The notes beneath the pieces are model-generated. The model was given only the letters and a program-made list of their open reading frames with translations. It was not told the DNA's origin and did not search any database. Below are positions 1-64,000 of a stretch of 64,000 nt of DNA, one piece after another. Source of the stretch: Candidatus Bacteroides pullicola (GTDB lineage: Bacteria; Bacteroidota; Bacteroidia; Bacteroidales; Bacteroidaceae); the NCBI GenBank assembly GCA_019115825.1, contig DXCV01000029.1, positions 20,188 through 84,187 on the forward strand. Direction: 5' to 3'. The translations under genes were made by a program, and so were the position numbers. The first letter of the stretch is position 1. The number at the start of each line of letters is the position of its first letter.

Positions 1-54
1 GCCCTCTTCAAAGTTCGGCTTTATCTTGTCGAGATAATTTCTTAACGCTTTCAT
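1..54 (-). CDS. nqrB: Na+-translocating NADH:quinone reductase subunit B (5' end only)
   Basis: The first 18 codons read out of the left edge on the minus strand, beginning MKALRNYLDKIKPNFEEG. This is the characteristic start of Bacteroidetes NqrB, the FMN-carrying membrane subunit of the Na+ pump that oxidises NADH and reduces quinone. The ATG sits 44 bases downstream of the nqrA stop, so the two are almost certainly co-transcribed. It is missing from the ORF track only because it is cut by the window edge. The remainder of the gene, including its transmembrane segments, is outside the window. Confidence 0.85.
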   Translation of the reverse strand, partial: MKALRNYLDKIKPNFEEG

Positions 55-98
55 TTATGAATGATTAATGTTCAATGATAAACGGTTAATAATCAGGT

Positions 99-1448
99 TC
101 ACGCCATCTCTGCACGAAGCATGTCAAGTCCGGCACGCACAATGCGCTGCACCTCTACCTTGGAGGAGCAGACGAACTCGCACAAGGCAAAGTCTTCGGG
201 AGCCACTTCGTAGATGCCCAGAGCTTCCATCCGGTCAATATCTCCCGCAATGATGGCCTTCACCAAATACTCGGGGAAGATGTCCATGGGGAACACGCGG
301 TCATATTCATTGGACATGATCATGTGGCGTTCGCCTCCCTTGACGCGGGCGTCCACAACGTACTCCTTCTTGCCCATCAGCCAGGAAAAGTAAGAATGGC
401 TGGTGCTGTATTGGTTCAGACGCGGCATAATCCAGCCCAGCATCTCGTGGATTTCATCGCCTTCGGGGATGACGCTCAATTGAGTATGGAAAGCGCCGAG
501 GAAGCCGTTGGGAGACACTTGTTTGCCGGTCAACACGTTACCGCTAATATAGCGCAGGTCCTTGTCGGTGGTCACGTTGCCCTTGAAGACATTTGTCAGC
601 AGGGCGCCCACTTTCAGTTTGCAATAACCGGGCTTCAGCACCTCGCTGCCTGTCAAGGCCACCGTACGGGTCAAGTCCACACGCCCGGTGTTCATCAGGC
701 GTCCGATAAAGATGACAGCCTCTGCCCCAATGGTCCATACCGTCTCGCCCTTCACGATAGGGTCGATGTGGTTGATTTGCACGCCCACGTTTCCGGCAGG
801 ATGCGGACCGTCGAAGGCTGTGATGGTCACGTTCTTGGCGTTTGTCAGTGCCTGGGCAGTCTGGTTCACGCTGATGTCCAAGTAGGTCTTCGCCATGCGG
901 GACAAGGCGTCCAAGCCTGTCTGGAAGTTGGTTTCCTCACCTTTCAGGACAAACTCGAAGTCGGGTGCCAACGGATTGGAGTCGAAGGCGGAAACGAAAA
1001 TAGCTTTGGGCTTCACCGCAGGATTGGCAATCACGTCGTAGGGACGTTGACGGATGAAAGCGAACATGCCTGCATTCAGCAAGGCTTCCTTCACTTGCTC
1101 CCCACTCATCTTGGCGGGCTCCATCTTGCCAAATTCTTCGTAGTCCTGCTCGGCGGCGGCTTCCACCACGATGTTCATCACCTTACGCTTAGCTCCGCGC
1201 TCCACACTGGTGACCACTCCGCTGACCGGCGAGACGAATTTCAATTCGGGGTGGTTCTTGTCGATGAACAAGGGTCCCCCGGCCATCACATACTCCTGCT
1301 CTTTCACCACCACTTTGGGAGTGACACCGGTGAAATCATCGGGTACCAGCGAGTAGAAGCCCGGTTCTTTCACGCTCAGCCATTCCTTGGCGGCTTTGCC
1401 TTTCAGGTTAATGTCAAGGCCTTTTCGTAATTTGATTACATTTGCCAT
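99..1448 (-). CDS. nqrA: Na+-translocating NADH:quinone reductase subunit A
   Basis: At 449 residues this is normal NqrA length. The N-terminus (VIKLRKGLDINLKGKA) and the following biotinyl/lipoyl-like fold (about residues 30-100, FVSPVSGVV) match the family, followed by the central and C-terminal NqrA domains. NqrA is the peripheral, cytoplasmic-side subunit of the Na+-NQR complex that couples NADH oxidation to Na+ export. It is followed by nqrB, so this is the promoter-proximal end of an nqrABCDEF operon running off the left edge. A TATTTTTG -7 box lies about 35 bases upstream of the ATG. Confidence 0.95.
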   Translation of the reverse strand: MANVIKLRKGLDINLKGKAAKEWLSVKEPGFYSLVPDDFTGVTPKVVVKEQEYVMAGGPLFIDKNHPELKFVSPVSGVVTSVERGAKRKVMNIVVEAAAEQDYEEFGKMEPAKMSGEQVKEALLNAGMFAFIRQRPYDVIANPAVKPKAIFVSAFDSNPLAPDFEFVLKGEETNFQTGLDALSRMAKTYLDISVNQTAQALTNAKNVTITAFDGPHPAGNVGVQINHIDPIVKGETVWTIGAEAVIFIGRLMNTGRVDLTRTVALTGSEVLKPGYCKLKVGALLTNVFKGNVTTDKDLRYISGNVLTGKQVSPNGFLGAFHTQLSVIPEGDEIHEMLGWIMPRLNQYSTSHSYFSWLMGKKEYVVDARVKGGERHMIMSNEYDRVFPMDIFPEYLVKAIIAGDIDRMEALGIYEVAPEDFALCEFVCSSKVEVQRIVRAGLDMLRAEMA

Positions 1449-1483
1449 GCGTCGTTTTAATTTATGGTTTCGCTAATTGCCCG

Positions 1484-1491
1484 CAAAAATA
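1484..1491 (-). promoter_or_regulatory. Bacteroidetes -7 box upstream of nqrA
   Basis: On the minus strand TATTTTTG fits the TAnnTTTG -7 consensus of the Bacteroidetes primary sigma factor. It lies 35 bases before the nqrA ATG. No convincing TTTG -33 box is present at 19-20 bp. Confidence 0.5.
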
Positions 1492-1640
1492 ACAAAAAAA
1501 TGTAGAAAATCCTTGGAGAGGATGAAAAAAACACACTGATTTTCACAAATATTCTCCCAAAGCGGACAAGTCCTTTCCGCGAAGACAAAAGACGACCTCC
1601 GCGAGCAAAAGCCCGCCCTTTTGCGAAACATTGGTTGCTG

Positions 1641-1687
1641 AAAAACAGAGCGGGCGGGGCATCTGGAAAATCCATACACCCCGCCCG
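1641..1687 (-). terminator. Rho-independent terminator after lysA
   Basis: A perfect 9-bp GC stem (CGGGCGGGG / CCCCGCCCG) with a roughly 19-base loop is followed on the minus strand by CTCTGTTTTT. It sits 24 bases past the lysA stop and closes the purU-his-ftsE-lysC-lysA run. The rest of the 260-base gap to nqrA holds only the nqrA promoter; the two short minus ORFs there cover the hairpin and look spurious. Confidence 0.85.
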
Positions 1688-1710
1688 GACATATACCTGT
1701 CAAGTTGGAC

Positions 1711-2871
1711 TCAAATCATCTCGTCCGACGTATAACCTTGCGGCAATTCGCGGCAATTATAGACCGAAGCCATTATCTCGCCGTAAGCGCCGGCTGAACG
1801 TATAGCTATAAAATCGCCCCGCTGCACGCCGTTCAAATCTACGGCCTTGCCAAAGACATCCGAAGACTCGCAGACAGGTCCAACGACATCGTAAGTTTCC
1901 ACCGGACGCTCCGAAGAAATGTCCTCTATCTTGTGATAAGCCTGGTAAAGAGCCGGGCGAATCAAGTCAGTCATGCCCGCATCCAGGATAGCAAACTGCT
2001 TATTGGTGCCTTGCTTGACATAGAGCACCCGCGCGATAAGCGAGCCGCATTGACCAACCACCGAACGCCCCAATTCAAAGTGCAAAGTCTGGTAAGAGCG
2101 CAACTTCAAATGAGTGTTATAGGTGGCAAAATAAGCCTTGAAGTCAGGGATGGATTGCCGGTTGGGATGCGCATAGTCAATGCCCAATCCGCCTCCCACA
2201 TTGATGTATGAGATACGGATCTGGCGGGCTTCGAGCTTGTCCTGCAATTCATTGACCCGGTTGCAGAGCGCCACGAAATCGCCCATGTCCAATATCTGCG
2301 AACCGATGTGGAAATGCAAGCCGATGAACTCCACATGCTGCATGGACAGGGCAATATCCATCACCTTGTCCATATCCTCCATGCTGATGCCGAATTTGTT
2401 TTCAGCCAATCCGGTCGTAATGTTGGCGTGTGTATGGGCGCCGACATTGGGATTGATGCGGAAAGCCACACGCGCCACCTTGCCCTTGGCGGCGGCCAGC
2501 TGGTTGATAACTTCCAACTCAGGAATGGACTCCACATTGAAGCAGAAGATGTCATAATCTAGAGCCAGGTTAATTTCCCAATCCGACTTGCCTACACCGG
2601 CAAAGACAACCTTCCCAGCGGGGAAGCCTGCCTTGATGGCCGCACGTATTTCGCCTCCGCTCACGCAATCCGCACCCAATCCGCTCTCCCGGATGATGGC
2701 AAGCACCTTAGGATTGGCATTGGCCTTGACGGCATAGTGTACGGAGTAATTGCCATAACGTCCGGCTTCAGCACGGATGGCGCTCAAGGTGTCGCGCAAC
2801 ACCTTTGTATCATAATAATAAAAAGGTGTGCGCAACGACTGGAATTTATCTATAGGGAATATTCCTTTCAT
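1711..2871 (-). CDS. lysA: Diaminopimelate decarboxylase
   Basis: Catalyses the last step of lysine synthesis, meso-diaminopimelate to L-lysine plus CO2, using pyridoxal phosphate in the cytoplasm. The 386-residue protein has the PLP-lysine motif HYAVKAN (Lys49), the HIGSQ strand, the glycine loop GGGLGIDY that holds the PLP phosphate, and the C-terminal CESSDVF motif supplying the catalytic Cys from the neighbouring subunit. It follows the aspartokinase gene after a 107-base spacer of short palindromic repeats, so the first and last dedicated enzymes of lysine synthesis sit together. A strong terminator follows. Confidence 0.95.
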   Translation of the reverse strand: MKGIFPIDKFQSLRTPFYYYDTKVLRDTLSAIRAEAGRYGNYSVHYAVKANANPKVLAIIRESGLGADCVSGGEIRAAIKAGFPAGKVVFAGVGKSDWEINLALDYDIFCFNVESIPELEVINQLAAAKGKVARVAFRINPNVGAHTHANITTGLAENKFGISMEDMDKVMDIALSMQHVEFIGLHFHIGSQILDMGDFVALCNRVNELQDKLEARQIRISYINVGGGLGIDYAHPNRQSIPDFKAYFATYNTHLKLRSYQTLHFELGRSVVGQCGSLIARVLYVKQGTNKQFAILDAGMTDLIRPALYQAYHKIEDISSERPVETYDVVGPVCESSDVFGKAVDLNGVQRGDFIAIRSAGAYGEIMASVYNCRELPQGYTSDEMI

Positions 2872-2897
2872 AAAATCAGAGTTAATAATAAGGAGGG

Positions 2898-2955
2898 CTA
2901 AAATCCCTCTTTAGCGGTCTAAAATCCCTCTTTAGGAAGCTCAAGAGCCTCTTTA
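2898..2955. repeat. Three short palindromic repeats in the lysC-lysA spacer
   Basis: Two identical 17-base copies of CTAAAATCCCTCTTTAG start at 2898 and 2919, with a diverged third copy ending at 2955, giving a period of about 20-21 bases. Each unit is a small palindrome (CTAAA / TTTAG). They fill most of the gap between the lysC stop and the lysA start and would be transcribed as tandem small hairpins in the lysA leader. No function is known to me. Confidence 0.75.
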
Positions 2956-2978
2956 GGAAATTCAATCACCCTCTTTCG

Positions 2979-4310
2979 TCAACCCTCATTGAAGAGGGCC
3001 TTGCTCAACGACTGGAGAGCCGCCTTCTTGTCGCACTCGCGGATGAGGAAAGAGATGTTGTAGTTGCTTCCGCCGAATGAAATCATACGCACCGGTATGT
3101 CGCGCATAGCATCCAAAGCCTTGGCTTCAAAGCCCACGTTCTCCCATTCCAAATCTCCCACTACACAGATGATGCACATATCCCGGTCAACGGTGACAGT
3201 GCCATATTTCTTCAAATCATCCAGGATTTCATTCAGGTGCTTCACGTTGTCGATGGAAACAGACACACCCACCTCGGACGTGCAAATCATGTCGATGGAA
3301 GTCTGGTAGCTCTCGAAAATCTCGAAGACCTTGCGCAAGAAGCCGTATGCCAGCAACATTCTGCTGGATTTGATTTTGATGGCCGTGATGTTGTCCTTGG
3401 CGGCCACGGCTTTGATTTTTCCTTTCTCCGTGTCGTTGGAAATCAACGTGCCTTCAGCCTTGGGATCCATCGTGTTGAGCAGGCGCACAGGGATGTTGGC
3501 ATACTTGGCGGGCTGTATGCACGTGGGGTGCAGGATTTTGGCGCCGAAATACGCCAACTCGGCCGCTTCCTCAAAATGCAGGTGGCGTACGGGCGAAGTC
3601 TTGTCCACGATGCGTGGGTCGTTGTTGTGCATGCCGTCAATGTCTGTCCAAATCTGTATCTCGGAGGCATTGATGGCAGCGCCAATCAGAGAAGCGGTGT
3701 AGTCACTACCACCCCGTTGCAGGTTATCAATCTCGCCGTATGCGTTGCGGCAGATGAAGCCCTGCGTGATGTAGATGTCGGCATCCGGATGCAGCTCCAA
3801 CTGGATTTGCAGCTTCTCCTTGATATATACAGGGTCAGGTTCGGCATTCTTGTCTGTCCGCATGAACTCCAAAGCAGGCAACAGGACGGCGTTCACCCCG
3901 CACTCCTGCAAGTAGAGGTTCATCATGCCGGTGGAAATCAATTCGCCCTGGGCAAGGATGACCTTTTCCTCGAAAAGCGTAAACAAGTCCTTGGTATAGG
4001 AACGGATATAATCGAAGTGGGAACGAATCAGTTCCAATCCCTTCTGCTTATACTCCGGCGTGGCATACAACTCGTCTACATGGCCACGGTATTTACCCTC
4101 CAAGCGATTGATGATTTCGTTGGCTCCTTCCGGATTTTTCTTGTACAGATAATCTGAAATCTCCACCAATGTGTTCGTTGTACCCGACATGGCGGACAAC
4201 ACCACAATCTTGCGTTCGCCATCGGTAATCAATTTGGCCACTTCCTTCATCCGTTGGGCGGAACCGACCGAAGTACCTCCAAACTTTAAAACTTTCATTC
4301 CTGTATTCAT
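2979..4310 (-). CDS. lysC: Aspartate kinase (monofunctional)
   Basis: Phosphorylates L-aspartate, the first step of the Lys/Thr/Met/diaminopimelate pathway. The N-terminal kinase domain carries KFGGTSVG (from residue 9) and the GGSDYTA substrate/ATP motif. The last 140 or so residues look like tandem ACT domains, which give end-product inhibition in this family. Length (443 residues) fits a monofunctional aspartokinase without a homoserine dehydrogenase domain. An internal ATG at MKVLKFGG (4298) is an alternative start. It lies 24 bases downstream of ftsE and upstream of lysA. Confidence 0.93.
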   Translation of the reverse strand: MNTGMKVLKFGGTSVGSAQRMKEVAKLITDGERKIVVLSAMSGTTNTLVEISDYLYKKNPEGANEIINRLEGKYRGHVDELYATPEYKQKGLELIRSHFDYIRSYTKDLFTLFEEKVILAQGELISTGMMNLYLQECGVNAVLLPALEFMRTDKNAEPDPVYIKEKLQIQLELHPDADIYITQGFICRNAYGEIDNLQRGGSDYTASLIGAAINASEIQIWTDIDGMHNNDPRIVDKTSPVRHLHFEEAAELAYFGAKILHPTCIQPAKYANIPVRLLNTMDPKAEGTLISNDTEKGKIKAVAAKDNITAIKIKSSRMLLAYGFLRKVFEIFESYQTSIDMICTSEVGVSVSIDNVKHLNEILDDLKKYGTVTVDRDMCIICVVGDLEWENVGFEAKALDAMRDIPVRMISFGGSNYNISFLIRECDKKAALQSLSKALFNEG

Positions 4311-4334
4311 TTCGTTAGTTGTTAATTTCTTATC

Positions 4335-5048
4335 TTAGTCATTCTGTTCTTTCACAACCTCTGTCAACCGGTGCCCGGCACAACGGCACACCCTGCCCGG
4401 AAAATCCTCCAACAAGCGCAGGTTGTGCGTGGTCACCACGACCAAAGCCCCTTTCCGGCTGAGGTCTGCCAAAAGTGCCGCAATGGCTTGTCCGGTCTCC
4501 ACATCCAGATTGCCCGTAGGCTCATCGGCCAAAATCACTTTCGGCGAATTGAGCACCGCACGGGCTATGGCTATGCGCTGTTGCTCGCCTCCGGACAATT
4601 CATTGGGGAATTTATATCCCTTGCGCTCCATGCCTACCAAGGCCAGGACTTCCGCTATGCGCTCTTTCATCCGGCTTTTGTCTTTCCAACCCGTCGCCCG
4701 CAACACAAATTCCAAATTGTGATAGACCGTACGATCAGTCAGCAACTGAAAATCCTGGAAAATGATGCCCAGTTGTCGGCGCAATTCCGGCAAACTTCTC
4801 CGCTTGATGCGGCACATATCATATCCCAACACCTCGGCTTTACCGGAATGCACGTCCAATTCGCCATAAAACGTCTTCAGCAAACTGGTCTTTCCGGAAC
4901 CCACCTTGCCTATCAGATAAACCAATTCCCCGGGATGAAAATCCAGATTCACATCGCTCAATACGCACAACTCCTGTTGGCGCACTTCCACGTGGCTATA
5001 TTTGATTAGGGAATCGTCCATCTCTGCCGGAATCAATGTTTCTTCCAC
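4335..5048 (-). CDS. ftsE: FtsE-like ABC transporter ATP-binding protein
   Basis: A 237-residue ABC ATPase. Walker A is GKVGSGKTS (about residues 47-55), the signature is LSGGEQQRIAIARAV and Walker B is VILADEPTG. Length, ATPase type and the absence of a fused membrane domain fit FtsE, which with the membrane partner FtsX acts at the divisome on peptidoglycan hydrolases. No ftsX is adjacent; the gene is instead embedded in an amino-acid biosynthetic run. Its start overlaps the end of hisIE by 16 bases, suggesting translational coupling. A LolD/MacB-like ATPase is the main alternative. Confidence 0.8.
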   Translation of the reverse strand: MEETLIPAEMDDSLIKYSHVEVRQQELCVLSDVNLDFHPGELVYLIGKVGSGKTSLLKTFYGELDVHSGKAEVLGYDMCRIKRRSLPELRRQLGIIFQDFQLLTDRTVYHNLEFVLRATGWKDKSRMKERIAEVLALVGMERKGYKFPNELSGGEQQRIAIARAVLNSPKVILADEPTGNLDVETGQAIAALLADLSRKGALVVVTTHNLRLLEDFPGRVCRCAGHRLTEVVKEQND

Positions 5049-5644
5049 GTGGCGCTATGCCGCTCTTGAAGCTCACGCGCCAAGTCCTCGATGCGATAGC
5101 CCTTCGACGTCAGCAACACGATAAGGTGGTACAGCAGGTCGGCACCTTCATAGATGAGACGCTCGTCCGTACCGTTACAAGCCTCAATGACCGTTTCCAC
5201 GGCTTCTTCGCCCACCTTCTGTGCCATTTTGTTGACACCCGACTGGAAAAGGCTGGTCGTATAAGAGCCCTCAGGCATTTCTTCGTGACGCTTGCAAATG
5301 AAATCCTGCAAGGTCTTCAGGAACATCACAGGTTGCTCGTTCTTCTCCCCCCAGCAGGTATCCGTACCGGTGTGGCAAACCGGCCCTGCCGGATGCACCT
5401 GGATAAGCAAAGTGTCGCAATCGCAATCTTCCTGTATGGAAACCACAGTAAGGAAATTGCCGCTCTCCTCGCCTTTCGTCCACAGACGGTTGCGGGTGCG
5501 GCTGTAGAAGGTCACCTTGCCGGTTTCCACCGTACGGTTATAGGCCTCCTCGTTCATAAAGCCCAGCATCAACACTTTGGCCGTGTCTGCATCTTGTATG
5601 ATGGCCGGAACAAGTCCGTTCATTTTCTCAAAATTCAAGCTCAT
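5033..5644 (-). CDS. hisIE: Bifunctional phosphoribosyl-AMP cyclohydrolase / phosphoribosyl-ATP pyrophosphatase
   Basis: A fusion of HisI (N-terminal, about residues 1-105) and HisE (C-terminal, about 110-203), catalysing the second and third steps of histidine synthesis. The HisI part shows the metal-binding Cys/Asp cluster DCDCDTLL and the CHTGTDTCWG motif; the HisE part has the helical EEAVETVIEA motif typical of this pyrophosphohydrolase. It follows hisF and overlaps ftsE by 16 bases. Confidence 0.95.
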   Translation of the reverse strand: MSLNFEKMNGLVPAIIQDADTAKVLMLGFMNEEAYNRTVETGKVTFYSRTRNRLWTKGEESGNFLTVVSIQEDCDCDTLLIQVHPAGPVCHTGTDTCWGEKNEQPVMFLKTLQDFICKRHEEMPEGSYTTSLFQSGVNKMAQKVGEEAVETVIEACNGTDERLIYEGADLLYHLIVLLTSKGYRIEDLARELQERHSATWKKH

Positions 5645-5672
5645 ACCTATTTATATTTAGCATATTATCCGT

Positions 5673-6431
5673 TCATATCATCCGGACGGGAATTCCCTGG
5701 CCGCAAAGATACAACTTTAATTCGGGAATTTTGATTTCTCCGAAATGAAAAACACTGGCTGCCAACGCCGCATCGGCCTTTCCCTGCAAAAACACGTCCC
5801 TGAAATGCTCTTTGGCTCCGGCTCCACCCGATGCTATCACCGGAATGGACAACGCATCGGCCAACGCAGCCAAGGTGCTATTGGCATAACCCGTCTTCAC
5901 GCCGTCATGGTCCATGCTGGTGAAGAGCACTTCACCGGCTCCCCGTTCCTGGGCTTCCTTTGTCCAGCTGAACAATTCTTTGTCAGTTTCCACCCGTCCC
6001 CCATTCAGGTAGCAGCGCCAACCTCCATCCGTCTGCTTGGCATCTACCGCCAGGACACAGACTTGGGAGCCGAAATGCCCGGCAATCTCGTCGATCAGCT
6101 CCGGCCTACGGATGGCGGCGGAATTGATGGAAATCTTGTCCGCACCTGCATTCAACAGCCGTTCCACATCACTCAGTTCATGAATGCCTCCGCCCACCGT
6201 GAAGGGGATACTGATGTTGGCGGCAATGCGCTTCACCAACTCCGCAAATGTCTTTCTGCCTTCAAAACTGGCGGTGATGTCCAGGAATACCAGTTCATCC
6301 GCCCCTTGCTCACTATAGGCACGGGCCAGTTCCACAGGGTCTCCCGCTTGGCGCAGGTTGACGAAGTTCGTCCCCTTCACCGTTTGTCCGTCTTTGATGT
6401 CCAGACAAGGAATGATTCTCTTGGCCAGCAT
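5673..6431 (-). CDS. hisF: Imidazole glycerol phosphate synthase, cyclase subunit
   Basis: A TIM barrel of 252 residues, the usual size. It uses ammonia from HisH to convert PRFAR to imidazole glycerol phosphate and AICAR. The first catalytic aspartate is at position 11 in [10 protein letters not shown] and the second lies in VLAVDAK. The phosphate-binding motifs VGGGIH and ASGGAG are present. HisH, its glutaminase partner, is two genes upstream; the order hisH-hisA-hisF-hisIE is a conventional his cluster. Confidence 0.96.
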
Positions 6432-6444
6432 AGTATCTATAGTA

Positions 6445-7170
6445 TTAATGGTTCATTAATTTTTCCATATCCTCCAAGGTGATGCGCCCTTCATAGAAGG
6501 CTTTTCCGATGATGACGGCGGGGATGCCCGCTTCTTCCAAAGCTTCCACATCCTGAAGGCTGCCCACTCCACCACTGGCCACCAGATACAAGGATGGATG
6601 TTGGCGCAGGATTTCTTTATACAACTCCAGGGAAGGGCCTTGCAACATTCCATCCCTGCCTACGTCCGTACAAATGGCCTGAGTCACCCCTTTCAAGATG
6701 TAATCGTCCAGAAAAGGGAACAGTTCGCAAGCGCTCTCCTCTTTCCATCCGTTGACAGCAATGCGACCTTCCTTCACGTCAGCGCCCAAGATGATTCGCT
6801 CCGGGCCGTATTTTTGCAGCCAATGGCAAAACCTGTCGGGATTCTTCACGGCTATGCTTCCGCCTGTCACCAACCGCGCCCCGCACTCGAATGCAATGCG
6901 CAAATCGTCATCACTCTTGACACCTCCTCCAAAATCTATGGCCAACGATGTCTGCGTAGCCAGTTCCTCCAAGGTCCGGTAGTTCACGATGTGATGCGAA
7001 GCTGCCCCATCCAAATCCACGACATGCAGGCGGCGGATGCCATGTGCCTCGAATGCTTTCGCCACGTCCAACGGGTTTTCGTTGTACACTTTCTTGCTTT
7101 CATACTTTCCTTGCGAAAGGCGTACACATTTCCCTTCGATGATATCAATGGCAGGTATCAATTCTATCAT
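6445..7170 (-). CDS. hisA: 1-(5-phosphoribosyl)-5-[(5-phosphoribosylamino)methylideneamino]imidazole-4-carboxamide isomerase
   Basis: A 241-residue TIM barrel paralogous to hisF that catalyses the Amadori rearrangement of ProFAR to PRFAR. It begins [17 protein letters not shown] with the catalytic Asp in AIDI. The second catalytic Asp lies in [10 protein letters not shown], and the phosphate loops DFGGGV and ASGGVG are visible. It is tightly spaced (13 bases) on both sides within the his run. Confidence 0.96.
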
Positions 7171-7183
7171 AACCCCACTTGCT

Positions 7184-7774
7184 TTATAAGTTTAAGAAAT
7201 TGCGCAAAATACGTTCGCCCACGCCACCGCTCTTTTCCGGATGGAACTGGGTGGCGTAAAAATTATCTTTGTGCAAGGCCGCGCTGAAAGGCTGGATGTA
7301 ATCCGTAACCGCCGCCGTGCAATCGTGCAACGGCACATAATAACTATGCACGAAGTAGACATACTCCTCCCTGCCGAACCCGTCAAACAGGGCGCTGTTC
7401 GTCTGTCCGATGGTGTTCCATCCCATGTGGGGCACCTTGTCTTCATGGCGGGCTGACACAAAACGCTTCACCTCTGCATCAAAAATGCCCAATCCGTCCA
7501 CGTCGCCTTCTTCTGAATGGCGGCACATCAATTGCATGCCCAGGCAGATGCCCAATACAGGTTGCTTCAATCCCACTATCACCTTGTCCAAACCTGAATC
7601 GTGCAGGTAAGACATGGTGGTCGCGGCTTCGCCAACGCCGGGGAAAATCACCCGCTCCGACCGGCGCAACACGTTTTCGTCTGCCGTGATGACCGGCTCC
7701 ACACCCAGGCGCCGCAAGGCGTAATCCACCGAACAGATGTTGCCGGCATTGTATTTGATGACAGCTACGCTCAT
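7184..7774 (-). CDS. hisH: Imidazole glycerol phosphate synthase, glutaminase subunit
   Basis: A class I glutamine amidotransferase of 196 residues that makes the ammonia used by HisF. The nucleophile Cys is in [10 protein letters not shown], and the His/Glu pair of the triad is in TQFHPEKSG. The N-terminal [12 protein letters not shown] strand fits HisH. It starts 12 bases after purU. No hisG, hisD, hisC or hisB is in the window, so the pathway is split. Confidence 0.95.
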
Positions 7775-7786
7775 AATGTTCTCTTG

Positions 7787-8644
7787 TTAATTGAATATCA
7801 CTGTTTTGTTTTTGTACGCCAATATCTTACGCTCGATGTGCTTCTGCACGGCACGCGACAAGACAATTTTCTCCAAATCCTTACCTTTATTCACCAGGTC
7901 CTGTACGGTGTCTTTGTGCGTGATGCGCACCACATCCTGCTCGATGATAGGTCCCGCATCCAGGTCCGTAGTCACATAGTGGCTGGTTGCCCCGATGATT
8001 TTCACCCCACGCTCGAAAGCGGCATGATAGGGCTTCGCACCTACAAAGGCAGGCAGGAAAGAATGGTGTATGTTGATGATGCGGTTCGGGAAGGCTTCAA
8101 TGAGTTGCTCGGACACGACCTGCATGTAGCGTGCCAAGACGATGAAGTTGATGCCGTGCTCGGCCATCAGCTCCAGTTCGCGCCGCTCCTGTTCTGCCTT
8201 ATTCTCCTTGGTAATCGGAAAAAGATGAAAGGGAATGTCAAAACGCTCGGCCACGTGTTGCAAATCGGGATGGTTGCTGATGATGAGAGGCACCTGCACA
8301 TTCCATTCTCCGGCCGTATAGCGCGCCAACAGGTCGTAGAGGCAATGCGACATCTTGGACACGAAGATGGCCATACGCGGCGTATAATCCGAGAAATACA
8401 GGCGGAACTCCATCGCATACTTTTGGGCATAGAGCGTGGCAAAGTAATCGTGGATTTTCTCTTGCGGCACCAGGAACTTCTCCAATTCCCACTCAATGCG
8501 CATAAAGAATATGTTCTCCACATGGTCCACGTATTGGTCAAGGTAGACGATATTTCCTTTGTTCACCGTGATGAAGTCCGTCACCTCGGCCAAGATGCCC
8601 GGACGGTCGGGACAATGCAACAATAGTTTCGCGGTTTTCATCAT
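7787..8644 (-). CDS. purU: Formyltetrahydrofolate deformylase
   Basis: Hydrolyses 10-formyl-THF to formate and THF, balancing one-carbon pools and supplying formate for purine synthesis. The 285-residue protein has an N-terminal ACT domain (KLLLHCPDRPGILAEVTDFI) and a C-terminal formyltransferase fold with INIHHSFLPAF and LDAGPIIEQD, the Asn/His/Asp catalytic region. It is the first gene of the minus-strand run into hisH; both pathways touch one-carbon and AICAR metabolism, which may explain the linkage. Confidence 0.93.
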   Translation of the reverse strand: MMKTAKLLLHCPDRPGILAEVTDFITVNKGNIVYLDQYVDHVENIFFMRIEWELEKFLVPQEKIHDYFATLYAQKYAMEFRLYFSDYTPRMAIFVSKMSHCLYDLLARYTAGEWNVQVPLIISNHPDLQHVAERFDIPFHLFPITKENKAEQERRELELMAEHGINFIVLARYMQVVSEQLIEAFPNRIINIHHSFLPAFVGAKPYHAAFERGVKIIGATSHYVTTDLDAGPIIEQDVVRITHKDTVQDLVNKGKDLEKIVLSRAVQKHIERKILAYKNKTVIFN

Positions 8645-8684
8645 TCTCTTTCTTTTTGATTACAACATTATCGGTTTACGGGCG

Positions 8685-8692
8685 CAAAAATA
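8685..8692 (-). promoter_or_regulatory. -7 box for the purU-his-ftsE-lysC-lysA run
   Basis: Minus-strand TATTTTTG fits TAnnTTTG and lies about 40 bases before the purU ATG, between it and the terminator of the nigD-like gene. The -33 region is weak. With gaps of 28 bases or less (or overlaps) from purU through lysC and a 107-base spacer before lysA, this is the only obvious promoter for the eight-gene run. Confidence 0.5.
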
Positions 8693-8726
8693 ACGAATTA
8701 TCCTTAAACAGCGAACATTTTGCACA

Positions 8727-8764
8727 ATAAAAAAGCCCCATCCACGGAAATCGGACAGGGCTTA
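8727..8764 (-). terminator. Rho-independent terminator after the NigD-like gene
   Basis: On the minus strand TAAGCCC pairs with GGGCTT across an approximately 20-base loop and is followed by TTTTTTATT, 26 bases past the stop of the NigD-like gene. Confidence 0.8.
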
Positions 8765-8789
8765 GCATTGAGATGATTGAGAAATAAAC

Positions 8790-9491
8790 CTAATCTGCGG
8801 ATGTCTCCACGATGAAACTCTTCATCCCACCATACAGGGGGTTGACTTCTATACACAATCCTTTATAGGAAGGGAGTTGGTCGCGCACATTGTCCAACTT
8901 AAAGGAAGCAATGCCGGTCCCGCCTTGCAGTGGAGTGTCATTGTAGGCATTATGGCGGAAAGCCAGGTGCAGATAGCCATCGTCCGCAGCGTCCTGCCTT
9001 TCGTCAATGACCAGGTTCAACATGTGCTTCTTGTTCATGTCGTTACTATGATAGAACTTATACACGATGTTGACGTGGTTTTTCGTCAGCCAGATATTGT
9101 CCACATCAATGCGGTCGTTTCCGATGCTGTCTGCCTTGTCCGGCGGCATCCGGTAAATGTCTTTCGTCAAGATGTTTTCGATATGCTCCAATTTTGCATT
9201 GTAATCATAACCCGGCAACTCCCCCTCCAACAAGCTAAAATAGACGAAAGCACGCTGTTCATCTTTTACGGCATAATTGTGTATGGCGGTTGTGTCCGCC
9301 GGATACAGCTTGCTTCCGTCATCCAATTCCATATAATAATCCTGGCCTTCTATCACCCTGACCGTACCTATGGAGAAAAGCAAATCTTCAGTCCCATAGC
9401 TATTGTCATCCAGGCAGGATTGCAAGGCAATCACCGTTGCTACAACACACGCCATCCATCCGGCTGCTTTCATCTGTTTTTTACGCTTCAT
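8790..9491 (-). CDS. NigD-like lipoprotein
   Basis: A 233-residue exported protein with a basic N-terminus, a hydrophobic segment and a lipobox (ALQSC), so it is probably lipidated at Cys26 and membrane-anchored. The body, with its N-terminal OB-like and C-terminal beta-rich parts, resembles the NigD family common in Bacteroidales. NigD was named from a bacteriocin-linked gene set in Bacteroides, but its molecular function is not established. It is divergent from an ECF sigma factor gene and has its own terminator. Confidence 0.75.
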   Translation of the reverse strand: MKRKKQMKAAGWMACVVATVIALQSCLDDNSYGTEDLLFSIGTVRVIEGQDYYMELDDGSKLYPADTTAIHNYAVKDEQRAFVYFSLLEGELPGYDYNAKLEHIENILTKDIYRMPPDKADSIGNDRIDVDNIWLTKNHVNIVYKFYHSNDMNKKHMLNLVIDERQDAADDGYLHLAFRHNAYNDTPLQGGTGIASFKLDNVRDQLPSYKGLCIEVNPLYGGMKSFIVETSAD

Positions 9492-9542
9492 ATATATTAC
9501 GCACTGTTTTTATGAGAATATTCACATTGCTTATAAGGCATG

Positions 9543-9550
9543 CAAATTTA
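9543..9550 (-). promoter_or_regulatory. -7 box upstream of the NigD-like gene
   Basis: Minus-strand TAAATTTG matches TAnnTTTG, about 50 bases before the NigD-like ATG. The -33 box is not clear. Confidence 0.5.
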
Positions 9551-9625
9551 AGTTTTCATTTATTTTTTGAATGCAATGATTTGCCCGATACTGCATCCGC
9601 GGCTGTTAAAGAAAGCAAAACACTA

Positions 9626-9656
9626 TTTTTCGTCCCCTTCCGATGCAGTATTTTTG
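9626..9656 (+). promoter_or_regulatory. Promoter of the ECF sigma factor gene
   Basis: TATTTTTG at 9649-9656 is a perfect -7 match, with a TTTT -33-like element 19 bp upstream. Transcription would begin near 9662, which is downstream of the ORF-track start (9567) and rules that start out. Confidence 0.6.
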
Positions 9657-9695
9657 CAGTCCGTGAATTTAAAAATCGTACACGCGTCAAAAAGA

Positions 9696-10247
9696 ATGAT
9701 GGAAGAGCAAGAATTGGCCGAACACTGCAAGCAAGGGGACCGTGCTGCCTACAAAGAGCTATACGAGCGCTACGCCGGCCGCCTGCTGAACGTATGCCTT
9801 CGCTACACCGGCAACCGGGATGTAGCCGAAGACTTGCTGCATGACGGCTTCCTGAAATTGTTCGACTCGTTCGACAAGTTCACCTGGCGCGGCGAAGGTT
9901 CATTGCGTGCCTGGATGGAACGTGTGATGGTAAACGTGGTTTTACAATACCTACGACGCAACAACGTCTTGAACCAATCCACCCCGTTCGACAAGGCGCC
10001 CGAAGTCTATGAGACTCCCGACTCCTCGGACATAGAGGCCATCCCGCCTGAGGTGCTGATGGAGTTTATCCAGCAACTTCCTGCCGGCTATCGCACCGTA
10101 CTGAACCTGTATGTATTTGAAGAGAAATCCCATAAGGAAATAGCCACATTGCTGGGCATTAATGAGAAATCTTCCGCCTCGCAATTGGCACGCGCCAAAG
10201 CCTCACTGGCCATCAAAGTGCGCGAATGGATGAAAAAGAACAGTTAA
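9696..10247 (+). CDS. ECF-type RNA polymerase sigma factor
   Basis: A sigma-70 family ECF factor of about 183 residues. Region 2 (LAEHCKQGDRAAYKELYERY ... DVAEDLLHDGFLKLF) is followed by region 4 with the helix-turn-helix EKSHKEIATLLGINEKSSASQLARAK. The ORF-track start at 9567 is rejected: a -7 box lies inside that extension and MMEEQELAEHCKQGD is the normal family N-terminus, so the start is 9696 (or 9699). It is followed after 13 bases by a membrane protein whose cytoplasmic N-terminus may act as its regulator. Target promoters cannot be inferred. Confidence 0.92.
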   Translation: MMEEQELAEHCKQGDRAAYKELYERYAGRLLNVCLRYTGNRDVAEDLLHDGFLKLFDSFDKFTWRGEGSLRAWMERVMVNVVLQYLRRNNVLNQSTPFDKAPEVYETPDSSDIEAIPPEVLMEFIQQLPAGYRTVLNLYVFEEKSHKEIATLLGINEKSSASQLARAKASLAIKVREWMKKNS

Positions 10248-10260
10248 AACGGAAAAGCGT

Positions 10261-11439
10261 ATGAAAGACGAAGCATGGTTGAAAAAAATAAAGGAGCGTT
10301 TGGATGAATATTCCGAACCTGTCCCCTCTTCGGGTTGGGAGCGACTGGAGCGCGAACTTCCCCGACAAAAAACAATCCCTCTCCGCAGATGGATGGCAGC
10401 CATTGCCGCTTTGCTGGTAGGCGCCCTTTCCTTCATCGGAATACGGCTGGCAGACGACCATAGCTCCAACATCCCTGTGCAGCTATCCCTGCAAGCACAA
10501 GCCCCTGCACCGGCAACAACCGCCGATGCACTCCCGCTATACACCTATCCGCACCGGCAATTGCCGCCTGTCGCACAGGTGAGTCCCGTCCAAATCCATA
10601 CGGAGGAGCATCTTGAAACCGCTCAAGAAACTATTATACCCCAAGACACCACCCCATCCCGTCCTCAGAAGAAAGTAAAAAAGGAAACAGAACTGCCCCG
10701 CACCAACCGGGAGTTATTAGCCATGAACAAACAGCCGCGTTCGCATGCCAAAGGATGGTCTATAGGCGTCTTGGTAGGAAACCTTGGCGGAAGCATTGGC
10801 AATCTTTCGCAAAAAGGCGGCCTTTCCCAAGCACAACAAAGCGCTCCGGGCACAGGCTACTCCGACCTGGACTTGACCGCAACCACCAGCGACGTCCTTG
10901 CCATCCCCAAAGAACAAGAAATTATTTTCCAGAATGGATTACCTTTCTTGCAAAACCGCACCCCAAGGATTGTATCCATTGATCACAAACAGCCCATAAG
11001 CGCCGGTTTCTCCATCCGCAAAAATTTGCCCAAAGGCTTCTCCGTGGAAACGGGCTTGGTATATACCTTCCTGGCTTCGGACATCCTCTATGAAGGAGCC
11101 GTGCAAGAAACCAGACAAAAGCTGCATTACATGGGCATTCCGCTTCGTGCAAACTGGAATTTCATCGACAAGGACAAGTTCACCTTCTACGTCTCAGCAG
11201 GAGGCACCGTTGAAAAATGCATCTATGGCAAGATGGGCTCAGAAGATCTGTCCGTCGACCCCGTGCAGCTATCAGTTTTAGCAGGCATTGGCGCACAATA
11301 TAATATAGGAAAGCATTTCGGCATCTATCTGGAGCCAGGCATCTCCTACTTCTTCGATGACGGCTCGGACATACGGACAATCCGGACAGATAATCCCTGC
11401 AACTTCACGCTGCAGGCAGGACTCCGGCTGAGCTACTGA
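10261..11439 (+). CDS. Membrane-anchored outer-membrane beta-barrel-like protein, putative sigma regulator
   Basis: A 392-residue protein with three visible parts. First is a charged 42-residue N-terminus (KKIKERLDEYSEPVPSSGWE) that looks cytoplasmic. Second is one membrane helix (MAAIAALLVGALSFIGIRL). Third is a Pro/Thr-rich linker followed by a C-terminal region of amphipathic strands ending in an aromatic residue (LRLSY), as in Bacteroidetes porin-family barrels. It lies 13 bases after the ECF sigma gene, the place an anti-sigma factor normally occupies. Sigma control by its N-terminus is inference from position and topology; no canonical zinc anti-sigma motif is present. Confidence 0.65.
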   Translation: MKDEAWLKKIKERLDEYSEPVPSSGWERLERELPRQKTIPLRRWMAAIAALLVGALSFIGIRLADDHSSNIPVQLSLQAQAPAPATTADALPLYTYPHRQLPPVAQVSPVQIHTEEHLETAQETIIPQDTTPSRPQKKVKKETELPRTNRELLAMNKQPRSHAKGWSIGVLVGNLGGSIGNLSQKGGLSQAQQSAPGTGYSDLDLTATTSDVLAIPKEQEIIFQNGLPFLQNRTPRIVSIDHKQPISAGFSIRKNLPKGFSVETGLVYTFLASDILYEGAVQETRQKLHYMGIPLRANWNFIDKDKFTFYVSAGGTVEKCIYGKMGSEDLSVDPVQLSVLAGIGAQYNIGKHFGIYLEPGISYFFDDGSDIRTIRTDNPCNFTLQAGLRLSY

Positions 11440-11445
11440 ACACGA

Positions 11446-12015
11446 TCAGGGCCTTACCTTGTCCGGATGCTTGGCGATGAAGTCTTTCCAGCCTTTGTAT
11501 CCCTTCTCTACGGCAGGGCGACCCATTTGCAGGAAATGGCAATAGGCGGCCGCCAGACCGTCCGTGGCATCCATGAAAGTAGGCATATCGTCCTTGCTGA
11601 AATGGAGCATACGTTGCAACATATCGGCCACTTGTTCTTTGGATGCCTGCCCATTGCCGGTAATGGCCATTTTTATCTTCAAGGGAGCGTACTCCGTGAT
11701 AGGAATGTCACGACTCAAGGCAACCGCCATAGCCACGCCTTGCGCACGTCCCAACTTCAACATGGATTGCACGTTCTTCCCATAAAAAGGGGCTTCGATG
11801 GCCATTTCATCCGGCAAGTAGCTTTCAATGATGCTCAACACCCGTTCGTGAATATGGCGCAACTTCAGGTAATGATTGGCATACTTCCGCAAATCAATAA
11901 TCCCCATGGCAACCATTTCCGGCTTCGTGCCGGCCACGCGCAGCACGCCATATCCCATGATAGTGGTGCCCGGGTCAATCCCCAGGATTATTTTCTCCCC
12001 AACCGGCTGTATCAC
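11446..12015 (-). CDS. ruvC: Crossover junction endodeoxyribonuclease RuvC
   Basis: The Holliday-junction resolvase that works with RuvAB in recombination repair. The first catalytic Asp is in ILGIDPGTT, Glu in MAIEAPFYG, and the C-terminal acidic pair in [13 protein letters not shown]. The ORF-track start (12111) adds 32 residues that read through the upstream gene. A GTG at 12015 overlaps the DUF4286 stop as GTGA and gives 189 residues, the usual RuvC length in Bacteroides, so it is preferred. It is convergent with the barrel gene, 6 bases apart. Confidence 0.9.
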
Positions 12016-12317
12016 ACCAACACCTCCATCAATGTGGGAAATCCCACCACCTTGTCCTTGAATATCCGGTTCATTTCCCCGGCCAGTTTCACCCCCTGTT
12101 CCTGATGCCAATGGTGCAACTGGGTCGAATCTTCCACCTCAAACTGCACCGAGAAGCAACTGCCGGCATCTTCCCGATGACTCAATATGCGCGCAATGCG
12201 GGGTGCATGGAGCCTACCGTCCTTCTCTACTTCGGGCAAATAATACTCTTGCATCCAGATCAGGAAATACTTCTCCTGGCTTTCCTCCACGTGATAAGTC
12301 GTATTAAATATCAGCAT
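12012..12317 (-). CDS. DUF4286 family protein
   Basis: A 101-residue conserved Bacteroidetes protein ([12 protein letters not shown] ... [10 protein letters not shown]) with the ferredoxin-like, antibody-monooxygenase-like look of DUF4286. Its function is unknown. Its stop overlaps the ruvC GTG start by four bases, so the two are translated as a coupled pair. The same pairing is, as far as I know, common in Bacteroidales. Confidence 0.8.
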
Positions 12318-12338
12318 AAACTATTCCTATTTTGAGTG

Positions 12339-12346
12339 CAAACATA
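12339..12346 (-). promoter_or_regulatory. -7 box of the DUF4286-ruvC pair
   Basis: Minus-strand TATGTTTG fits TAnnTTTG, 21 bases before the DUF4286 ATG. No clear -33 box is seen. Confidence 0.5.
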
Positions 12347-12405
12347 GCAAATATTCCGATAAGAACCTTTTTTCAACCCAAAAATTAAAAAAATCCCTTG
12401 AAAAT

Positions 12406-12436
12406 TTTGCCCGTTCAAAAAAACGCCTTATCTTTG
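12406..12436 (+). promoter_or_regulatory. Consensus promoter of tRNA-Ala
   Basis: TTTG (12406-12409), exactly 19 bp, then TATCTTTG (12429-12436): a perfect Bacteroidetes -33/-7 promoter. It ends 18 bases before the mature tRNA start. Confidence 0.85.
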
Positions 12437-12454
12437 CACCGTCAAAAAAAGAAC

Positions 12455-12528
12455 GGGGTATTAGCTCATCTGGCTAGAGCGCGACACTGGCAGTGTCGAG
12501 GTGAGCGGTTCGAGTCCGCTATGCTCCA
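12455..12528 (+). tRNA. tRNA-Ala (anticodon GGC)
   Basis: A complete 74-base cloverleaf. The acceptor stem GGGGTAT pairs with ATGCTCC, the D stem is GCTC/GAGC, the anticodon stem CGACA/TGTCG encloses the loop CTGGCAG (anticodon GGC, reading GCC/GCU), and the T stem AGCGG/CCGCT holds loop TTCGAGT. The G3-U70 wobble pair that identifies alanine tRNAs is present. The discriminator is A and the CCA end is not encoded. It is a single-gene unit with its own promoter and terminator. Confidence 0.96.
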
Positions 12529-12534
12529 CATATT

Positions 12535-12572
12535 AACCGCTGACTATTATTTAGTTAGCGGTTTTCTTTTTT
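12535..12572 (+). terminator. Terminator after tRNA-Ala
   Basis: AACCGCT pairs with AGCGGTT across a 15-base loop and is followed by TTTTCTTTTTT. Confidence 0.85.
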
Positions 12573-12635
12573 AGGACAACACGGACGGGGGCGCCGACAA
12601 CACTGTTAAAACCACAATAAAAATAACAGAGATTT

Positions 12636-12666
12636 TTTAATCGGAATCATAAAATCATTATCTTTG
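12636..12666 (+). promoter_or_regulatory. Promoter of the AAA ATPase/DUF234 gene
   Basis: TATCTTTG at 12659-12666 is a perfect -7 box with TTTA 19 bp upstream. Its last base is the first base of a large dyad that would cover the transcription start. Confidence 0.65.
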
Positions 12667-12694
12667 TAACCACCGTAACAGTTACGACAGTTAC
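12666..12694. promoter_or_regulatory. 29-bp operator-like dyad at the ATPase promoter
   Basis: Four GTAAC/GTTAC half-sites sit in mirrored order: GTAAC, 4 bases, GTAAC, A, GTTAC, 4 bases, GTTAC. The centre CGTAACAGTTACG is a perfect palindrome. The dyad begins at the last base of the -7 box and covers the expected transcription start, the classic place for a repressor site. Which protein binds it is unknown. The layout suggests two dimers or a tetramer. Confidence 0.65.
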
Positions 12695-12709
12695 TAAAAT
12701 ACTTGTGAT

Positions 12710-14032
12710 ATGAAATTCTATGACAGAGAAAACGAACTGGCAGAATTGAAACGCATTCAGAACCTTTCGTTCACTGATCATTCCCGGCTCACAGTAGTAA
12801 CGGGGAGAAGACGTATTGGCAAAACCAGCTTGGTGATGCGGGCGGTGAAGGATAGCCCCACCGTTTATCTATTCGTCAGCAGAAAGAGCGAGGCTTCCTT
12901 GTGTGCTGAGTATGTTCCGCTCATCGCTCAATCTCTGGATGTATATGTTCCCGAAGACATCAAGTCATTCCGATCACTTTTCCAATACCTGCTTGAGCAA
13001 GCCAAGGTTAAGACTTTCAACTTGGTCATTGACGAGTTCCAAGAGTTTTACAACATCAATCCCTCCGTCTATAGCGACATGCAAAACTTGTGGGATCGTT
13101 ATCGGATGGAAACACACCTGAATCTGATTGTTTCCGGTTCTGTTTATTCCCTGATGCAAAGGATTTTCCGCAGTTCGAAGGAGCCTCTTTTCGGAAGAGC
13201 TGACAACATCATCAAGTTATCGGCTTTCTGCATTGCCACCTTGAAAGAAATCATGCACGATTACAACCCCGACTATACTCCCGATGATCTCTTGGCTCTC
13301 TATTCGTTTACAGGTGGGGTGCCTAAATACGTGGAATTGTTCTGCGATAACCGGATTCTTGATGTGGAAGGAATGATCTCGTTTATGATCCGCGACAATT
13401 CCCCTTTTCTCGATGAAGGCAAATACTTGCTCATAGAAGAATTCGGCAAGAACTACGCCACTTATTTCTCCATCCTCAGTGCCATTTCGGGAGGTATCAA
13501 TACACAATCTTCCATTGAATCGGCTTTAGGAGAAAAGAGTATCGGAGGTCAGCTGAAACGGCTTATGGAAGATTATAATGTAATAACCCGCCGACGTCCC
13601 ATCTTGGCCAAGGAAGGGTCACAAACCATCCGATACGAAATAACGGATAATTTCCTCCGTTTTTGGTTCAACTATTTCGACCGCCACCGTTCCTTGATGG
13701 AAATTAAGAATTATCCCGGATTGCAGCAGATCGTCAAGAGTGATTATCCTACTTATTCAGGGCATTTGCTAGAATTGTATTTTAAACAACAGATGGCGGA
13801 AACATTCCAATATCGTGATATCGGTTCTTGGTGGGAACTGAAGAATGGACAGAATGAAATCGATATTGTAGCCCTGAAACTGGAGAAAAACAAAGCTGTG
13901 GCCATCGAAGTGAAACGACAAAAGAAGAACTTCAAGCCTGAACTATTCCGGCAGAAGGTAGAGCATCTGAAAAAGAAAGTTCTGCCCCAACATGAGATAG
14001 AGATGAAATGCCTCTCACTGGAAGATATGTAA
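12710..14032 (+). CDS. AAA ATPase with C-terminal DUF234 / nuclease-like domain
   Basis: A 440-residue protein of the archaeal-type ATPase_2 plus DUF234 family. Walker A is GRRRIGKTS (about residues 32-40) and Walker B is LVIDEFQEF. A helical middle section includes a winged-helix-like region. The C-terminus holds NEIDIVAL followed by AIEVKR, a D...ExK pattern seen in PD-(D/E)XK folds. Many Bacteroidales carry scattered copies and their role is not established; they are often found in mobile or defence regions. Here it sits between a tRNA gene and a type I restriction locus, under its own operator-like promoter. Confidence 0.8.
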   Translation: MKFYDRENELAELKRIQNLSFTDHSRLTVVTGRRRIGKTSLVMRAVKDSPTVYLFVSRKSEASLCAEYVPLIAQSLDVYVPEDIKSFRSLFQYLLEQAKVKTFNLVIDEFQEFYNINPSVYSDMQNLWDRYRMETHLNLIVSGSVYSLMQRIFRSSKEPLFGRADNIIKLSAFCIATLKEIMHDYNPDYTPDDLLALYSFTGGVPKYVELFCDNRILDVEGMISFMIRDNSPFLDEGKYLLIEEFGKNYATYFSILSAISGGINTQSSIESALGEKSIGGQLKRLMEDYNVITRRRPILAKEGSQTIRYEITDNFLRFWFNYFDRHRSLMEIKNYPGLQQIVKSDYPTYSGHLLELYFKQQMAETFQYRDIGSWWELKNGQNEIDIVALKLEKNKAVAIEVKRQKKNFKPELFRQKVEHLKKKVLPQHEIEMKCLSLEDM

Positions 14033-14072
14033 GAAAAAGAGGACCGCTACACCCGTCATAGGCATAGCGGTC
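14030..14072 (-). terminator. Terminator between the ATPase gene and hsdR
   Basis: GACCGCTA pairs perfectly with TAGCGGTC. On the minus strand the hairpin is followed by CTCTTTTTC, so it best terminates the hsd transcript. It may also serve the convergent ATPase gene. Confidence 0.75.
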
Positions 14073-14146
14073 TTGAAGTTATGACAATAAAACGAGCATC
14101 CGGTGAAGCTCTATCCCTCACTCCTCCGATAACGGCTCTTCTTTTT

Positions 14147-17100
14147 TCATTCGCCAATACCCCGTTCAGCCGCTGCCTTGGGATAGGTTTCATTCAAAGA
14201 AGTATCCTCATCCGCTACCGCATCGGGAACTTCCAGGTCACGTCTCTTGATGCCAAACGCCACCACATAGAGATACATGCTCGTAAGGACGTTGATGGCC
14301 GCGTCACATTCCTGCTCGGTAGCTATGGGAGCCTTGTGGGCATTGTCATTCCGCCACTCCCTTACCAGTCCAAGATAGTCGCTGAACTTCCTGTCCGACT
14401 CGCTTTCCGAATACTTCAAGCGTTTCAGGCAAGGCGTTTGGAAAATGCAGTCGGCCAACATCGCTTTCTGACCTTCTTGGCCGGGCTTTGTGCTGACCAT
14501 CTCGGCATGATTCTTTAAGTAATAGACCTTCTTCAAGAATACCTCAAAGCGGCTGACCAGTGTGTTGAAATGCTGCTTCTTGTCCACCAGAGGCACTGCC
14601 GCCGGACTGCAATACAGCCGGTTGAACGCGTTTTGTATCACGTCGTTGGCCCCATCCATATCATCCGTGGTCCGGGCGGCAATAAGATCTACCAGGTCAT
14701 CCGCGATTTGTTCCTTGCCTTTGGGCATCATCTTGTAAACGGCAAACTCACGCTCTATGGTCGGCAGAATCTTCTCCTTGAAACGCTTGGGGTTGAAGAT
14801 GAGCGCATCGCCCTCTGCCCGGTAGTTCTGATACATCAAATCCGCCATTTGCGTCATGATGCTATTGTACAGTTCCTTGTTTTGGAACAGACGGTCAAAC
14901 GCATCGACACTTTCGTCGTAACACTTCTGGGCTGCCTTCTCGAAGATTTCGGGGAAGATGCTTTCGGCAAATTGCTTCGGGTCATTGTTCTGGGCCTGTT
15001 TCGTCAACTTCTTTTTCGTGGCGGTGGTGGTCAGCTTGTCGTAGATGGCTTCCACGATCACCCGGTCGGCTGGCGAGAAGTTGCCTTTGAACATCATATT
15101 CACCTTGTCTATGATGTTGGACAGCAAATCCCGGTTCTCGTCGGGCTTTCCGCCGCCTTTCACGTTCTCGCCTTTGATGCCGCCCTTGCCCTTTTCCAGA
15201 ACAATCTGCTGGGTCTTGCCCTCCTCGATGCGGGAGTTGATGAGCTGGATTTGCTTGGCCAAGTCCACCTTTTCATGAGGAGTCTTCGGCAACAGGCAAT
15301 ACAACAAGTCACAGAAGATATAGGTTTGGTATAAGCCTCGGTCATAGGTCCGTTCCACCTGTGCCATATAAGCATAGAAGCGGACAAAGTTCTTGATGAG
15401 CGAACGCACCTTGAAGCGTGTCTCCTCGTCCAGCTGCTCGAATCTCGACACGACAGGCTTGAACGCATTGCTCAGCTTGGCCAGCCTACTCTTGTCTTTC
15501 TTGGTCTCAGACGCCAGTTTATAGATAGCCTCCTCTTCCGCCGGGCTCCAGAGGTGATACTGCGCCATGTCATTGCGGAAATTGTAGACCCCGTTCACGT
15601 CCACCGGCCGGATAAGCTCCGTGGCCGTGTAGAAAGGCTCGAAGGCTTTCTGGATGGATACCGGGTCGTTCACGAAGTCCAACACATAGGTATCTTCCTT
15701 ATCTTTATGTGCACGGTTCAGCCGGCTCAAGGTCTGCACGGCCTTGACATTCTTCAGCTTCTTGTCCACAAACATGGTGTGCAGCAACGGCTCGTCGAAG
15801 CCGGTCTGATACTTGTCCGCCACCACCAGCATGTTGTACATGTCACTGGCGAAGTAGAGGGGCAAACGCTCCTCGCTGATGTGCAGGTCTTCGTCGCTAT
15901 TCAACTTCGTCTCGGTATACTCGGTGTCGCCATACTTGACCTTGCCGGAGAACGCCACCATCGGATGGACATCTGTATACCCCTTCTCCTCGCAATACTT
16001 CTTGATTTGCAGGAAATAGCGCAGGGCATGGGCACGGCTCGAGGTGACCACCATGGCTTTGGCCTGCCCTTGCATGGCATGCAGGGTGATGGCGCGGAAC
16101 TTCTCCACGATGATTTCCGTCTTCTGGTTGATGACATGCTGGTGGTTGTCGTGATAGGCTTTCACGGCCCGCGTGGCTGGCGTCTCCTCGTAGGTCGGGT
16201 CTTGCTCGATTCGCTTCTCTATCTCGTAGGTCACGCTATACGGGGTATATTGCAACAATACGTCCTTGATAAACCCCTCTTCAATGGCCTGGAGCATGGA
16301 ATAGACATGGAAGGGGCGGTATTTGTCCTCTTCCGGCGTCCTCCCCTTCTCCACCAGCACGCCGAACGTCTGGAGCGTCTTCGGCTTGGGGGTCGCCGTG
16401 AAGGCATAGAACGAGAGGTTGCTGTGCCTCCCCTGGGCCAGCAAGTCTTCCATCATGGCGTCGCGCTCCGCCTCCAGTTGTTCCTCCGTCTTCTCTTCCA
16501 GTTCGGCCATTTCGTGCAAGGCTTCGTCGGTGTCGGCCAAGGCGGTCTTCACCTTTTCCGCGCTCTTGCCGCTCTGGCTGCTGTGTGCCTCGTCCACGAT
16601 GATGGCATAGCGCTTGCCGCTCCGGGAAGTCACCTCCTGATAGATGACCGGGAAGCGGTGCAGCGTGCAGATGACAATCCGGGCCGCCCCCTCGTTGATG
16701 ACATCGCGCAACTTCGTGGACGGGTCTTTGTCCGTGATGGTCTCTATCTGCCCTTCGATGTGGTCGAGCCCCAGGATGGTCGTCTGCAACTGGGCATTCA
16801 GCACCCGGCGGTCGGTGATGACAAACACGGCGTCGAAGATGCTCTTCTGCCTCGCGTCATGCAGCGAAGCCAGCCGATAGGTGAGCCAGGCAATGGAGTT
16901 GGACTTGCCCGAGCCGGCGGAGTGCTGGATCAGGTAGTTCTGCCCGCTGCCTTTCGCTTCGGTGTCGGCCAAGAGCTTCTCCACGACGTCCAACTGATGA
17001 TAGCGGGGGAAGATGATCTTCACGGAGGTTTCCTTCCGCTCCCTGATTTTGCCATGCTTGTCACGCACCAGCTTGATTCTCTCCTCTTCCTGGCGGGAGA

Positions 17101-17884
17101 TGTAACGCTGCAAGATGCTCAGCAGCATGTCGCGCTGAAGCACGCGCCGCCACAGGTAGGAAGTGGCGTAGTCGTCCGGGTCTTCACATTCCGGATTGCC
17201 GGCGCCGCCCACACGGCCCGCACCGCCGCTGCCCTGGTTGAAGGGCATGAAGTAGGTCTTGTCCTTTTTCAGCTCCGTGGCCATGATGGCTTCGTAGAGG
17301 TCCACGCCAAAGTAGGCCAGGATACGGGTGTTGAAGTGGAAAAGCAGTTCCGCGGGGTCACGGTCGTTCTTCCATTGCTCGCGCGAGTTCTCGACATTCT
17401 GCCCGGTAAGCTGGTTCTTCAGCTCCAGGGCCACCACAGGGATGCCGTTCAGGGACAGCACCATGTCTATGGTGTTCCTGTTCTGGGTGGAATAAGCAAA
17501 CTGTCGGGTCACCTGGAGGATGTTCTGCCCGTATTTCAGCATCAGTTCTTCGTTCAGCTCCGAGGCCGGACGGAAATAGCACATCTTCAGCCGGATGCCC
17601 AAGTCGTCGATGCCGTTGCGCAGCACGTAAATCAGCCCGTAGCGCGCGACGTTCTCCTGAAAGACCTGATACAGGCGGCTTTCTGCCTTGTCGCCATACT
17701 TGCGCACATAGCGGTCCCATTGCTTGGGCTGGGTGGTGGCCAGAAACGCCATGAGGGTGGCCAGGTCGATGGCACGCTCCTTGTCGTAGGTCTTCTGATT
17801 ACCCTTCGTATAACCACCGTTCTCTAAAAGCCATCGTTCGATGTCGGCTTCAAAGTTTCTTTCCTGCAAGTCTTGCTCGTTCAT
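14147..17884 (-). CDS. hsdR: Type I restriction enzyme R subunit
   Basis: A 1245-residue ATP-dependent translocase/nuclease that cuts DNA in complex with HsdM and HsdS when the recognition site is unmodified. The N-terminal nuclease domain shows an Asp and the ExK core in DMVLSLNGIPVVALELKNQ. The SF2 motor follows, with Walker A HSAGSGKSNS, DEAH box VDEAHSSQ, motif III FTATP and motif VI QTLSRLNRAH. The long C-terminal helical region is intact. No frameshift is seen. It is separated from hsdS by the 22-bp hairpin array, unlike the tight hsdM-hsdS junction. Confidence 0.95.
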   Translation of the reverse strand: MNEQDLQERNFEADIERWLLENGGYTKGNQKTYDKERAIDLATLMAFLATTQPKQWDRYVRKYGDKAESRLYQVFQENVARYGLIYVLRNGIDDLGIRLKMCYFRPASELNEELMLKYGQNILQVTRQFAYSTQNRNTIDMVLSLNGIPVVALELKNQLTGQNVENSREQWKNDRDPAELLFHFNTRILAYFGVDLYEAIMATELKKDKTYFMPFNQGSGGAGRVGGAGNPECEDPDDYATSYLWRRVLQRDMLLSILQRYISRQEEERIKLVRDKHGKIRERKETSVKIIFPRYHQLDVVEKLLADTEAKGSGQNYLIQHSAGSGKSNSIAWLTYRLASLHDARQKSIFDAVFVITDRRVLNAQLQTTILGLDHIEGQIETITDKDPSTKLRDVINEGAARIVICTLHRFPVIYQEVTSRSGKRYAIIVDEAHSSQSGKSAEKVKTALADTDEALHEMAELEEKTEEQLEAERDAMMEDLLAQGRHSNLSFYAFTATPKPKTLQTFGVLVEKGRTPEEDKYRPFHVYSMLQAIEEGFIKDVLLQYTPYSVTYEIEKRIEQDPTYEETPATRAVKAYHDNHQHVINQKTEIIVEKFRAITLHAMQGQAKAMVVTSSRAHALRYFLQIKKYCEEKGYTDVHPMVAFSGKVKYGDTEYTETKLNSDEDLHISEERLPLYFASDMYNMLVVADKYQTGFDEPLLHTMFVDKKLKNVKAVQTLSRLNRAHKDKEDTYVLDFVNDPVSIQKAFEPFYTATELIRPVDVNGVYNFRNDMAQYHLWSPAEEEAIYKLASETKKDKSRLAKLSNAFKPVVSRFEQLDEETRFKVRSLIKNFVRFYAYMAQVERTYDRGLYQTYIFCDLLYCLLPKTPHEKVDLAKQIQLINSRIEEGKTQQIVLEKGKGGIKGENVKGGGKPDENRDLLSNIIDKVNMMFKGNFSPADRVIVEAIYDKLTTTATKKKLTKQAQNNDPKQFAESIFPEIFEKAAQKCYDESVDAFDRLFQNKELYNSIMTQMADLMYQNYRAEGDALIFNPKRFKEKILPTIEREFAVYKMMPKGKEQIADDLVDLIAARTTDDMDGANDVIQNAFNRLYCSPAAVPLVDKKQHFNTLVSRFEVFLKKVYYLKNHAEMVSTKPGQEGQKAMLADCIFQTPCLKRLKYSESESDRKFSDYLGLVREWRNDNAHKAPIATEQECDAAINVLTSMYLYVVAFGIKRRDLEVPDAVADEDTSLNETYPKAAAERGIGE

Positions 17885-17930
17885 ATCTCAATGTAGGTTT
17901 CAAAATTAGTAAAAAGAATATCTGCAAATG

Positions 17931-18147
17931 GTTCCACCCGTACCGGAACCGAGTTCCACCGGCGTTGGAACTGCGTTACATCCGTACTGTAACGGCGTTA
18001 CATCCGTACTGTAACGGCGTTACACCCGTACTGTAACGATGTCACACCCCGTACTGTGAGGTCGTCACACCCGTACTGTGAGGTCGTCACACCCGTACTG
18101 TGAAAGCCTCACACCCGTACTGTGAAAGCCTCACACCCGTACTGTGA
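17931..18147. repeat. Tandem array of ten 22-bp hairpin repeats between hsdS and hsdR
   Basis: Ten units start every 22 bases (17931, 17953, 17975, 17997, 18019, 18041, then +1 from an extra C, 18064, 18086, 18108, 18130). Each unit is a 19-base hairpin plus a 3-base spacer. Units 1-2 have arms GTTCC/GGAAC, units 3-5 GTTACA/TGTAAC, and units 6-10 TCACA/TGTGA. The loop is mostly CCCGTAC. Arms change together within a unit, so pairing is kept while sequence varies. Pairing between neighbouring units breaks at the 2/3 and 5/6 borders, showing that the unit is arm-loop-arm. A 22-base period cannot be coding. There are no unique spacers, so it is not CRISPR. Confidence 0.95.
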
Positions 18148-18208
18148 AGCTATGAGGATATGGGATAAGGGCGATTGCGCATATTCATTGGGTATTAAAT
18201 AGGATGCG

Positions 18209-19468
18209 TTAGTCAATATTTGTTTTACCGGTCACTGCCTCGAAGATAATGCTCTTCTTGTATTCTTTCAACGTCTCTATCTTCTGTCGCTTTATTGAAA
18301 TTAGGGTGTCTATCTCGTGGCATTTCTCTTGGATATATAGCGCAATAGATTCTTGTTCATTAGCAGGTGGATATATGCAACTAATTGAGAACAAATCATC
18401 TGTGTAAAGTCGGGTTAACCCCGCGCCTACGCCAGTTGATAGTTTCCGAAATTCTGCTATATATTGTGGAGTCTTAAATAAATACTCCAGATACTTCATG
18501 CTACAATTGCCTCTTTTTGAATAAACAGCATAGTCCGGACTTACTAAGCCATCAAATTTAGAAACAGCAAAGACTCCCAAGTGAGCTTTAAGCTTATTGA
18601 AAACCAAATCGCCTTTATATACTAATTTTGCACCCACAAAGGATGAAGCCATATTGGGAACAACATCCATCTCTTTAGTAGGAATCAATCCATATTTCTG
18701 ACTCATAGAAAGGGGCTCTTCTTTTCCTCTTTCCGAACGTTCCTTCCGTTCATTTAATTGCCATTTCACTTTTGTGATAGCCCAACCTTTCGGCACATCC
18801 CCAATCCAATCAATCCCAGATGGTACCAGTTCCGCCTCAGGATTTAATCCTTTGGTGACAGCTTCGGTTATGACGGACTGTTTATAGTCAGTAAGCTGTG
18901 CTATCATTTGCTCTTGCAATTCAACCAAAGAATCTATCTCGGCGCACTTCTTGTCGAGATAGGAGGCGATGGCTTGTTGCTCATCAAGAGAGGGAAGAAT
19001 ACAATTTAGCTTTCTTAACTCAACCCAATTAAGGTTTTGCCGTACTCCATTGCCCATACTATAAAACACTTTTTTTATGTCCGCTGAATGAAGTTGATAA
19101 TGTAGATACTTGGGCAATACGAGGGACATTGCTTCCAATGCTAAATATGCAGAAGTTATTATACCTTTTTGAGTGGAAAGCCCAACCCTAAGGCTTCTTT
19201 GGTCATTCTGCAAGTCAGTTAAACGTAGCACTATATTCCCATCCTCAACTATTTGGTATGTGTCGAAAGAAGCAGGTAAAAGACCATCCGTGGTGTTTAT
19301 ATTCTTATTGACTATTTTACCGTAGCTTAACGAAAGTAGATTTTGATTATGTATGTTTTTGTTTGATATATAGTGTTCTTTTGCCATTTGTGACAAAGAG
19401 CAGACTTTCCAATCCTTCGGAATCCTCCCAATCCACTCAATCCCGCTATCCTTATATTCTCTTGCCAT
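18209..19468 (-). CDS. hsdS: Type I restriction enzyme specificity subunit
   Basis: A 419-residue DNA-recognition subunit with two target recognition domains (about residues 15-150 and 225-365), each followed by a coiled-coil spacer (EIDSLVELQEQMIAQLTDYK and EIDTLISIKRQKIETLKEYK). The two halves start with related motifs (GIEWIGRIPKDW and GIDWIGDVPKGW), the internal repeat expected for HsdS. The target sequence cannot be read from the protein. The second TRD region uses more AT-rich codons than hsdM/hsdR, as is usual for exchanged TRDs. Only one hsdS is present and no inverted partial copies or recombinase are nearby. Confidence 0.93.
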   Translation of the reverse strand: MAREYKDSGIEWIGRIPKDWKVCSLSQMAKEHYISNKNIHNQNLLSLSYGKIVNKNINTTDGLLPASFDTYQIVEDGNIVLRLTDLQNDQRSLRVGLSTQKGIITSAYLALEAMSLVLPKYLHYQLHSADIKKVFYSMGNGVRQNLNWVELRKLNCILPSLDEQQAIASYLDKKCAEIDSLVELQEQMIAQLTDYKQSVITEAVTKGLNPEAELVPSGIDWIGDVPKGWAITKVKWQLNERKERSERGKEEPLSMSQKYGLIPTKEMDVVPNMASSFVGAKLVYKGDLVFNKLKAHLGVFAVSKFDGLVSPDYAVYSKRGNCSMKYLEYLFKTPQYIAEFRKLSTGVGAGLTRLYTDDLFSISCIYPPANEQESIALYIQEKCHEIDTLISIKRQKIETLKEYKKSIIFEAVTGKTNID

Positions 19469-19480
19469 AGCCGATTCAGA

Positions 19481-21490
19481 TTAGTGTAACAGACTCTCCA
19501 TTAACTCACTCTCTTTCTGCTCCAAATCCTTCAGCGCTTGGAATATCTCACTGCTGGGTCTGAGCGGCGTGTAGCGATAGAACTCACGGGTAAACGGAAT
19601 CTCGTAGCCGATGCGGGTCTTCTCCTCGTCCACATGATAGTCCGGGGCGTATGGAGCCACATTCCTTGCCAAGTACGAACCGGGATTTTCCTTCCACGGA
19701 ATAATCTCGGAGTCGGCAAGGTCCGGGTCCCAAACGTAAGTGCGTTCACGCAAGTTGAACGGGTCTTCATAGACCTCTTCCGCCGTCTCGTCCTTGATGC
19801 CCAGGTATTGCCGAATCTTCTTCACCTGTGCCTTGGTCACCTTCAGTCCGGCCTTATACTTGATTTTCTGGAAGAAGTCGCGGTCAATCAGGCGTTGCCC
19901 GGGGTAATAGGCCCGATAGCCGTCTACGAACTGTTGCACAATCCTGCGGTCTGCCTCCGTCAACTTCGCGCTCTCATCCGGCATCTCTGGATTCTCGTAT
20001 ACCAAGCGCAAGGGGCGGTCGATAAACACCTTGCGATACTTGAAATCCTCGTTGTCTTTCACCCGGCTTTCCACCTGAATCTCCACGCCATCGGCCGTAG
20101 TGGCCTTATAGACAAAGTCGTTGAAGCCGTGATAGGCCTGCATGACGAGGTCGCGGCAGAAGTCCGAGATTTCCACACGCTTATTGCCGAGCGGCTTGCG
20201 ACGCTTCTCGTAGCATCGGCTGGCGTCGATAAGCTGCACCTTGCCCTGACGTTCCGCACGCTTGTTCTTGGTGACTATCCAAATATAGGTGGCAATGCCC
20301 GTGTTGTAAAACAGGTCCGTGGGCAGCTGCACAATGGCCTCCAGCCAGTCGTGGTCCAGCAAATAGCCACGGATGTTGCTTTCCCCGCTTCCCGCGTCCC
20401 CCTTGAAGAGCGACGAACCGTTCTGGATGATGGCCATGCGGCCTTCAGCTTTCAACTTGGCCACGCCGTTCAGCAAGAACAGCATCTGCCCGTCGCCGAT
20501 GGAAGGCAGTCCGGGTTCAAAACGGCCGGCACCGCCCATTCGGTATTCCTCTTCCACCTTCTGGCGCGACGGCTTCCACTCGATGCCAAACGGGGGATTG
20601 GAAATGATATAGTCGAAGGTGTAACCGGCAAACCGGTCATCCCCCAGCGTATCCCCCTGGCGCATGTTGTCGGCATTGCCTCCACGAATCAGCGTGTCTG
20701 CCTTGGCAATGGCAAAAGTCTGGTTGTTCAGCTCCTGGCCATAGCTTGTGATTTCCGCCTCCGGGTCAATCTGCTTGAACCGGTCGTGCAGACACGAAAG
20801 CATCTGGCTCGTCCCCATCGCCATGTCATAGTTGGCGACAACGATGCCTTCTTCCTCCAGCCGCACCTCATCGTCGCCAATGAGCAGCTCCGCCATGAGG
20901 TTGATGATGTCGCGGGCGGTAAAGTGTGCTCCGGCCTGTTCGTCATAACTCTCAGAGAACTTGCGGACCAGTTCCTCGAAGATGTAACCCATGTCGACGC
21001 TCGAAATCTTGTCGGCGCCGAGGTAGGCTTTCGCGGTGCAGAACTCCTTGATGACCAGGTAAAGCAATCCGTTATCGGCCAACTTGTCAATCTCCTTCTG
21101 GAAATCCATGCGGTGGATGATGTCGATGACGTTCTCCGAGAAGTGGTTCAGATACGACTCGAAGTTGTCCTTGATGTTGTCCGCGTCGGCCAACAGGGTC
21201 TCGAAGGTGAAGCGGCTCAGGTTGTAGAACTTCTGTCCGGCGGCACGTTCCAAGAATCCACGCGTCTCCTCGAATTTCTTCTCTTCCAACTCCTTATTTT
21301 TCTCCAACACCTTTTCGCGAGTGGGTGCCAGTGTGTCTTCAAACCGTTTGATGACACACATCGGGAGAATGACGTTGCCGTACTCGTGGGGCTTGTACAC
21401 GCCCACCAGCTTGTCAGCAATCGCCCAAATCAGGTTGGCTTTCTCTTGCACGTTGACCGTGGTCTGCTGTTGTCTGTCGTCTATGCTCAT
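19481..21490 (-). CDS. hsdM: Type I restriction enzyme M subunit (N6-adenine methyltransferase)
   Basis: A 669-residue protein with an N-terminal HsdM_N helical domain (NLIWAIADKLVGVYKPHEYG) and a SAM-dependent methylase domain. Motif IV is DYIISNPPFG, the adenine-methylase catalytic motif. The SAM-binding motif I reads YDMAMGTSQML, a variant of DPxxGxG. The C-terminal extension after about residue 500 is longer than in classic HsdM and may replace accessory contacts. It heads the hsdM-hsdS-hsdR operon, 12 bases from hsdS. Confidence 0.95.
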   Translation of the reverse strand: MSIDDRQQQTTVNVQEKANLIWAIADKLVGVYKPHEYGNVILPMCVIKRFEDTLAPTREKVLEKNKELEEKKFEETRGFLERAAGQKFYNLSRFTFETLLADADNIKDNFESYLNHFSENVIDIIHRMDFQKEIDKLADNGLLYLVIKEFCTAKAYLGADKISSVDMGYIFEELVRKFSESYDEQAGAHFTARDIINLMAELLIGDDEVRLEEEGIVVANYDMAMGTSQMLSCLHDRFKQIDPEAEITSYGQELNNQTFAIAKADTLIRGGNADNMRQGDTLGDDRFAGYTFDYIISNPPFGIEWKPSRQKVEEEYRMGGAGRFEPGLPSIGDGQMLFLLNGVAKLKAEGRMAIIQNGSSLFKGDAGSGESNIRGYLLDHDWLEAIVQLPTDLFYNTGIATYIWIVTKNKRAERQGKVQLIDASRCYEKRRKPLGNKRVEISDFCRDLVMQAYHGFNDFVYKATTADGVEIQVESRVKDNEDFKYRKVFIDRPLRLVYENPEMPDESAKLTEADRRIVQQFVDGYRAYYPGQRLIDRDFFQKIKYKAGLKVTKAQVKKIRQYLGIKDETAEEVYEDPFNLRERTYVWDPDLADSEIIPWKENPGSYLARNVAPYAPDYHVDEEKTRIGYEIPFTREFYRYTPLRPSSEIFQALKDLEQKESELMESLLH

Positions 21491-21517
21491 AGCTATTATA
21501 CTATCTTATTTAAGTTG

Positions 21518-21525
21518 CAAATATA
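21518..21525 (-). promoter_or_regulatory. -7 box of the hsd operon
   Basis: Minus-strand TATATTTG fits TAnnTTTG, 27 bases before the hsdM ATG. The -33 region is not clear. Confidence 0.5.
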
Positions 21526-21619
21526 CAAATATGCTGAGATTATCCACTGGTTTTAGGGCAGATAATGAAAAAACACTGATTTTTGTGATACCATGCAGAA
21601 AGATTGCACAGAAGTGTCG

Positions 21620-21627
21620 TAACTTTG
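21620..21627 (+). promoter_or_regulatory. -7 box of the DUF2130 gene
   Basis: TAACTTTG fits TAnnTTTG, 48 bases before the ATG. It is divergent from the hsd operon promoter. Confidence 0.5.
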
Positions 21628-21675
21628 CCCCACGAGAACAAGAAGATTATTGCTTAATACTTAAATTTTGTACGT

Positions 21676-23079
21676 ATGAAAGAATTGAAATGTCCGAAAT
21701 GTGGGAATGTATTCAAGGTGGATGAAGCTGATTATGCTTCCATCCTCAGCCAGGTGAAGAACGCAGAATTTGAAGCGGAAATAGCAAGCCGTCTCAAAGA
21801 AATGGAAGCACGCCATCAAGCTGAACAGGCTTTGAAATCCACAAAAGCCGAGCAGGAGTTCGCAAGCAAAATGAGCAAGAAAGACTTGGAGTTGAGTGCT
21901 AAGGATGCTGAAATAACTCGCCTTAAAACCGAGATGAACGCCATGCTGGCCAAACTGAATGGAGAAAAAGACCAGGAAATAAACCGCCTTAAAAATCAGT
22001 TGGAGAATATAGTCAGTCAGAAAAACTCTGAACGGCAACTTGCGCTTGCAGAAAAAGACAAGACTATCGCAACGCTGAATGCTACGATTGAACAAGAAGA
22101 ATCGAAGTTGAGAATTGCGGTCATGGAAGAACAGAAAAAGTCGGAGCAAGCCATCCAGGAACGTGAGCAGACAATTAATAAGCTCAAGTCTGATATGGAA
22201 TTGGAACGTTTCAAGGCACAGGCAGAGACGGAGGAATTGAACAAGCGGCATCTGTTGGAGCTTCAAACCAAGCAGGAGCAGATAGACTATTATAAGGACC
22301 TCAAAACCCGCATGAGCACAAAGATGATTGGGGAAACCCTAGAAATACATTGCAGCACGGAGTTCAACCGTATGCGTTCACTTTTCCCATACGCCTATTT
22401 TGAGAAAGATAATGACGCTTCCGAAGGTTCCAAAGGTGATTTTATATTCCGGGATTTCGGGCCAGATGGAACAGAATATGTCTCCATTATGTTTGAAATG
22501 AAGAATGAAGCGGACGAGACTGCTACTAAACACAAAAACGAGGATTTCTTTAAAAAACTAGATGCCGATCGTAAAGCTAAGAATTGTGAGTTTGCTGTTC
22601 TTGTTTCATTGTTAGAACCGGACAGTGAACTTTACAATGGGGGCATTGTAGACGTGTCTTATCGTTATGATAAAATGTACGTGATACGTCCGCAATTCTT
22701 TATGCCGCTTATCAGCTTATTAGTGCAGACATCTAAAAAGAGCCTGGAATACAAGCAGGAACTGGCCGTTGCCAGAAGCCAATCTGTAGACGTGACGAAC
22801 TTTGAGGACAAACTGATTGACTTTCAACAGCGCTTTGGAAATGACTACCGGTTGGCGAGTGAGAAGTTTAAAACTGCTGTTGATGAGATAGACAAGTCCA
22901 TTCAACATTTGCAAAAGATTAAAGACGCATTGTTGGGTAGTGAGAATCGTTTGCGTTTGGCCAATGATAAGTTGGAAGGGCTTACTATCAGAAAACTTAC
23001 ACGTAATAATCCGACCATGAAAGCTAAATTTGAAGAAGCGCGTAAAAAGAAGAGTGGCCCATCCGCAGAAGAATTATAA
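21676..23079 (+). CDS. DUF2130 domain protein, nuclease-like with long coiled coil
   Basis: A 467-residue protein. It starts with a CPKCGNVF zinc-ribbon-like motif (a single CxxC), then a charged coiled coil (about residues 20-215), then the DUF2130 domain (about 220-400). That domain contains GDFIFRD followed by [11 protein letters not shown], a D...ExK arrangement like a PD-(D/E)XK nuclease core. A helical C-terminus follows. DUF2130 proteins have no settled function. Placement divergent from a type I RM operon favours a DNA-processing or defence-associated role, which is inference. Confidence 0.78.
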
Positions 23080-23134
23080 TTCATACCTAACTCTTATACG
23101 CTTTCTTTTCGATTGCTTCCGAACCGTCAAAACT

Positions 23135-23220
23135 CTCTTTCAGGTCTCTTTCCGAAAGAGACTTGAAAGAGACTTGAAAGAGACTTGAAAGAGACTTGAA
23201 AGAGACTTGAAAGAGAGAAG
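23135..23220. repeat. GAAAGAGACTT tandem repeat with hairpin (locus 1 of a family)
   Basis: Five perfect 11-base units of GAAAGAGACTT (23154-23208) plus a partial. They are preceded by CTCTTTC/GTCTCTTTC, so an 18-bp stem with one G-U pair can form around 23153. Related CTCTTTC arrays ending in the same kind of hairpin occur at 43527-43580 and 55079-55140. Confidence 0.85.
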
Positions 23221-23376
23221 AGGGTGTATCAAAATATAGACATGGCACACAGATGACACGGATTAAACAGATGATCACAGATTTATTTTGCTCGTAATCA
23301 GTTATATATAATCTGTGGTCATCTGCCCTATCTGAGTCATCTGTGTGCCATTCCTTATTTTGACACACCCTCTTCT
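23216..23376. repeat. 161-bp foldback (MITE-like) element
   Basis: The ends are inverted repeats of about 21 bases (AGAAGAGGGTGTATCAAAAT and its complement near 23376, one mismatch). Inside are nested arms: ATGGCACACAGATGAC (23242-23257) pairs perfectly with 23336-23351, and AGATGATCACAGATT (23269-23283) pairs 14/15 with 23310-23324. Almost the whole element folds on itself. It has no ORF. The terminal motif resembles ends of several IS families, so a non-autonomous element is plausible. It could also act as a two-way terminator between DUF2130 and proS. Confidence 0.8.
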
Positions 23377-23391
23377 TACAATTATCCGCGC

Positions 23392-24885
23392 TTAGTATGA
23401 CCGCGCGAAGATAACCCGGCAGGGCGAGGGTTTACCCGTCACCATGCATTTGCCCGGCTCTTTGTCGCCCGGCAGGTAGGTGTCGAAGGGGATGCAACGG
23501 ATGGTAGCCTTGGTTTCCTCCTTGATGCGCTCCTCGGTCTCAGTTGTGCCGTCCCAATGGGCCAGAATGAAACCGCCTTCTTCGATTTTTTCCTTGAACT
23601 CGTCGTAAGTATCCACGCTCGTGATGCGGGCATTGCGGTAGTTCAAAGCTTTCTGATAGATATTGTTTTGGATGTCCTCCAAGAGGTCTTTGACATATTG
23701 CTCTATGCCGTCGCAAGTGCGGGTCTCTTTCTCCAGCGTGTCGCGGCGCATCACCTCGATGGTGTTGTTCTCCAGGTCGCGACCACCCATAACGAGGCGT
23801 ACGGGGACGCCCTTCACTTCGTAGTCGGCAAACTTGAAGCCGGGACGCTTGTTATCGGCATTGTCATACTTCACGCTGATGCCCAGATCCTTGAGGCGAG
23901 CCACGATACCGGCCACCTTCTCATCAATCTGATGCAACTGCTCCTGGCTTTTGTAGATGGGCACGATGACTACCTGTATCGGTGCCAGGTGGGGCGGAAG
24001 AACGAGGCCGTTGTCATCGGAGTGGGTCATAATGAGTGCGCCCATCAGACGGGTGGATACGCCCCAAGATGTAGCCCAGACGTACTCCAACTGGTTGTCC
24101 TTGTTGACGAACTGCACGTTGAAGGCCTTGGCGAAGTTCTGCCCGAGGAAGTGCGACGTACCGCTCTGCAATGCCTTGCCATCCTGCATCATGGCTTCGA
24201 TGGTGTAGGTATTCAACGCGCCGGCAAAGCGTTCATTGGCCGACTTGACGCCCTTGATGACGGGCACAGCCATATATTTCTCGGCAAAGTCTGCATAGAC
24301 GTTCAGCATCTTCACGGCTTCGGCTTCGGCCTCCTCCTTAGTGGCATGGGCAGTGTGCCCCTCCTGCCAGAGGAATTCGGCAGTGCGCAGGAAGAGGCGT
24401 GTACGCATCTCCCAGCGGAAGACGTTGGCCCATTGGTTCACCAGGATGGGCAGGTCGCGATAGGAGTTAATCCAGTTCTTGTACGTATTCCAAATGATGG
24501 TCTCCGAGGTGGGACGGATAATCAGTTCCTCTTCCAACTTGGCCGCCGGGTCAACGACGACTCCCCCGCCATTGGGGTCGTTTTTCAGCCGGTAGTGGGT
24601 CACCACGGCACACTCTTTGGCAAATCCCTCTACATGCTCTGCCTCACGGCTCAGGAAAGACTTCGGGATGAGCAGGGGGAAGTAAGCATTGACGTGCCCC
24701 GTCTCCTTGAACATATCATCCAACTGACGCTGCATTTTCTCCCAGATGGCATATCCGTAAGGTTTGATGACCATGCATCCACGCACGGCGGATTGCTCGG
24801 CCAGGTCGGATTTCACCACCAGTTCATTGTACCATTGCGAGTAGTTCTCGCTCCGTTTGGTAAGGTCTTTTAATTCTACTGCCAT
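23392..24885 (-). CDS. proS: Prolyl-tRNA synthetase (archaeal/eukaryote-like type)
   Basis: Charges tRNA-Pro with proline in the cytoplasm. The 497-residue length and the lack of the bacterial-type editing insertion place it in the shorter archaeal/eukaryote-like class. Class II motifs are visible: motif 2 around [24 protein letters not shown] and motif 3 in the region [16 protein letters not shown]. An anticodon-binding domain and the C-terminal zinc-like extension follow (ending VIFARSY). It is a single-gene unit downstream of a TACCTTTG -7 box. Confidence 0.96.
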
Positions 24886-24919
24886 ATTTTATTCAATAAT
24901 AAGTTCAAAATCGAGCGTG

Positions 24920-24927
24920 CAAAGGTA
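24920..24927 (-). promoter_or_regulatory. -7 box of proS
   Basis: Minus-strand TACCTTTG matches TAnnTTTG, 34 bases before the ATG. Confidence 0.55.
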
Positions 24928-25024
24928 CTACTTTTTGGCGAACCCGTCTCCCTTTTTCGCACAAAAGAATCCCGTAGCGCACTTTTTTTGAAGGCAAAAT
25001 GAAAAACTTACCAACAGAAATTGC

Positions 25025-25032
25025 TATCTTTG
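25025..25032 (+). promoter_or_regulatory. -7 box of the serine palmitoyltransferase gene
   Basis: TATCTTTG, a perfect -7 match. It leaves a leader of about 70 bases before the ATG. The -33 box is weak. Confidence 0.55.
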
Positions 25033-25108
25033 CGCGCTGAATGAGAACTCACGATGCGGCCGGAAGGTTGCAGAGGACAAATATTCAATTAAATACAACT
25101 AATAGTTC

Positions 25109-26296
25109 ATGGGTTTATTACAAGACAAATTTGCAAAATACGATGTGCCACAACAATTTATGGCCAAAGGCGTATATCCTTATTTCCGCACGATAGACAG
25201 CCATCAGGACACGGAAGTCATGATGGACGGACGGAAAGTCCTGATGTTCGGCTCGAACGCCTACATGGGGCTGACGTATGACAAGCGAATCATCGAAGCA
25301 GCCAAGGCGGCTACGGACAAATATGGGACGGGATGTGCCGGATCCCGCCTGCTGAACGGCACGCTGGACATCCACGTCGAGCTGGAAAAGGAACTGGCCG
25401 AGTTTGTCGGCAAGGACGAGGCTCTATGCTTCTCCACGGGCTTCACCGTGAACGAAGGCGTCATCCCCCAGTTGGTGGGACGCGGCGACTACATCATTTG
25501 CGATGACCGCGACCACGCCTCCATCGTGGACGGACGTCGTCTGTCTTTTGCCACCCAACTGAAATACAAGCACAACGATATGGAGGCTCTGGAGAAAGAA
25601 CTCCAGCGTTGCGAGCCGGATGCTGTGAAACTCATCGTGGTAGACAGCGTTTTCTCTATGGAAGGCGACTTGGCCAACCTGCCGGAAATCGTCCGCCTGA
25701 AAAAGAAATATAACGCAAGCATCTACGTGGACGAAGCCCACGGCATTGGTGTCTTCGGACGCGAAGGACGCGGCGTGTGCGACCACTTCGGCGTGACCGA
25801 CGATGTAGACCTCATTATGGGCACCTTCAGCAAGTCACTGGCCAGCATCGGCGGTTTCGTGGCCGGCGACAAAGAAGTTATCAATTGGCTGCGCCACAAC
25901 GCCCGCTCCTACATCTTCCAGGCCAGCAACACCCCTGCAGCCACTGCGGCCGCCCGCGAGGCCATCCGCATCATCCGCACGGAGCCGGAACGCATCAAGC
26001 ACCTGTGGGACGTGACCAACTACGCTTTGAAGCGCTTCCGCGAGGCGGGCTTTGAAATTGGCGAGACCCAGTCGCCCATTATCCCCCTTTATGTGCGCGA
26101 CACGGACAAGACATTCACCGTTACCAAGCTGGCCTTTGACGAAGGCATCTTTATTAATCCCGTCATACCACCCGCCTGCGCCCCGCAGGACACTCTGGTG
26201 CGCGTAGCTCTGATGGCCACCCACACCAAAGAGCAGGTGGACTATGCCGTGGAGAAACTGACCAAATGCTTTAAACAACTTGGAATTATACAATAA
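25109..26296 (+). CDS. spt: Serine palmitoyltransferase
   Basis: A PLP enzyme of the alpha-oxoamine synthase family that condenses serine with a long-chain acyl thioester to 3-ketosphinganine, the committed step of sphingolipid synthesis in Bacteroides. The 395-residue protein has the PLP-lysine in GTFSKSLASIGGF (Lys242), the cofactor Asp/His in YVDEAHGIGVFG, and CFSTGFTVNEG. Its start MGLLQDKFAKYD and length match Bacteroides SPT. Glycine C-acetyltransferase (Kbl) is the closest alternative. Confidence 0.9.
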   Translation: MGLLQDKFAKYDVPQQFMAKGVYPYFRTIDSHQDTEVMMDGRKVLMFGSNAYMGLTYDKRIIEAAKAATDKYGTGCAGSRLLNGTLDIHVELEKELAEFVGKDEALCFSTGFTVNEGVIPQLVGRGDYIICDDRDHASIVDGRRLSFATQLKYKHNDMEALEKELQRCEPDAVKLIVVDSVFSMEGDLANLPEIVRLKKKYNASIYVDEAHGIGVFGREGRGVCDHFGVTDDVDLIMGTFSKSLASIGGFVAGDKEVINWLRHNARSYIFQASNTPAATAAAREAIRIIRTEPERIKHLWDVTNYALKRFREAGFEIGETQSPIIPLYVRDTDKTFTVTKLAFDEGIFINPVIPPACAPQDTLVRVALMATHTKEQVDYAVEKLTKCFKQLGIIQ

Positions 26297-26346
26297 TAGA
26301 ATATCTGACCGAATTGGAATAAATAAGGGTTAAACAATTAGTTACT

Positions 26347-26382
26347 TCCCTGCTCCGACGTGAGTCGCGGCAGGGATTTTTT
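26347..26382 (+). terminator. Terminator after spt
   Basis: TCCCTGC pairs with GCAGGGA around a 16-base loop and is followed by TTTTTT. Confidence 0.85.
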
Positions 26383-26424
26383 ATATACTATCAAAGGTGG
26401 CACCTTTGCCTCACTAGGAAATTA

Positions 26425-26495
26425 TTTAGGCGCGGATTACGCGAATTTCACGAATCATTAAAAATCCGCGTCCATCTGCGTAATCAGCGCCTAAA
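26425..26495. repeat. 71-bp foldback element
   Basis: Terminal inverted repeats of 18 bases (TTTAGGCGCGGATTACGC at 26425; its complement at 26478-26495, one mismatch) flank about 35 bases containing a second copy of the CGCGGATT word. No ORF is present. The word GCGGATTA resembles CACGGATTA in the larger foldback at 23216, so the two may belong to one repeat family. It lies between spt and an outer-membrane protein gene that converge here. Confidence 0.75.
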
Positions 26496-26521
26496 ATCAC
26501 TTGAGCACCTACTTACTGCAA

Positions 26522-27007
26522 TCAGAAATAGAATCCGAAGCCCAATTTCAGTCCAAATTTAGAGCGGTCGTTATTAACATTCCAATATACCGCAGGCTCC
26601 AGGGTTACGGTCCTTGAAAGGAAGAAAGCATAGCCGGCTTCCATACCGAATGAGAACTTGGTTTCATCCGCTTCGCCCCAATCCCAACGATCCACGTTGA
26701 CATTGGCTCCCAAGAAAATGCCGACCTTGCTAAAGTAGTAACGACCACCGACACCCAAGGAATAGATATCGGTATCCGCATCTCCTTCGTTCAAAGCCAA
26801 TCCGCCACGTATCAACAAGGCCAGATTGTCCATCACAAAAGCACCTCCATGGACATCCAATCCAAACGAGGCCTTATCCACTCCCGTATCGTATGACAAG
26901 CCAAAACCGCTAACCGAAGGATTGATGACCCATTTCCCTTTTTCAAATTGCGCATGGGCAGACACGACACTTGCCAGCAGGCAAAACAATAGTACAAACT
27001 TTTTCAT
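26522..27007 (-). CDS. Small outer-membrane beta-barrel protein
   Basis: A 161-residue exported protein. Signal peptide MKKFVLLFCLLASVVSAHAQ is followed by alternating amphipathic strands rich in Gly and aromatics (YSLGVGGRYYF, FGMEAGYAFF) and a terminal phenylalanine (GFGFYF), the usual signature of an outer-membrane barrel of about eight strands. The ATG at 27007 is preferred over 27013 because it starts the MKK signal sequence. The ligand or role is unknown. A weak -7-like TATGTTTA lies upstream. Confidence 0.8.
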   Translation of the reverse strand: MKKFVLLFCLLASVVSAHAQFEKGKWVINPSVSGFGLSYDTGVDKASFGLDVHGGAFVMDNLALLIRGGLALNEGDADTDIYSLGVGGRYYFSKVGIFLGANVNVDRWDWGEADETKFSFGMEAGYAFFLSRTVTLEPAVYWNVNNDRSKFGLKLGFGFYF

Positions 27008-27052
27008 TATCAACGTATTTAGTTAAACATATTTGCCATGAATAATTATTTC

Positions 27053-28471
27053 CTACTTTTTCTTTGAATACCAAACGCCAAACCATACAGCAGCCACCAG
27101 CAATGCCACAAGAGCAATATAAGGCGACCATCCGGCGGAGAGACCCAAGCCTTCCGGTGCTACACAGATATAGGTGGTGCAAACGGCGGTCATAAACAAA
27201 GCAGGAATAAAGGTTATATAATAGGTAAGTCCTTTTCTGGTGCGCACCAGATAAACCGTCACAGCCCACAGGGTGAAAACGGACAAAGTCTGGTTGGACC
27301 AAGCGAAATAACGCCAAATCATGTCAAACCCCTGGGCATCGCGCAGGCTATACAGCAACAAGCCGATAGCAGCCAAAAACATAGGCACACAGATATACAG
27401 ACGGCGACGGATGGACTTCTGCTCCAACCCCAAGAAATCGGCCACGATGAGACGCGCCGAACGGAAAGCCGTGTCACCGCTGGTGATAGGCGCGGCAATG
27501 ACGCCCAACACAGCCAGCACGCCACCTACCGTGCCCAGCCAATCCTTGGTGACGGCATCGACGATAACCGCCGCATTGGTCTCTTCCATCCCATTCTCAT
27601 GGAAGAAATAGGTAGCAGCGGCTGCCCAAATGAGCGCCACGATGCCTTCGGTAATCATTGCTCCATAGAAGACAGGGCGTCCATAACGTTCGCTCTTCAT
27701 ACAGCGAGCCATCAGAGGACTCTGCGTGGCATGGAAGCCGCTGATGGCTCCACAAGCTATGCTGACGAACATGATGGGAAATATCGGAAGGTTAGCCGCG
27801 TCGGGATGGGTATTCTGCAAGCCATCCCACAGCTCCGGAAGAGCCGGATGGTTGACATAGAGCATCACCAGGATGCCCACCGCCATAAACAGGAGCGCGA
27901 AGGCGAAAATGGGATAAATCTTGCCGATAATCTTATCGATGGGCAACATGGTCGCAAACACATAATATAAGAATACGACCACAATCCAAAATGTGGTATC
28001 CAAGGCCTCCGGCGTCAGATTGGCCAGCAAACCGGCAGGACCTGCCACGAAAACGGAACCCACCAACACCATCAGAATCACCGTAAAGACACGCATCACC
28101 TGCTTGGTAGTGGTACCCAGATAACGCCCGATAAGCTCGGGAAGGCTCTCCCCGTCGTGCCTCATGGAAAGCATACCGGACAGATAGTCGTGTACGGCTC
28201 CCGCAAAGATGCTTCCCAACACGATCCAAAGGTAAGAGGCTGTACCGAACTTGGCACCCATGATGGCACCAAAGATAGGTCCCAATCCGGCGATATTAAG
28301 GAACTGGATCATAAATATCTTCCAAGTGGACATCGGGATATAATCCACGCCATCCGTCTTGGTCAAAGCCGGTGTTTTGCGGTTATCAGGACCGAAGACA
28401 CGCTCCACCACCCGTCCGTAAAGGAAATAGCCGGCAATAAGCGCCAGCAAACAAAGCGTAAATGTTATCAT
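27053..28471 (-). CDS. cstA: CstA-family carbon starvation / peptide-pyruvate transporter
   Basis: An integral inner-membrane protein of 472 residues with about a dozen hydrophobic segments. It has conserved CstA features: YGRVVERVFGPD after the first helix, YIPMSTWKIFMIQFLNIAG, GPIFGAIMGAKFG, and SGFHATQSPLMARC. Relatives import peptides or pyruvate and are induced by starvation in enteric bacteria; regulation here cannot be read. It is shorter than E. coli CstA (about 700 residues) but typical of the Bacteroidetes form. Confidence 0.9.
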   Translation of the reverse strand: MITFTLCLLALIAGYFLYGRVVERVFGPDNRKTPALTKTDGVDYIPMSTWKIFMIQFLNIAGLGPIFGAIMGAKFGTASYLWIVLGSIFAGAVHDYLSGMLSMRHDGESLPELIGRYLGTTTKQVMRVFTVILMVLVGSVFVAGPAGLLANLTPEALDTTFWIVVVFLYYVFATMLPIDKIIGKIYPIFAFALLFMAVGILVMLYVNHPALPELWDGLQNTHPDAANLPIFPIMFVSIACGAISGFHATQSPLMARCMKSERYGRPVFYGAMITEGIVALIWAAAATYFFHENGMEETNAAVIVDAVTKDWLGTVGGVLAVLGVIAAPITSGDTAFRSARLIVADFLGLEQKSIRRRLYICVPMFLAAIGLLLYSLRDAQGFDMIWRYFAWSNQTLSVFTLWAVTVYLVRTRKGLTYYITFIPALFMTAVCTTYICVAPEGLGLSAGWSPYIALVALLVAAVWFGVWYSKKK

Positions 28472-28498
28472 CGTTTTTTAAGATTTTGTTAATGCGTG

Positions 28499-28506
28499 CA
28501 AATGTA
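28499..28506 (-). promoter_or_regulatory. -7 box of cstA
   Basis: Minus-strand TACATTTG fits TAnnTTTG, 27 bases before the ATG. A weaker TATCTTCG on the plus strand at 28550-28557 probably serves the divergent GHL10 gene. Confidence 0.5.
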
Positions 28507-28574
28507 GCAGTTTCCGCGTTATTTGCATAAAATTATCAAGTGTTTTACGTATCTTCGCCGCAAAATTGATAATT

Positions 28575-30059
28575 ATGAAGAATAATCATGGCATAATTCA
28601 ACGAATGCTTCTCTTTTTGTGTCTTTTGTCTGCGTGGCCGTTATCTGCTTCCGCCCAACCCAAACACGAAGTGCGCGCAGCATGGATTACTACCGCATAC
28701 GGACTGGACTGGCCGCATACCCGCGCCACATCTGCCGCCAGCCAAAAACGCCAAAAGGCAGAACTCATCAAGATGCTGGACAAACTGCAAGCCGCCCATT
28801 TCAATACCATCCTCTTCCAGGCACGTACCAGGGGGGATGTGCTCTACCGTTCGGACATCGAACCGATGAATGCCGTATTGACAGGAAAGACCGATGGAGA
28901 CCCCGGCTATGACCCCTTGGCTTTCGCTGTGGAAGAATGCCACAAAAGGGGAATGGAATGCCATGCTTGGATGGTCACCCTCCCGTTGGGAAACCGCAAG
29001 CACGTACAATCCTTGGGGAAACAATCGGTCACGAAACGGCATCCCGATATCTGCCTCACCTACCGGAGGCATTATTACCTCAACGCCGGGCATCCGGAAA
29101 CCAAAGAATACCTGATGAGCCTGGTGCGCGAGGTGGTGCAACGCTACGATGTGGATGGTGTGCATTTCGACTTTCTCCGTTATCCCGACAAAGCCCGCCG
29201 ATTCCCCGATGCCTATGACTACCGGAAGAGAGGCAATGGACGAAGCCTCGCCCAATGGCGACGCGACAACCTGACGGAAATCTTGCGTTATATATATAAA
29301 GAGGTGAAAGAGATAAAACCTTGGGTAAAGGTGAGCACCTGCCCTGTGGGTAAATATCGCGATACCAGCCGCTATTCTTCCCGAGGATGGAATGCGTTCA
29401 ACGCGGTTTATCAGGATGTGCAAGGCTGGCTGGGCGAAGGTATCCAAGACCAGATATACCCCATGATGTATTTCAAGGGCAACCATTTCTACCCGTTTGC
29501 CCTCGACTGGAAAGAGCAAAGCAATGGACGCCAAGTGATACCGGGTTTAGGCATCTACTTCTTGCATCCCAGTGAAGGGAACTGGTCGCTGGACGAAATT
29601 GAACGGCAAATGAATTTTATCCGCGCCGAAGAAATGGCCGGAGAAGCCCATTATCGTGCAGCCTTTCTCATGGAGCAAGACACACAAGGCTTGTATGACT
29701 TATTGGTGGATCAATACTACACCTATCCAGCCCTGCAACCTGCCATGCCTTGGTTGGACGCCCAAAAGCCTACAGCACCTGCCGGGCTTCATATCGAACA
29801 CCGGAAAGACGGCAATGTCCAGTTGTCTTGGGAGGAATCAAAGGATAATGACCCGGCCAATGCACCGATGTATGTCATATACGCCTCGGATACCTACCCG
29901 GTAGACATCACCCGCCCTGAACACATCGTGGCGCAAAGCGTACGGGGTACGACCTATACCTATACCCCCCTGCTTCCTTGGGAAAGCCAAAAACATTTTG
30001 CCGTCACGGCCATTGACCGTTATGGCAACGAAAGTGTCCCGTGTCAGGAAAAACCTTGA
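28575..30059 (+). CDS. GHL10-family (DUF187) exported glycoside hydrolase-like protein
   Basis: A 494-residue secreted protein; the ORF-track start (28566) is a TTG and the ATG at 28575 begins MKNNHGIIQRM. The signal peptide ends near SASAQP. The TIM-barrel body matches glycosyl hydrolase-like 10: EVRAAWITT, FNTILFQARTRGDVLY, YDVDGVHFDFLRYP and IYPMMYFKGNHFYP. From about residue 405 a fibronectin III-like domain follows (APAGLHIEHRKDGNVQLSWEE is split by linker Pro/Ala). Substrate unknown; family members are linked to peptidoglycan or envelope glycans. Its 3' end overlaps the convergent ATP-grasp-like gene by 56 bases. Confidence 0.85.
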   Translation: MKNNHGIIQRMLLFLCLLSAWPLSASAQPKHEVRAAWITTAYGLDWPHTRATSAASQKRQKAELIKMLDKLQAAHFNTILFQARTRGDVLYRSDIEPMNAVLTGKTDGDPGYDPLAFAVEECHKRGMECHAWMVTLPLGNRKHVQSLGKQSVTKRHPDICLTYRRHYYLNAGHPETKEYLMSLVREVVQRYDVDGVHFDFLRYPDKARRFPDAYDYRKRGNGRSLAQWRRDNLTEILRYIYKEVKEIKPWVKVSTCPVGKYRDTSRYSSRGWNAFNAVYQDVQGWLGEGIQDQIYPMMYFKGNHFYPFALDWKEQSNGRQVIPGLGIYFLHPSEGNWSLDEIERQMNFIRAEEMAGEAHYRAAFLMEQDTQGLYDLLVDQYYTYPALQPAMPWLDAQKPTAPAGLHIEHRKDGNVQLSWEESKDNDPANAPMYVIYASDTYPVDITRPEHIVAQSVRGTTYTYTPLLPWESQKHFAVTAIDRYGNESVPCQEKP

Positions 30060-31212
30060 TGAAAGCGCGATAACGGCTGGAAGGAGTTACCGGCACCAAA
30101 GGCATATAACCGGACATGATACGCCCTTCGCGCCATGTCAACGGATAAGCAGTTTCGTCTTTAATGTGGTATGCACGCAGGGCATCCGGCGACGTATGGT
30201 ATTCAATCCGGAAATAGCCGACGGCATCCGGTGCCAACAAACGGCGATAAAGGCTGCCGGCCACTATTCCCATGTTCATCCGCAGATTCACCTCCACACA
30301 AGGATGGATCCAAAACCCTTCACCCGAACGGCATACCATCATGTCTATGCCTAAACACCCGGCATATCCCACAAAACGACGCTCCAATACGTCTTTGGCC
30401 ACCTCCCGTACACGATGCAAAGTTTCCAAGGGAACATATCGGGTCAGATATTCCTCAATTTGCGCATCAGACAGCAACAGGTTCCCCCCATAGGCACCCC
30501 GGTCATTGGTGTGAAAAAGCGAATAGCCGATGAAGGAGACACGGCCCTCCTTATCTTTGTCAAACTCCATGGCGAAATCCACCACCTTATCATATACTGG
30601 CGAAGCCACTACACACCCTTGTCCGCGCAACACCTTGGCACACCATCCTGCTATGGATGAAGTAAAAGCCCCTGTACACCAGCATAATCCCTTCCCGCTT
30701 CCCGACCAAGGCGCTTTCAACAAGACGTGTCCCCTGCCCTCCACATATTCCCGGCAAGCGGACAAATCTTTCAGAGCAACACTCTCTCCCCGACAAGAAG
30801 GGATTCCCCTGAATGCCTCCAGGCATCCTGCAACATGCTCCCGCGAGGCGCACTGGCGATAAAAGTGCAAATCCTCCACCGAAGGTAAACGACCGGAAGG
30901 AAAGCCGCCTTGCATCAATTTCCGGCGTAAGGATAAATTCCATCCCCAAGGAACCACGCCGGCGTCAGCATAATCCGGCAATTCAGGGTAAGTCACCAAT
31001 CTGACATCCAGCGCTAAAAAGTCACGCATACGCTTCAGGAAACTGTCATTATAAGCAGAGGGTGCCCATACGCCATCTCCCTCACCGGCATACCACACAG
31101 GAAGCAAAGCCAAATCATCGGCCATCCGACGCGCCGCAGCCGGAGCAATATAGTTATCGCCACCATCGGCCAAAGCCAAATCGGCATCGGGATTGAAGAT
31201 AAAAAGTTTCAT
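30004..31212 (-). CDS. ATP-grasp-like protein of unknown function
   Basis: The start is set at 31212 (MKLFIFNPDADLALA), because the 22 upstream residues of the ORF track look random and approach the opposite gene's promoter. The 402-residue protein has an N-terminal Rossmann-like segment, LLKAPWSGSGKGL (a nucleotide-binding, ATP-grasp-like loop) and a C-terminal HPCVEVNLRMNMG that resembles the metal-binding E..N of ATP-grasp enzymes. It is conserved in Bacteroidales as hypothetical, as far as I recall. A ligase role is inference. Confidence 0.65.
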   Translation of the reverse strand: MKLFIFNPDADLALADGGDNYIAPAAARRMADDLALLPVWYAGEGDGVWAPSAYNDSFLKRMRDFLALDVRLVTYPELPDYADAGVVPWGWNLSLRRKLMQGGFPSGRLPSVEDLHFYRQCASREHVAGCLEAFRGIPSCRGESVALKDLSACREYVEGRGHVLLKAPWSGSGKGLCWCTGAFTSSIAGWCAKVLRGQGCVVASPVYDKVVDFAMEFDKDKEGRVSFIGYSLFHTNDRGAYGGNLLLSDAQIEEYLTRYVPLETLHRVREVAKDVLERRFVGYAGCLGIDMMVCRSGEGFWIHPCVEVNLRMNMGIVAGSLYRRLLAPDAVGYFRIEYHTSPDALRAYHIKDETAYPLTWREGRIMSGYMPLVPVTPSSRYRAFIKVFPDTGHFRCHNGQWP

Positions 31213-31271
31213 ACGCCTGCAAAGGTGGGAATAAAACCGAAAATATCCAAATAGATTTTTGCTATCCCTAC

Positions 31272-31302
31272 TTTGCAATTCGATAAAAAAGGCCTATCTT
31301 TG
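31272..31302 (+). promoter_or_regulatory. Consensus promoter of the AAA ATPase gene
   Basis: TTTG (31272-31275), 19 bp, TATCTTTG (31295-31302): a perfect -33/-7 promoter. It lies inside the ORF-track reading frame that starts at 31273, showing that the true start is 31327. Confidence 0.85.
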
Positions 31303-31326
31303 CCCCCTGATAAAGGAAGAGACAGC

Positions 31327-32505
31327 ATGGAATCATTCTATCGTACACACGCCTACCTCGTGGAGCATACCAATGCCCCCGTACGCCGCGACCTCATGGA
31401 CGAGATCGACTGGAACGACCGGCTCATAGGCATCAAAGGAACACGCGGCGTGGGCAAGACCACTTTCCTGCTGCAATATGCCAAAGAGAAGTTTGGGACA
31501 GACCGTTCATGCCTTTTCATCAACATGAACAACTTCTACTTCTCCACCCACGGAATCGAAGAATTTGCCGCTGAATTCCAACGCAGAGGGGGCAAAGTCC
31601 TGCTCATTGACCAGGTGTTCAAGCACCCGAACTGGAGCCGGGAATTACGCCGGTGCTATGACAACTTCCCCAACCTGAAAATCATCTTCACCGGTTCATC
31701 TGTCATGCGCCTCAAGGAAGAGAACCCGGAGTTGTGTGACATCGTGAAAAGCTACAACCTGCGCGGCTTTTCTTTCCGGGAATACCTGAATCTGCAGACG
31801 GGCATGAAATTCCATGCTTACACTTTGGAGGACATCCTGGAGAACCACGAGCAAATCTCTCGCGGAGTGCTTGCCAAAGCCAAACCTTTAGACTATCTCC
31901 GAGACTACTTGCACCACGGCTTCTATCCCTTCTTCCTGGAAAAGCGGAATTTCCCTGAAAACCTGCTGAAAACCATGAATATGATGGTGGAAGTGGACAT
32001 CCTGCTCATCAAGCAAATCGAATTGAAATACCTCTCCAAGATAAAGAAACTGCTCTATCTCCTGGCCGTGGACGGGCCCAAAGCGCCTAATGTCAGCCAA
32101 CTGGCCAACGACATACAGACTTCGCGTGCCACGGTGATGAATTACATCAAATACTTGGCGGATGCACGCCTCATCAACATGGTTTACCCCAAGGGGGAAG
32201 AATTTCCCAAGAAACCGGCCATGATCATGATGCACAACCCCAACCTGATGTATTCCATCTACCCCATACGGGTGGAAGAACAGGACATCTTGGAAACCTT
32301 TTTTGTCAACGCGATGTGGAAAGACCACAAGGTGAACAAGGGAGACAGAAACATCTCTTTCCTGGTAGACGGGGAAATGCCTTTCAAGATTTGTAACGAA
32401 GGCTCGCGCCTGAAAAACAATCCCGGCATCACCTACGCGGTACGCCAACTGGAGATAGGACAGAAAAACCAAATTCCCCTGTGGTTGTTTGGTTTCTTAT
32501 ATTAA
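31327..32505 (+). CDS. AAA-family ATPase (AAA_14-like)
   Basis: A 392-residue ATP-binding protein. Walker A is GTRGVGKTTFL (about residues 38-48), the Walker B strand reads VLLIDQVFKHPNW, with Gln replacing the usual Glu after Asp, and the sensor strand is IIFTGSSVM. A winged-helix region (VSQLANDIQTSRATVMNYIKYL) and a C-terminal DUF4143-like part follow. The family is widespread in Bacteroidales with no settled role. It stands 43 bases before nifJ with no terminator between, so some co-transcription is possible. The substituted Walker B may lower ATP hydrolysis. Confidence 0.8.
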   Translation: MESFYRTHAYLVEHTNAPVRRDLMDEIDWNDRLIGIKGTRGVGKTTFLLQYAKEKFGTDRSCLFINMNNFYFSTHGIEEFAAEFQRRGGKVLLIDQVFKHPNWSRELRRCYDNFPNLKIIFTGSSVMRLKEENPELCDIVKSYNLRGFSFREYLNLQTGMKFHAYTLEDILENHEQISRGVLAKAKPLDYLRDYLHHGFYPFFLEKRNFPENLLKTMNMMVEVDILLIKQIELKYLSKIKKLLYLLAVDGPKAPNVSQLANDIQTSRATVMNYIKYLADARLINMVYPKGEEFPKKPAMIMMHNPNLMYSIYPIRVEEQDILETFFVNAMWKDHKVNKGDRNISFLVDGEMPFKICNEGSRLKNNPGITYAVRQLEIGQKNQIPLWLFGFLY

Positions 32506-32548
32506 ATAGAAAAGAACAAGTTTCATCACTTTTATAATTCATTTAGTT

Positions 32549-36121
<3,573 letters not shown>

Positions 36122-36151
36122 TCGTCTAAATATAGACTCCTATAAATAAAG

Positions 36152-36203
36152 AATCACAGGAAGGTGAAGTCCCGTCGAGGCTTCCCTTTCTGTGATTTTT
36201 TTG
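36152..36203 (+). terminator. Terminator after nifJ
   Basis: AATCACAGGAAGG faces CTTCCCTTTCTGTGATT with a T7 run after it; the outer 8 bp (AATCACAG/CTGTGATT) are perfect. Confidence 0.85.
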
Positions 36204-36274
36204 CTCCGAGCAATTAGCCCCGAACTCACGTCATCAACCGTTGACCCTCTCCGCGTGTAGGAATATCGCCTTTA

Positions 36275-36297
36275 TTTATGTTCTTCAACCTATTCCC
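36275..36297 (+). repeat. 23-bp direct repeat, left copy, flanking the Rpn pseudogene
   Basis: The 23 bases beginning TTTATGTTCTTCAACC recur exactly at 37134-37156, about 860 bases away. The pair brackets the broken Rpn-family gene and its terminator and promoter. The bases on either side of the copies differ. Confidence 0.85.
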
Positions 36298-36299
36298 AA

Positions 36300-36343
36300 C
36301 AAAAAGAACAGGCCAAGTAGGGAGAACCCCCGCTTGGCCTGTT
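36300..36343 (-). terminator. Terminator after the Rpn pseudogene
   Basis: AACAGGCCAAG pairs perfectly (11 bp) with CTTGGCCTGTT. On the minus strand it is followed by CTTTTTG. It lies just inside the left 23-bp repeat. Confidence 0.85.
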
Positions 36344-36348
36344 TTGAA

Positions 36349-37023
36349 TTACAACCGCTCGATGGATTCAGGAGTGAGGCCGGTATAACGTGCGATGGTT
36401 TCTATCGGCATAGCGTCTGCCTTCATACTACGGGCTACGTCAATTTTACCTTCCGCACGGCCTTTGACAAGACCTCTCGCTTCACCTCTCGCTTCGCCTT
36501 GCAACCGTTCATATTCCATTACGGCAAGCTGGTCGCGATAGACCTTGATGCTTTCATCGTACTTCAGGCGGTCTTCCTTGCTCAAGCCGGCAATATCCAC
36601 GATTTGCTCCAGCTTCTCAAATACGGCTTTTCGCGCCTTGAAAGGCAATCTCTGCAATATCTCCATATTCTTCAATACATAAATCCAACGTTCGAAATCA
36701 GTCTCACATTCATCTTCCTCTTTCGTAAACAGGGGAAGCTCAATAAAAATGTAGCGCATTTTGTCGCTAAACTGCTCGTGCGTGTCGCGGTCGGCAAGTA
36801 CGATGTCCGTACGCAGCTTGCACGGCAAGTTCGTCATGCTGAAATTGAGGAAGAAAACGCCGTAAACGGCTTTCAGGTCGAACTTCCAGTCCACGCCCTT
36901 TTCTCCCTAGCGTTCACCGTCCAGCAGGGCGTTGAGGAAGTCTATCAGCAGGTCTTTGTTTATTTCCTGTCCGAAGATGCGCTTGAAGCCCACATCGGTA
37001 AAAGGGTTTATGAACTTTGCCAT
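36349..37023 (-). pseudogene. Rpn-family recombination-promoting nuclease, internally deleted
   Basis: The N-terminal 38 codons starting at 37023 (MAKFINPFTDVGFKRIFGQE ... ALLDGER) are the normal start of a PD-(D/E)XK-type Rpn/transposase-like protein. They end in a TAG at 36907-36909 and continue in the same frame with GEKGVDWKFDLKAVYGVFFLNF and the rest of the C-terminal half. About 60-70 residues that carry the catalytic core in relatives are missing, so both a deletion and a stop break the gene. The C-terminus keeps the EARGEARG-rich linker and a helix-turn-helix-like tail. The ORF track shows only the C-terminal part. Confidence 0.85.
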
Positions 37024-37054
37024 GGTCTTTCTGCTTTTATTGATTTCATCGATG

Positions 37055-37062
37055 CAAAGTTA
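37055..37062 (-). promoter_or_regulatory. -7 box of the Rpn pseudogene
   Basis: Minus-strand TAACTTTG fits TAnnTTTG, 31 bases before the ATG, so the promoter outlived the gene. Confidence 0.5.
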
Positions 37063-37133
37063 ATGATTTCCCGGAAAATACAGAGAAATTACTATGGCAT
37101 TCTCTTTTTTCCGAGACAGAAATTATTTCGGTT

Positions 37134-37156
37134 TTTATGTTCTTCAACCTATTCCC
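37134..37156 (+). repeat. 23-bp direct repeat, right copy
   Basis: Exact second copy of the repeat at 36275-36297 (starts TTTATGTTCTTCAACC). It lies upstream of the Rpn promoter and 21 bases before the promoter of the structured RNA candidate. Confidence 0.85.
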
Positions 37157-37177
37157 TGAAAAAATCCAAATTTTTCC

Positions 37178-37208
37178 TTTGTTTTCAGATTCATTCTCCG
37201 TACATTTG
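37178..37208 (+). promoter_or_regulatory. Consensus promoter of a structured RNA candidate
   Basis: TTTG (37178-37181), exactly 19 bp, TACATTTG (37201-37208). This matches the Bacteroidetes -33/-7 consensus as well as the tRNA promoter does, yet no ORF starts for 300 bases. Confidence 0.8.
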
Positions 37209-37212
37209 CTGC

Positions 37213-37453
37213 GTCCTTACGGTTGTAAGGACAGACATATTGATACGAAGAGCGTTTAAGATATTATCCTGCATTGGAATCTGGACAATTTCATTGGTTA
37301 GGGATAATAGGCAAAACGCTCACGTCAGTGTTATATACCTACCTCATTGGGTAGAATATATAAAGTCTGGCGTGGGCTATTGTTTATTACCTAACCAAGG
37401 GCAGTCCAGAGCCTCAATGCGGTGATATACAATAGTTCCCACGCCTCTTTTTG
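37213..37453 (+). ncRNA. Candidate structured RNA (small RNA or long regulatory leader)
   Basis: From a perfect promoter the sequence forms successive hairpins. H1 is GTCCTTAC/GTAAGGAC (37213-37232). H2 is AGCGTTT plus ATTATCC paired with GGATAAT and AAACGCT (37251-37320). H3 is CACGTCAG/CTGGCGTG, TATATA/TATATA and CTACC/GGTAG (37321-37374). H4 is a rod of 15 bp (GGCGTGGG-CTATTGT with ACAATAG-TT-CCCACGCC) extended by TATTACC/GGTGATA (37369-37445) and followed by CTCTTTTTG, a terminator. H3 and H4 share bases 37369-37374, so they exclude each other. No ORF spans it. It could be a free RNA such as a Bacteroidales-type 6S RNA, or an attenuator for the gene at 37517. Confidence 0.55.
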
Positions 37454-37516
37454 TGTGTCTGTATTTGGGGGGGTAAACCGCTTACTTTGGGAACAGTGGG
37501 CACATTTTTTTAACTT

Positions 37517-37825
37517 ATGATAGATAAAACAAAAATCATTTCAGAATTTATGAGTAAAGCGGCGCAAAGTAAAAACTGTTGCTTTGATGGCGGTACTCTA
37601 CTAAAAAACATTTGTGACATAAAGCGTATCAATGTTTGGAAGGTTGAAGAAGTCTCAGATGAAAAATACGACTTTCTCTTACATGGATGTGCAGAATTTT
37701 ATTATGCATTTGAAAATGATATTGTCAATGCTGAAACAGAAGATTTTAATGCAGAAGTAAAGATAGGAGAAGAAGGAGATAGCGTTGAAATCTATCGAAT
37801 AAATATAAGAAAAAGAGGTTACTAA
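37517..37825 (+). CDS. Hypothetical protein, AT-rich island
   Basis: A 102-residue acidic, cysteine-containing protein (FDGGTLLKNICDIKRINVW) with no signal peptide or membrane segment. I do not recognise the family. It is the first gene of an AT-rich run (37.5-39.9 kb) whose base use differs clearly from the GC-rich flanks, which suggests recent transfer. It follows the RNA candidate and its terminator by about 65 bases. A small immunity-type protein is possible but unsupported by a motif. Confidence 0.6.
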   Translation: MIDKTKIISEFMSKAAQSKNCCFDGGTLLKNICDIKRINVWKVEEVSDEKYDFLLHGCAEFYYAFENDIVNAETEDFNAEVKIGEEGDSVEIYRINIRKRGY

Positions 37826-37875
37826 AACAAATAGTACATCGAAAAATAATTCAACTTACTGATAAATAAATTGCT

Positions 37876-38727
37876 ATGCAAATAGATGTATTAAATAATG
37901 CAGAGGTTTATCGAATGAAAACTATTTTTTACAATATAAAAAGTAAAAAAAGATGGTTTTCTGGTGAAACCTATTATGAGGAATGTAAGGAGCGTACCTG
38001 TGATTACACTTTGAGAAATGGGAAAGTGATAGATAAAGAAGCCATTGATTTTGAAAACAATAAAATGATTAAAAGTGAAAGATATGAATTTGTAAATGGC
38101 TTGGTAACGAAAAAGCAAATTGTAATTCCTGGTGGTTTCCTAGAAGAGGAGACATTATTTTCGTATGATGATAATGAACATTTGCTGATGGAAGAAACAT
38201 ATAAAAATGGAGTATTGAGTAACCGTATATTATATAAATATAACAATATAGGAAAGATTACTTCCGAAACGGTATTTAAATACAAGGATGGAAGAATCTC
38301 AAAGACTGCAAAGGAGTGGATTTATGAGGGAAGAAAGGCAACGGTTATTTATTATTATACGAAAAAAACAAAAACTGAATATGAATATAATTCTATGGAT
38401 CGCTTGATTAAAGAGATTCGCTATTCTCCTGAGGGAGAGAAAATAATGCAAATTGACTATATCTATGATTCTGATGGTAGACTTTCAAGAAAAATCTATG
38501 ATAGACAATACGTTGATGAATTTCAACATGATAGATATGGAAATCTCACGTTGTATAAATGCTATCATAATTACGGATTAACATTTCTACCTTGGAATGA
38601 AAGAAGTGAAGTAATTTACTTACGAGATGAATATCGTTATGATACCCGTGGCAATTGGGTAGAAAATAAGCATTTCGTAAACAATACTTATACAAGTCGT
38701 ATGACGAGAGAAATCAAATACTTGTAA
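37876..38727 (+). CDS. YD-repeat-like protein of unknown function
   Basis: A 283-residue protein without a signal peptide. From about residue 65 it is built of repeated strands of the form Y-x-Y-(D/N)-x(2-4)-(L/I)-x-(K/E)-E-x-x-Y, such as YKYNNIGKITSETVFKYKDG, YEYNSMDRLIKEIRY and YIYDSDGRLSRKIYD. These resemble YD/RHS-type or MORN-like beta repeats. The protein is too short to be an RHS toxin shell and lacks a toxin tip. It lies 50 bases after the preceding AT-rich gene and 18 bases before the next. Met14 (37915) is an alternative start. Confidence 0.7.
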   Translation: MQIDVLNNAEVYRMKTIFYNIKSKKRWFSGETYYEECKERTCDYTLRNGKVIDKEAIDFENNKMIKSERYEFVNGLVTKKQIVIPGGFLEEETLFSYDDNEHLLMEETYKNGVLSNRILYKYNNIGKITSETVFKYKDGRISKTAKEWIYEGRKATVIYYYTKKTKTEYEYNSMDRLIKEIRYSPEGEKIMQIDYIYDSDGRLSRKIYDRQYVDEFQHDRYGNLTLYKCYHNYGLTFLPWNERSEVIYLRDEYRYDTRGNWVENKHFVNNTYTSRMTREIKYL

Positions 38728-38745
38728 CTTATAAAAGATTTTAAT

Positions 38746-39105
38746 ATGGAATTTACATTTGATGAGAAAGCCGCATGTTTCTATGCACTTGAAATAATTG
38801 GAGAATGTGATGGACAATTAACAGAAGAGGAAAAGGATTTATTAATTCACTTGATGTCCAGTAAGTTTGGAGTAACTTTTGATGATATGATATTAGGAGT
38901 CCATCTTAAATATCACGATGATAGAGATGCCGGAAAGGTATTGGGAAATATGCCCAAGGCCAAAAGGAATATATTTCAAGAAGCTATGGAAGAAATGGCG
39001 GGAATAGATCCAATGAATATTCATAAATGCATTGAACTCTATTATTTTTACAACAGCATAGGCATACACGCAGATTGGGAGAAAATGAAATCGCAAATTA
39101 GGTGA
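38746..39105 (+). CDS. Hypothetical small helical protein
   Basis: A 119-residue acidic, mostly helical protein. The pattern IIGECDGQLTEEEKDLLIHLM near the start is reminiscent of TerB-like helical domains (an acidic DG...EE turn), but the match is by eye only and the rest is unfamiliar. It is 18 bases after the YD-repeat gene and likely co-transcribed with it. Low GC, like its neighbours. Confidence 0.6.
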   Translation: MEFTFDEKAACFYALEIIGECDGQLTEEEKDLLIHLMSSKFGVTFDDMILGVHLKYHDDRDAGKVLGNMPKAKRNIFQEAMEEMAGIDPMNIHKCIELYYFYNSIGIHADWEKMKSQIR

Positions 39106-39173
39106 AGAAGATTATGGAGAAATTCAGATGAAAAAGTACAAAGGAAATCATTCCTTATTTAATTAGATGAAAG

Positions 39174-39349
39174 ATGAATATTCACAAGAGCAGTATTCAT
39201 AATGCTTGTGAGATGGTACAACATTTCATTGATGAATGAACGACTTTTTATCTGATGATTCGAAGCTTCATACTATTGAAGAATCAATCATATCAACTCC
39301 CTATATGCTTAGCCAAATATGCAAAAACTATTGCGGTCGAAGAATATGA
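39174..39349 (+). pseudogene. Possible frameshifted small-gene remnant
   Basis: Two short reading frames abut and overlap here: MNIHKSSIHNACEMVQHFIDE (39174-39239) and MNDFLSDDSKLHTIEESI... (39236-39349). Read with one frameshift they give about 57 continuous, natural-looking residues. The 271-base gap between 39105 and 39377 otherwise holds nothing recognisable. It could equally be two tiny coupled genes or chance. Confidence 0.25.
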
Positions 39350-39376
39350 GAAATAATATTAAAAAATAGACTAAAT

Positions 39377-39955
39377 ATGCAAGAAAAATACAATACATTT
39401 TTCGGAATTGGAAAGGGGGAAGCTTTCTATGACAAAAGGCGGCACTTGAACATTATATTCTTAGTGTGTGCAAATTATCAATTATTTGCCACTCCTGTAG
39501 CAGTAAATGAACTACGTCATTATGTACTTAATGAAACTACGGAGGTTAGCGCATCATATATACGCAATAATATATTGACTGTAGGCGAGTATAACTATTT
39601 GAATATGTTACGCGAACGCTACAACATTCCGATTAACGATTTTACAACTATACTGAGTGGTATAGGATTATTTAGCCTTAATTTCAAATCGCCATCGAAA
39701 TACTCCCCAAAAGAGGAAGCTAGGTTAATAATTCAAATGATGATTGCACGAAATTATATGCAGCCTCAAAAGATGGAAGCATTCAAAATTATAAACACAA
39801 TGATTTATAATTTAGGTCAAAATATAAATCTATTTAAGTCATTATCAACCTTTCATCAATATGAAAAACTTCTCTATGAAGCATCTTCCCATTATCCACA
39901 TGAGAAGTACATGGTTGAAATAGAAGAATACGTTTTACAACGTGTAAATATATAA
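39377..39955 (+). CDS. Hypothetical protein, AT-rich island
   Basis: A 192-residue soluble protein (FFGIGKGEAFYDKRRHLNII) rich in Asn, Ile and Tyr, with no signal peptide and no clear transmembrane helix. I do not recognise it. It is the last gene of the AT-rich run, 12 bases before the GC-richer DUF4595 lipoprotein gene, marking a sharp composition border at about 39.96 kb. Confidence 0.6.
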   Translation: MQEKYNTFFGIGKGEAFYDKRRHLNIIFLVCANYQLFATPVAVNELRHYVLNETTEVSASYIRNNILTVGEYNYLNMLRERYNIPINDFTTILSGIGLFSLNFKSPSKYSPKEEARLIIQMMIARNYMQPQKMEAFKIINTMIYNLGQNINLFKSLSTFHQYEKLLYEASSHYPHEKYMVEIEEYVLQRVNI

Positions 39956-39967
39956 ACATCAATACAC

Positions 39968-40690
39968 ATGAAACATCTACACCAACTCTCCATGGCCCTC
40001 CTGGCAATCCTGACGGCCATGAACTTCGCCGCTTGTAGCGACGATGACAACAACGAAGGCGGACAAGGTGGCGACACGCCCGGTACGTCCGGTAAACAAC
40101 TGGTATGGTTCCGTGAAGGCGGGAGTGACAGCGATGACATCGTGGACATGCACTACGGCAACGACGGGTGGCTGAACACTGCCTACAGCAACTATGGCCG
40201 TGAAGACGACATCACGTACCGCTATGAAAGCGATGGGGGCAAGTACACCATCGCCACTTCCTATTGGAGTGACGGGGGAATCGTATGCGAATTCACCTTC
40301 GACAACCTGTTGCGACGAATAGACGGTGAGCCGTGCGAATATGACGCTGAAGGACACCTGACAAGCTGCGGCGATTACACCTTCGTGTGGGAAGGCGGAA
40401 ACATTGTCCGTTGCGAGGACGGATATGACACCGTGGAATATACCTACTACACGGACAAGGAAAACAAGTCGCCAGTTTATCCTGATCCTTTGGCAGAAAC
40501 ATTTGAAGATTTTTTCATCCAAGCTCACCCGCAACTGTTGGGCACGTGGAGCAAAAATCTGGTAAAGACCATTTCAAACTATGACGGCGAAACCGTCACC
40601 TGGGAATACACCCTGGACTCGGACGGCTATGTGACAAGTGTCAAGCAGACGGATAGGGATGACTATTCCTACGAATACCGCTGGGAATAA
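39968..40690 (+). CDS. DUF4595-like lipoprotein
   Basis: A 240-residue exported protein. The signal peptide ends in a lipobox (NFAACSDDDNN), so it is lipidated at Cys22, followed by an acidic/Gly linker typical of surface-exported Bacteroidetes lipoproteins. The body has beta-strand repeats of the form (I/V)xxMHYGNDGWLNTA, RYESDGGKYTIA and YTLDSDGYVTSV, as in DUF4595, a YD-like repeat family. Function unknown. Base composition returns to the genomic norm here. Confidence 0.75.
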   Translation: MKHLHQLSMALLAILTAMNFAACSDDDNNEGGQGGDTPGTSGKQLVWFREGGSDSDDIVDMHYGNDGWLNTAYSNYGREDDITYRYESDGGKYTIATSYWSDGGIVCEFTFDNLLRRIDGEPCEYDAEGHLTSCGDYTFVWEGGNIVRCEDGYDTVEYTYYTDKENKSPVYPDPLAETFEDFFIQAHPQLLGTWSKNLVKTISNYDGETVTWEYTLDSDGYVTSVKQTDRDDYSYEYRWE

Positions 40691-40716
40691 CCTCCTACCC
40701 AGAGAACAAACAAAAT

Positions 40717-40768
40717 ATCCCAACAGGACAAGCGGGAATGAATCTTGCTTGACTTGTTGGGATTATTT
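40717..40768. terminator. Bidirectional terminator between DUF4595 gene and dnaB
   Basis: ATCCCAACA pairs with TGTTGGGAT (9 bp), and inner AAGC with GCTT. It is followed by TATTTATG on plus and ATTTTGTTTGTT on minus. It lies between the two converging genes. Confidence 0.7.
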
Positions 40769-40795
40769 ATGCTGACCGCTTATAGCCCGTAATTC

Positions 40796-42208
40796 TTAGA
40801 AAGGCGCGTCCTCCTCGCTCTCACGCACCACCGGGAGCGTCCGGTAGTCCTCCACGTCCTCGAAGTGCGTCAACTTGTCGTTGAAGCGGCAGAGGAAACG
40901 CATGGTCCCAATATTCCTGCCCTTGGCCACATCTATCATGGCCATGCCCCGCACATCCACCCGGTCGAACGGCGCAGGAAAACGCAGGCTCATCCCCTCG
41001 TGCTCGTTGAAGTACTCGGGACGATAGACCAGCATCACCGTATCGGCCGCCTCGGCTATCTGGCCGGAGTCGCGCAGACGGTTCAGCGTCGGCAGGGGAT
41101 TGGCCTTGTCGCGGTTGAACTGGGACAGGGCGATGACCCAGATGCCCAGATCCTTGGCCAGGTTCTTCAGCCGTCGGGCCACGTCGCCCATCACCTGCTC
41201 GCGGGTACTGTCGTTACCCTTGATATTGACGTTGAGTATCTGCAGATAGTCCACAATGGCCCCGTCGATGTCATACTTCAGCTTCATCGAGCGAATGGAC
41301 GTCAGGATGGTGTCGATGTTCGAGGTGCTGCGGTCGTCAAAGTACAGGTTCTTGCCACACAACGCCCCGATAGCCCGGTCCACCGCTTGGAACTGTCCGT
41401 CCGTCAATGGTTTGTAGAGGATGTCACTGGACGACACCCCGCTCTGTCCTGCCACGATGCGTGCAGCCAACTGCTCCTTCACCATCTCCATGGAGTAGAC
41501 GGCTATCTTGGCATCTTGCTGCATGGCATTCACGGCAATGTCGGTAGCAAAGCTGGTCTTGCCTTGCGACGTGGCACCCGCAATGACGATGAGGTCCGAC
41601 TTCTGCAAACCGCCCTTCTCGTCCAGACAGTGGAATCCCGTGGGCGTGCCTGTCAGTGCCGTGGTCCCGGCCAGGTTGTCATCGATGATTCTGTGCACGC
41701 TTTCCAGCGCATCATCGAGGGTGGATATGCCTCCGGGCGACTCGCGGAAGAGGTTGCCGAAGTCCTCGACGACCTTCTGTTGCACGTCCGCAATGTCTTC
41801 CGCCTCGCACGAGCCGGACTTGACCAAGTATTGCCCCAGCTGATAGAACTTCCTACGCATATGCAGGCCGTGCAGACGGGCGACGTACGTATAGAAATCG
41901 ACAATACACCTGTTCAACATGATGCCGGCCAGTTCGTGCATCTCGACTGCGGACTGCATTTTCTGAAGCTCCGCATTGACCAGCAGGATGCTCGGCTGGT
42001 CGCCACGGTCGGCCACATTCAGTATGGCCTGGTAGATGTCCCGGTGCTTGTCCACGTAGAAGCTGTCCGGCACAAGCATCTCGCGGGCCTGCTGCAACGC
42101 CTCGCCCCCATCCACGATGGTGCCCAGCACCGCGCGTTCGCAATCATCGTCGTGTACCCCCAGCGCATACTCGGGGTTGAACTGCACTGCTTTACTTTTG
42201 CTGCCCAT
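40796..42208 (-). CDS. DnaB-like replicative helicase
   Basis: A 470-residue hexameric-type DNA helicase. The N-terminal helical domain (about residues 15-125, ERAVLGTIVDG) is followed by a RecA-like motor with Walker A GATSQGKTSFA, KLKYDIDGAIVDYLQIL (Walker B DYLQ) and WVIALSQFNRD. It is probably not the housekeeping dnaB: it overlaps a DUF6291 gene by 17 bases, as in replication modules of mobile elements and conserved Bacteroides accessory loci. The C-terminus lacks an intein or primase fusion. Confidence 0.85.
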   Translation of the reverse strand: MGSKSKAVQFNPEYALGVHDDDCERAVLGTIVDGGEALQQAREMLVPDSFYVDKHRDIYQAILNVADRGDQPSILLVNAELQKMQSAVEMHELAGIMLNRCIVDFYTYVARLHGLHMRRKFYQLGQYLVKSGSCEAEDIADVQQKVVEDFGNLFRESPGGISTLDDALESVHRIIDDNLAGTTALTGTPTGFHCLDEKGGLQKSDLIVIAGATSQGKTSFATDIAVNAMQQDAKIAVYSMEMVKEQLAARIVAGQSGVSSSDILYKPLTDGQFQAVDRAIGALCGKNLYFDDRSTSNIDTILTSIRSMKLKYDIDGAIVDYLQILNVNIKGNDSTREQVMGDVARRLKNLAKDLGIWVIALSQFNRDKANPLPTLNRLRDSGQIAEAADTVMLVYRPEYFNEHEGMSLRFPAPFDRVDVRGMAMIDVAKGRNIGTMRFLCRFNDKLTHFEDVEDYRTLPVVRESEEDAPF

Positions 42209-42920
42209 ATCGTCTCGTCAACTCGTCCGACAAACTTTGGTATACACTCGTCCTTCTCTTGGGGAGTTGTTTCCAGTTATTCAACGCCTGCAAGCCATCT
42301 GCAATCTGTGCCTTGGTATATGTGCGCCTTAACCTCAAGTATTCGTCTTCACTCATCTGCATGGCAAGCTTCAACACAAACGGAGTATTCTGCGGCATCC
42401 ATTCGTTGAGACACTCGAATTCGGTTTTACTGGATGAATCCGATGATGGTGGCAAAGAAAGCTCGACTTTCTTTGGATATTCGGATGAATATCTTTCTTT
42501 GTTAATATCTACGGAAGTAGATACTTTTTCAGTATCAGTACCAGTACCAGTATCAGTTACAGTATCAGCTTGATTTGCTACGTTTTGCTTGGATTTGCTA
42601 GAATTTGCTACCTTGCGGGCATTAGCTTTCTTTCCTTTGCGCTGATTTTCAGCCTTTTGCAGTCCACCTTTCCGGCCGGCTTCCTGACGTTGCTTGCACT
42701 TCGCTTCGTATTTTTCGGCATTCGCCTCAAAGGCGTTGCGTATGTTGACGAATGCCACCTGGACAACCGGGTCTTGCAAATATTTTTCCAACGCCTCCTC
42801 GTCGCCCCTGTGATAAGCAGCCACTGCCTTGAGCAGTTGGCCCCCCTGCTCGTCGCTCATGTAATCCAACACGTCTAAATGATCAACATACATTATAAAA
42901 CTCTTCTTGTTCATGTTCAT
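42192..42920 (-). CDS. DUF6291-like protein, replication-module partner of DnaB
   Basis: A 242-residue protein with an N-terminal conserved part (SFIMYVDHLDVLDYMSDEQGG ... AFEANAEKYEAKC), a basic Lys/Ala/Ser linker with a low-complexity TVTDTGTGTDTEKV stretch encoded by near-perfect 6-base repeats, and a C-terminal helical domain. The layout (N-domain, disordered basic linker, C-domain) resembles phage replication initiators. Its stop overlaps the dnaB-like start by 17 bases, so the two are translationally coupled. An initiator or loader role is inference. Confidence 0.7.
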   Translation of the reverse strand: MNMNKKSFIMYVDHLDVLDYMSDEQGGQLLKAVAAYHRGDEEALEKYLQDPVVQVAFVNIRNAFEANAEKYEAKCKQRQEAGRKGGLQKAENQRKGKKANARKVANSSKSKQNVANQADTVTDTGTGTDTEKVSTSVDINKERYSSEYPKKVELSLPPSSDSSSKTEFECLNEWMPQNTPFVLKLAMQMSEDEYLRLRRTYTKAQIADGLQALNNWKQLPKRRTSVYQSLSDELTRRYGQQK

Positions 42921-43152
42921 AAATTCCTAAACCTCCTCCAAAAATTAAAATAAATAGTTCATAACTTGAATGCCTTGTTTGCACGTCCTGCGTCCACACA
43001 ATCCTTACTGCTTCCACAGCACATAAGCCGGAGCGACTGCCGGACGAATCCTCCAACGGAGGTTTAAGTCCTAACATCGACAACCGATGCTTTTTTCTCA
43101 CTCCTGATGTAATTTTTTCAGAAACACCAGATAAATCTAAATAGTTATTCAT
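42883..43152 (-). CDS. Doubtful small ORF in the leader of the DUF6291-dnaB operon
   Basis: From the ATG at 43152 a frame of 89 codons (MNNYLDLSGVSEKITSG...) runs 38 bases into the DUF6291 gene. It lies downstream of a good promoter (43228-43259), so it is transcribed, but its codon use and composition look unlike a conserved gene. A CCTCC-AAC-GGAGG hairpin lies inside it. It is either a leader peptide/small orphan gene or an accidental frame in a 300-base 5' leader. Confidence 0.25.
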   Translation of the reverse strand: MNNYLDLSGVSEKITSGVRKKHRLSMLGLKPPLEDSSGSRSGLCAVEAVRIVWTQDVQTRHSSYELFILIFGGGLGIYEHEQEEFYNVC

Positions 43153-43227
43153 AGTTATATAATACTTGTGCCTCCGCGGATTCCTCATGGAGATTTTCCC
43201 GATGCAGTTACCGCTATAAGGTTTCTG

Positions 43228-43259
43228 CAAAGGTAAATGGTCTATTCGTAACTACCAAA
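43228..43259 (-). promoter_or_regulatory. Promoter of the DUF6291-dnaB operon
   Basis: On the minus strand TTTG (43256-43259), 20 bp, TACCTTTG (43228-43235). The DUF6291 ATG is 300 bases downstream, an unusually long leader. Confidence 0.7.
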
Positions 43260-43325
43260 CATTTTTGGTACAAAATGCATTTTTTCTCAGAAAATTCTTC
43301 AGATTTATATTTCAATACAAACATA

Positions 43326-43430
43326 AACAGGCTTACCATACAATGCAAATACTATAATGCAAACGTTAGCCTATTAGAATAAGCCTGTTACGAAGTTACA
43401 CAACGACGTAACGTAACGTAGTAACGTAAC
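43326..43430. repeat. Inverted repeat and GTTAC/GTAAC cluster near the DnaB module
   Basis: A 10-bp inverted repeat (AACAGGCTTA at 43326; TAAGCCTGTT at 43380) encloses two ATGCAAA copies. Immediately after come two GTTAC words and then four GTAAC words (43387-43430), the two sets facing each other across about 8 bases. This is the same pentamer as in the dyad at 12666-12694. The AT-rich stretch following it (TTATTGTTATTATTATTATT) adds to an origin- or operator-like look. The rest of the 520-base gap holds the CTCTTTC array and two promoters. Confidence 0.6.
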
Positions 43431-43526
43431 TTTATTGTTATTATTATTATTACAATCTTATAATATAAAGATAGACAGTATAGGAAACATACAACAACAA
43501 ACAACAACAAGTAATTTTCTTTTTCT

Positions 43527-43580
43527 TTCAACTCTCTTTCTCCTCTCTTTCATGTCTCTTTCAAGTCTCTTTCCCAAAGA
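43527..43580. repeat. CTCTTTC array with hairpin (locus 2 of a family)
   Basis: Repeated CTCTTTC words spaced about 11 bases (CATGTCTCTTTC, AAGTCTCTTTC) end in GTCTCTTT-CCC-AAAGAGAC, a perfect 8-bp hairpin. The words match locus 1 at 23135 in opposite orientation. Confidence 0.8.
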
Positions 43581-43649
43581 GACCTGTATGGGCTATGCGA
43601 AATAGCTGCATGAACAATGATATTTGGATGAAAAAATTATAAGGATTTA

Positions 43650-43680
43650 TTGCATATATGAACGATAATGATTATCTTTG
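43650..43680 (+). promoter_or_regulatory. Promoter of the DUF6266 gene
   Basis: TTG (43650-43652), 20 bp, TATCTTTG (43673-43680). Leader of about 60 bases. Confidence 0.7.
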
Positions 43681-43750
43681 CATCAGTAAAAGCAACGACA
43701 ATGCTAGCAACCGTTGAGCTTACGTATTTTTTAACCTAAACTTTAACTTT

Positions 43751-44677
43751 ATGGCAAGAGGATCAGGAGTTATCCGCAAAATTTCCGGAAAGGTAGGCGA
43801 TTTGGTCTACCAAGTCCGGGGTGGTCAACAAGTTATTCGCGGCGTCGCCACCACAATGAAGAACCCGCGAACGGAGTTACAAATGGCCCAAAGACTGAAG
43901 TGGCCCAACGTCTTGGCCGTCTATCGTGCCTTGCAGCCCTACATGAAGGACTGCTTCGAGACCAAGCAAGGCGGGGTGACGGACTACAACCGCTTCATGG
44001 GCATCAACCTCCACGCAGAACCCGTGTACCTGGAGAAAGGTGCAGCCCGGCTGGGCGCGGCCATCGTGGCACCCTACGTGCTGTCGCAGGGGTCGCTGCC
44101 GTCCGTCCAGGTGAACGGGGCAACACCGGCAACCGACATCGCATTGGGCACGCTGACCATTGACGATGACACCACGGTAGCTGAGTTCGCCCAAGCAGTG
44201 GTACAGAACAACTACGCCTACAGCTACGGCGACCAGATTGCCTTCTTCCGCCTCGTGCAGGAAGAGGACAGCCAGGACGGGCACCCGTACATCAGCGTGT
44301 CTGCCACACGGGTGAACCTGGACCCGACGGACACCGGCACCCTGCGCAGCGTGGCTCCTGCTTCGGGATTCAGCACCGTCAGCGGGATGCTGGGTGCGGA
44401 TGCCGCCTTGACGGGTGCAGGCATAGCGTGGGTGCACAGCCGCACGACAAACGGCAAGACGCATGTCAGCTCGCAACGGCTCGTCGTGGAAAATGATTTG
44501 CTGGAAGAGTATGGCACCACGCAGATGCTGAGCGTAGCCACCAAGTCCTATGGCGGCACGACGGAGATTTTCATCCGTCCTGACGGTTCATCGGGCGGCG
44601 TGATTGTGGACGGGAACGAGGATGGCGGAAGCAGTCCGTCCGAACCCGGCAGTGGCGACGAAGACTCCTTCGGTTGA
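43751..44677 (+). CDS. DUF6266 family protein
   Basis: A 308-residue protein whose start (SGVIRKISGKVGDLVYQVRGGQQVIRG ... NPRTELQMAQRLKW) fits DUF6266, a family found next to mobile or replication genes in Bacteroides. The middle is beta-rich and the C-terminus is a Gly/Ser/Glu-rich tail (NEDGGSSPSEPGSGDEDSF). There is no signal peptide. Function unknown; a phage-structural-like role has been suggested by its appearance only. It is divergent from the DUF6291-dnaB operon. Confidence 0.7.
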   Translation: MARGSGVIRKISGKVGDLVYQVRGGQQVIRGVATTMKNPRTELQMAQRLKWPNVLAVYRALQPYMKDCFETKQGGVTDYNRFMGINLHAEPVYLEKGAARLGAAIVAPYVLSQGSLPSVQVNGATPATDIALGTLTIDDDTTVAEFAQAVVQNNYAYSYGDQIAFFRLVQEEDSQDGHPYISVSATRVNLDPTDTGTLRSVAPASGFSTVSGMLGADAALTGAGIAWVHSRTTNGKTHVSSQRLVVENDLLEEYGTTQMLSVATKSYGGTTEIFIRPDGSSGGVIVDGNEDGGSSPSEPGSGDEDSFG

Positions 44678-44718
44678 TGCTGACGGAGGGACATACCCCC
44701 GACACGGATTTACAAATT

Positions 44719-44762
44719 TGGCCGCCTTGCGAGAAAAGAAAACGCAGGGCGGCCATTTTTTT
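44719..44762 (+). terminator. Terminator after the DUF6266 gene
   Basis: TGGCCGCC pairs with GGCGGCCA (8 bp) around a 21-base loop and is followed by TTTTTTT. Confidence 0.85.
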
Positions 44763-44782
44763 GAGGTGTGCGGACTATCCGC

Positions 44783-45346
44783 TTAGCGAATGAGGGTAAT
44801 CGTCCCTTCTTTTACTTTCTTTTCTTTCACCGGGGCATCGGCAGGCTCGTAGCCCAGGGCGGCACAGCCATAGACCTTATGACTGGCAGGCACGCCCAAC
44901 TCGGTCAGCAGGGCACGCACGCCGGGGTCGTCGCACGTCTGGCCAATCTGGTTGATCCAGCAGGAACCAATGCCCAACGAAGCGGCAGCCAGGAAGATGT
45001 TCTCCAAGGCACAGGCGCAATCCATCCCTGCCCACCATTGCGTGGGTTCGTTGGAGACAATCACCAGCGTCGGGGCATGATAGTAGCAGCAATAGGTCGT
45101 GCTATGTCCGCGCTCTCGCAGGCGGGGTTCGGGACTTTTGGCAAAGGCGCCTTTGACAGCCTCGTTCAGACGGTTCAGGATTTCCGCGTTTTGGATGGCG
45201 GTGAAGTGCCACGTCTCCAGGTGCATCCCGTTGGGCGCATAGGTGGCCGCTTCGAGGATAAGAGCCAGGTCTGCCTCGCTCACTTGCTGTCCGGTATAGG
45301 CCCTCACGCTGTGGCGGGCTTTAATGTTTTCTAATACAGTATTCAT
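44783..45346 (-). CDS. Nitroreductase family protein
   Basis: A 187-residue FMN-dependent oxidoreductase-like protein. The N-terminal HSVRAYTGQQVSEADLALILEAATYAPNG is the family's FMN-phosphate-binding start and the C-terminal GCAALGYEPADAPVKEKK its closing motif. Substrate unknown; relatives reduce nitro compounds or quinones with NAD(P)H. It is last in a yigZ - HpaII-like - nitroreductase run with gaps of 33 and 21 bases. Confidence 0.9.
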   Translation of the reverse strand: MNTVLENIKARHSVRAYTGQQVSEADLALILEAATYAPNGMHLETWHFTAIQNAEILNRLNEAVKGAFAKSPEPRLRERGHSTTYCCYYHAPTLVIVSNEPTQWWAGMDCACALENIFLAAASLGIGSCWINQIGQTCDDPGVRALLTELGVPASHKVYGCAALGYEPADAPVKEKKVKEGTITLIR

Positions 45347-45367
45347 ATCGCTATCATTTTATTGAGG

Positions 45368-46453
45368 TTATCGTTTCGTAAAGCCGATTTTGGCATTCAG
45401 TTTGAAATACCAGACGCCGTTCTCCCGCTCCAGAAAACCGTACTTGTCTTTTTCCAAAGGACCTTTCTCCAGGCGGGTATGGCGATACAGGAACTCGGCA
45501 AACACATCCGGCGCACTGCGGTCGTAACTGTAGACGCGACCATCGCCGTCCGTCAGGAGCATCCCATCGATGGCCGAAGCCTGGCCGGTGTAAATCTTGG
45601 CCGGACGCATCCCCAAGGCCAGAGCCAGGAGGAACTGCTTCACCTTGTACGGATAGAAACCATGCTTACGGATAAGTTCATCCTTGATTTTCAAGGGGTT
45701 GATTTCGCACATCCGCTCGGTCAGCTCGGATATCCGGGTGATGTCTTCCAAGTGCATCAGGCGCACCATCTCTGCCAGCAGGCGGGGGAAATGGAGGTCT
45801 ATCATCAGCAGGTTGCAGCGGAAGACGCGGTCGGCCACATCATTGTATTTCAGCACGCCGCCCAGACGCTCTAGCAATCGCATGCGCTCGGCCACTTCGG
45901 CAGGACCTTCGGGCGAGGCATTGATTTTGTTCACAGTAGGCACGGCAAACTTCACGCCCGTCTGCTCGAACTTCAGGTTGGCCGTGCGCCCGCCATCCAA
46001 CAAAGGATTCATCGGGGCAAGGCGGCAACGGATGACATAACCGGCCAGCGGCGCCTGGGGATGCCAGAAGGCAATGCGCAAGTCGGTACGGTCGTCAGTC
46101 TTGGCCTCCAGGTCGTAAATGCGGACGGCATCCAGGAAATTCTCAAGGACATCGGGTACTTCCACTTCGTCGCCGGGTTGTTTGAGCAGAGCAAGCAGAA
46201 GTTCCGCAGCTTCAGCAAAGTCCGTACGGGGGACATGCACTTCCCCGCTTGCGCCGGATACGCGCACCTCGTCTTTCTCCACATAATAGCGGCGGGTCCC
46301 GTCGTGCTCTTCGCGCTCTATCAGGACTATCGGTTTGTAGGCAGGGGCGGCGTCAGACAAATCGGGAGTGCCGGATGCAACCCGTCCTTCGGCCAGCAGG
46401 CGGAAGAAAGTGTAGATTTCTCCTATTTCTCGTTTCGTTGCTTGGAATGACAT
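45368..46453 (-). CDS. HpaII-family type II restriction endonuclease
   Basis: A 361-residue protein whose layout (KREIGEIYTFFRLLAEGRV at the N-terminus, YKPIVLIEREE, then KFEQTGVKFAVPTVNKINA) matches the HpaII restriction endonuclease family, which cuts CCGG. The cognate DNA methyltransferase normally next to such genes is absent; neighbours are yigZ and a nitroreductase. The enzyme might rely on a distant methylase, act on modified DNA, or have another job. Similar orphans are, to my knowledge, seen in other Bacteroidales. Catalytic residues cannot be assigned by eye. Confidence 0.72.
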   Translation of the reverse strand: MSFQATKREIGEIYTFFRLLAEGRVASGTPDLSDAAPAYKPIVLIEREEHDGTRRYYVEKDEVRVSGASGEVHVPRTDFAEAAELLLALLKQPGDEVEVPDVLENFLDAVRIYDLEAKTDDRTDLRIAFWHPQAPLAGYVIRCRLAPMNPLLDGGRTANLKFEQTGVKFAVPTVNKINASPEGPAEVAERMRLLERLGGVLKYNDVADRVFRCNLLMIDLHFPRLLAEMVRLMHLEDITRISELTERMCEINPLKIKDELIRKHGFYPYKVKQFLLALALGMRPAKIYTGQASAIDGMLLTDGDGRVYSYDRSAPDVFAEFLYRHTRLEKGPLEKDKYGFLERENGVWYFKLNAKIGFTKR

Positions 46454-46486
46454 AAGCGTTGGTTATGCAAAATTTATAATCATCAT

Positions 46487-47086
46487 TTATTCGTCTATCC
46501 GTAGCGTCTCCACCTTCTCCAGCCGTTGACGCAGACGGGGCATCAGTGAGCTGCGGATGCGCAGGGTCATCGAGCAGTCCGTGTCATAGCCTTGCGAGAC
46601 GATGACGGGGCCTTCTTCCTTGACAATGCGCATCACGTCGTTCATGAAAGGATACTCGAAGAGGACGGTGACCTCGGCATCCACGGTTTTCTCCAACACG
46701 GTGGCAGCGCCAATGGCTTCGGCAGCAGCCGTGCGATAGGCTACGATAAGCCCGCTTGTTCCCAGCTTGATGCCTCCGAAATACCGCACCACGATGACAA
46801 GGATGTCCGTCAGGCCGTTGCTATTTATTTGCCCCAAGATGGGCTTGCCGGCCGTGCCGCTGGGCTCTCCGTTGTCATTGGCGCGGAAGTCCTTGCGTTC
46901 GGGTCCCAACATATAGGCATAGCAGACATGGCGCGCGTCATAATACTTCTTCTGATACGTGTCCAGCCACGTCTTCACCTCGTCCACCGTGCGCACAGGC
47001 AGGGCGATGGCGATGAACTTGCTCCGCTTCTCGGTATAAAGTCCCTCGGCAGGAGCGGCAATGGTCTTGTAGGTATCTTCTATCAT
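46487..47086 (-). CDS. YigZ/IMPACT family protein
   Basis: A roughly 199-residue protein with the UPF0029 N-terminal domain: EKRSKFIAIALPV, KKYYDARHVCYAYMLG, NDNGEPSGTAGKPILGQI and VIVVRYFGGIKLGTSGL. An EF-G-domain-V-like C-terminus follows. Relatives of eukaryotic IMPACT are thought to touch translation stress control, but the bacterial role is unclear. Start 47086 (MIEDTYKTIAAP) is preferred over 47107 because the seven extra residues are not seen in relatives. Confidence 0.88.
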   Translation of the reverse strand: MIEDTYKTIAAPAEGLYTEKRSKFIAIALPVRTVDEVKTWLDTYQKKYYDARHVCYAYMLGPERKDFRANDNGEPSGTAGKPILGQINSNGLTDILVIVVRYFGGIKLGTSGLIVAYRTAAAEAIGAATVLEKTVDAEVTVLFEYPFMNDVMRIVKEEGPVIVSQGYDTDCSMTLRIRSSLMPRLRQRLEKVETLRIDE

Positions 47087-47110
47087 AAGCGGGCAAAGAG
47101 GAATCATCTT

Positions 47111-47139
47111 AAAAAGAAAGGGCAGATTACCCTGCCCTT
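47111..47139 (-). terminator. Terminator after pfp
   Basis: AAGGGCAG pairs with CTGCCCTT across 6 bases and is followed on the minus strand by TCTTTTT. It separates pfp from yigZ. Confidence 0.8.
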
Positions 47140-47178
47140 CCCCTGATTTTTTTTAAATTTAATAATTATAACAGACGC

Positions 47179-48825
47179 TTACTTCTGATGCTCCAGTTGC
47201 AACGTCTTCGTCGGCTGGTCACAGACTTCCGTCGGGCCGAAGTACTGGATGGGGCCGGGATAGGTGTAGCACGTCTCCTTGGCCCACTGCTCGCGCTGTG
47301 CGGCAAAGGCTTGGAAGGGCGCACCGTCCAGGCGAACCAGTGCCTTTTGGATAACGGGCTTCATCTCGCCGTGACGACGCTCCATGTTCATCATCATCGT
47401 GATGGGCACACCGCCGGAAATCCACTCTTCAGCGGGAGCAGTCAGGTTGCGGATGGAGGACATATAGCCCGTCTTGCCGTTGGCTATCAAAGCGGCAGCG
47501 GCAAAGCCGAGGGAGTAGCAGTAGTCTGCATCGAAATTGGACGGAGCGGCGCAACGGCCTTCGTAGCCGAAGAAGTGGTGTTGTGCAGCGAACTTGCCCA
47601 CATACTTGCCTTCCTTCTTCCACTCGGCCAACTTGTTGCCTACCATCTCGGACAGCAGCTTCTCTGTCTCGATGAGGGATACCTGCACGTTGCCGTGGGG
47701 GTCGCGGTCGAGGGAGAGCTGACGGGCCACGCCTTCGGGCAGGCTGGCGTAGATAGCAGCATTCTCGGGCGTGAGTTTGCTGATGATGTAGTTGCGCTGT
47801 TCGGCCTTGTCCACCTGGGCGAACTCCTCGGCGTTGGCGGCGAGGAAGTCGTTCAGCTCGGCGATGAGGCGCTTCATGGCGGGGATGAACTCAATCAAGC
47901 CCTCAGGAATGAGGACGGTGCCGAAGTTGTTGCCTGCTGCGGCACGATCAGCCACCACCTGTGCGATGTAGGTCACGATGTCGTCCAGCGACTGGTCCTT
48001 GGCTTCCACTTCCTCGGAAACGATGCAGACATTGGGCTGCGTCTGGAGGGCGCACTCCAAAGCAATATGAGAGGCAGAACGGCCCATCAACTTGATGAAG
48101 TGCCAATACTTGCGGGCGGAGTTACAGTCGCGTTCGATGTTGCCGATAACTTCGGAGTAGGTCTTCACGGCAGTGTCGAAGCCGAAGGAGGTCTCAATCA
48201 TCTCGTTCTTCAGGTCGCCGTCGATGGTCTTGGGGCAGCCGATGACCTGCACGCCATAGTTCTTAGCAGCATAGTACTCAGCCAGGACACAGGCGTTAGT
48301 ATTGGAGTCGTCGCCACCGATGATAACCAGTGCCTTGATGCCCAGTTCCTTCAGGATTTCATAGCCTTTCTCGAACTGGTCTTCCTTCTCCAGCTTCGTA
48401 CGTCCGGAACCGATGATGTCGAAACCACCCGTGTTGCGGTATTCGTCGATAATGTCAGCTGTCAGCTCAATGTACTTGTGGTCAACGAGACCGCCGGGAC
48501 CCATCAGGAAGCCGTAGAGCTTGCTCTCGGGATGAATGCGCTTCACGCCGTCGAAGAGACCGGAGATAACGTTGTGTCCGCCGGGAGCCTGTCCACCGGA
48601 GAGGATGACGCCCACATTCATAGCGGGGCACTGTGCAGCCTCATCGGCGGCCTCAAACTTGATGAGGGGCATGCCGTAGGTGTTGGGGAACAGTCGTTTG
48701 ATTTCTTCCTGGTCGGCTACGGATTGTGTAGCTGCACCTTCCTGCACTTTCACGTGTCCGCGGAGGGCTTTGGGAAGTTTGGGCTGATAGGCAGCCCGTG
48801 CGATTTGCAATGCACTTTTGCTCAT
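47179..48825 (-). CDS. pfp: Diphosphate-fructose-6-phosphate 1-phosphotransferase
   Basis: Uses pyrophosphate instead of ATP to phosphorylate fructose-6-phosphate, reversibly, in glycolysis. The 548-residue length fits the long PPi-dependent clade. [13 protein letters not shown] forms the first phosphate loop, GGDDSNTNA has the Asp that excludes ATP, and [10 protein letters not shown] has the Lys and catalytic Asp of PPi enzymes. [14 protein letters not shown] follows. Strong C-ending codon bias suggests high expression. It has its own terminator. Confidence 0.95.
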
Positions 48826-48924
48826 TTCTCTTTTATATTAAAGGTGTTGATAAGTCAGCTTGTAAATGCGTTGCAAATTTCGCCTTTTTTCCCAAATATT
48901 GCAAGCAGTTAGCGAATTTTTTAC

Positions 48925-50331
48925 TTACTCGTCCACGCTCCATCCGCCGCCTAACGCTTTATAGACGTTGACCATGGCCAACTGACGGTCGCGCAGGGCG
49001 TTGCTCAGGCCGATCTGAGCATCCAGGTACGTACGCTGGGCGTCCAGCAAATCCATGTAGCCGATGGCACCATTAACGTATTGCAACTGCGCCAGCTCCA
49101 AAGACGACTTGGACGATTGCTCCAGTTGCAGGCGCGTCTGGTAGATTTCCTTCATCTTGTTGAAGGTAGCTATGGCGTCGTAAGCATCGCGCAGGGCGGT
49201 GAGCACAGCCTTCTCGTAGGCATAGGTGGCACGTTCGCGGGCGGCCTTACGCGCCTTGAGGCGGGCACGGTTCTTGCCGAAGCCGAAGATGGGCTGCAAT
49301 ACGGTGCCGGCTATCAGGTGGTAGGGCGACTCCAACAGATGCTTCACTTCGTCATTCTCCGCACCGAGCTGGCTGGTGAGGGACAAGCTGGGAAACATAC
49401 TGGTATAGGCCACGCCTACCTCGGCATAGGCGGCAATGAGTGCCTGCTCCGCCTCGCGCACGTCCGGACGACGCTCCAGCAACGTGCTGGGCAAGCCGAC
49501 AGGGAGGTTGTTGGGGAAGCGCACTTCCTGTGGCAGAGAGGCGCGACGGATGGCATGCGGATAGTCGCCGGTGAGGAAGGCCAGTTCGTTTTCCTTCAGG
49601 GAGATTTGGCGCTCCAAGTCAGGCACCAGTGTGGCTGTACGCGCCAACTCCACCTGTGCCTGGCGGAAGGCCACTTCCGAAGTCAATCCGCCTTCATAAC
49701 GTATCTGGGCCAAGTGAAGGCTCTCGCGACGGGCAGAAACAGTCTGGCGTACGATGTTCAGTTCATTGTCCAACGCCACCAGCTCGAAGTAGGACTGCGC
49801 CACACGGGCGATGAGACTCATCTGCAAGGCGCGGCGGTTCTCTATTGAACCGAGGAAATCGGCCAAGCTGGCGTCACGCGCCCAACGCAACTTGCCCCAC
49901 AAATCCAACTCCCAAGAGATAGTGGCTTTCAAATCCGCTTGATTATCGGGGTCATAGTTGTTGCCACCGTAGTTGTCCCCCTCTTTTTCGCCATAGACGC
50001 GAAGACCCACTTGCGGAAACATATTGGCCCAGTCAATACGCTTCAAAGCGGCCTGCTCCTTAATGGTGGCACTGGCCATCAGAAGGTCTTTGTTATAATC
50101 CAGCATCTTGTATATCAATCCCTGCAACAAGGTGTCGGTGTATACCTCCTGCCAGGAATAATCGGCTATGGTAGCGGAGTCGTTGCCCTGCTCGTCCTGC
50201 TTGAGCGTGGCGGGCATTTCAAGATTGGGACGCGTGTAGTGCTTGCCCAACTGGCAACTGCTCAGCAAGAGGGCGGATGCTGCAAGGACAAGGACGCCAC
50301 TCTTCATATATTTAGTATAGAGTATATTCAT
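48925..50331 (-). CDS. Outer-membrane efflux lipoprotein (TolC/OprM-like)
   Basis: A 468-residue outer-membrane channel for the RND pump encoded just upstream. The signal peptide ends in a lipobox (LLLSSCQLGKHY), followed by NLEMPATL and the two long alpha-helical hairpin repeats of the OEP family (ALIAAYAEVGVAYTSMFPSLSLTS; QLQYVNGAIGYMDLLDAQRTYLDAQ). The ATG overlaps the RND stop as ATGA, giving translational coupling; MKSGVLVL at 50307 is an alternative start nearer the signal peptide. Confidence 0.92.
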   Translation of the reverse strand: MNILYTKYMKSGVLVLAASALLLSSCQLGKHYTRPNLEMPATLKQDEQGNDSATIADYSWQEVYTDTLLQGLIYKMLDYNKDLLMASATIKEQAALKRIDWANMFPQVGLRVYGEKEGDNYGGNNYDPDNQADLKATISWELDLWGKLRWARDASLADFLGSIENRRALQMSLIARVAQSYFELVALDNELNIVRQTVSARRESLHLAQIRYEGGLTSEVAFRQAQVELARTATLVPDLERQISLKENELAFLTGDYPHAIRRASLPQEVRFPNNLPVGLPSTLLERRPDVREAEQALIAAYAEVGVAYTSMFPSLSLTSQLGAENDEVKHLLESPYHLIAGTVLQPIFGFGKNRARLKARKAARERATYAYEKAVLTALRDAYDAIATFNKMKEIYQTRLQLEQSSKSSLELAQLQYVNGAIGYMDLLDAQRTYLDAQIGLSNALRDRQLAMVNVYKALGGGWSVDE

Positions 50332-53300
50332 TTTGCTTTTCTCCTCTGCAATTTGTTTTGCACATTGTATATCATCACGAAGAAGAACGGTATGAGCAAG
50401 ATGCCCACCGTCACGGCCGCTATCATGCCGAAGAACACACCCGTGCCTATCGACTGGCGGCTGGCTGCACCCGGCCCCGAAGCAATCACCAAGGGGAAAA
50501 TACCAAGGATGAAGGCCAAGGACGTCATCAGGATGGGACGGAAACGCAGTTGGGCAGCGTGCAGGGCAGCCTTGAAGACATTTACTCCGGCATCGGCCTC
50601 ATCCTTAGCGAACTCCACAATAAGGATAGCGTTCTTGGCGGCCAAGCCCATCAGCATCACGAGGCCAATCTGAAAATAGGTATCATTCTCCATACCACAC
50701 ACAGAGATGCCGATATAGGCTCCCAGCGCGGCCACCGGCAGCGAGAGCAGCACCGCGATGGGAATACTCCAACTCTCGTAGAGCGCGGCAAGGAAGAGGA
50801 ACACGAAGAGGAATACCAGTGCCAGGATGACGCCCGTCTGTCCGCCTGCCTGCTTCTCCTGATAGGACAATCCGCTCCACTCCACGCCGATGTTGTCCGG
50901 CAGATGCGTGCGTGCTGTCCGCTCAATGACCTCCATCGCCTGGCCGGAGCTGTAGCCCTGTGCGGCCTGTCCGCGGATGACGGCAGTATTGAACATATTG
51001 AATCGCTTGATGCTGCCCGGGCCGGTGGTGTACTCCGTGTTGCCCAAGGCGGTGAGCGGTATCATATTGCCGTCCGCACCACGCACGAAGAAGAGACTGA
51101 TGTTGTCGCGATGCTGGCGATAGGGCGCGTCCGCCTGCAAGTAAACGCGGTAGATGCGGTTGAACATATTGAAGTCGTTCACGTAGACGGAGCCGGTGTA
51201 CGCCTTCATCGTGTTGAACACGTCTGCCATGGGCACGCCCAGCATCTTCACCTTGTCGCGATCCACGTCGAAATAGAGTTGCGGTATCTCCGCCTGAAGC
51301 GACGAGGAGAGGTTGCTCAATTCCTTGCATTGCGAGGCATAATACATCAGGGTATCGGCAGCCTGCACCAGATTCTCGTAGGTAGCGTCGCCGCGCGCCT
51401 CCAGCTGCATCTCGAAGCCGCCGGACGTACCCAGGCCGGGTATGACGGGAGGCGTGGAGATGTAGAACTTACACTCGGGATATTCCGTCAGCTCCTTGCT
51501 CACACTGGCCATGATTTCGTCGATGTTCGTATCGTCGCGCTCCTTCCACTCCTTGAGGATGACCGTAAGCTGGGCGCGTGCCTGGCTGGTGCCCACACGG
51601 GGGCTGGTGCCGGTGACATTCTGCACATACTCCACGGCGGGGTCTTCCATAAGGAAAGCTATGGCGCGGTTAGTCACCTCGCGGGTGCGCTCCAAGGTGG
51701 TACCCTCAGGCATTTCCAGTTCGACGGTGAAATATCCTTGGTCTTCCGTGGGGAGGAAGCTGGTAGGAATCAACCTGTATAGGACGAAGATGGCTATCAG
51801 CACCATGCAGAAGCCGATGCCCACGCGGCGCGGATGCTTGATGATGCGCTTGATGCCGCCCAGATACTTGGTATTGCCGAAGTCCACCCAACGGTTGATG
51901 GCGCGGAAGACGCGGTTCTTCGGTTTGTTCGGATCCACCGGCTTCAGGATGAGCGAGCACATCACCGGGCTGAGCGTCAAAGCCACGACCGTGGAAAGCA
52001 ACACCGAGATGGCGATAGTGACACTGAACTGACGGTAGAGCTGTCCGGTGATGCCCGACAGGAAGCTAACCGGCACGAACACCGCAGCGAGCACCATCGA
52101 CGTGGCAATCAGCGCACTGGTCAGGCCGTTCATCGCTTTCTTGGTGGCTTCGTAGGGCGACAAATGCTCTTCCTCCATGATGCGCTCCACGTTCTCCACC
52201 ACCACGATGGCATCGTCCACCACCAGGCCGATGGCGAGCACCAAGCCCAACAGCGTCAATATGTTCAGCGAGAAGCCGAATATCAGCATAAAGCCGAAGG
52301 TACCTATCAGCGAGATGGGCACCGCCACCAGCGGGATGACCGTGGCGCGCCAGCTCTGCAAGAAGAGGAATACCACCACGATAACCAGAAAGAGAGCCTC
52401 GAACAGCGTCTTGTACACCTCGTGGATGGATTCGGAGATATAGGTCGTTATGTCAAAGGGAATCTCATACTTCATCCCCTCGGGAAAGGTGCGGCTGATT
52501 TCCTCCATCGCCTGCTTCACGCTCTCGGCCACCTCCATGGCGTTGGCACCAGGCAGGAGGTAGACACCCATGATGGCAGCATTTCCCCCGTTGATGCCGC
52601 TCTCCGTGTTGTAGGACTGCGCTTCGAGCGATACACGGGCGATGTCGCGCATACGGATCATCGAGCCGTCCGGATTGGCGCGGAGCACGATTTCCTCGAA
52701 CTGGGCGGCACTGGACAGACGCCCCTGCGCCGTGATGGGGATGGTAAAGTCTAATCCGGACACGGGTTGCTGACCCAGTACGCCGGCGGCCGACTCACGG
52801 TTTTGGTCCTTCAGCGCATTCTGCACGTCCTTCACGGTGAGTCCGTAGTTGGCCAGACGGGCGGGATCCACCCAAATCTGCATGGCATAGTAACGGCTGC
52901 CGATGTTGGACACACGGCCCACACCGGGGATGCGTCGCAGGAGGTCGAGCACATTCAGCGTGGCGAAGTTGCTGAGGTAGATTTCGTCAAACTTGGGATC
53001 GTTGGAGGTCAGACAGATGGTCATCAGCTGGCTGGAGGCCTGCTTCTCGATTTCGATGCCATTCTGCACCACCTCGGCGGGCAAACGCGACTCGGCCAAC
53101 TTCACGCGGTTTTGGATTTCCACTGCAGAGAGGTCGGGGTCGGACGAGATGTCGAAGGTGATGGTAGCCGAGAAGCCTCCGGAGTTGGAGCTGTTGGACT
53201 CCATATAGAGCATCCCCGGCGTGCCGTTCAGCTCCTGTTCGATAGGGGTAGCCACGGCCTGCGACACGGTCAAGGCGCTGGCGCCGGGATAGGACGCGCT

Positions 53301-53438
53301 GATTTTCACCACCGGGGGCGTGATTTGCGGATACTGGTCGATGGGGAGCATCGTAAGGCCTATGAGACCCACGATGACAATCAGGATAGAGATGACCGCC
53401 GAAAATACGGGGCGGTCTATGAAGAAACTGACTTTCAT
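50328..53438 (-). CDS. RND efflux permease (HAE1/AcrB family)
   Basis: A 1036-residue inner-membrane proton-driven pump with 12 predicted membrane segments and two large periplasmic loops. The first helix is FIDRPVFSAVISILIVIVGLIGL, and TM4 carries GLVVDDAIVVVENVERIMEE with the proton-relay aspartates. It fits the hydrophobe/amphiphile exporter class, which expels drugs, bile acids and detergents in gut Bacteroidales; the exact substrates are unknown. It overlaps both neighbours by four bases, so adaptor, pump and channel are made as one unit. Confidence 0.95.
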   Translation of the reverse strand: MKVSFFIDRPVFSAVISILIVIVGLIGLTMLPIDQYPQITPPVVKISASYPGASALTVSQAVATPIEQELNGTPGMLYMESNSSNSGGFSATITFDISSDPDLSAVEIQNRVKLAESRLPAEVVQNGIEIEKQASSQLMTICLTSNDPKFDEIYLSNFATLNVLDLLRRIPGVGRVSNIGSRYYAMQIWVDPARLANYGLTVKDVQNALKDQNRESAAGVLGQQPVSGLDFTIPITAQGRLSSAAQFEEIVLRANPDGSMIRMRDIARVSLEAQSYNTESGINGGNAAIMGVYLLPGANAMEVAESVKQAMEEISRTFPEGMKYEIPFDITTYISESIHEVYKTLFEALFLVIVVVFLFLQSWRATVIPLVAVPISLIGTFGFMLIFGFSLNILTLLGLVLAIGLVVDDAIVVVENVERIMEEEHLSPYEATKKAMNGLTSALIATSMVLAAVFVPVSFLSGITGQLYRQFSVTIAISVLLSTVVALTLSPVMCSLILKPVDPNKPKNRVFRAINRWVDFGNTKYLGGIKRIIKHPRRVGIGFCMVLIAIFVLYRLIPTSFLPTEDQGYFTVELEMPEGTTLERTREVTNRAIAFLMEDPAVEYVQNVTGTSPRVGTSQARAQLTVILKEWKERDDTNIDEIMASVSKELTEYPECKFYISTPPVIPGLGTSGGFEMQLEARGDATYENLVQAADTLMYYASQCKELSNLSSSLQAEIPQLYFDVDRDKVKMLGVPMADVFNTMKAYTGSVYVNDFNMFNRIYRVYLQADAPYRQHRDNISLFFVRGADGNMIPLTALGNTEYTTGPGSIKRFNMFNTAVIRGQAAQGYSSGQAMEVIERTARTHLPDNIGVEWSGLSYQEKQAGGQTGVILALVFLFVFLFLAALYESWSIPIAVLLSLPVAALGAYIGISVCGMENDTYFQIGLVMLMGLAAKNAILIVEFAKDEADAGVNVFKAALHAAQLRFRPILMTSLAFILGIFPLVIASGPGAASRQSIGTGVFFGMIAAVTVGILLIPFFFVMIYNVQNKLQRRKAK

Positions 53439-54637
53439 TCGTTCGTTGCTGTTGAGGATTGGGATTCAACGTCTTCTTTCTTCGCGGCCACGCGGATGCG
53501 GATGCCCGGTGTCAGTTTGTGGTAGCCCTCAGTCACAATCATCTCGCCGGGAATGATGCCGCGCTCCACTACCACATTATTGCCGAACTCGGGGCCAAGC
53601 TCAATGAAACGCCGCTCGGCTATGGAGTCGCGGCGCATCACGAAGACATAGGCGCCGCCTTTCTCGATAATCAGCGCTTTTTGGGGCACCACGGTGGCAT
53701 TCTCGCGCACGTCCAGCAAGGCTTTCACCTTAGTAAACTGGCCGGGCAGCAGGACGCGGTCGGGATTGGGTATCTCGGCGCGGACGGCAAAGGTACCCGT
53801 CTTGGGGTCCACCTGCGGGTCGGCAAAGTCCACCATGCCTTTGTAGGGATATTCGCTGTCGTCGGCCAGCGTGATAGTGACATAGGGTTGCCAGGAGCGG
53901 GTGGAGTCCTTCTGACCGATGACCACGTTGCGCTGGCGGCTCTTGAGATACTCCAGGGCGGTCATGCTATAATCCACCTCCACCGTGTCGCTCTTCACCA
54001 CCGTGGCCAGCAGCGACTCTCCGCCGGGTCCCACCAACGCGCCGAGGTCCACGTAGCGTTCGCTGATGTAACCGGACAGTGGCGAACGCACCACGGTATA
54101 TCCCAGCTCCTGCTCCGCCTGGTCGAGGTCGGCCTGGCTCATGCCCATACTGGCCACAGCAGTCTCATAGGCGGCAATGGCGTTATCCAAGTCCAACTGG
54201 CTGGCGGCATTCTGCTCATACAGGGGACGTATGCGGTTCAGGTCGCGCTCGGTTTTCAGTACGTTGGCCGAATCCTTGCGGAGTTGGGCGCGCGCTTTGT
54301 CCGCCTTGGCGCGGTACTGACGCTGGTCGATGACGAAAAGTGCCTGGTTTTTGGCCACGTACGAGCCTTCCTCGAACTCCATGCTCTCCAGGAAGCCTTC
54401 CACACGGGCACGTACCTCTACGAACTGCTGTGCACGGATGCGGCCCACGTATTCACCATAGATTTCCACGTTTTCCACACCCACCGGCTCCACGACAACC
54501 AGCGGAGCCTCAGGTTCTACTTTCTTCGGCCACGTCAGGACCACATAAAGGCCTACGATGACCACCAGGCAGGCCGCCATGATGATGAGCCTCTTCTTGC
54601 GCAAGTGCAATTCTCTTTTCGTAAAAAACAGTTTCAT
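53435..54637 (-). CDS. RND efflux periplasmic adaptor (membrane fusion protein)
   Basis: A 400-residue adaptor linking the RND pump to the outer-membrane channel. The start at MKLFFTKRELHLRKKR (54637) is preferred over 54688 because it puts a membrane helix (LIIMAACLVVIVGLYVVL) near the N-terminus. The biotinyl/lipoyl hairpin (VRARVEGFLESMEFEEGSYV and LGYTVVRSPLSGYIS), the coiled coil and the beta-barrel domain follow in order. It is first in the three-gene efflux operon and starts 77 bases after a -7 box. Confidence 0.93.
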   Translation of the reverse strand: MKLFFTKRELHLRKKRLIIMAACLVVIVGLYVVLTWPKKVEPEAPLVVVEPVGVENVEIYGEYVGRIRAQQFVEVRARVEGFLESMEFEEGSYVAKNQALFVIDQRQYRAKADKARAQLRKDSANVLKTERDLNRIRPLYEQNAASQLDLDNAIAAYETAVASMGMSQADLDQAEQELGYTVVRSPLSGYISERYVDLGALVGPGGESLLATVVKSDTVEVDYSMTALEYLKSRQRNVVIGQKDSTRSWQPYVTITLADDSEYPYKGMVDFADPQVDPKTGTFAVRAEIPNPDRVLLPGQFTKVKALLDVRENATVVPQKALIIEKGGAYVFVMRRDSIAERRFIELGPEFGNNVVVERGIIPGEMIVTEGYHKLTPGIRIRVAAKKEDVESQSSTATNE

Positions 54638-54713
54638 ACTTTCTGTGCTATGTTTTTTGTAGTTCAATTTGGGTATCCTTACACACAATCTTCATCACAC
54701 TTGCAAAGATAAT

Positions 54714-54744
54714 GCCATTTTCCCAATTATGAAACATCCGCATC
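54714..54744 (-). promoter_or_regulatory. Promoter of the RND efflux operon
   Basis: On the minus strand TTTC (54741-54744), 19 bp, TATCTTTG (54714-54721). No regulator gene is adjacent. Confidence 0.65.
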
Positions 54745-55463
54745 CTTATTTCGACGTCCTACGGGACGAAAACGGGGCATTTATTTTAACGCGAGTTCGA
54801 CATTATCTAAAACATCGCAAGTTATCCACCCTTGACCAAACATAGGCCCATGGCGGGCTTCTTTTAATTTTATACAAATATATTACTATGCACAAAAATA
54901 ATGATTAATTACATATTTATCCGAATCACCCGGCATTTGCAGACATTGCCCTCCCCGTCGGCCACTTCCCGCATTTCCCGCCCGCCGGGGCGACAGAAGC
55001 CCCTTGGGTAGTCATCCACCCGCCAAAGGCCTTGAAAATACGGGAAATGGGCTAATTTTTATCTCCTCATCCGTTATTCCTCTCTTACTCCTCTCTTTCA
55101 TGTCTCTTTCACCTCTCTTTCATGTCTCTTTCGGAAAGAGTGTTATGACAGCCCTGAAGCAATCGGAGAGAAAGCGTATAAGAGTGATGTATGAATTATT
55201 TAGCATTGATATTGCACAATGTTTACTTTTTTCAATAATACAAATAGTCCATTCATAACACTGGCAGTTGCTCGCCGGGATTGACATCGCTATATTCCTA
55301 ATTTCCAAAACTAATTCTCAAACCTAATTTTAATCCTTATATCGAACTCCCGTTATTTTATATCCCGATGAATCACCGGCAGAAAGAATGTGGAAAGCCG
55401 CCCCATATTGGGGAAATTTTCCACACCTGCAACGCCCCACGCCCCAATCCGCATCCTCCGGGA
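54745..55463. other. Gene-free spacer upstream of the plus-strand 55.6 kb operon
   Basis: About 720 bases without a supported gene. It holds a small CGTCC-TAC-GGGACG hairpin (54765-54778), an AT-rich part (54860-54930), a GC-rich pyrimidine tract, the CTCTTTC array (55079-55140) and a CCCCA-TAT-TGGGG hairpin (55401-55413). The 84-codon ORF at 55004 covers the CTCTTTC repeat and looks accidental. I recognise no RNA gene or mobile element remnant here. Confidence 0.5.
55079..55140. repeat. CTCTTTC array with hairpin (locus 3 of a family)
   Basis: CTCTTTC words spaced 11 bases (CATGTCTCTTTC, CACCTCTCTTTC, CATGTCTCTTTC) end in CTCTTTC-G-GAAAGAG. The words and closing hairpin match loci at 23135 and 43527. 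Confidence 0.8.
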
Positions 55464-55495
55464 TTTGGTTTTGCCAAACATAATGCTTATCTTTG
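55464..55495 (+). promoter_or_regulatory. Promoter of the 55.6-64 kb operon
   Basis: TTTG (55464-55467), 20 bp, TATCTTTG (55488-55495). The leader before the first ATG is about 120 bases. Confidence 0.7.
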
Positions 55496-55622
55496 TTTCG
55501 CAGAAATCAAGGCAGCGCAGAACTTTATGGTTAAAATTGCACCCGAACCTATCCCAAAACCAAAATAAAACGCTACCTTTACGGAGAAAAACTGATTTAT
55601 TCACTTAAAAACGTAAAAGATT

Positions 55623-55892
55623 ATGGCAAGTAGAAAAAATTTAAAGAAAGGCATCAACTATATCGTGAGCGAGTTGTTCGCCGAATGTGTGTTCATCAGC
55701 TTAACCCTCTCTGAGGCAGACCGGAAGAAGGCTGACAAAATCCTGACCGACATTCTGAACCTGCAAGACGAGTTCATCAGCCGCGTCAGCCACACCGAGC
55801 CGGGCAATGTCAAAGGTTTCTACAAGAAACTGCGCGAGGACTTCAACGCCAAGGTGGGCGAGATACTGGAGGCGATGAAAGGACTGAAATGA
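55623..55892 (+). CDS. Conserved small Bacteroidales protein
   Basis: An 89-residue basic helical protein (MASRKNLKKGINYIVSELFAECV ... FYKKLREDFNAKVGEILEAM). No signal peptide or known domain is visible to me. It overlaps the acyltransferase gene by four bases (ATGA), so its translation is tied to lipid-related neighbours. I recall it as conserved and uncharacterised in this order; treat that as moderate-confidence memory. Confidence 0.75.
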   Translation: MASRKNLKKGINYIVSELFAECVFISLTLSEADRKKADKILTDILNLQDEFISRVSHTEPGNVKGFYKKLREDFNAKVGEILEAMKGLK

Positions 55893-56431
55893 ACGCCCTC
55901 TACCGATTCATCTACCTGCGCCTACTGGGCTGGAAAGCACGGGTGGAGGTGTCCGGATATGACAAGTGCGTCATCTGCGCCGCGCCCCATACGTCCAACT
56001 GGGACCTGCTGTTCGGCAAGCTGTTCTATGGGGTAGTGGGCAGGAAGGTACACTTCCTGATGAAGAAGGAGTGGTTCTTCTTCCCCCTGGGTTATCTGTT
56101 CAAGGCATTGGGAGGCATCCCCGTGGATCGTGGGCGCAATATGTCGCTCACCGACCAACTGGCTGAACGCTTCGCCCGGAGTCGGACGCTCCACCTGGCC
56201 ATCACGCCCGAAGCCACCCGCAAGGCCAACGCCGAGTGGAAACGAGGGTTCTATTACATCGCCCTGAAGGCGCAGGTGCCCATCCTGCTGATAGGCATTG
56301 ACTATCCCACCAAGACTATCGCCTGCACACAGAGCATCATGCCCAGCGGCGATTATGACCGGGACATCCGCCTCATCAAGCAATACTTCACCCGCTTCCG
56401 GGGGAAGAAACCAGAAAACTTCGCGATATGA
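55889..56431 (+). CDS. PlsC-like glycerophosphate acyltransferase family protein
   Basis: A 180-residue membrane-associated acyltransferase. The catalytic HX4D motif is AAPHTSNWD, followed by KKEWFFFPLG and GGIPVDRGR, and the third block reads ITPEATRKA in place of the usual PEGTR. This suits transfer of an acyl group to lysophospholipid or a related lipid in the inner membrane. The exact acceptor is unknown. It overlaps both the upstream small gene and the downstream amidase by four bases. Confidence 0.88.
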   Translation: MNALYRFIYLRLLGWKARVEVSGYDKCVICAAPHTSNWDLLFGKLFYGVVGRKVHFLMKKEWFFFPLGYLFKALGGIPVDRGRNMSLTDQLAERFARSRTLHLAITPEATRKANAEWKRGFYYIALKAQVPILLIGIDYPTKTIACTQSIMPSGDYDRDIRLIKQYFTRFRGKKPENFAI

Positions 56432-57219
56432 ACCCATTGCGTGTCAGCCTCTTGCAGACGGACATCGCCTGGGAGGACAAACAGGAGAATCTTCGCCGCC
56501 TCCGTGCGAAACTGGAAACACTGCGCGGACAGACAGACGTGGCAGTCCTGCCGGAAACTTTCTCCACGGGATTCAGCATGAACCCCGCCGCCTTGGCCGA
56601 ACCCGCCGACGGGGATACCCTTACCACTTTGCGCCGTTGGGCGGCGGAATACGGGATGGTCTTGGCAGGAAGCTACATCGCCTGCGACACGCCTGTCACA
56701 CAAGTATTCCACAACCGCGCCTTCTTCTTGACGCCGGAGGGGGAAACCCGCTTCTACGACAAGCGCCACCTCTTCCGCATGGGGCACGAGACGGATTGCT
56801 ATACGCCCGGCAAAGAACGCTTAGTGGTGCACTACCAAGGATGGAACATCTGCCTCCTGGTGTGCTACGACCTGCGTTTCCCGGTGTGGAGCCGTAACCG
56901 CCACAACGAATACGACCTGGTCATCTACGTGGCCAACTGGCCCGCCTCGCGCAGAAAAGCATGGGACATCCTGCTGCAAGCGCGTGCCTTGGAGAACATT
57001 TCCTATGTCTGCGGCGTTAACCGCATAGGAGAAGACTTCCACGGCATCCTGCACGACGGAGGGAGCGCGGCCTGGTCGCCCAAAGGCGAGCGGCTTGCCT
57101 ACGTCCCCGACCATACGGAAGGCATCGCCACCGTGACGTTGGACGGAGACGCGCTGCAGCATTTCCGCAAGAAATTCCCGGCGTGGAAGGATGCGGATGA
57201 CTTCTCGATAATTAAATAA
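56428..57219 (+). CDS. Nitrilase-superfamily amidase (omega-amidase-like)
   Basis: A 263-residue C-N hydrolase. The Glu-Lys-Cys triad is visible: Glu in VLPETFSTGF, Lys in YDKRHLFRMG and Cys in LLVCYDLRFPVW. The overall form resembles YafV/omega-amidase, which deaminates alpha-ketoglutaramate-type products of methionine or glutamine salvage. It overlaps the acyltransferase gene by four bases, and its stop lies 12 bases before the macroglobulin gene. Confidence 0.88.
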   Translation: MNPLRVSLLQTDIAWEDKQENLRRLRAKLETLRGQTDVAVLPETFSTGFSMNPAALAEPADGDTLTTLRRWAAEYGMVLAGSYIACDTPVTQVFHNRAFFLTPEGETRFYDKRHLFRMGHETDCYTPGKERLVVHYQGWNICLLVCYDLRFPVWSRNRHNEYDLVIYVANWPASRRKAWDILLQARALENISYVCGVNRIGEDFHGILHDGGSAAWSPKGERLAYVPDHTEGIATVTLDGDALQHFRKKFPAWKDADDFSIIK

Positions 57220-57231
57220 TGAAGTGGCCTT

Positions 57232-60200
57232 ATGAAACTACAAACCTTAATCTGCCTGCTGGCCATCGCGTTATTCGCCGCCTGCACAGGAAACCGACGG
57301 GACATCACCCCGTCCGTCGAATTCGCGCCTTACGTCAGCGCCTACACCGGAGGCGTCATCTCCTCCCAGAGCACCATCCGCATCGAACTGGCGCAAGACC
57401 TATCCGTGGTAGACCTGAACGAACTGGAAGAAAACCCTTTCAGCTTCTCCCCCGCCCTGGACGGAAAGGCGCATTGGCTGGACAACCACACCATCGAGTT
57501 CGTGCCCGACGAGGGAGCACTGCAATCCGGCGAACTCTATAACGGCATCTTCCGTCTGGGAGACTTCGTAGCGGTAAAAGAAGGTTTGGAGGAATTCCGC
57601 TTCTCCTTCCGCGTGCAGCCGCGCACCTTCACAATGCAGGCGGAAACGCCTGTCATCACCTCGGCAGACTATCTGTCCCTGGCGGGTGAAATCCACTTTA
57701 GCGACGCGGTCACCGCAGCAGAAGCCAGACAGATGCTGTCCGTCGGTCAGGAAGACGTCGCCCTACGACTCACCCCCACGGACAATCCTCTGCGCTACAC
57801 ATTCACACTGGACAGCATCCCTCGCGAAGAGAAAGACTACACACTGACACTCACCGCCGACGGAGAACTCGCCGACATTGACCAGAAACAAAGCTTAGAC
57901 TTCACCATCCCCGCCCGGGGCGTCTTCCGCTTCCTCTCCGCGCGGCGCACGGACACACCGGACGGGCTGGAAATCGTGTTCTCCGCCCCGCTGGACGCCT
58001 CGCAAGATCTGAAAGGGCTGGTGGAAATCAAGGAAGTCCCCAAGGCCATCTTCCAGGTGAAGGCCAACAAACTCCACGCCTACCTGGACGAGACGCAGAA
58101 GACCGATGGTAAACTGACGCTGAACCTGCACGAAGGCATCCGCGACACGGAAGGCCGCAAACTCGGCTCGGCACACTCCCTCTCCTTCGGTGAGCTACAT
58201 CTCAAACCGCAAGTGGAACTCCGGACGGAAGCCGCCATCCTGCCCGACTCCAAGAGTCTGCTCATCCCCTTCCGCGCCGTCAACCTCCACGCGGTGGACT
58301 TGAGCGTGGTGCGCATCTTCGAGCAAAACGTGTTGACTTTCCTCCAAACCAACACGCCCGAATCTGCCAACGAACTGCGCCGCGCCGGACGCCTGATTTA
58401 CAAGAAAACACTTCCCTTGGACGAGGACCAAACCAAGGACATCCACCAATGGAACGACTACTCCATCGACTTGGGCGGACTCATCCGACAGGAGCCGGGA
58501 GCCATCTACCGCATTTATCTGTCCTTCCGCCAAGAGTATTCCGCCTATCCTTGCGAAGGCCAGACTCCGCAACCTTCTTTCTCTGCCAGCAGATTAACCC
58601 CCTTGACCGACAACGCATTGACCGAAGCCGACGAGGCGGAATGGGACGTGCCGCAAAGCTACTTCTACTACAACGGCGGCGTGGAGTATGACTGGAGCCT
58701 CTACGACTGGCGGGAGCAGGACAATCCGTGCCATCCCTCTTATTATATGAACAACAGCCGTGTGGCCGCCTGCAATGTCTATGCCTCCAACCTGGGAATT
58801 ATCGTTAAGGGCAATACGATGCACAAGCTCTGGATAGCCGTCAGTGACATCCTTACCACCCGCCCCGTGGAAGGAGCAGACATCACCGTCTACAACTTCC
58901 AACTCCAGCCCATCGGCACGGGAAAGACCGATTCGGAGGGGTTTGCCGAAATCTCCCCCGATGGCGTGCCTTTCCTCGTCTGCGCCTCTGACGGCAAGCA
59001 GAAGGGCTATTTGCGCGTAGTGTCCGGAGAAAACCTCTCCACCAGCCGCTTCGACACCGGCGGGAAGCAAGTAGAGAAAGGATTGAAAGGCTTCATCTAC
59101 GGCGAACGTGGCGTGTGGCGTCCGGGAGACACGCTACACATCTCCTTCATCCTGGAAGACAGGGAGAAGCGCATCCCCGACACGCATCCCGTCACATTGG
59201 AGGTGTACAATCCGCGTGGGCAATTCCACAGCAGACTCGTCTCCACGCGAGGACTGAACGGTTTCCACGCCTTCCAAGTCCCCACCCGTGCGGATGACCC
59301 CACCGGCGTATGGAATACCTACGTCAAAGTGGGCGGAAGCACCTTCCACAAGAGCCTGCGCATCGAATCGGTGAAACCCAACCGGCTCAAAATCAACGTC
59401 AAGTTGCCGGAAAAGATGCTGCAAGCCTCGCGAAAGGAAGTGCAAGCCACCATCTCCTCCGCCTGGCTGACGGGCGCCACCGCCTCCCGCTTGAAAACCA
59501 AGATGGAAATGTCGCTCAGCAAGGTGAACACCCAATTCCCGAAGTACGGGCAGTATGTCTTCAACAACCCCGCCACGGAGTTCACCACCCAGAAAGCGGA
59601 AGTATTCGACGGACAACTGGATGCGGACGGCAAGGCGGCCTTCTCCTTGAAACTCCCCCAAGCCTCCACGGCGCCGGGTATGCTGAACGCCACGCTCACC
59701 ACCCGCGTGTTCGAGCCGGGTGGAGACGCCAGCATCCACGTGCAAAGCATCCCCTACTCTCCCTTCGCCTCCTACGTGGGCATCGCCCTGAACCAGCCGG
59801 AAAACAAGTGCATTGAGACAGACCAAGCACACCGCTTCGACATCGTCACCCTGACTCCGGACGGGAAGCCGACGGACCGCTCCCGTTTGGAGTATAAGAT
59901 ATATAGGGTAGACTGGAGCTGGTGGTGGGAGAACCGAGAAGAATCCTTCGGCACGTATGTCAACAACAGCTCCGTCACGCCCGTGGCCGGCGGAAATCTG
60001 GAAACCAAGAACGGGAAAGCCAGCTTCACCTTCCGCGTGGACTATCCCGACTGGGGACGCTACCTGGTCTATGTCAAGGACAAGGAGAGCGGGCACGCCA
60101 CGGGCGGCACCGTCTACATCGACTGGCCGGAGTGGCGCGGACGCTCCACCAAGGCTGACCCTGACAATGTGAAGATGCTGACTTTCTCCCTGAACAAGGA

Positions 60201-62760
60201 ATCGTACAAGCCGGGCGACAAGGCCACAGCCTTCATCCCCGCCGCTGCTGGAGGACACGCGCTGGTAGCCATTGAGAACGGCTCCACCGTGCTGAAGCGC
60301 GAATGGATAGAAACGGATGCGGAAGAAGACACCCGCTACACCTTCGACATCACGCCGGACATGGCGCCCAACGTCTACCTGCACGTCACCCTGCTGCAAC
60401 CCCACGCCCAGACGGTCAACGACCTGCCCATCCGGATGTATGGAGTGGCTCCCGTACTGGTGACCGACCCCGCCACCATCCTCCAGCCACGGATAGAGAT
60501 GCCCGACGCCCTGCGCCCGGAGACCGACTTCTCCATCACCGTGAGCGAAAAGACAGGCAAGCCGATGACCTACACCCTCGCCATCGTGGACGAAGGTTTG
60601 CTGGACCTCACCAACTTCCGCACGCCCGACCCGTGGCAGGAGTTCTATGCCCGCGAAGCCTTGGGCATCGCCACGTGGGACCTGTACGACCAAGTCCTGG
60701 GTGCCTCCGCCGGACGCTATGCCCCCATCTTCGGCACGGGAGGAGACGAGATGCTGAAACCCGCCGATGCCAAGGCCAACCGCTTCAAGCCGGTGGTGAA
60801 GTTCATCGGGCCATTCCATATAGATAAAGGCAAGCGCGGCACCCACACCTTGCGCCTGCCGCAGTATGTCGGCTCGGTGCGCGTGATGCTCATTGCCGGG
60901 GAAGATGGAAGCTACGGACACGCCGAGAGGACCGTGCCCGTCCGCACGCCGCTGATGCTCCTCCCCACCCTGCCGAGGGTGCTCTCCACCGACGAGGAAA
61001 TCCAAGTCCCCGTCAATGTGTTTGCCATGGAGCAAGGCGCCAAGGATGTGAACGTCTCCATCCAAGCGGAAGGCGCGGGCATTGCCATCGAAGGCCCCAG
61101 CCAGCAATCCCTCCGCTTCGACCAGCCGGGAGACCAACTGGTATGCTTCCGGATGAAGACTTCCCCGAAGACAGGCAAGGCCACCATCCGCTTCACAGCT
61201 TCGGGAGGCGGCAGGCAAGTCAAGGAGAGCGTGGAGATAGACGTGCGCAATCCCAATCCGACCGTCACCCTGCGGGAAAGCCGCTGGATAGAGCCGGGGA
61301 AACAAGCGGAATTGGCCTACGCCGCCACCGGCGAGGATGCCTCCGTCCGCCTGGAAATGTCGCGCATACCTTCGCCCGACCTGAGCCGGCGGCTGGATTT
61401 CCTCTACAACTACGCCCACGCCTGCACCGAGCAAATCACGTCGAAGGCTTTGCCGTTGCTGTTCCTCGACGCCTTCGGGGAAACAGACACGGAGGCATCC
61501 GCCCGCTCGACAGCCAACGTCCGGGAAGGCATCCGCCAACTCTACGCCCGCCAGTTGCCCAACGGCGGTTTCGCCTATTGGCCGACGCAGGCCGTGGCCG
61601 ACGAGTGGGTGACCTCCTACGCGGGCATGTTCCTCACGCTGGCTGCCGAAAAGGGGTATACCGTCCACGCCAACACGCTGGAAAAATGGAAACGCTTCCA
61701 ACGCTCGGCGGCACAGAACTGGCGTTTCTCGGATTATGCCGACAAGTATCGGCAGGAGACTGCTTGCCTCCAACAAGCCTTCCGCCTCTACACGCTGGCC
61801 TTGGCCGGAGCCCCCGAGCCCGGCGCGATGAACCGCATGAAGGAGCAAGACAACCTGCCCGCACAAGCCCGGTGGAGGTTGGCCGCCGCATACGCCCTGG
61901 CGGGCAAGCCGGATGCCGCGAACGAGTTGATATTCAACGCCCCGTCCCATTCCTCCACAAGTGCCATGACGCTGTATGGCTCTCCCCTCCGCGATGAAGC
62001 AATGGCCTTGGAGACGCTTGTCTTGCTGAACCGCACCGACGAAGCCTTGGAGCAAGCCAAGGCGGTATCCCAATCCTTGCAGGAAGAGACAGGCTTCAGC
62101 ACCCAGTCCACCGCCTTCGCCCTGATGGCCATGGCGCGGCTGGCCGAAAAGACATCCGGCTCCCTGCACTACGGCTGGACGCTGAACGGGAAGGCACAAG
62201 CCGAAGTCGCATCGGGCAAGGCCACCCGCATCCACACCCTGCCCGCCGCCGGGAAAGGTTCCGTCCGTGTGGAGAACCTGGGTGAAGGCGCACTGAACAT
62301 GACCCTCGTCACCCGTATGCAACCCGTCGAAGACAACCTGCCCGAACAGGCGCGGGGCATCCGCCTCCAGGTAGCCTACACGGACATGAACGGCAAGCCC
62401 CTCTCCGTCAACGCCCTCCGCCAAGGCACGGACTTCATGGCAACCGTCACCGTGGAGAATACCTCCGCCAAGGACCTGACCCACCTGGCCCTGACACATA
62501 TCCTGCCCGCTGGCTGGGAAATCTTCAACGAACGCCTGGGCGGCACGCAAGCCAACGCCAACTATGCCTACCAGGACGTGCGCGACGACCGCGTGCTGAC
62601 CTACTTCGACCTAAAACGGGGCGAACGCAAGCCATTCGTCGTCCGCCTGCAAGCCACCTACGCCGGACAATTCATCTTGCCCGCCCTGCAATGCGAGGCG
62701 ATGTATGACACCGCCATCCAGGCACGCACCCGTGCCGGGCGCACCACGGTGACCCCATGA
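57232..62760 (+). CDS. Alpha-2-macroglobulin family lipoprotein
   Basis: An 1842-residue exported protein with a lipobox (LFAACTGN), so anchored at Cys19. Repeated macroglobulin beta domains run through the first 1200 residues (MG2-like GERGVWRPGDTLHISF near 620). A thioester-type motif CTEQ lies at Cys1398 in a helical region, followed by a bait/TED-like domain and a closing beta domain. Bacterial members trap attacking proteases and often pair with PBP1C, as here (pbpC starts on the last four bases). It is close in size to E. coli YfhM. Confidence 0.93.
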   Translation: MKLQTLICLLAIALFAACTGNRRDITPSVEFAPYVSAYTGGVISSQSTIRIELAQDLSVVDLNELEENPFSFSPALDGKAHWLDNHTIEFVPDEGALQSGELYNGIFRLGDFVAVKEGLEEFRFSFRVQPRTFTMQAETPVITSADYLSLAGEIHFSDAVTAAEARQMLSVGQEDVALRLTPTDNPLRYTFTLDSIPREEKDYTLTLTADGELADIDQKQSLDFTIPARGVFRFLSARRTDTPDGLEIVFSAPLDASQDLKGLVEIKEVPKAIFQVKANKLHAYLDETQKTDGKLTLNLHEGIRDTEGRKLGSAHSLSFGELHLKPQVELRTEAAILPDSKSLLIPFRAVNLHAVDLSVVRIFEQNVLTFLQTNTPESANELRRAGRLIYKKTLPLDEDQTKDIHQWNDYSIDLGGLIRQEPGAIYRIYLSFRQEYSAYPCEGQTPQPSFSASRLTPLTDNALTEADEAEWDVPQSYFYYNGGVEYDWSLYDWREQDNPCHPSYYMNNSRVAACNVYASNLGIIVKGNTMHKLWIAVSDILTTRPVEGADITVYNFQLQPIGTGKTDSEGFAEISPDGVPFLVCASDGKQKGYLRVVSGENLSTSRFDTGGKQVEKGLKGFIYGERGVWRPGDTLHISFILEDREKRIPDTHPVTLEVYNPRGQFHSRLVSTRGLNGFHAFQVPTRADDPTGVWNTYVKVGGSTFHKSLRIESVKPNRLKINVKLPEKMLQASRKEVQATISSAWLTGATASRLKTKMEMSLSKVNTQFPKYGQYVFNNPATEFTTQKAEVFDGQLDADGKAAFSLKLPQASTAPGMLNATLTTRVFEPGGDASIHVQSIPYSPFASYVGIALNQPENKCIETDQAHRFDIVTLTPDGKPTDRSRLEYKIYRVDWSWWWENREESFGTYVNNSSVTPVAGGNLETKNGKASFTFRVDYPDWGRYLVYVKDKESGHATGGTVYIDWPEWRGRSTKADPDNVKMLTFSLNKESYKPGDKATAFIPAAAGGHALVAIENGSTVLKREWIETDAEEDTRYTFDITPDMAPNVYLHVTLLQPHAQTVNDLPIRMYGVAPVLVTDPATILQPRIEMPDALRPETDFSITVSEKTGKPMTYTLAIVDEGLLDLTNFRTPDPWQEFYAREALGIATWDLYDQVLGASAGRYAPIFGTGGDEMLKPADAKANRFKPVVKFIGPFHIDKGKRGTHTLRLPQYVGSVRVMLIAGEDGSYGHAERTVPVRTPLMLLPTLPRVLSTDEEIQVPVNVFAMEQGAKDVNVSIQAEGAGIAIEGPSQQSLRFDQPGDQLVCFRMKTSPKTGKATIRFTASGGGRQVKESVEIDVRNPNPTVTLRESRWIEPGKQAELAYAATGEDASVRLEMSRIPSPDLSRRLDFLYNYAHACTEQITSKALPLLFLDAFGETDTEASARSTANVREGIRQLYARQLPNGGFAYWPTQAVADEWVTSYAGMFLTLAAEKGYTVHANTLEKWKRFQRSAAQNWRFSDYADKYRQETACLQQAFRLYTLALAGAPEPGAMNRMKEQDNLPAQARWRLAAAYALAGKPDAANELIFNAPSHSSTSAMTLYGSPLRDEAMALETLVLLNRTDEALEQAKAVSQSLQEETGFSTQSTAFALMAMARLAEKTSGSLHYGWTLNGKAQAEVASGKATRIHTLPAAGKGSVRVENLGEGALNMTLVTRMQPVEDNLPEQARGIRLQVAYTDMNGKPLSVNALRQGTDFMATVTVENTSAKDLTHLALTHILPAGWEIFNERLGGTQANANYAYQDVRDDRVLTYFDLKRGERKPFVVRLQATYAGQFILPALQCEAMYDTAIQARTRAGRTTVTP

Positions 62761-64000
62761 GGAGGCGGCTACACATTATATTATTAGGTATAACCCGGCT
62801 TTCCCCCCGACGGAAGGCCGGGTTCATCTGTATCCTCCTCCTGCTGCTGGCCTACGCCTTCTGCCTGCCCCGGCAATTATTCCAGGTGCCTTACTCCACC
62901 GTGGTGACGGACTGCCACGGAGAGTTACTGGGCGCGCGCATCGCCCCGGACGGCCAATGGCGCTTCCCGCCGTGCGACACCGTGCCCCGCAAGTTCGTCC
63001 GCTGCCTGCTGGCCTTCGAGGACCGGCATTTCTACTACCACCCCGGCGTCAACCCCCTGTCCATGGCACGGGCGGCCTGGCAAAACATCCAGCAGGGAAG
63101 AATCGTCAGCGGGGGCAGCACCCTGACGATGCAAACCATCCGCATCTCCCGAAACCGCCCGCGGACATTCGCCGAGAAGGTGGTGGAGATGATACTGGCC
63201 ACCCGCCTGGAGCTGCGCTGCTCCAAGGATGAGATTCTGGCCCTATATGCCTCGCACGCGCCGTTCGGGGGGAATGTCGTGGGATTGGACGCCGCGGCCT
63301 GGCGCTACTTTGCCCATCCTGCCTCCGAACTTTCGTGGGCGGAAGCCGCCACCCTGGCCGTACTCCCCAACGCGCCCTCCGCCATACACCCCGGCAAGGG
63401 GCGGGAAGCCTTGTTGCGCAAGCGCAACCGGGTGTTGCGGCTCCTTCTGGAGCAAGGTGAAATCAGCACTTCGGATTACGCGCTGGCACTGGACGAACCC
63501 CTGCCGGACGCTCCGCTTCCCCTGCCCCGCATCGCGCCCCACCTGGTAGACCGGTTAGCCTCCGAACATCCCGGCCAAACCCTCGTCTCCACCATCGACA
63601 AATCCCTGCAACTCCGCCTGGAGGCATTGGCCGAACGCCATAGCCAAGAATTTGCCCGAAGCGACATACGCAACCTGGCCATCCTGGTCATCGACCTGCG
63701 AGAGAACCAAGTCGCGGCCTATTGCGGCAACACCGGCTTCGGACAGTCGGCCGAGGGCAGCCAAGTGGACATCATCCGCGCCCCGCGCAGCACGGGCAGC
63801 ATCCTGAAGCCTTTCCTCTACTACGCCGCCCTGGAGGAAGGGCTGATTCTGCCCCACACCCTCCTGCCGGACGTGACCGTCAACATCAACGGATTCGCCC
63901 CGCAGAACTTCAGCCGCCAGTTCGAGGGAGCCGTGCCCGCCTCGGAAGCCCTGGCCCGCTCGCTGAACATCCCCGCCGTGCACCTCCTGCAACAATACGG
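62757..64000 (+). CDS. pbpC: Penicillin-binding protein 1C (partial, 3' end missing)
   Basis: The ATG at 62757 overlaps the macroglobulin stop (ATGA). The frame stays open to the window edge (about 414 codons), which is why the ORF track omits it. A short cytoplasmic tail and one membrane helix (FICILLLLLAYAFCLP) precede the transglycosylase domain with LAFEDRHFYYHPGVN (catalytic Glu) and GGSTLTMQTIR. The transpeptidase domain begins with the SxxK box in STGSILKPFLYY. It makes or repairs peptidoglycan in the periplasm. The rest of the transpeptidase and the C-terminal domain lie outside the window. Confidence 0.93.
   Translation, partial: MRRRLHIILLGITRLSPRRKAGFICILLLLLAYAFCLPRQLFQVPYSTVVTDCHGELLGARIAPDGQWRFPPCDTVPRKFVRCLLAFEDRHFYYHPGVNPLSMARAAWQNIQQGRIVSGGSTLTMQTIRISRNRPRTFAEKVVEMILATRLELRCSKDEILALYASHAPFGGNVVGLDAAAWRYFAHPASELSWAEAATLAVLPNAPSAIHPGKGREALLRKRNRVLRLLLEQGEISTSDYALALDEPLPDAPLPLPRIAPHLVDRLASEHPGQTLVSTIDKSLQLRLEALAERHSQEFARSDIRNLAILVIDLRENQVAAYCGNTGFGQSAEGSQVDIIRAPRSTGSILKPFLYYAALEEGLILPHTLLPDVTVNINGFAPQNFSRQFEGAVPASEALARSLNIPAVHLLQQY

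Follow-up and report, generated by a model that had tools for sequence, protein, structure and literature searches.

Palindromic 22-bp units between hsdS and hsdR of a Bacteroides genome: a probable member of a dispersed family of extragenic minisatellites at gene 3' ends

The window that we analyzed, a stretch of 64,000 nucleotides from the genome of Candidatus Bacteroides pullicola (2.86 Mb, 85% complete), carries a type I restriction locus on its minus strand. In the direction of transcription, hsdM for the methyltransferase (19481..21490; MTase_I, 1e-222) is followed after 12 nt by hsdS for the specificity subunit (18209..19468; PADLOC Specificity_I, 3e-95; NCBIfam, 2e-12) and, beyond a gap of 324 nt, by hsdR for the restriction subunit (14147..17884; PADLOC, and TIGR00348 at 3e-50, which lies below the curated cut-off). 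As originally predicted, this gap holds a tandem array, with the hsdS stop 61 nt ahead of it and the hsdR start 46 nt past it. Between the array and hsdR, we found a promoter-like sequence, TTTG-N16-TAATTTTG (17901..17928, minus strand), which matches by consensus only the -33/-7 promoter type of Bacteroides; seven such matches occur in the window versus 1.4 expected. Given this sequence, the predicted single continuous hsdMSR transcript is not supported, and hsdMS may instead form a unit that has its 3' end at the array.

The array comprises ten palindromic units from 17931 to 18147, starting at 17931, 17953, 17975, 17997, 18019, 18041, 18064, 18086, 18108 and 18130, i.e., at a step of 22 with a single step of 23 due to an extra C in unit 6, the loop of which reads CCCCGTAC. 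Three arm classes succeed one another by unit number: GTTCC/GGAAC in two units (17931 and 17953), GTTACA/TGTAAC in three (the first at 17975, closing the stretch of units 1-3 at 17931..17993, then units 4-5 at 17997..18037, which read GTTACA-YCCGTAC-TGTAAC), and TCACA/TGTGA in five (units 6-10 at 18041..18147, reading TCACA-CCCGTAC-TGTGA). Chance does not produce such an array, as none of 40 dinucleotide shuffles of the window yielded a comparable one or any 22-bp tandem array, and the TRF score of ~200 far exceeded the shuffle maximum of 57. The step, the extra C and the arm classes had been described as such, whereas two further claims stood only in part. The loop core CCGTAC, described as nearly constant, is indeed present in most units but is replaced by CCGGCGT in unit 2; and pairing within units, said never to fail, is borne out by palindromic arms throughout, except that unit 1 has an A-C mismatch atop its stem and the TCACA units form stems of 5 bp rather than 6 bp.

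As RNA, the array folded moderately better than its shuffles (z = -2.9), and the z-score for the entire hsdS-hsdR gap was -1.85. The single hairpins were weak (-2.7 to -5.3 kcal/mol), and in the minimum-energy fold of the entire array many units paired with their neighbors to form longer composite stems. At E values of up to 1, none of the Rfam 15 covariance models matched the interval 17600-18500, and no intrinsic terminator-like site (a G+C-rich stem followed by a U run) was found in 17700-18300. We also noticed the sequence TGTGAC-GAT-GTCACA, which we take to resemble matS; this likeness was set aside because MatP is, to our knowledge, a gammaproteobacterial protein.

Comparison of the hsdS-hsdR spacer with relatives did not reveal a conserved element. 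At seven hsd loci of the same genus (L237-L242 and L250; sharing 59-65% identity in hsdR across the greater part of the gene, with one locus, that of G123, split into the two parts L243 and L250), the gap on the hsdR side contained no array, and the upstream open reading frame ended merely 3-99 nt before hsdR. Hence, the array is an addition at the present locus and not a component of type I restriction systems.

The same architecture recurred throughout the genome. A unit of the family consists of a 6-nt arm GTTNCA, a 7-nt loop, a 6-nt arm TGNAAC, and a 3-nt spacer, so that the array as a whole is an alternation of inverted 6-nt half-sites. The arms are either GTTNCA (N = A, C or T) facing TGN'AAC or [G/A/C/T]TCACA facing TGTGA, and the loops are variable, with YCCGTAC the commonest and CCGCCAC, CCGGCGT and TAGGCGG among the others. 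Upon searching with the hsd array by BLAST, we recovered at least seven arrays in its own genome (7 were scored of 30 candidates) and more in 3 of 100 relatives, and altogether at least 18 family arrays lie in this genome beside unrelated genes. A search for further arrays with variable arms had been proposed at the outset, and it found them, with the loops varying as well. A loop-free pattern matched 67 exact tandem pairs in the genome, compared to none for a reversed control pattern. With a covariance model built from three units, matches came up in 42 of 160 same-genus genomes, of which G000 (the source genome), G175, G116, G115, G174, G121, G187, G032, G170, G002 and G037 were rich in matches; the genus is represented here by records of uncultured Bacteroides and of Candidatus Bacteroides species, and most genomes are metagenome-assembled (MAGs). 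The loop-free tandem pattern did not occur in 296 genomes sampled across the phylum, and on GTDB contigs it was present in several Bacteroides MAGs and numerous in Hoylesella loescheii and uncultured Prevotella. At five H. loescheii loci (L132, L135, L140, L142 and L147), GTTCCA-type units sat within a longer conserved repeat, atgcgccttctaagccc..., and the arrays of this species may travel inside a MITE-like element. Short tandem palindromes with a 22-bp step were also seen outside Bacteroidales, in a Nitrospirae MAG (L141; GTTTCA/TGAAAC) and in Arsenicibacter rosenii (L154; GTTGCA/TGCAAC). Three matches with GTTGCA or GTTACA arms in a viral collection look like chance or unrelated repeats. 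A fixed order of arm classes along the arrays was rejected, as about 10 of 13 two-class arrays of the source genome ran one way and 3 the opposite way.

Examination of 83 retrieved family arrays revealed a pronounced positional preference. Genes were called with a simple predictor based on codon usage, for which eight genes of the window served as the training set. None of the 83 arrays overlapped an open reading frame; 59 were located between tandem genes, 13 between convergent and 5 between divergent ones, while the context of 6 was cut off. Between tandem genes, 51 of 58 arrays were closer to the upstream stop codon (median distance 40 versus 80 nt, p = 2e-9; as the sequences are interrelated, p-values here and below serve as guides only), and a stop codon was no more than 25 nt away from 24 arrays, a start codon from only one. 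The family is thus positioned in a REP-like manner, intergenically and mostly just past stop codons.

While this place was kept between species, the units, loops and arm class turned over. Orthologous arrays were found in up to four species with differing arm class and unit number, in line with the predicted changeability of the copy number. In one orthologous pair, all units had switched from GTTTCA/TGAAAC (L097, in G116) to GTTCCA/TGGAAC (L111, in G032) with pairing kept; in another, GTTACA units (L053, in G000) corresponded to mainly GTTTCA units (L089, in G116); and in a third (L099 and L106), every unit differed next to flanks that were 92-98% identical, the first unit being mismatched. 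At L007 and L112, loops changed while the arms stayed. Among 25 three-unit windows, 94% of cells paired, and changes on both sides of the arms were seen in 47 cells versus 17.6 in shuffles, with only two arm positions covarying. The arms therefore do change in step, as had been claimed, also between species. Since tandem duplication copies both arms together, like units within one array are not independent evidence, whereas the recurrence of both-side changes at orthologous sites indicates that paired arms are partly maintained. In a separate observation, the array at L063 (G000), judged by its loop sequence, was oriented opposite to those in the same gap at L116 (G032) and L108 (G187).

The stronger claim that the hairpin rather than the sequence is kept was not supported by these comparisons. 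Arms were limited to GTT[A/C/T]CA and [G/A/C/T]TCACA, and mismatched units were common in relatives, e.g., GTTTCA..TGTAAC in G175 and GTTTCA..TGTGAC in G116. Such pairing-breaking changes had been named as potential counterevidence, and they do exist, yet paired switches recur at orthologous sites. Moreover, the arms of internal units agreed in 91% of cases across the loop and in 84% across the spacer when all arrays were considered (disagreement 9% versus 16%, p = 0.034), and in 95% versus 82% in the source genome (p = 0.017), with no significant difference in G175 and G116. We suggest that selection, homogenization or the two together locally preserve paired inverted half-sites, with the hairpin as such being a candidate for the feature that is maintained.

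The family is part of a wider set of tandem repeats in Bacteroides that share a period of 22 and are unrelated in sequence. In the leuA-leuB gap, different Bacteroides species carried unrelated 22-bp tandem arrays (L254, L255, L256, L258, L261, L263 and L274), with CCGGAACTACCCGGTTGGGTAG in eight copies in G116, CCGGAACTACCCG... in G121 and G115, AAAACACCG[CT]GGTCTTTTTCAG in G150 and G045, and others in G120 and G171. We surveyed periods with TRF (arrays of at least 2.5 copies) in a sample made up of loci chosen without regard to arrays and of arbitrary 20-kb stretches. Pooled over Bacteroides, 53 arrays had a period of 22, against 21 for the periods 21 (9), 23 (11) and 24 (1) together, although part of this pool stems from orthologous loci, so that the 53 arrays are not independent events; the next peak between periods 13 and 60 was at 14 (n = 11). 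The arbitrary stretches by themselves gave a histogram of like shape, and an autocorrelation count that did not involve TRF found 15 arrays of period 22 and 1 of period 21 in 864 kb. Autocorrelation of 200 kb of E. coli yielded no period-22 arrays, and 400 kb from four other genera of the relatives list showed no peak at 22, while a further sample of other relatives contained two period-22 arrays, indicating that the feature is patchy. Together with the H. loescheii and CAMWVS arrays, the units fell into 35 sequence families more than 6 differences apart. A perfect stem of at least 5 bp was present in 22 of these families, compared to about 4 in shuffles; the other 13 had no perfect stem longer than 4 bp, and hairpin size alone therefore cannot set the period, nor can hairpins be the whole story. 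The arbitrary stretches are 74% coding, yet each of their 27 period-22 arrays fell between genes as called by the codon-usage predictor; of 22 arrays with periods of 20-24 that were flanked by tandem genes, 20 were closer to the stop. Phased DNA bending or gyrase wrapping was rejected as the source of the period, as the 35 unit families lacked an 11-bp G+C periodicity.

A fixed 22-bp step in unrelated repeats at gene ends is unlike simple slippage and points to a ruler, which could be enzymatic, consist of a protein coat, or lie in the geometry that limits copying through hairpins. As a tentative proposal, it is conceivable that in Bacteroides and some Prevotellaceae a sequence-independent process or constraint measuring 22 bp makes or keeps these usually palindromic arrays at gene 3' ends, such that orthologous gaps come to carry unrelated arrays of the same step. 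A search of openly licensed papers turned up no mention that Bacteroides repeats favor 22 bp.

Several known systems bear a resemblance to these arrays. REP and BIME elements of Escherichia and Pseudomonas are likewise short, extragenic, clustered multi-copy palindromes near gene 3' ends with species-specific stems, and many REPs of E. coli lie 1-20 nt from the 3' end of an open reading frame (PMC12306157). With at least 18 arrays in one genome and none of 83 overlapping an open reading frame, the Bacteroides family shares the extragenic, multi-copy and palindromic character, differing in its strict head-to-tail period of 22. By inspection, neither a GTAG nor a CGTC tag recurs at a fixed point of the family units. 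The RAYT domain Y1_Tnp (PF01797) was absent from G000 (85% complete), G175, G116, G187, G170, G002, G037, H. loescheii and CAMWVS, and among the carriers searched it was matched only in G115, G174 and G032; most carriers lack the transposase domain. BrickBuilt of Porphyromonas gingivalis is a minisatellite/MITE with 19 dispersed intergenic copies of spacer-less 23-nt tandem units, which expand and contract, differ between strains in number and by point changes, and are predicted to form long stem-loops; 22-nt tandem repeats are mentioned there as reported for strain W83, with positions not given (PMC4596501). Both BrickBuilt and the Bacteroides arrays, from bacteria of the same order, are tandem, intergenic and dispersed with units of 22-23 nt, a likeness at the level of description. 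BrickBuilt has a leader, a tail and IS5-type terminal inverted repeats. Around the Bacteroides arrays, no shared leader or tail was seen: flanks of arrays from the same genome showed no similarity at E 1e-20 (a comparison that very short terminal repeats could escape), although orthologous flanks of different genomes do match, and a MITE model for the family was accordingly not supported. In B. fragilis, the non-coding repeats TR5 (22 bp, 10 copies, the most variable between isolates) and TR1 (23 bp, palindromic) are the two most polymorphic of eight MLVA loci; they are known as typing markers, and the available part of that text does not point out a common period, palindromy or a gene-end position (PMC7585543).

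We consider it probable, at roughly 60% and judging from sequence comparison, that the hsd array belongs to a dispersed family of palindromic minisatellites which are extragenic, resemble REP/BIME elements, are prone to slippage and reside at gene 3' ends. This reading has weak points. Slippage alone predicts no single sharp period in unrelated sequences, and the hsd array lacks a terminator-like site, its single stems are weak, and perfect stems of more than 4 bp are missing from 13 of the 35 families. One could alternatively picture the arrays as binding sites, where a dimeric DNA-binding protein occupies inverted GTTNCA/TGNAAC half-sites, arm class follows the specificity of this protein in each species, and the 22-bp step of two helical turns aligns the dimers on one face of the DNA. 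The variation of loops next to arms restricted to few sequences would fit this, as would the species bias of arm classes at orthologous sites (GTTACA in G000, GTTTCA in G116, GTTCCA in G032 and G115) and spacers that, by eye, read RNY or YNR, giving a palindrome centered on the spacer. Nonetheless, we regard it as unlikely, as unrelated 22-bp arrays of like kind cannot share one binder, the units show no 11-bp G+C periodicity, single arrays, that at hsd among them, combine different arm classes, and no candidate protein was found. The arrays might also be neutral by-products, with template switching expanding hairpin-prone sequence and quasi-palindrome correction matching the arms without selection. 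Fast turnover beside conserved flanks, as between L099 and L106, runs of identical units, and arms that agree nearly as well across the spacer as across the loop are in keeping with such an origin; we deem it quite improbable, since it does not account for so sharp a period of 22 among unrelated sequences or for the strong bias toward 3' sides, and at the least purifying selection against other places would have to be added. Finally, the original reading, in which the array is a structural RNA under selection for tuning hsdR against hsdMS, and for which the location in the hsdS-hsdR gap and the better-than-shuffled fold of the array speak, is very hard to uphold given the whole-gap z of only -1.85, the promoter-like sequence before hsdR, the seven related loci devoid of an array, and the genome-wide occurrence of the family beside unrelated genes.

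Under the REP/BIME-like reading, slippage or unequal exchange would let arrays gain, lose and homogenize their 22-bp units, and arrays would survive at sites where a 3' untranslated stretch rich in hairpins can be tolerated or brings a mild benefit. Such a benefit might consist in protecting the 3' end, in attenuating read-through, or in both effects. In the hsd case, the hsdMS message probably has its 3' end marked by the array, which would lower read-through into hsdR, a gene that perhaps also has a promoter of its own; any effect on hsdR would then be a consequence of where the array landed and not a conserved part of the system. This shifts the focus from hsdR to a genome-wide feature of a genus that is among the commonest gut bacteria, to which 22-bp arrays supply hypervariable markers.

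The window further contains arrays of period 11, half of 22, at 23130-23235, 43511-43581 and 55062-55138, with CTCTTTCANNT-like units. The first of these, which includes 5.7 perfect copies of GAAAGAGACTT at 23154-23216, begins ~50 nt past the stop of the open reading frame at 21676-23079. Close by, at 23242-23358, two arms of ~40-50 nt make up an inverted repeat (CACAGATGACACGGATTAAACAGATGATCACAGATT...). A closely similar sequence is located near a leu gene of another species (G174, L269), and judged by these two copies the repeat has the look of a palindromic, MITE-like element that is dispersed.
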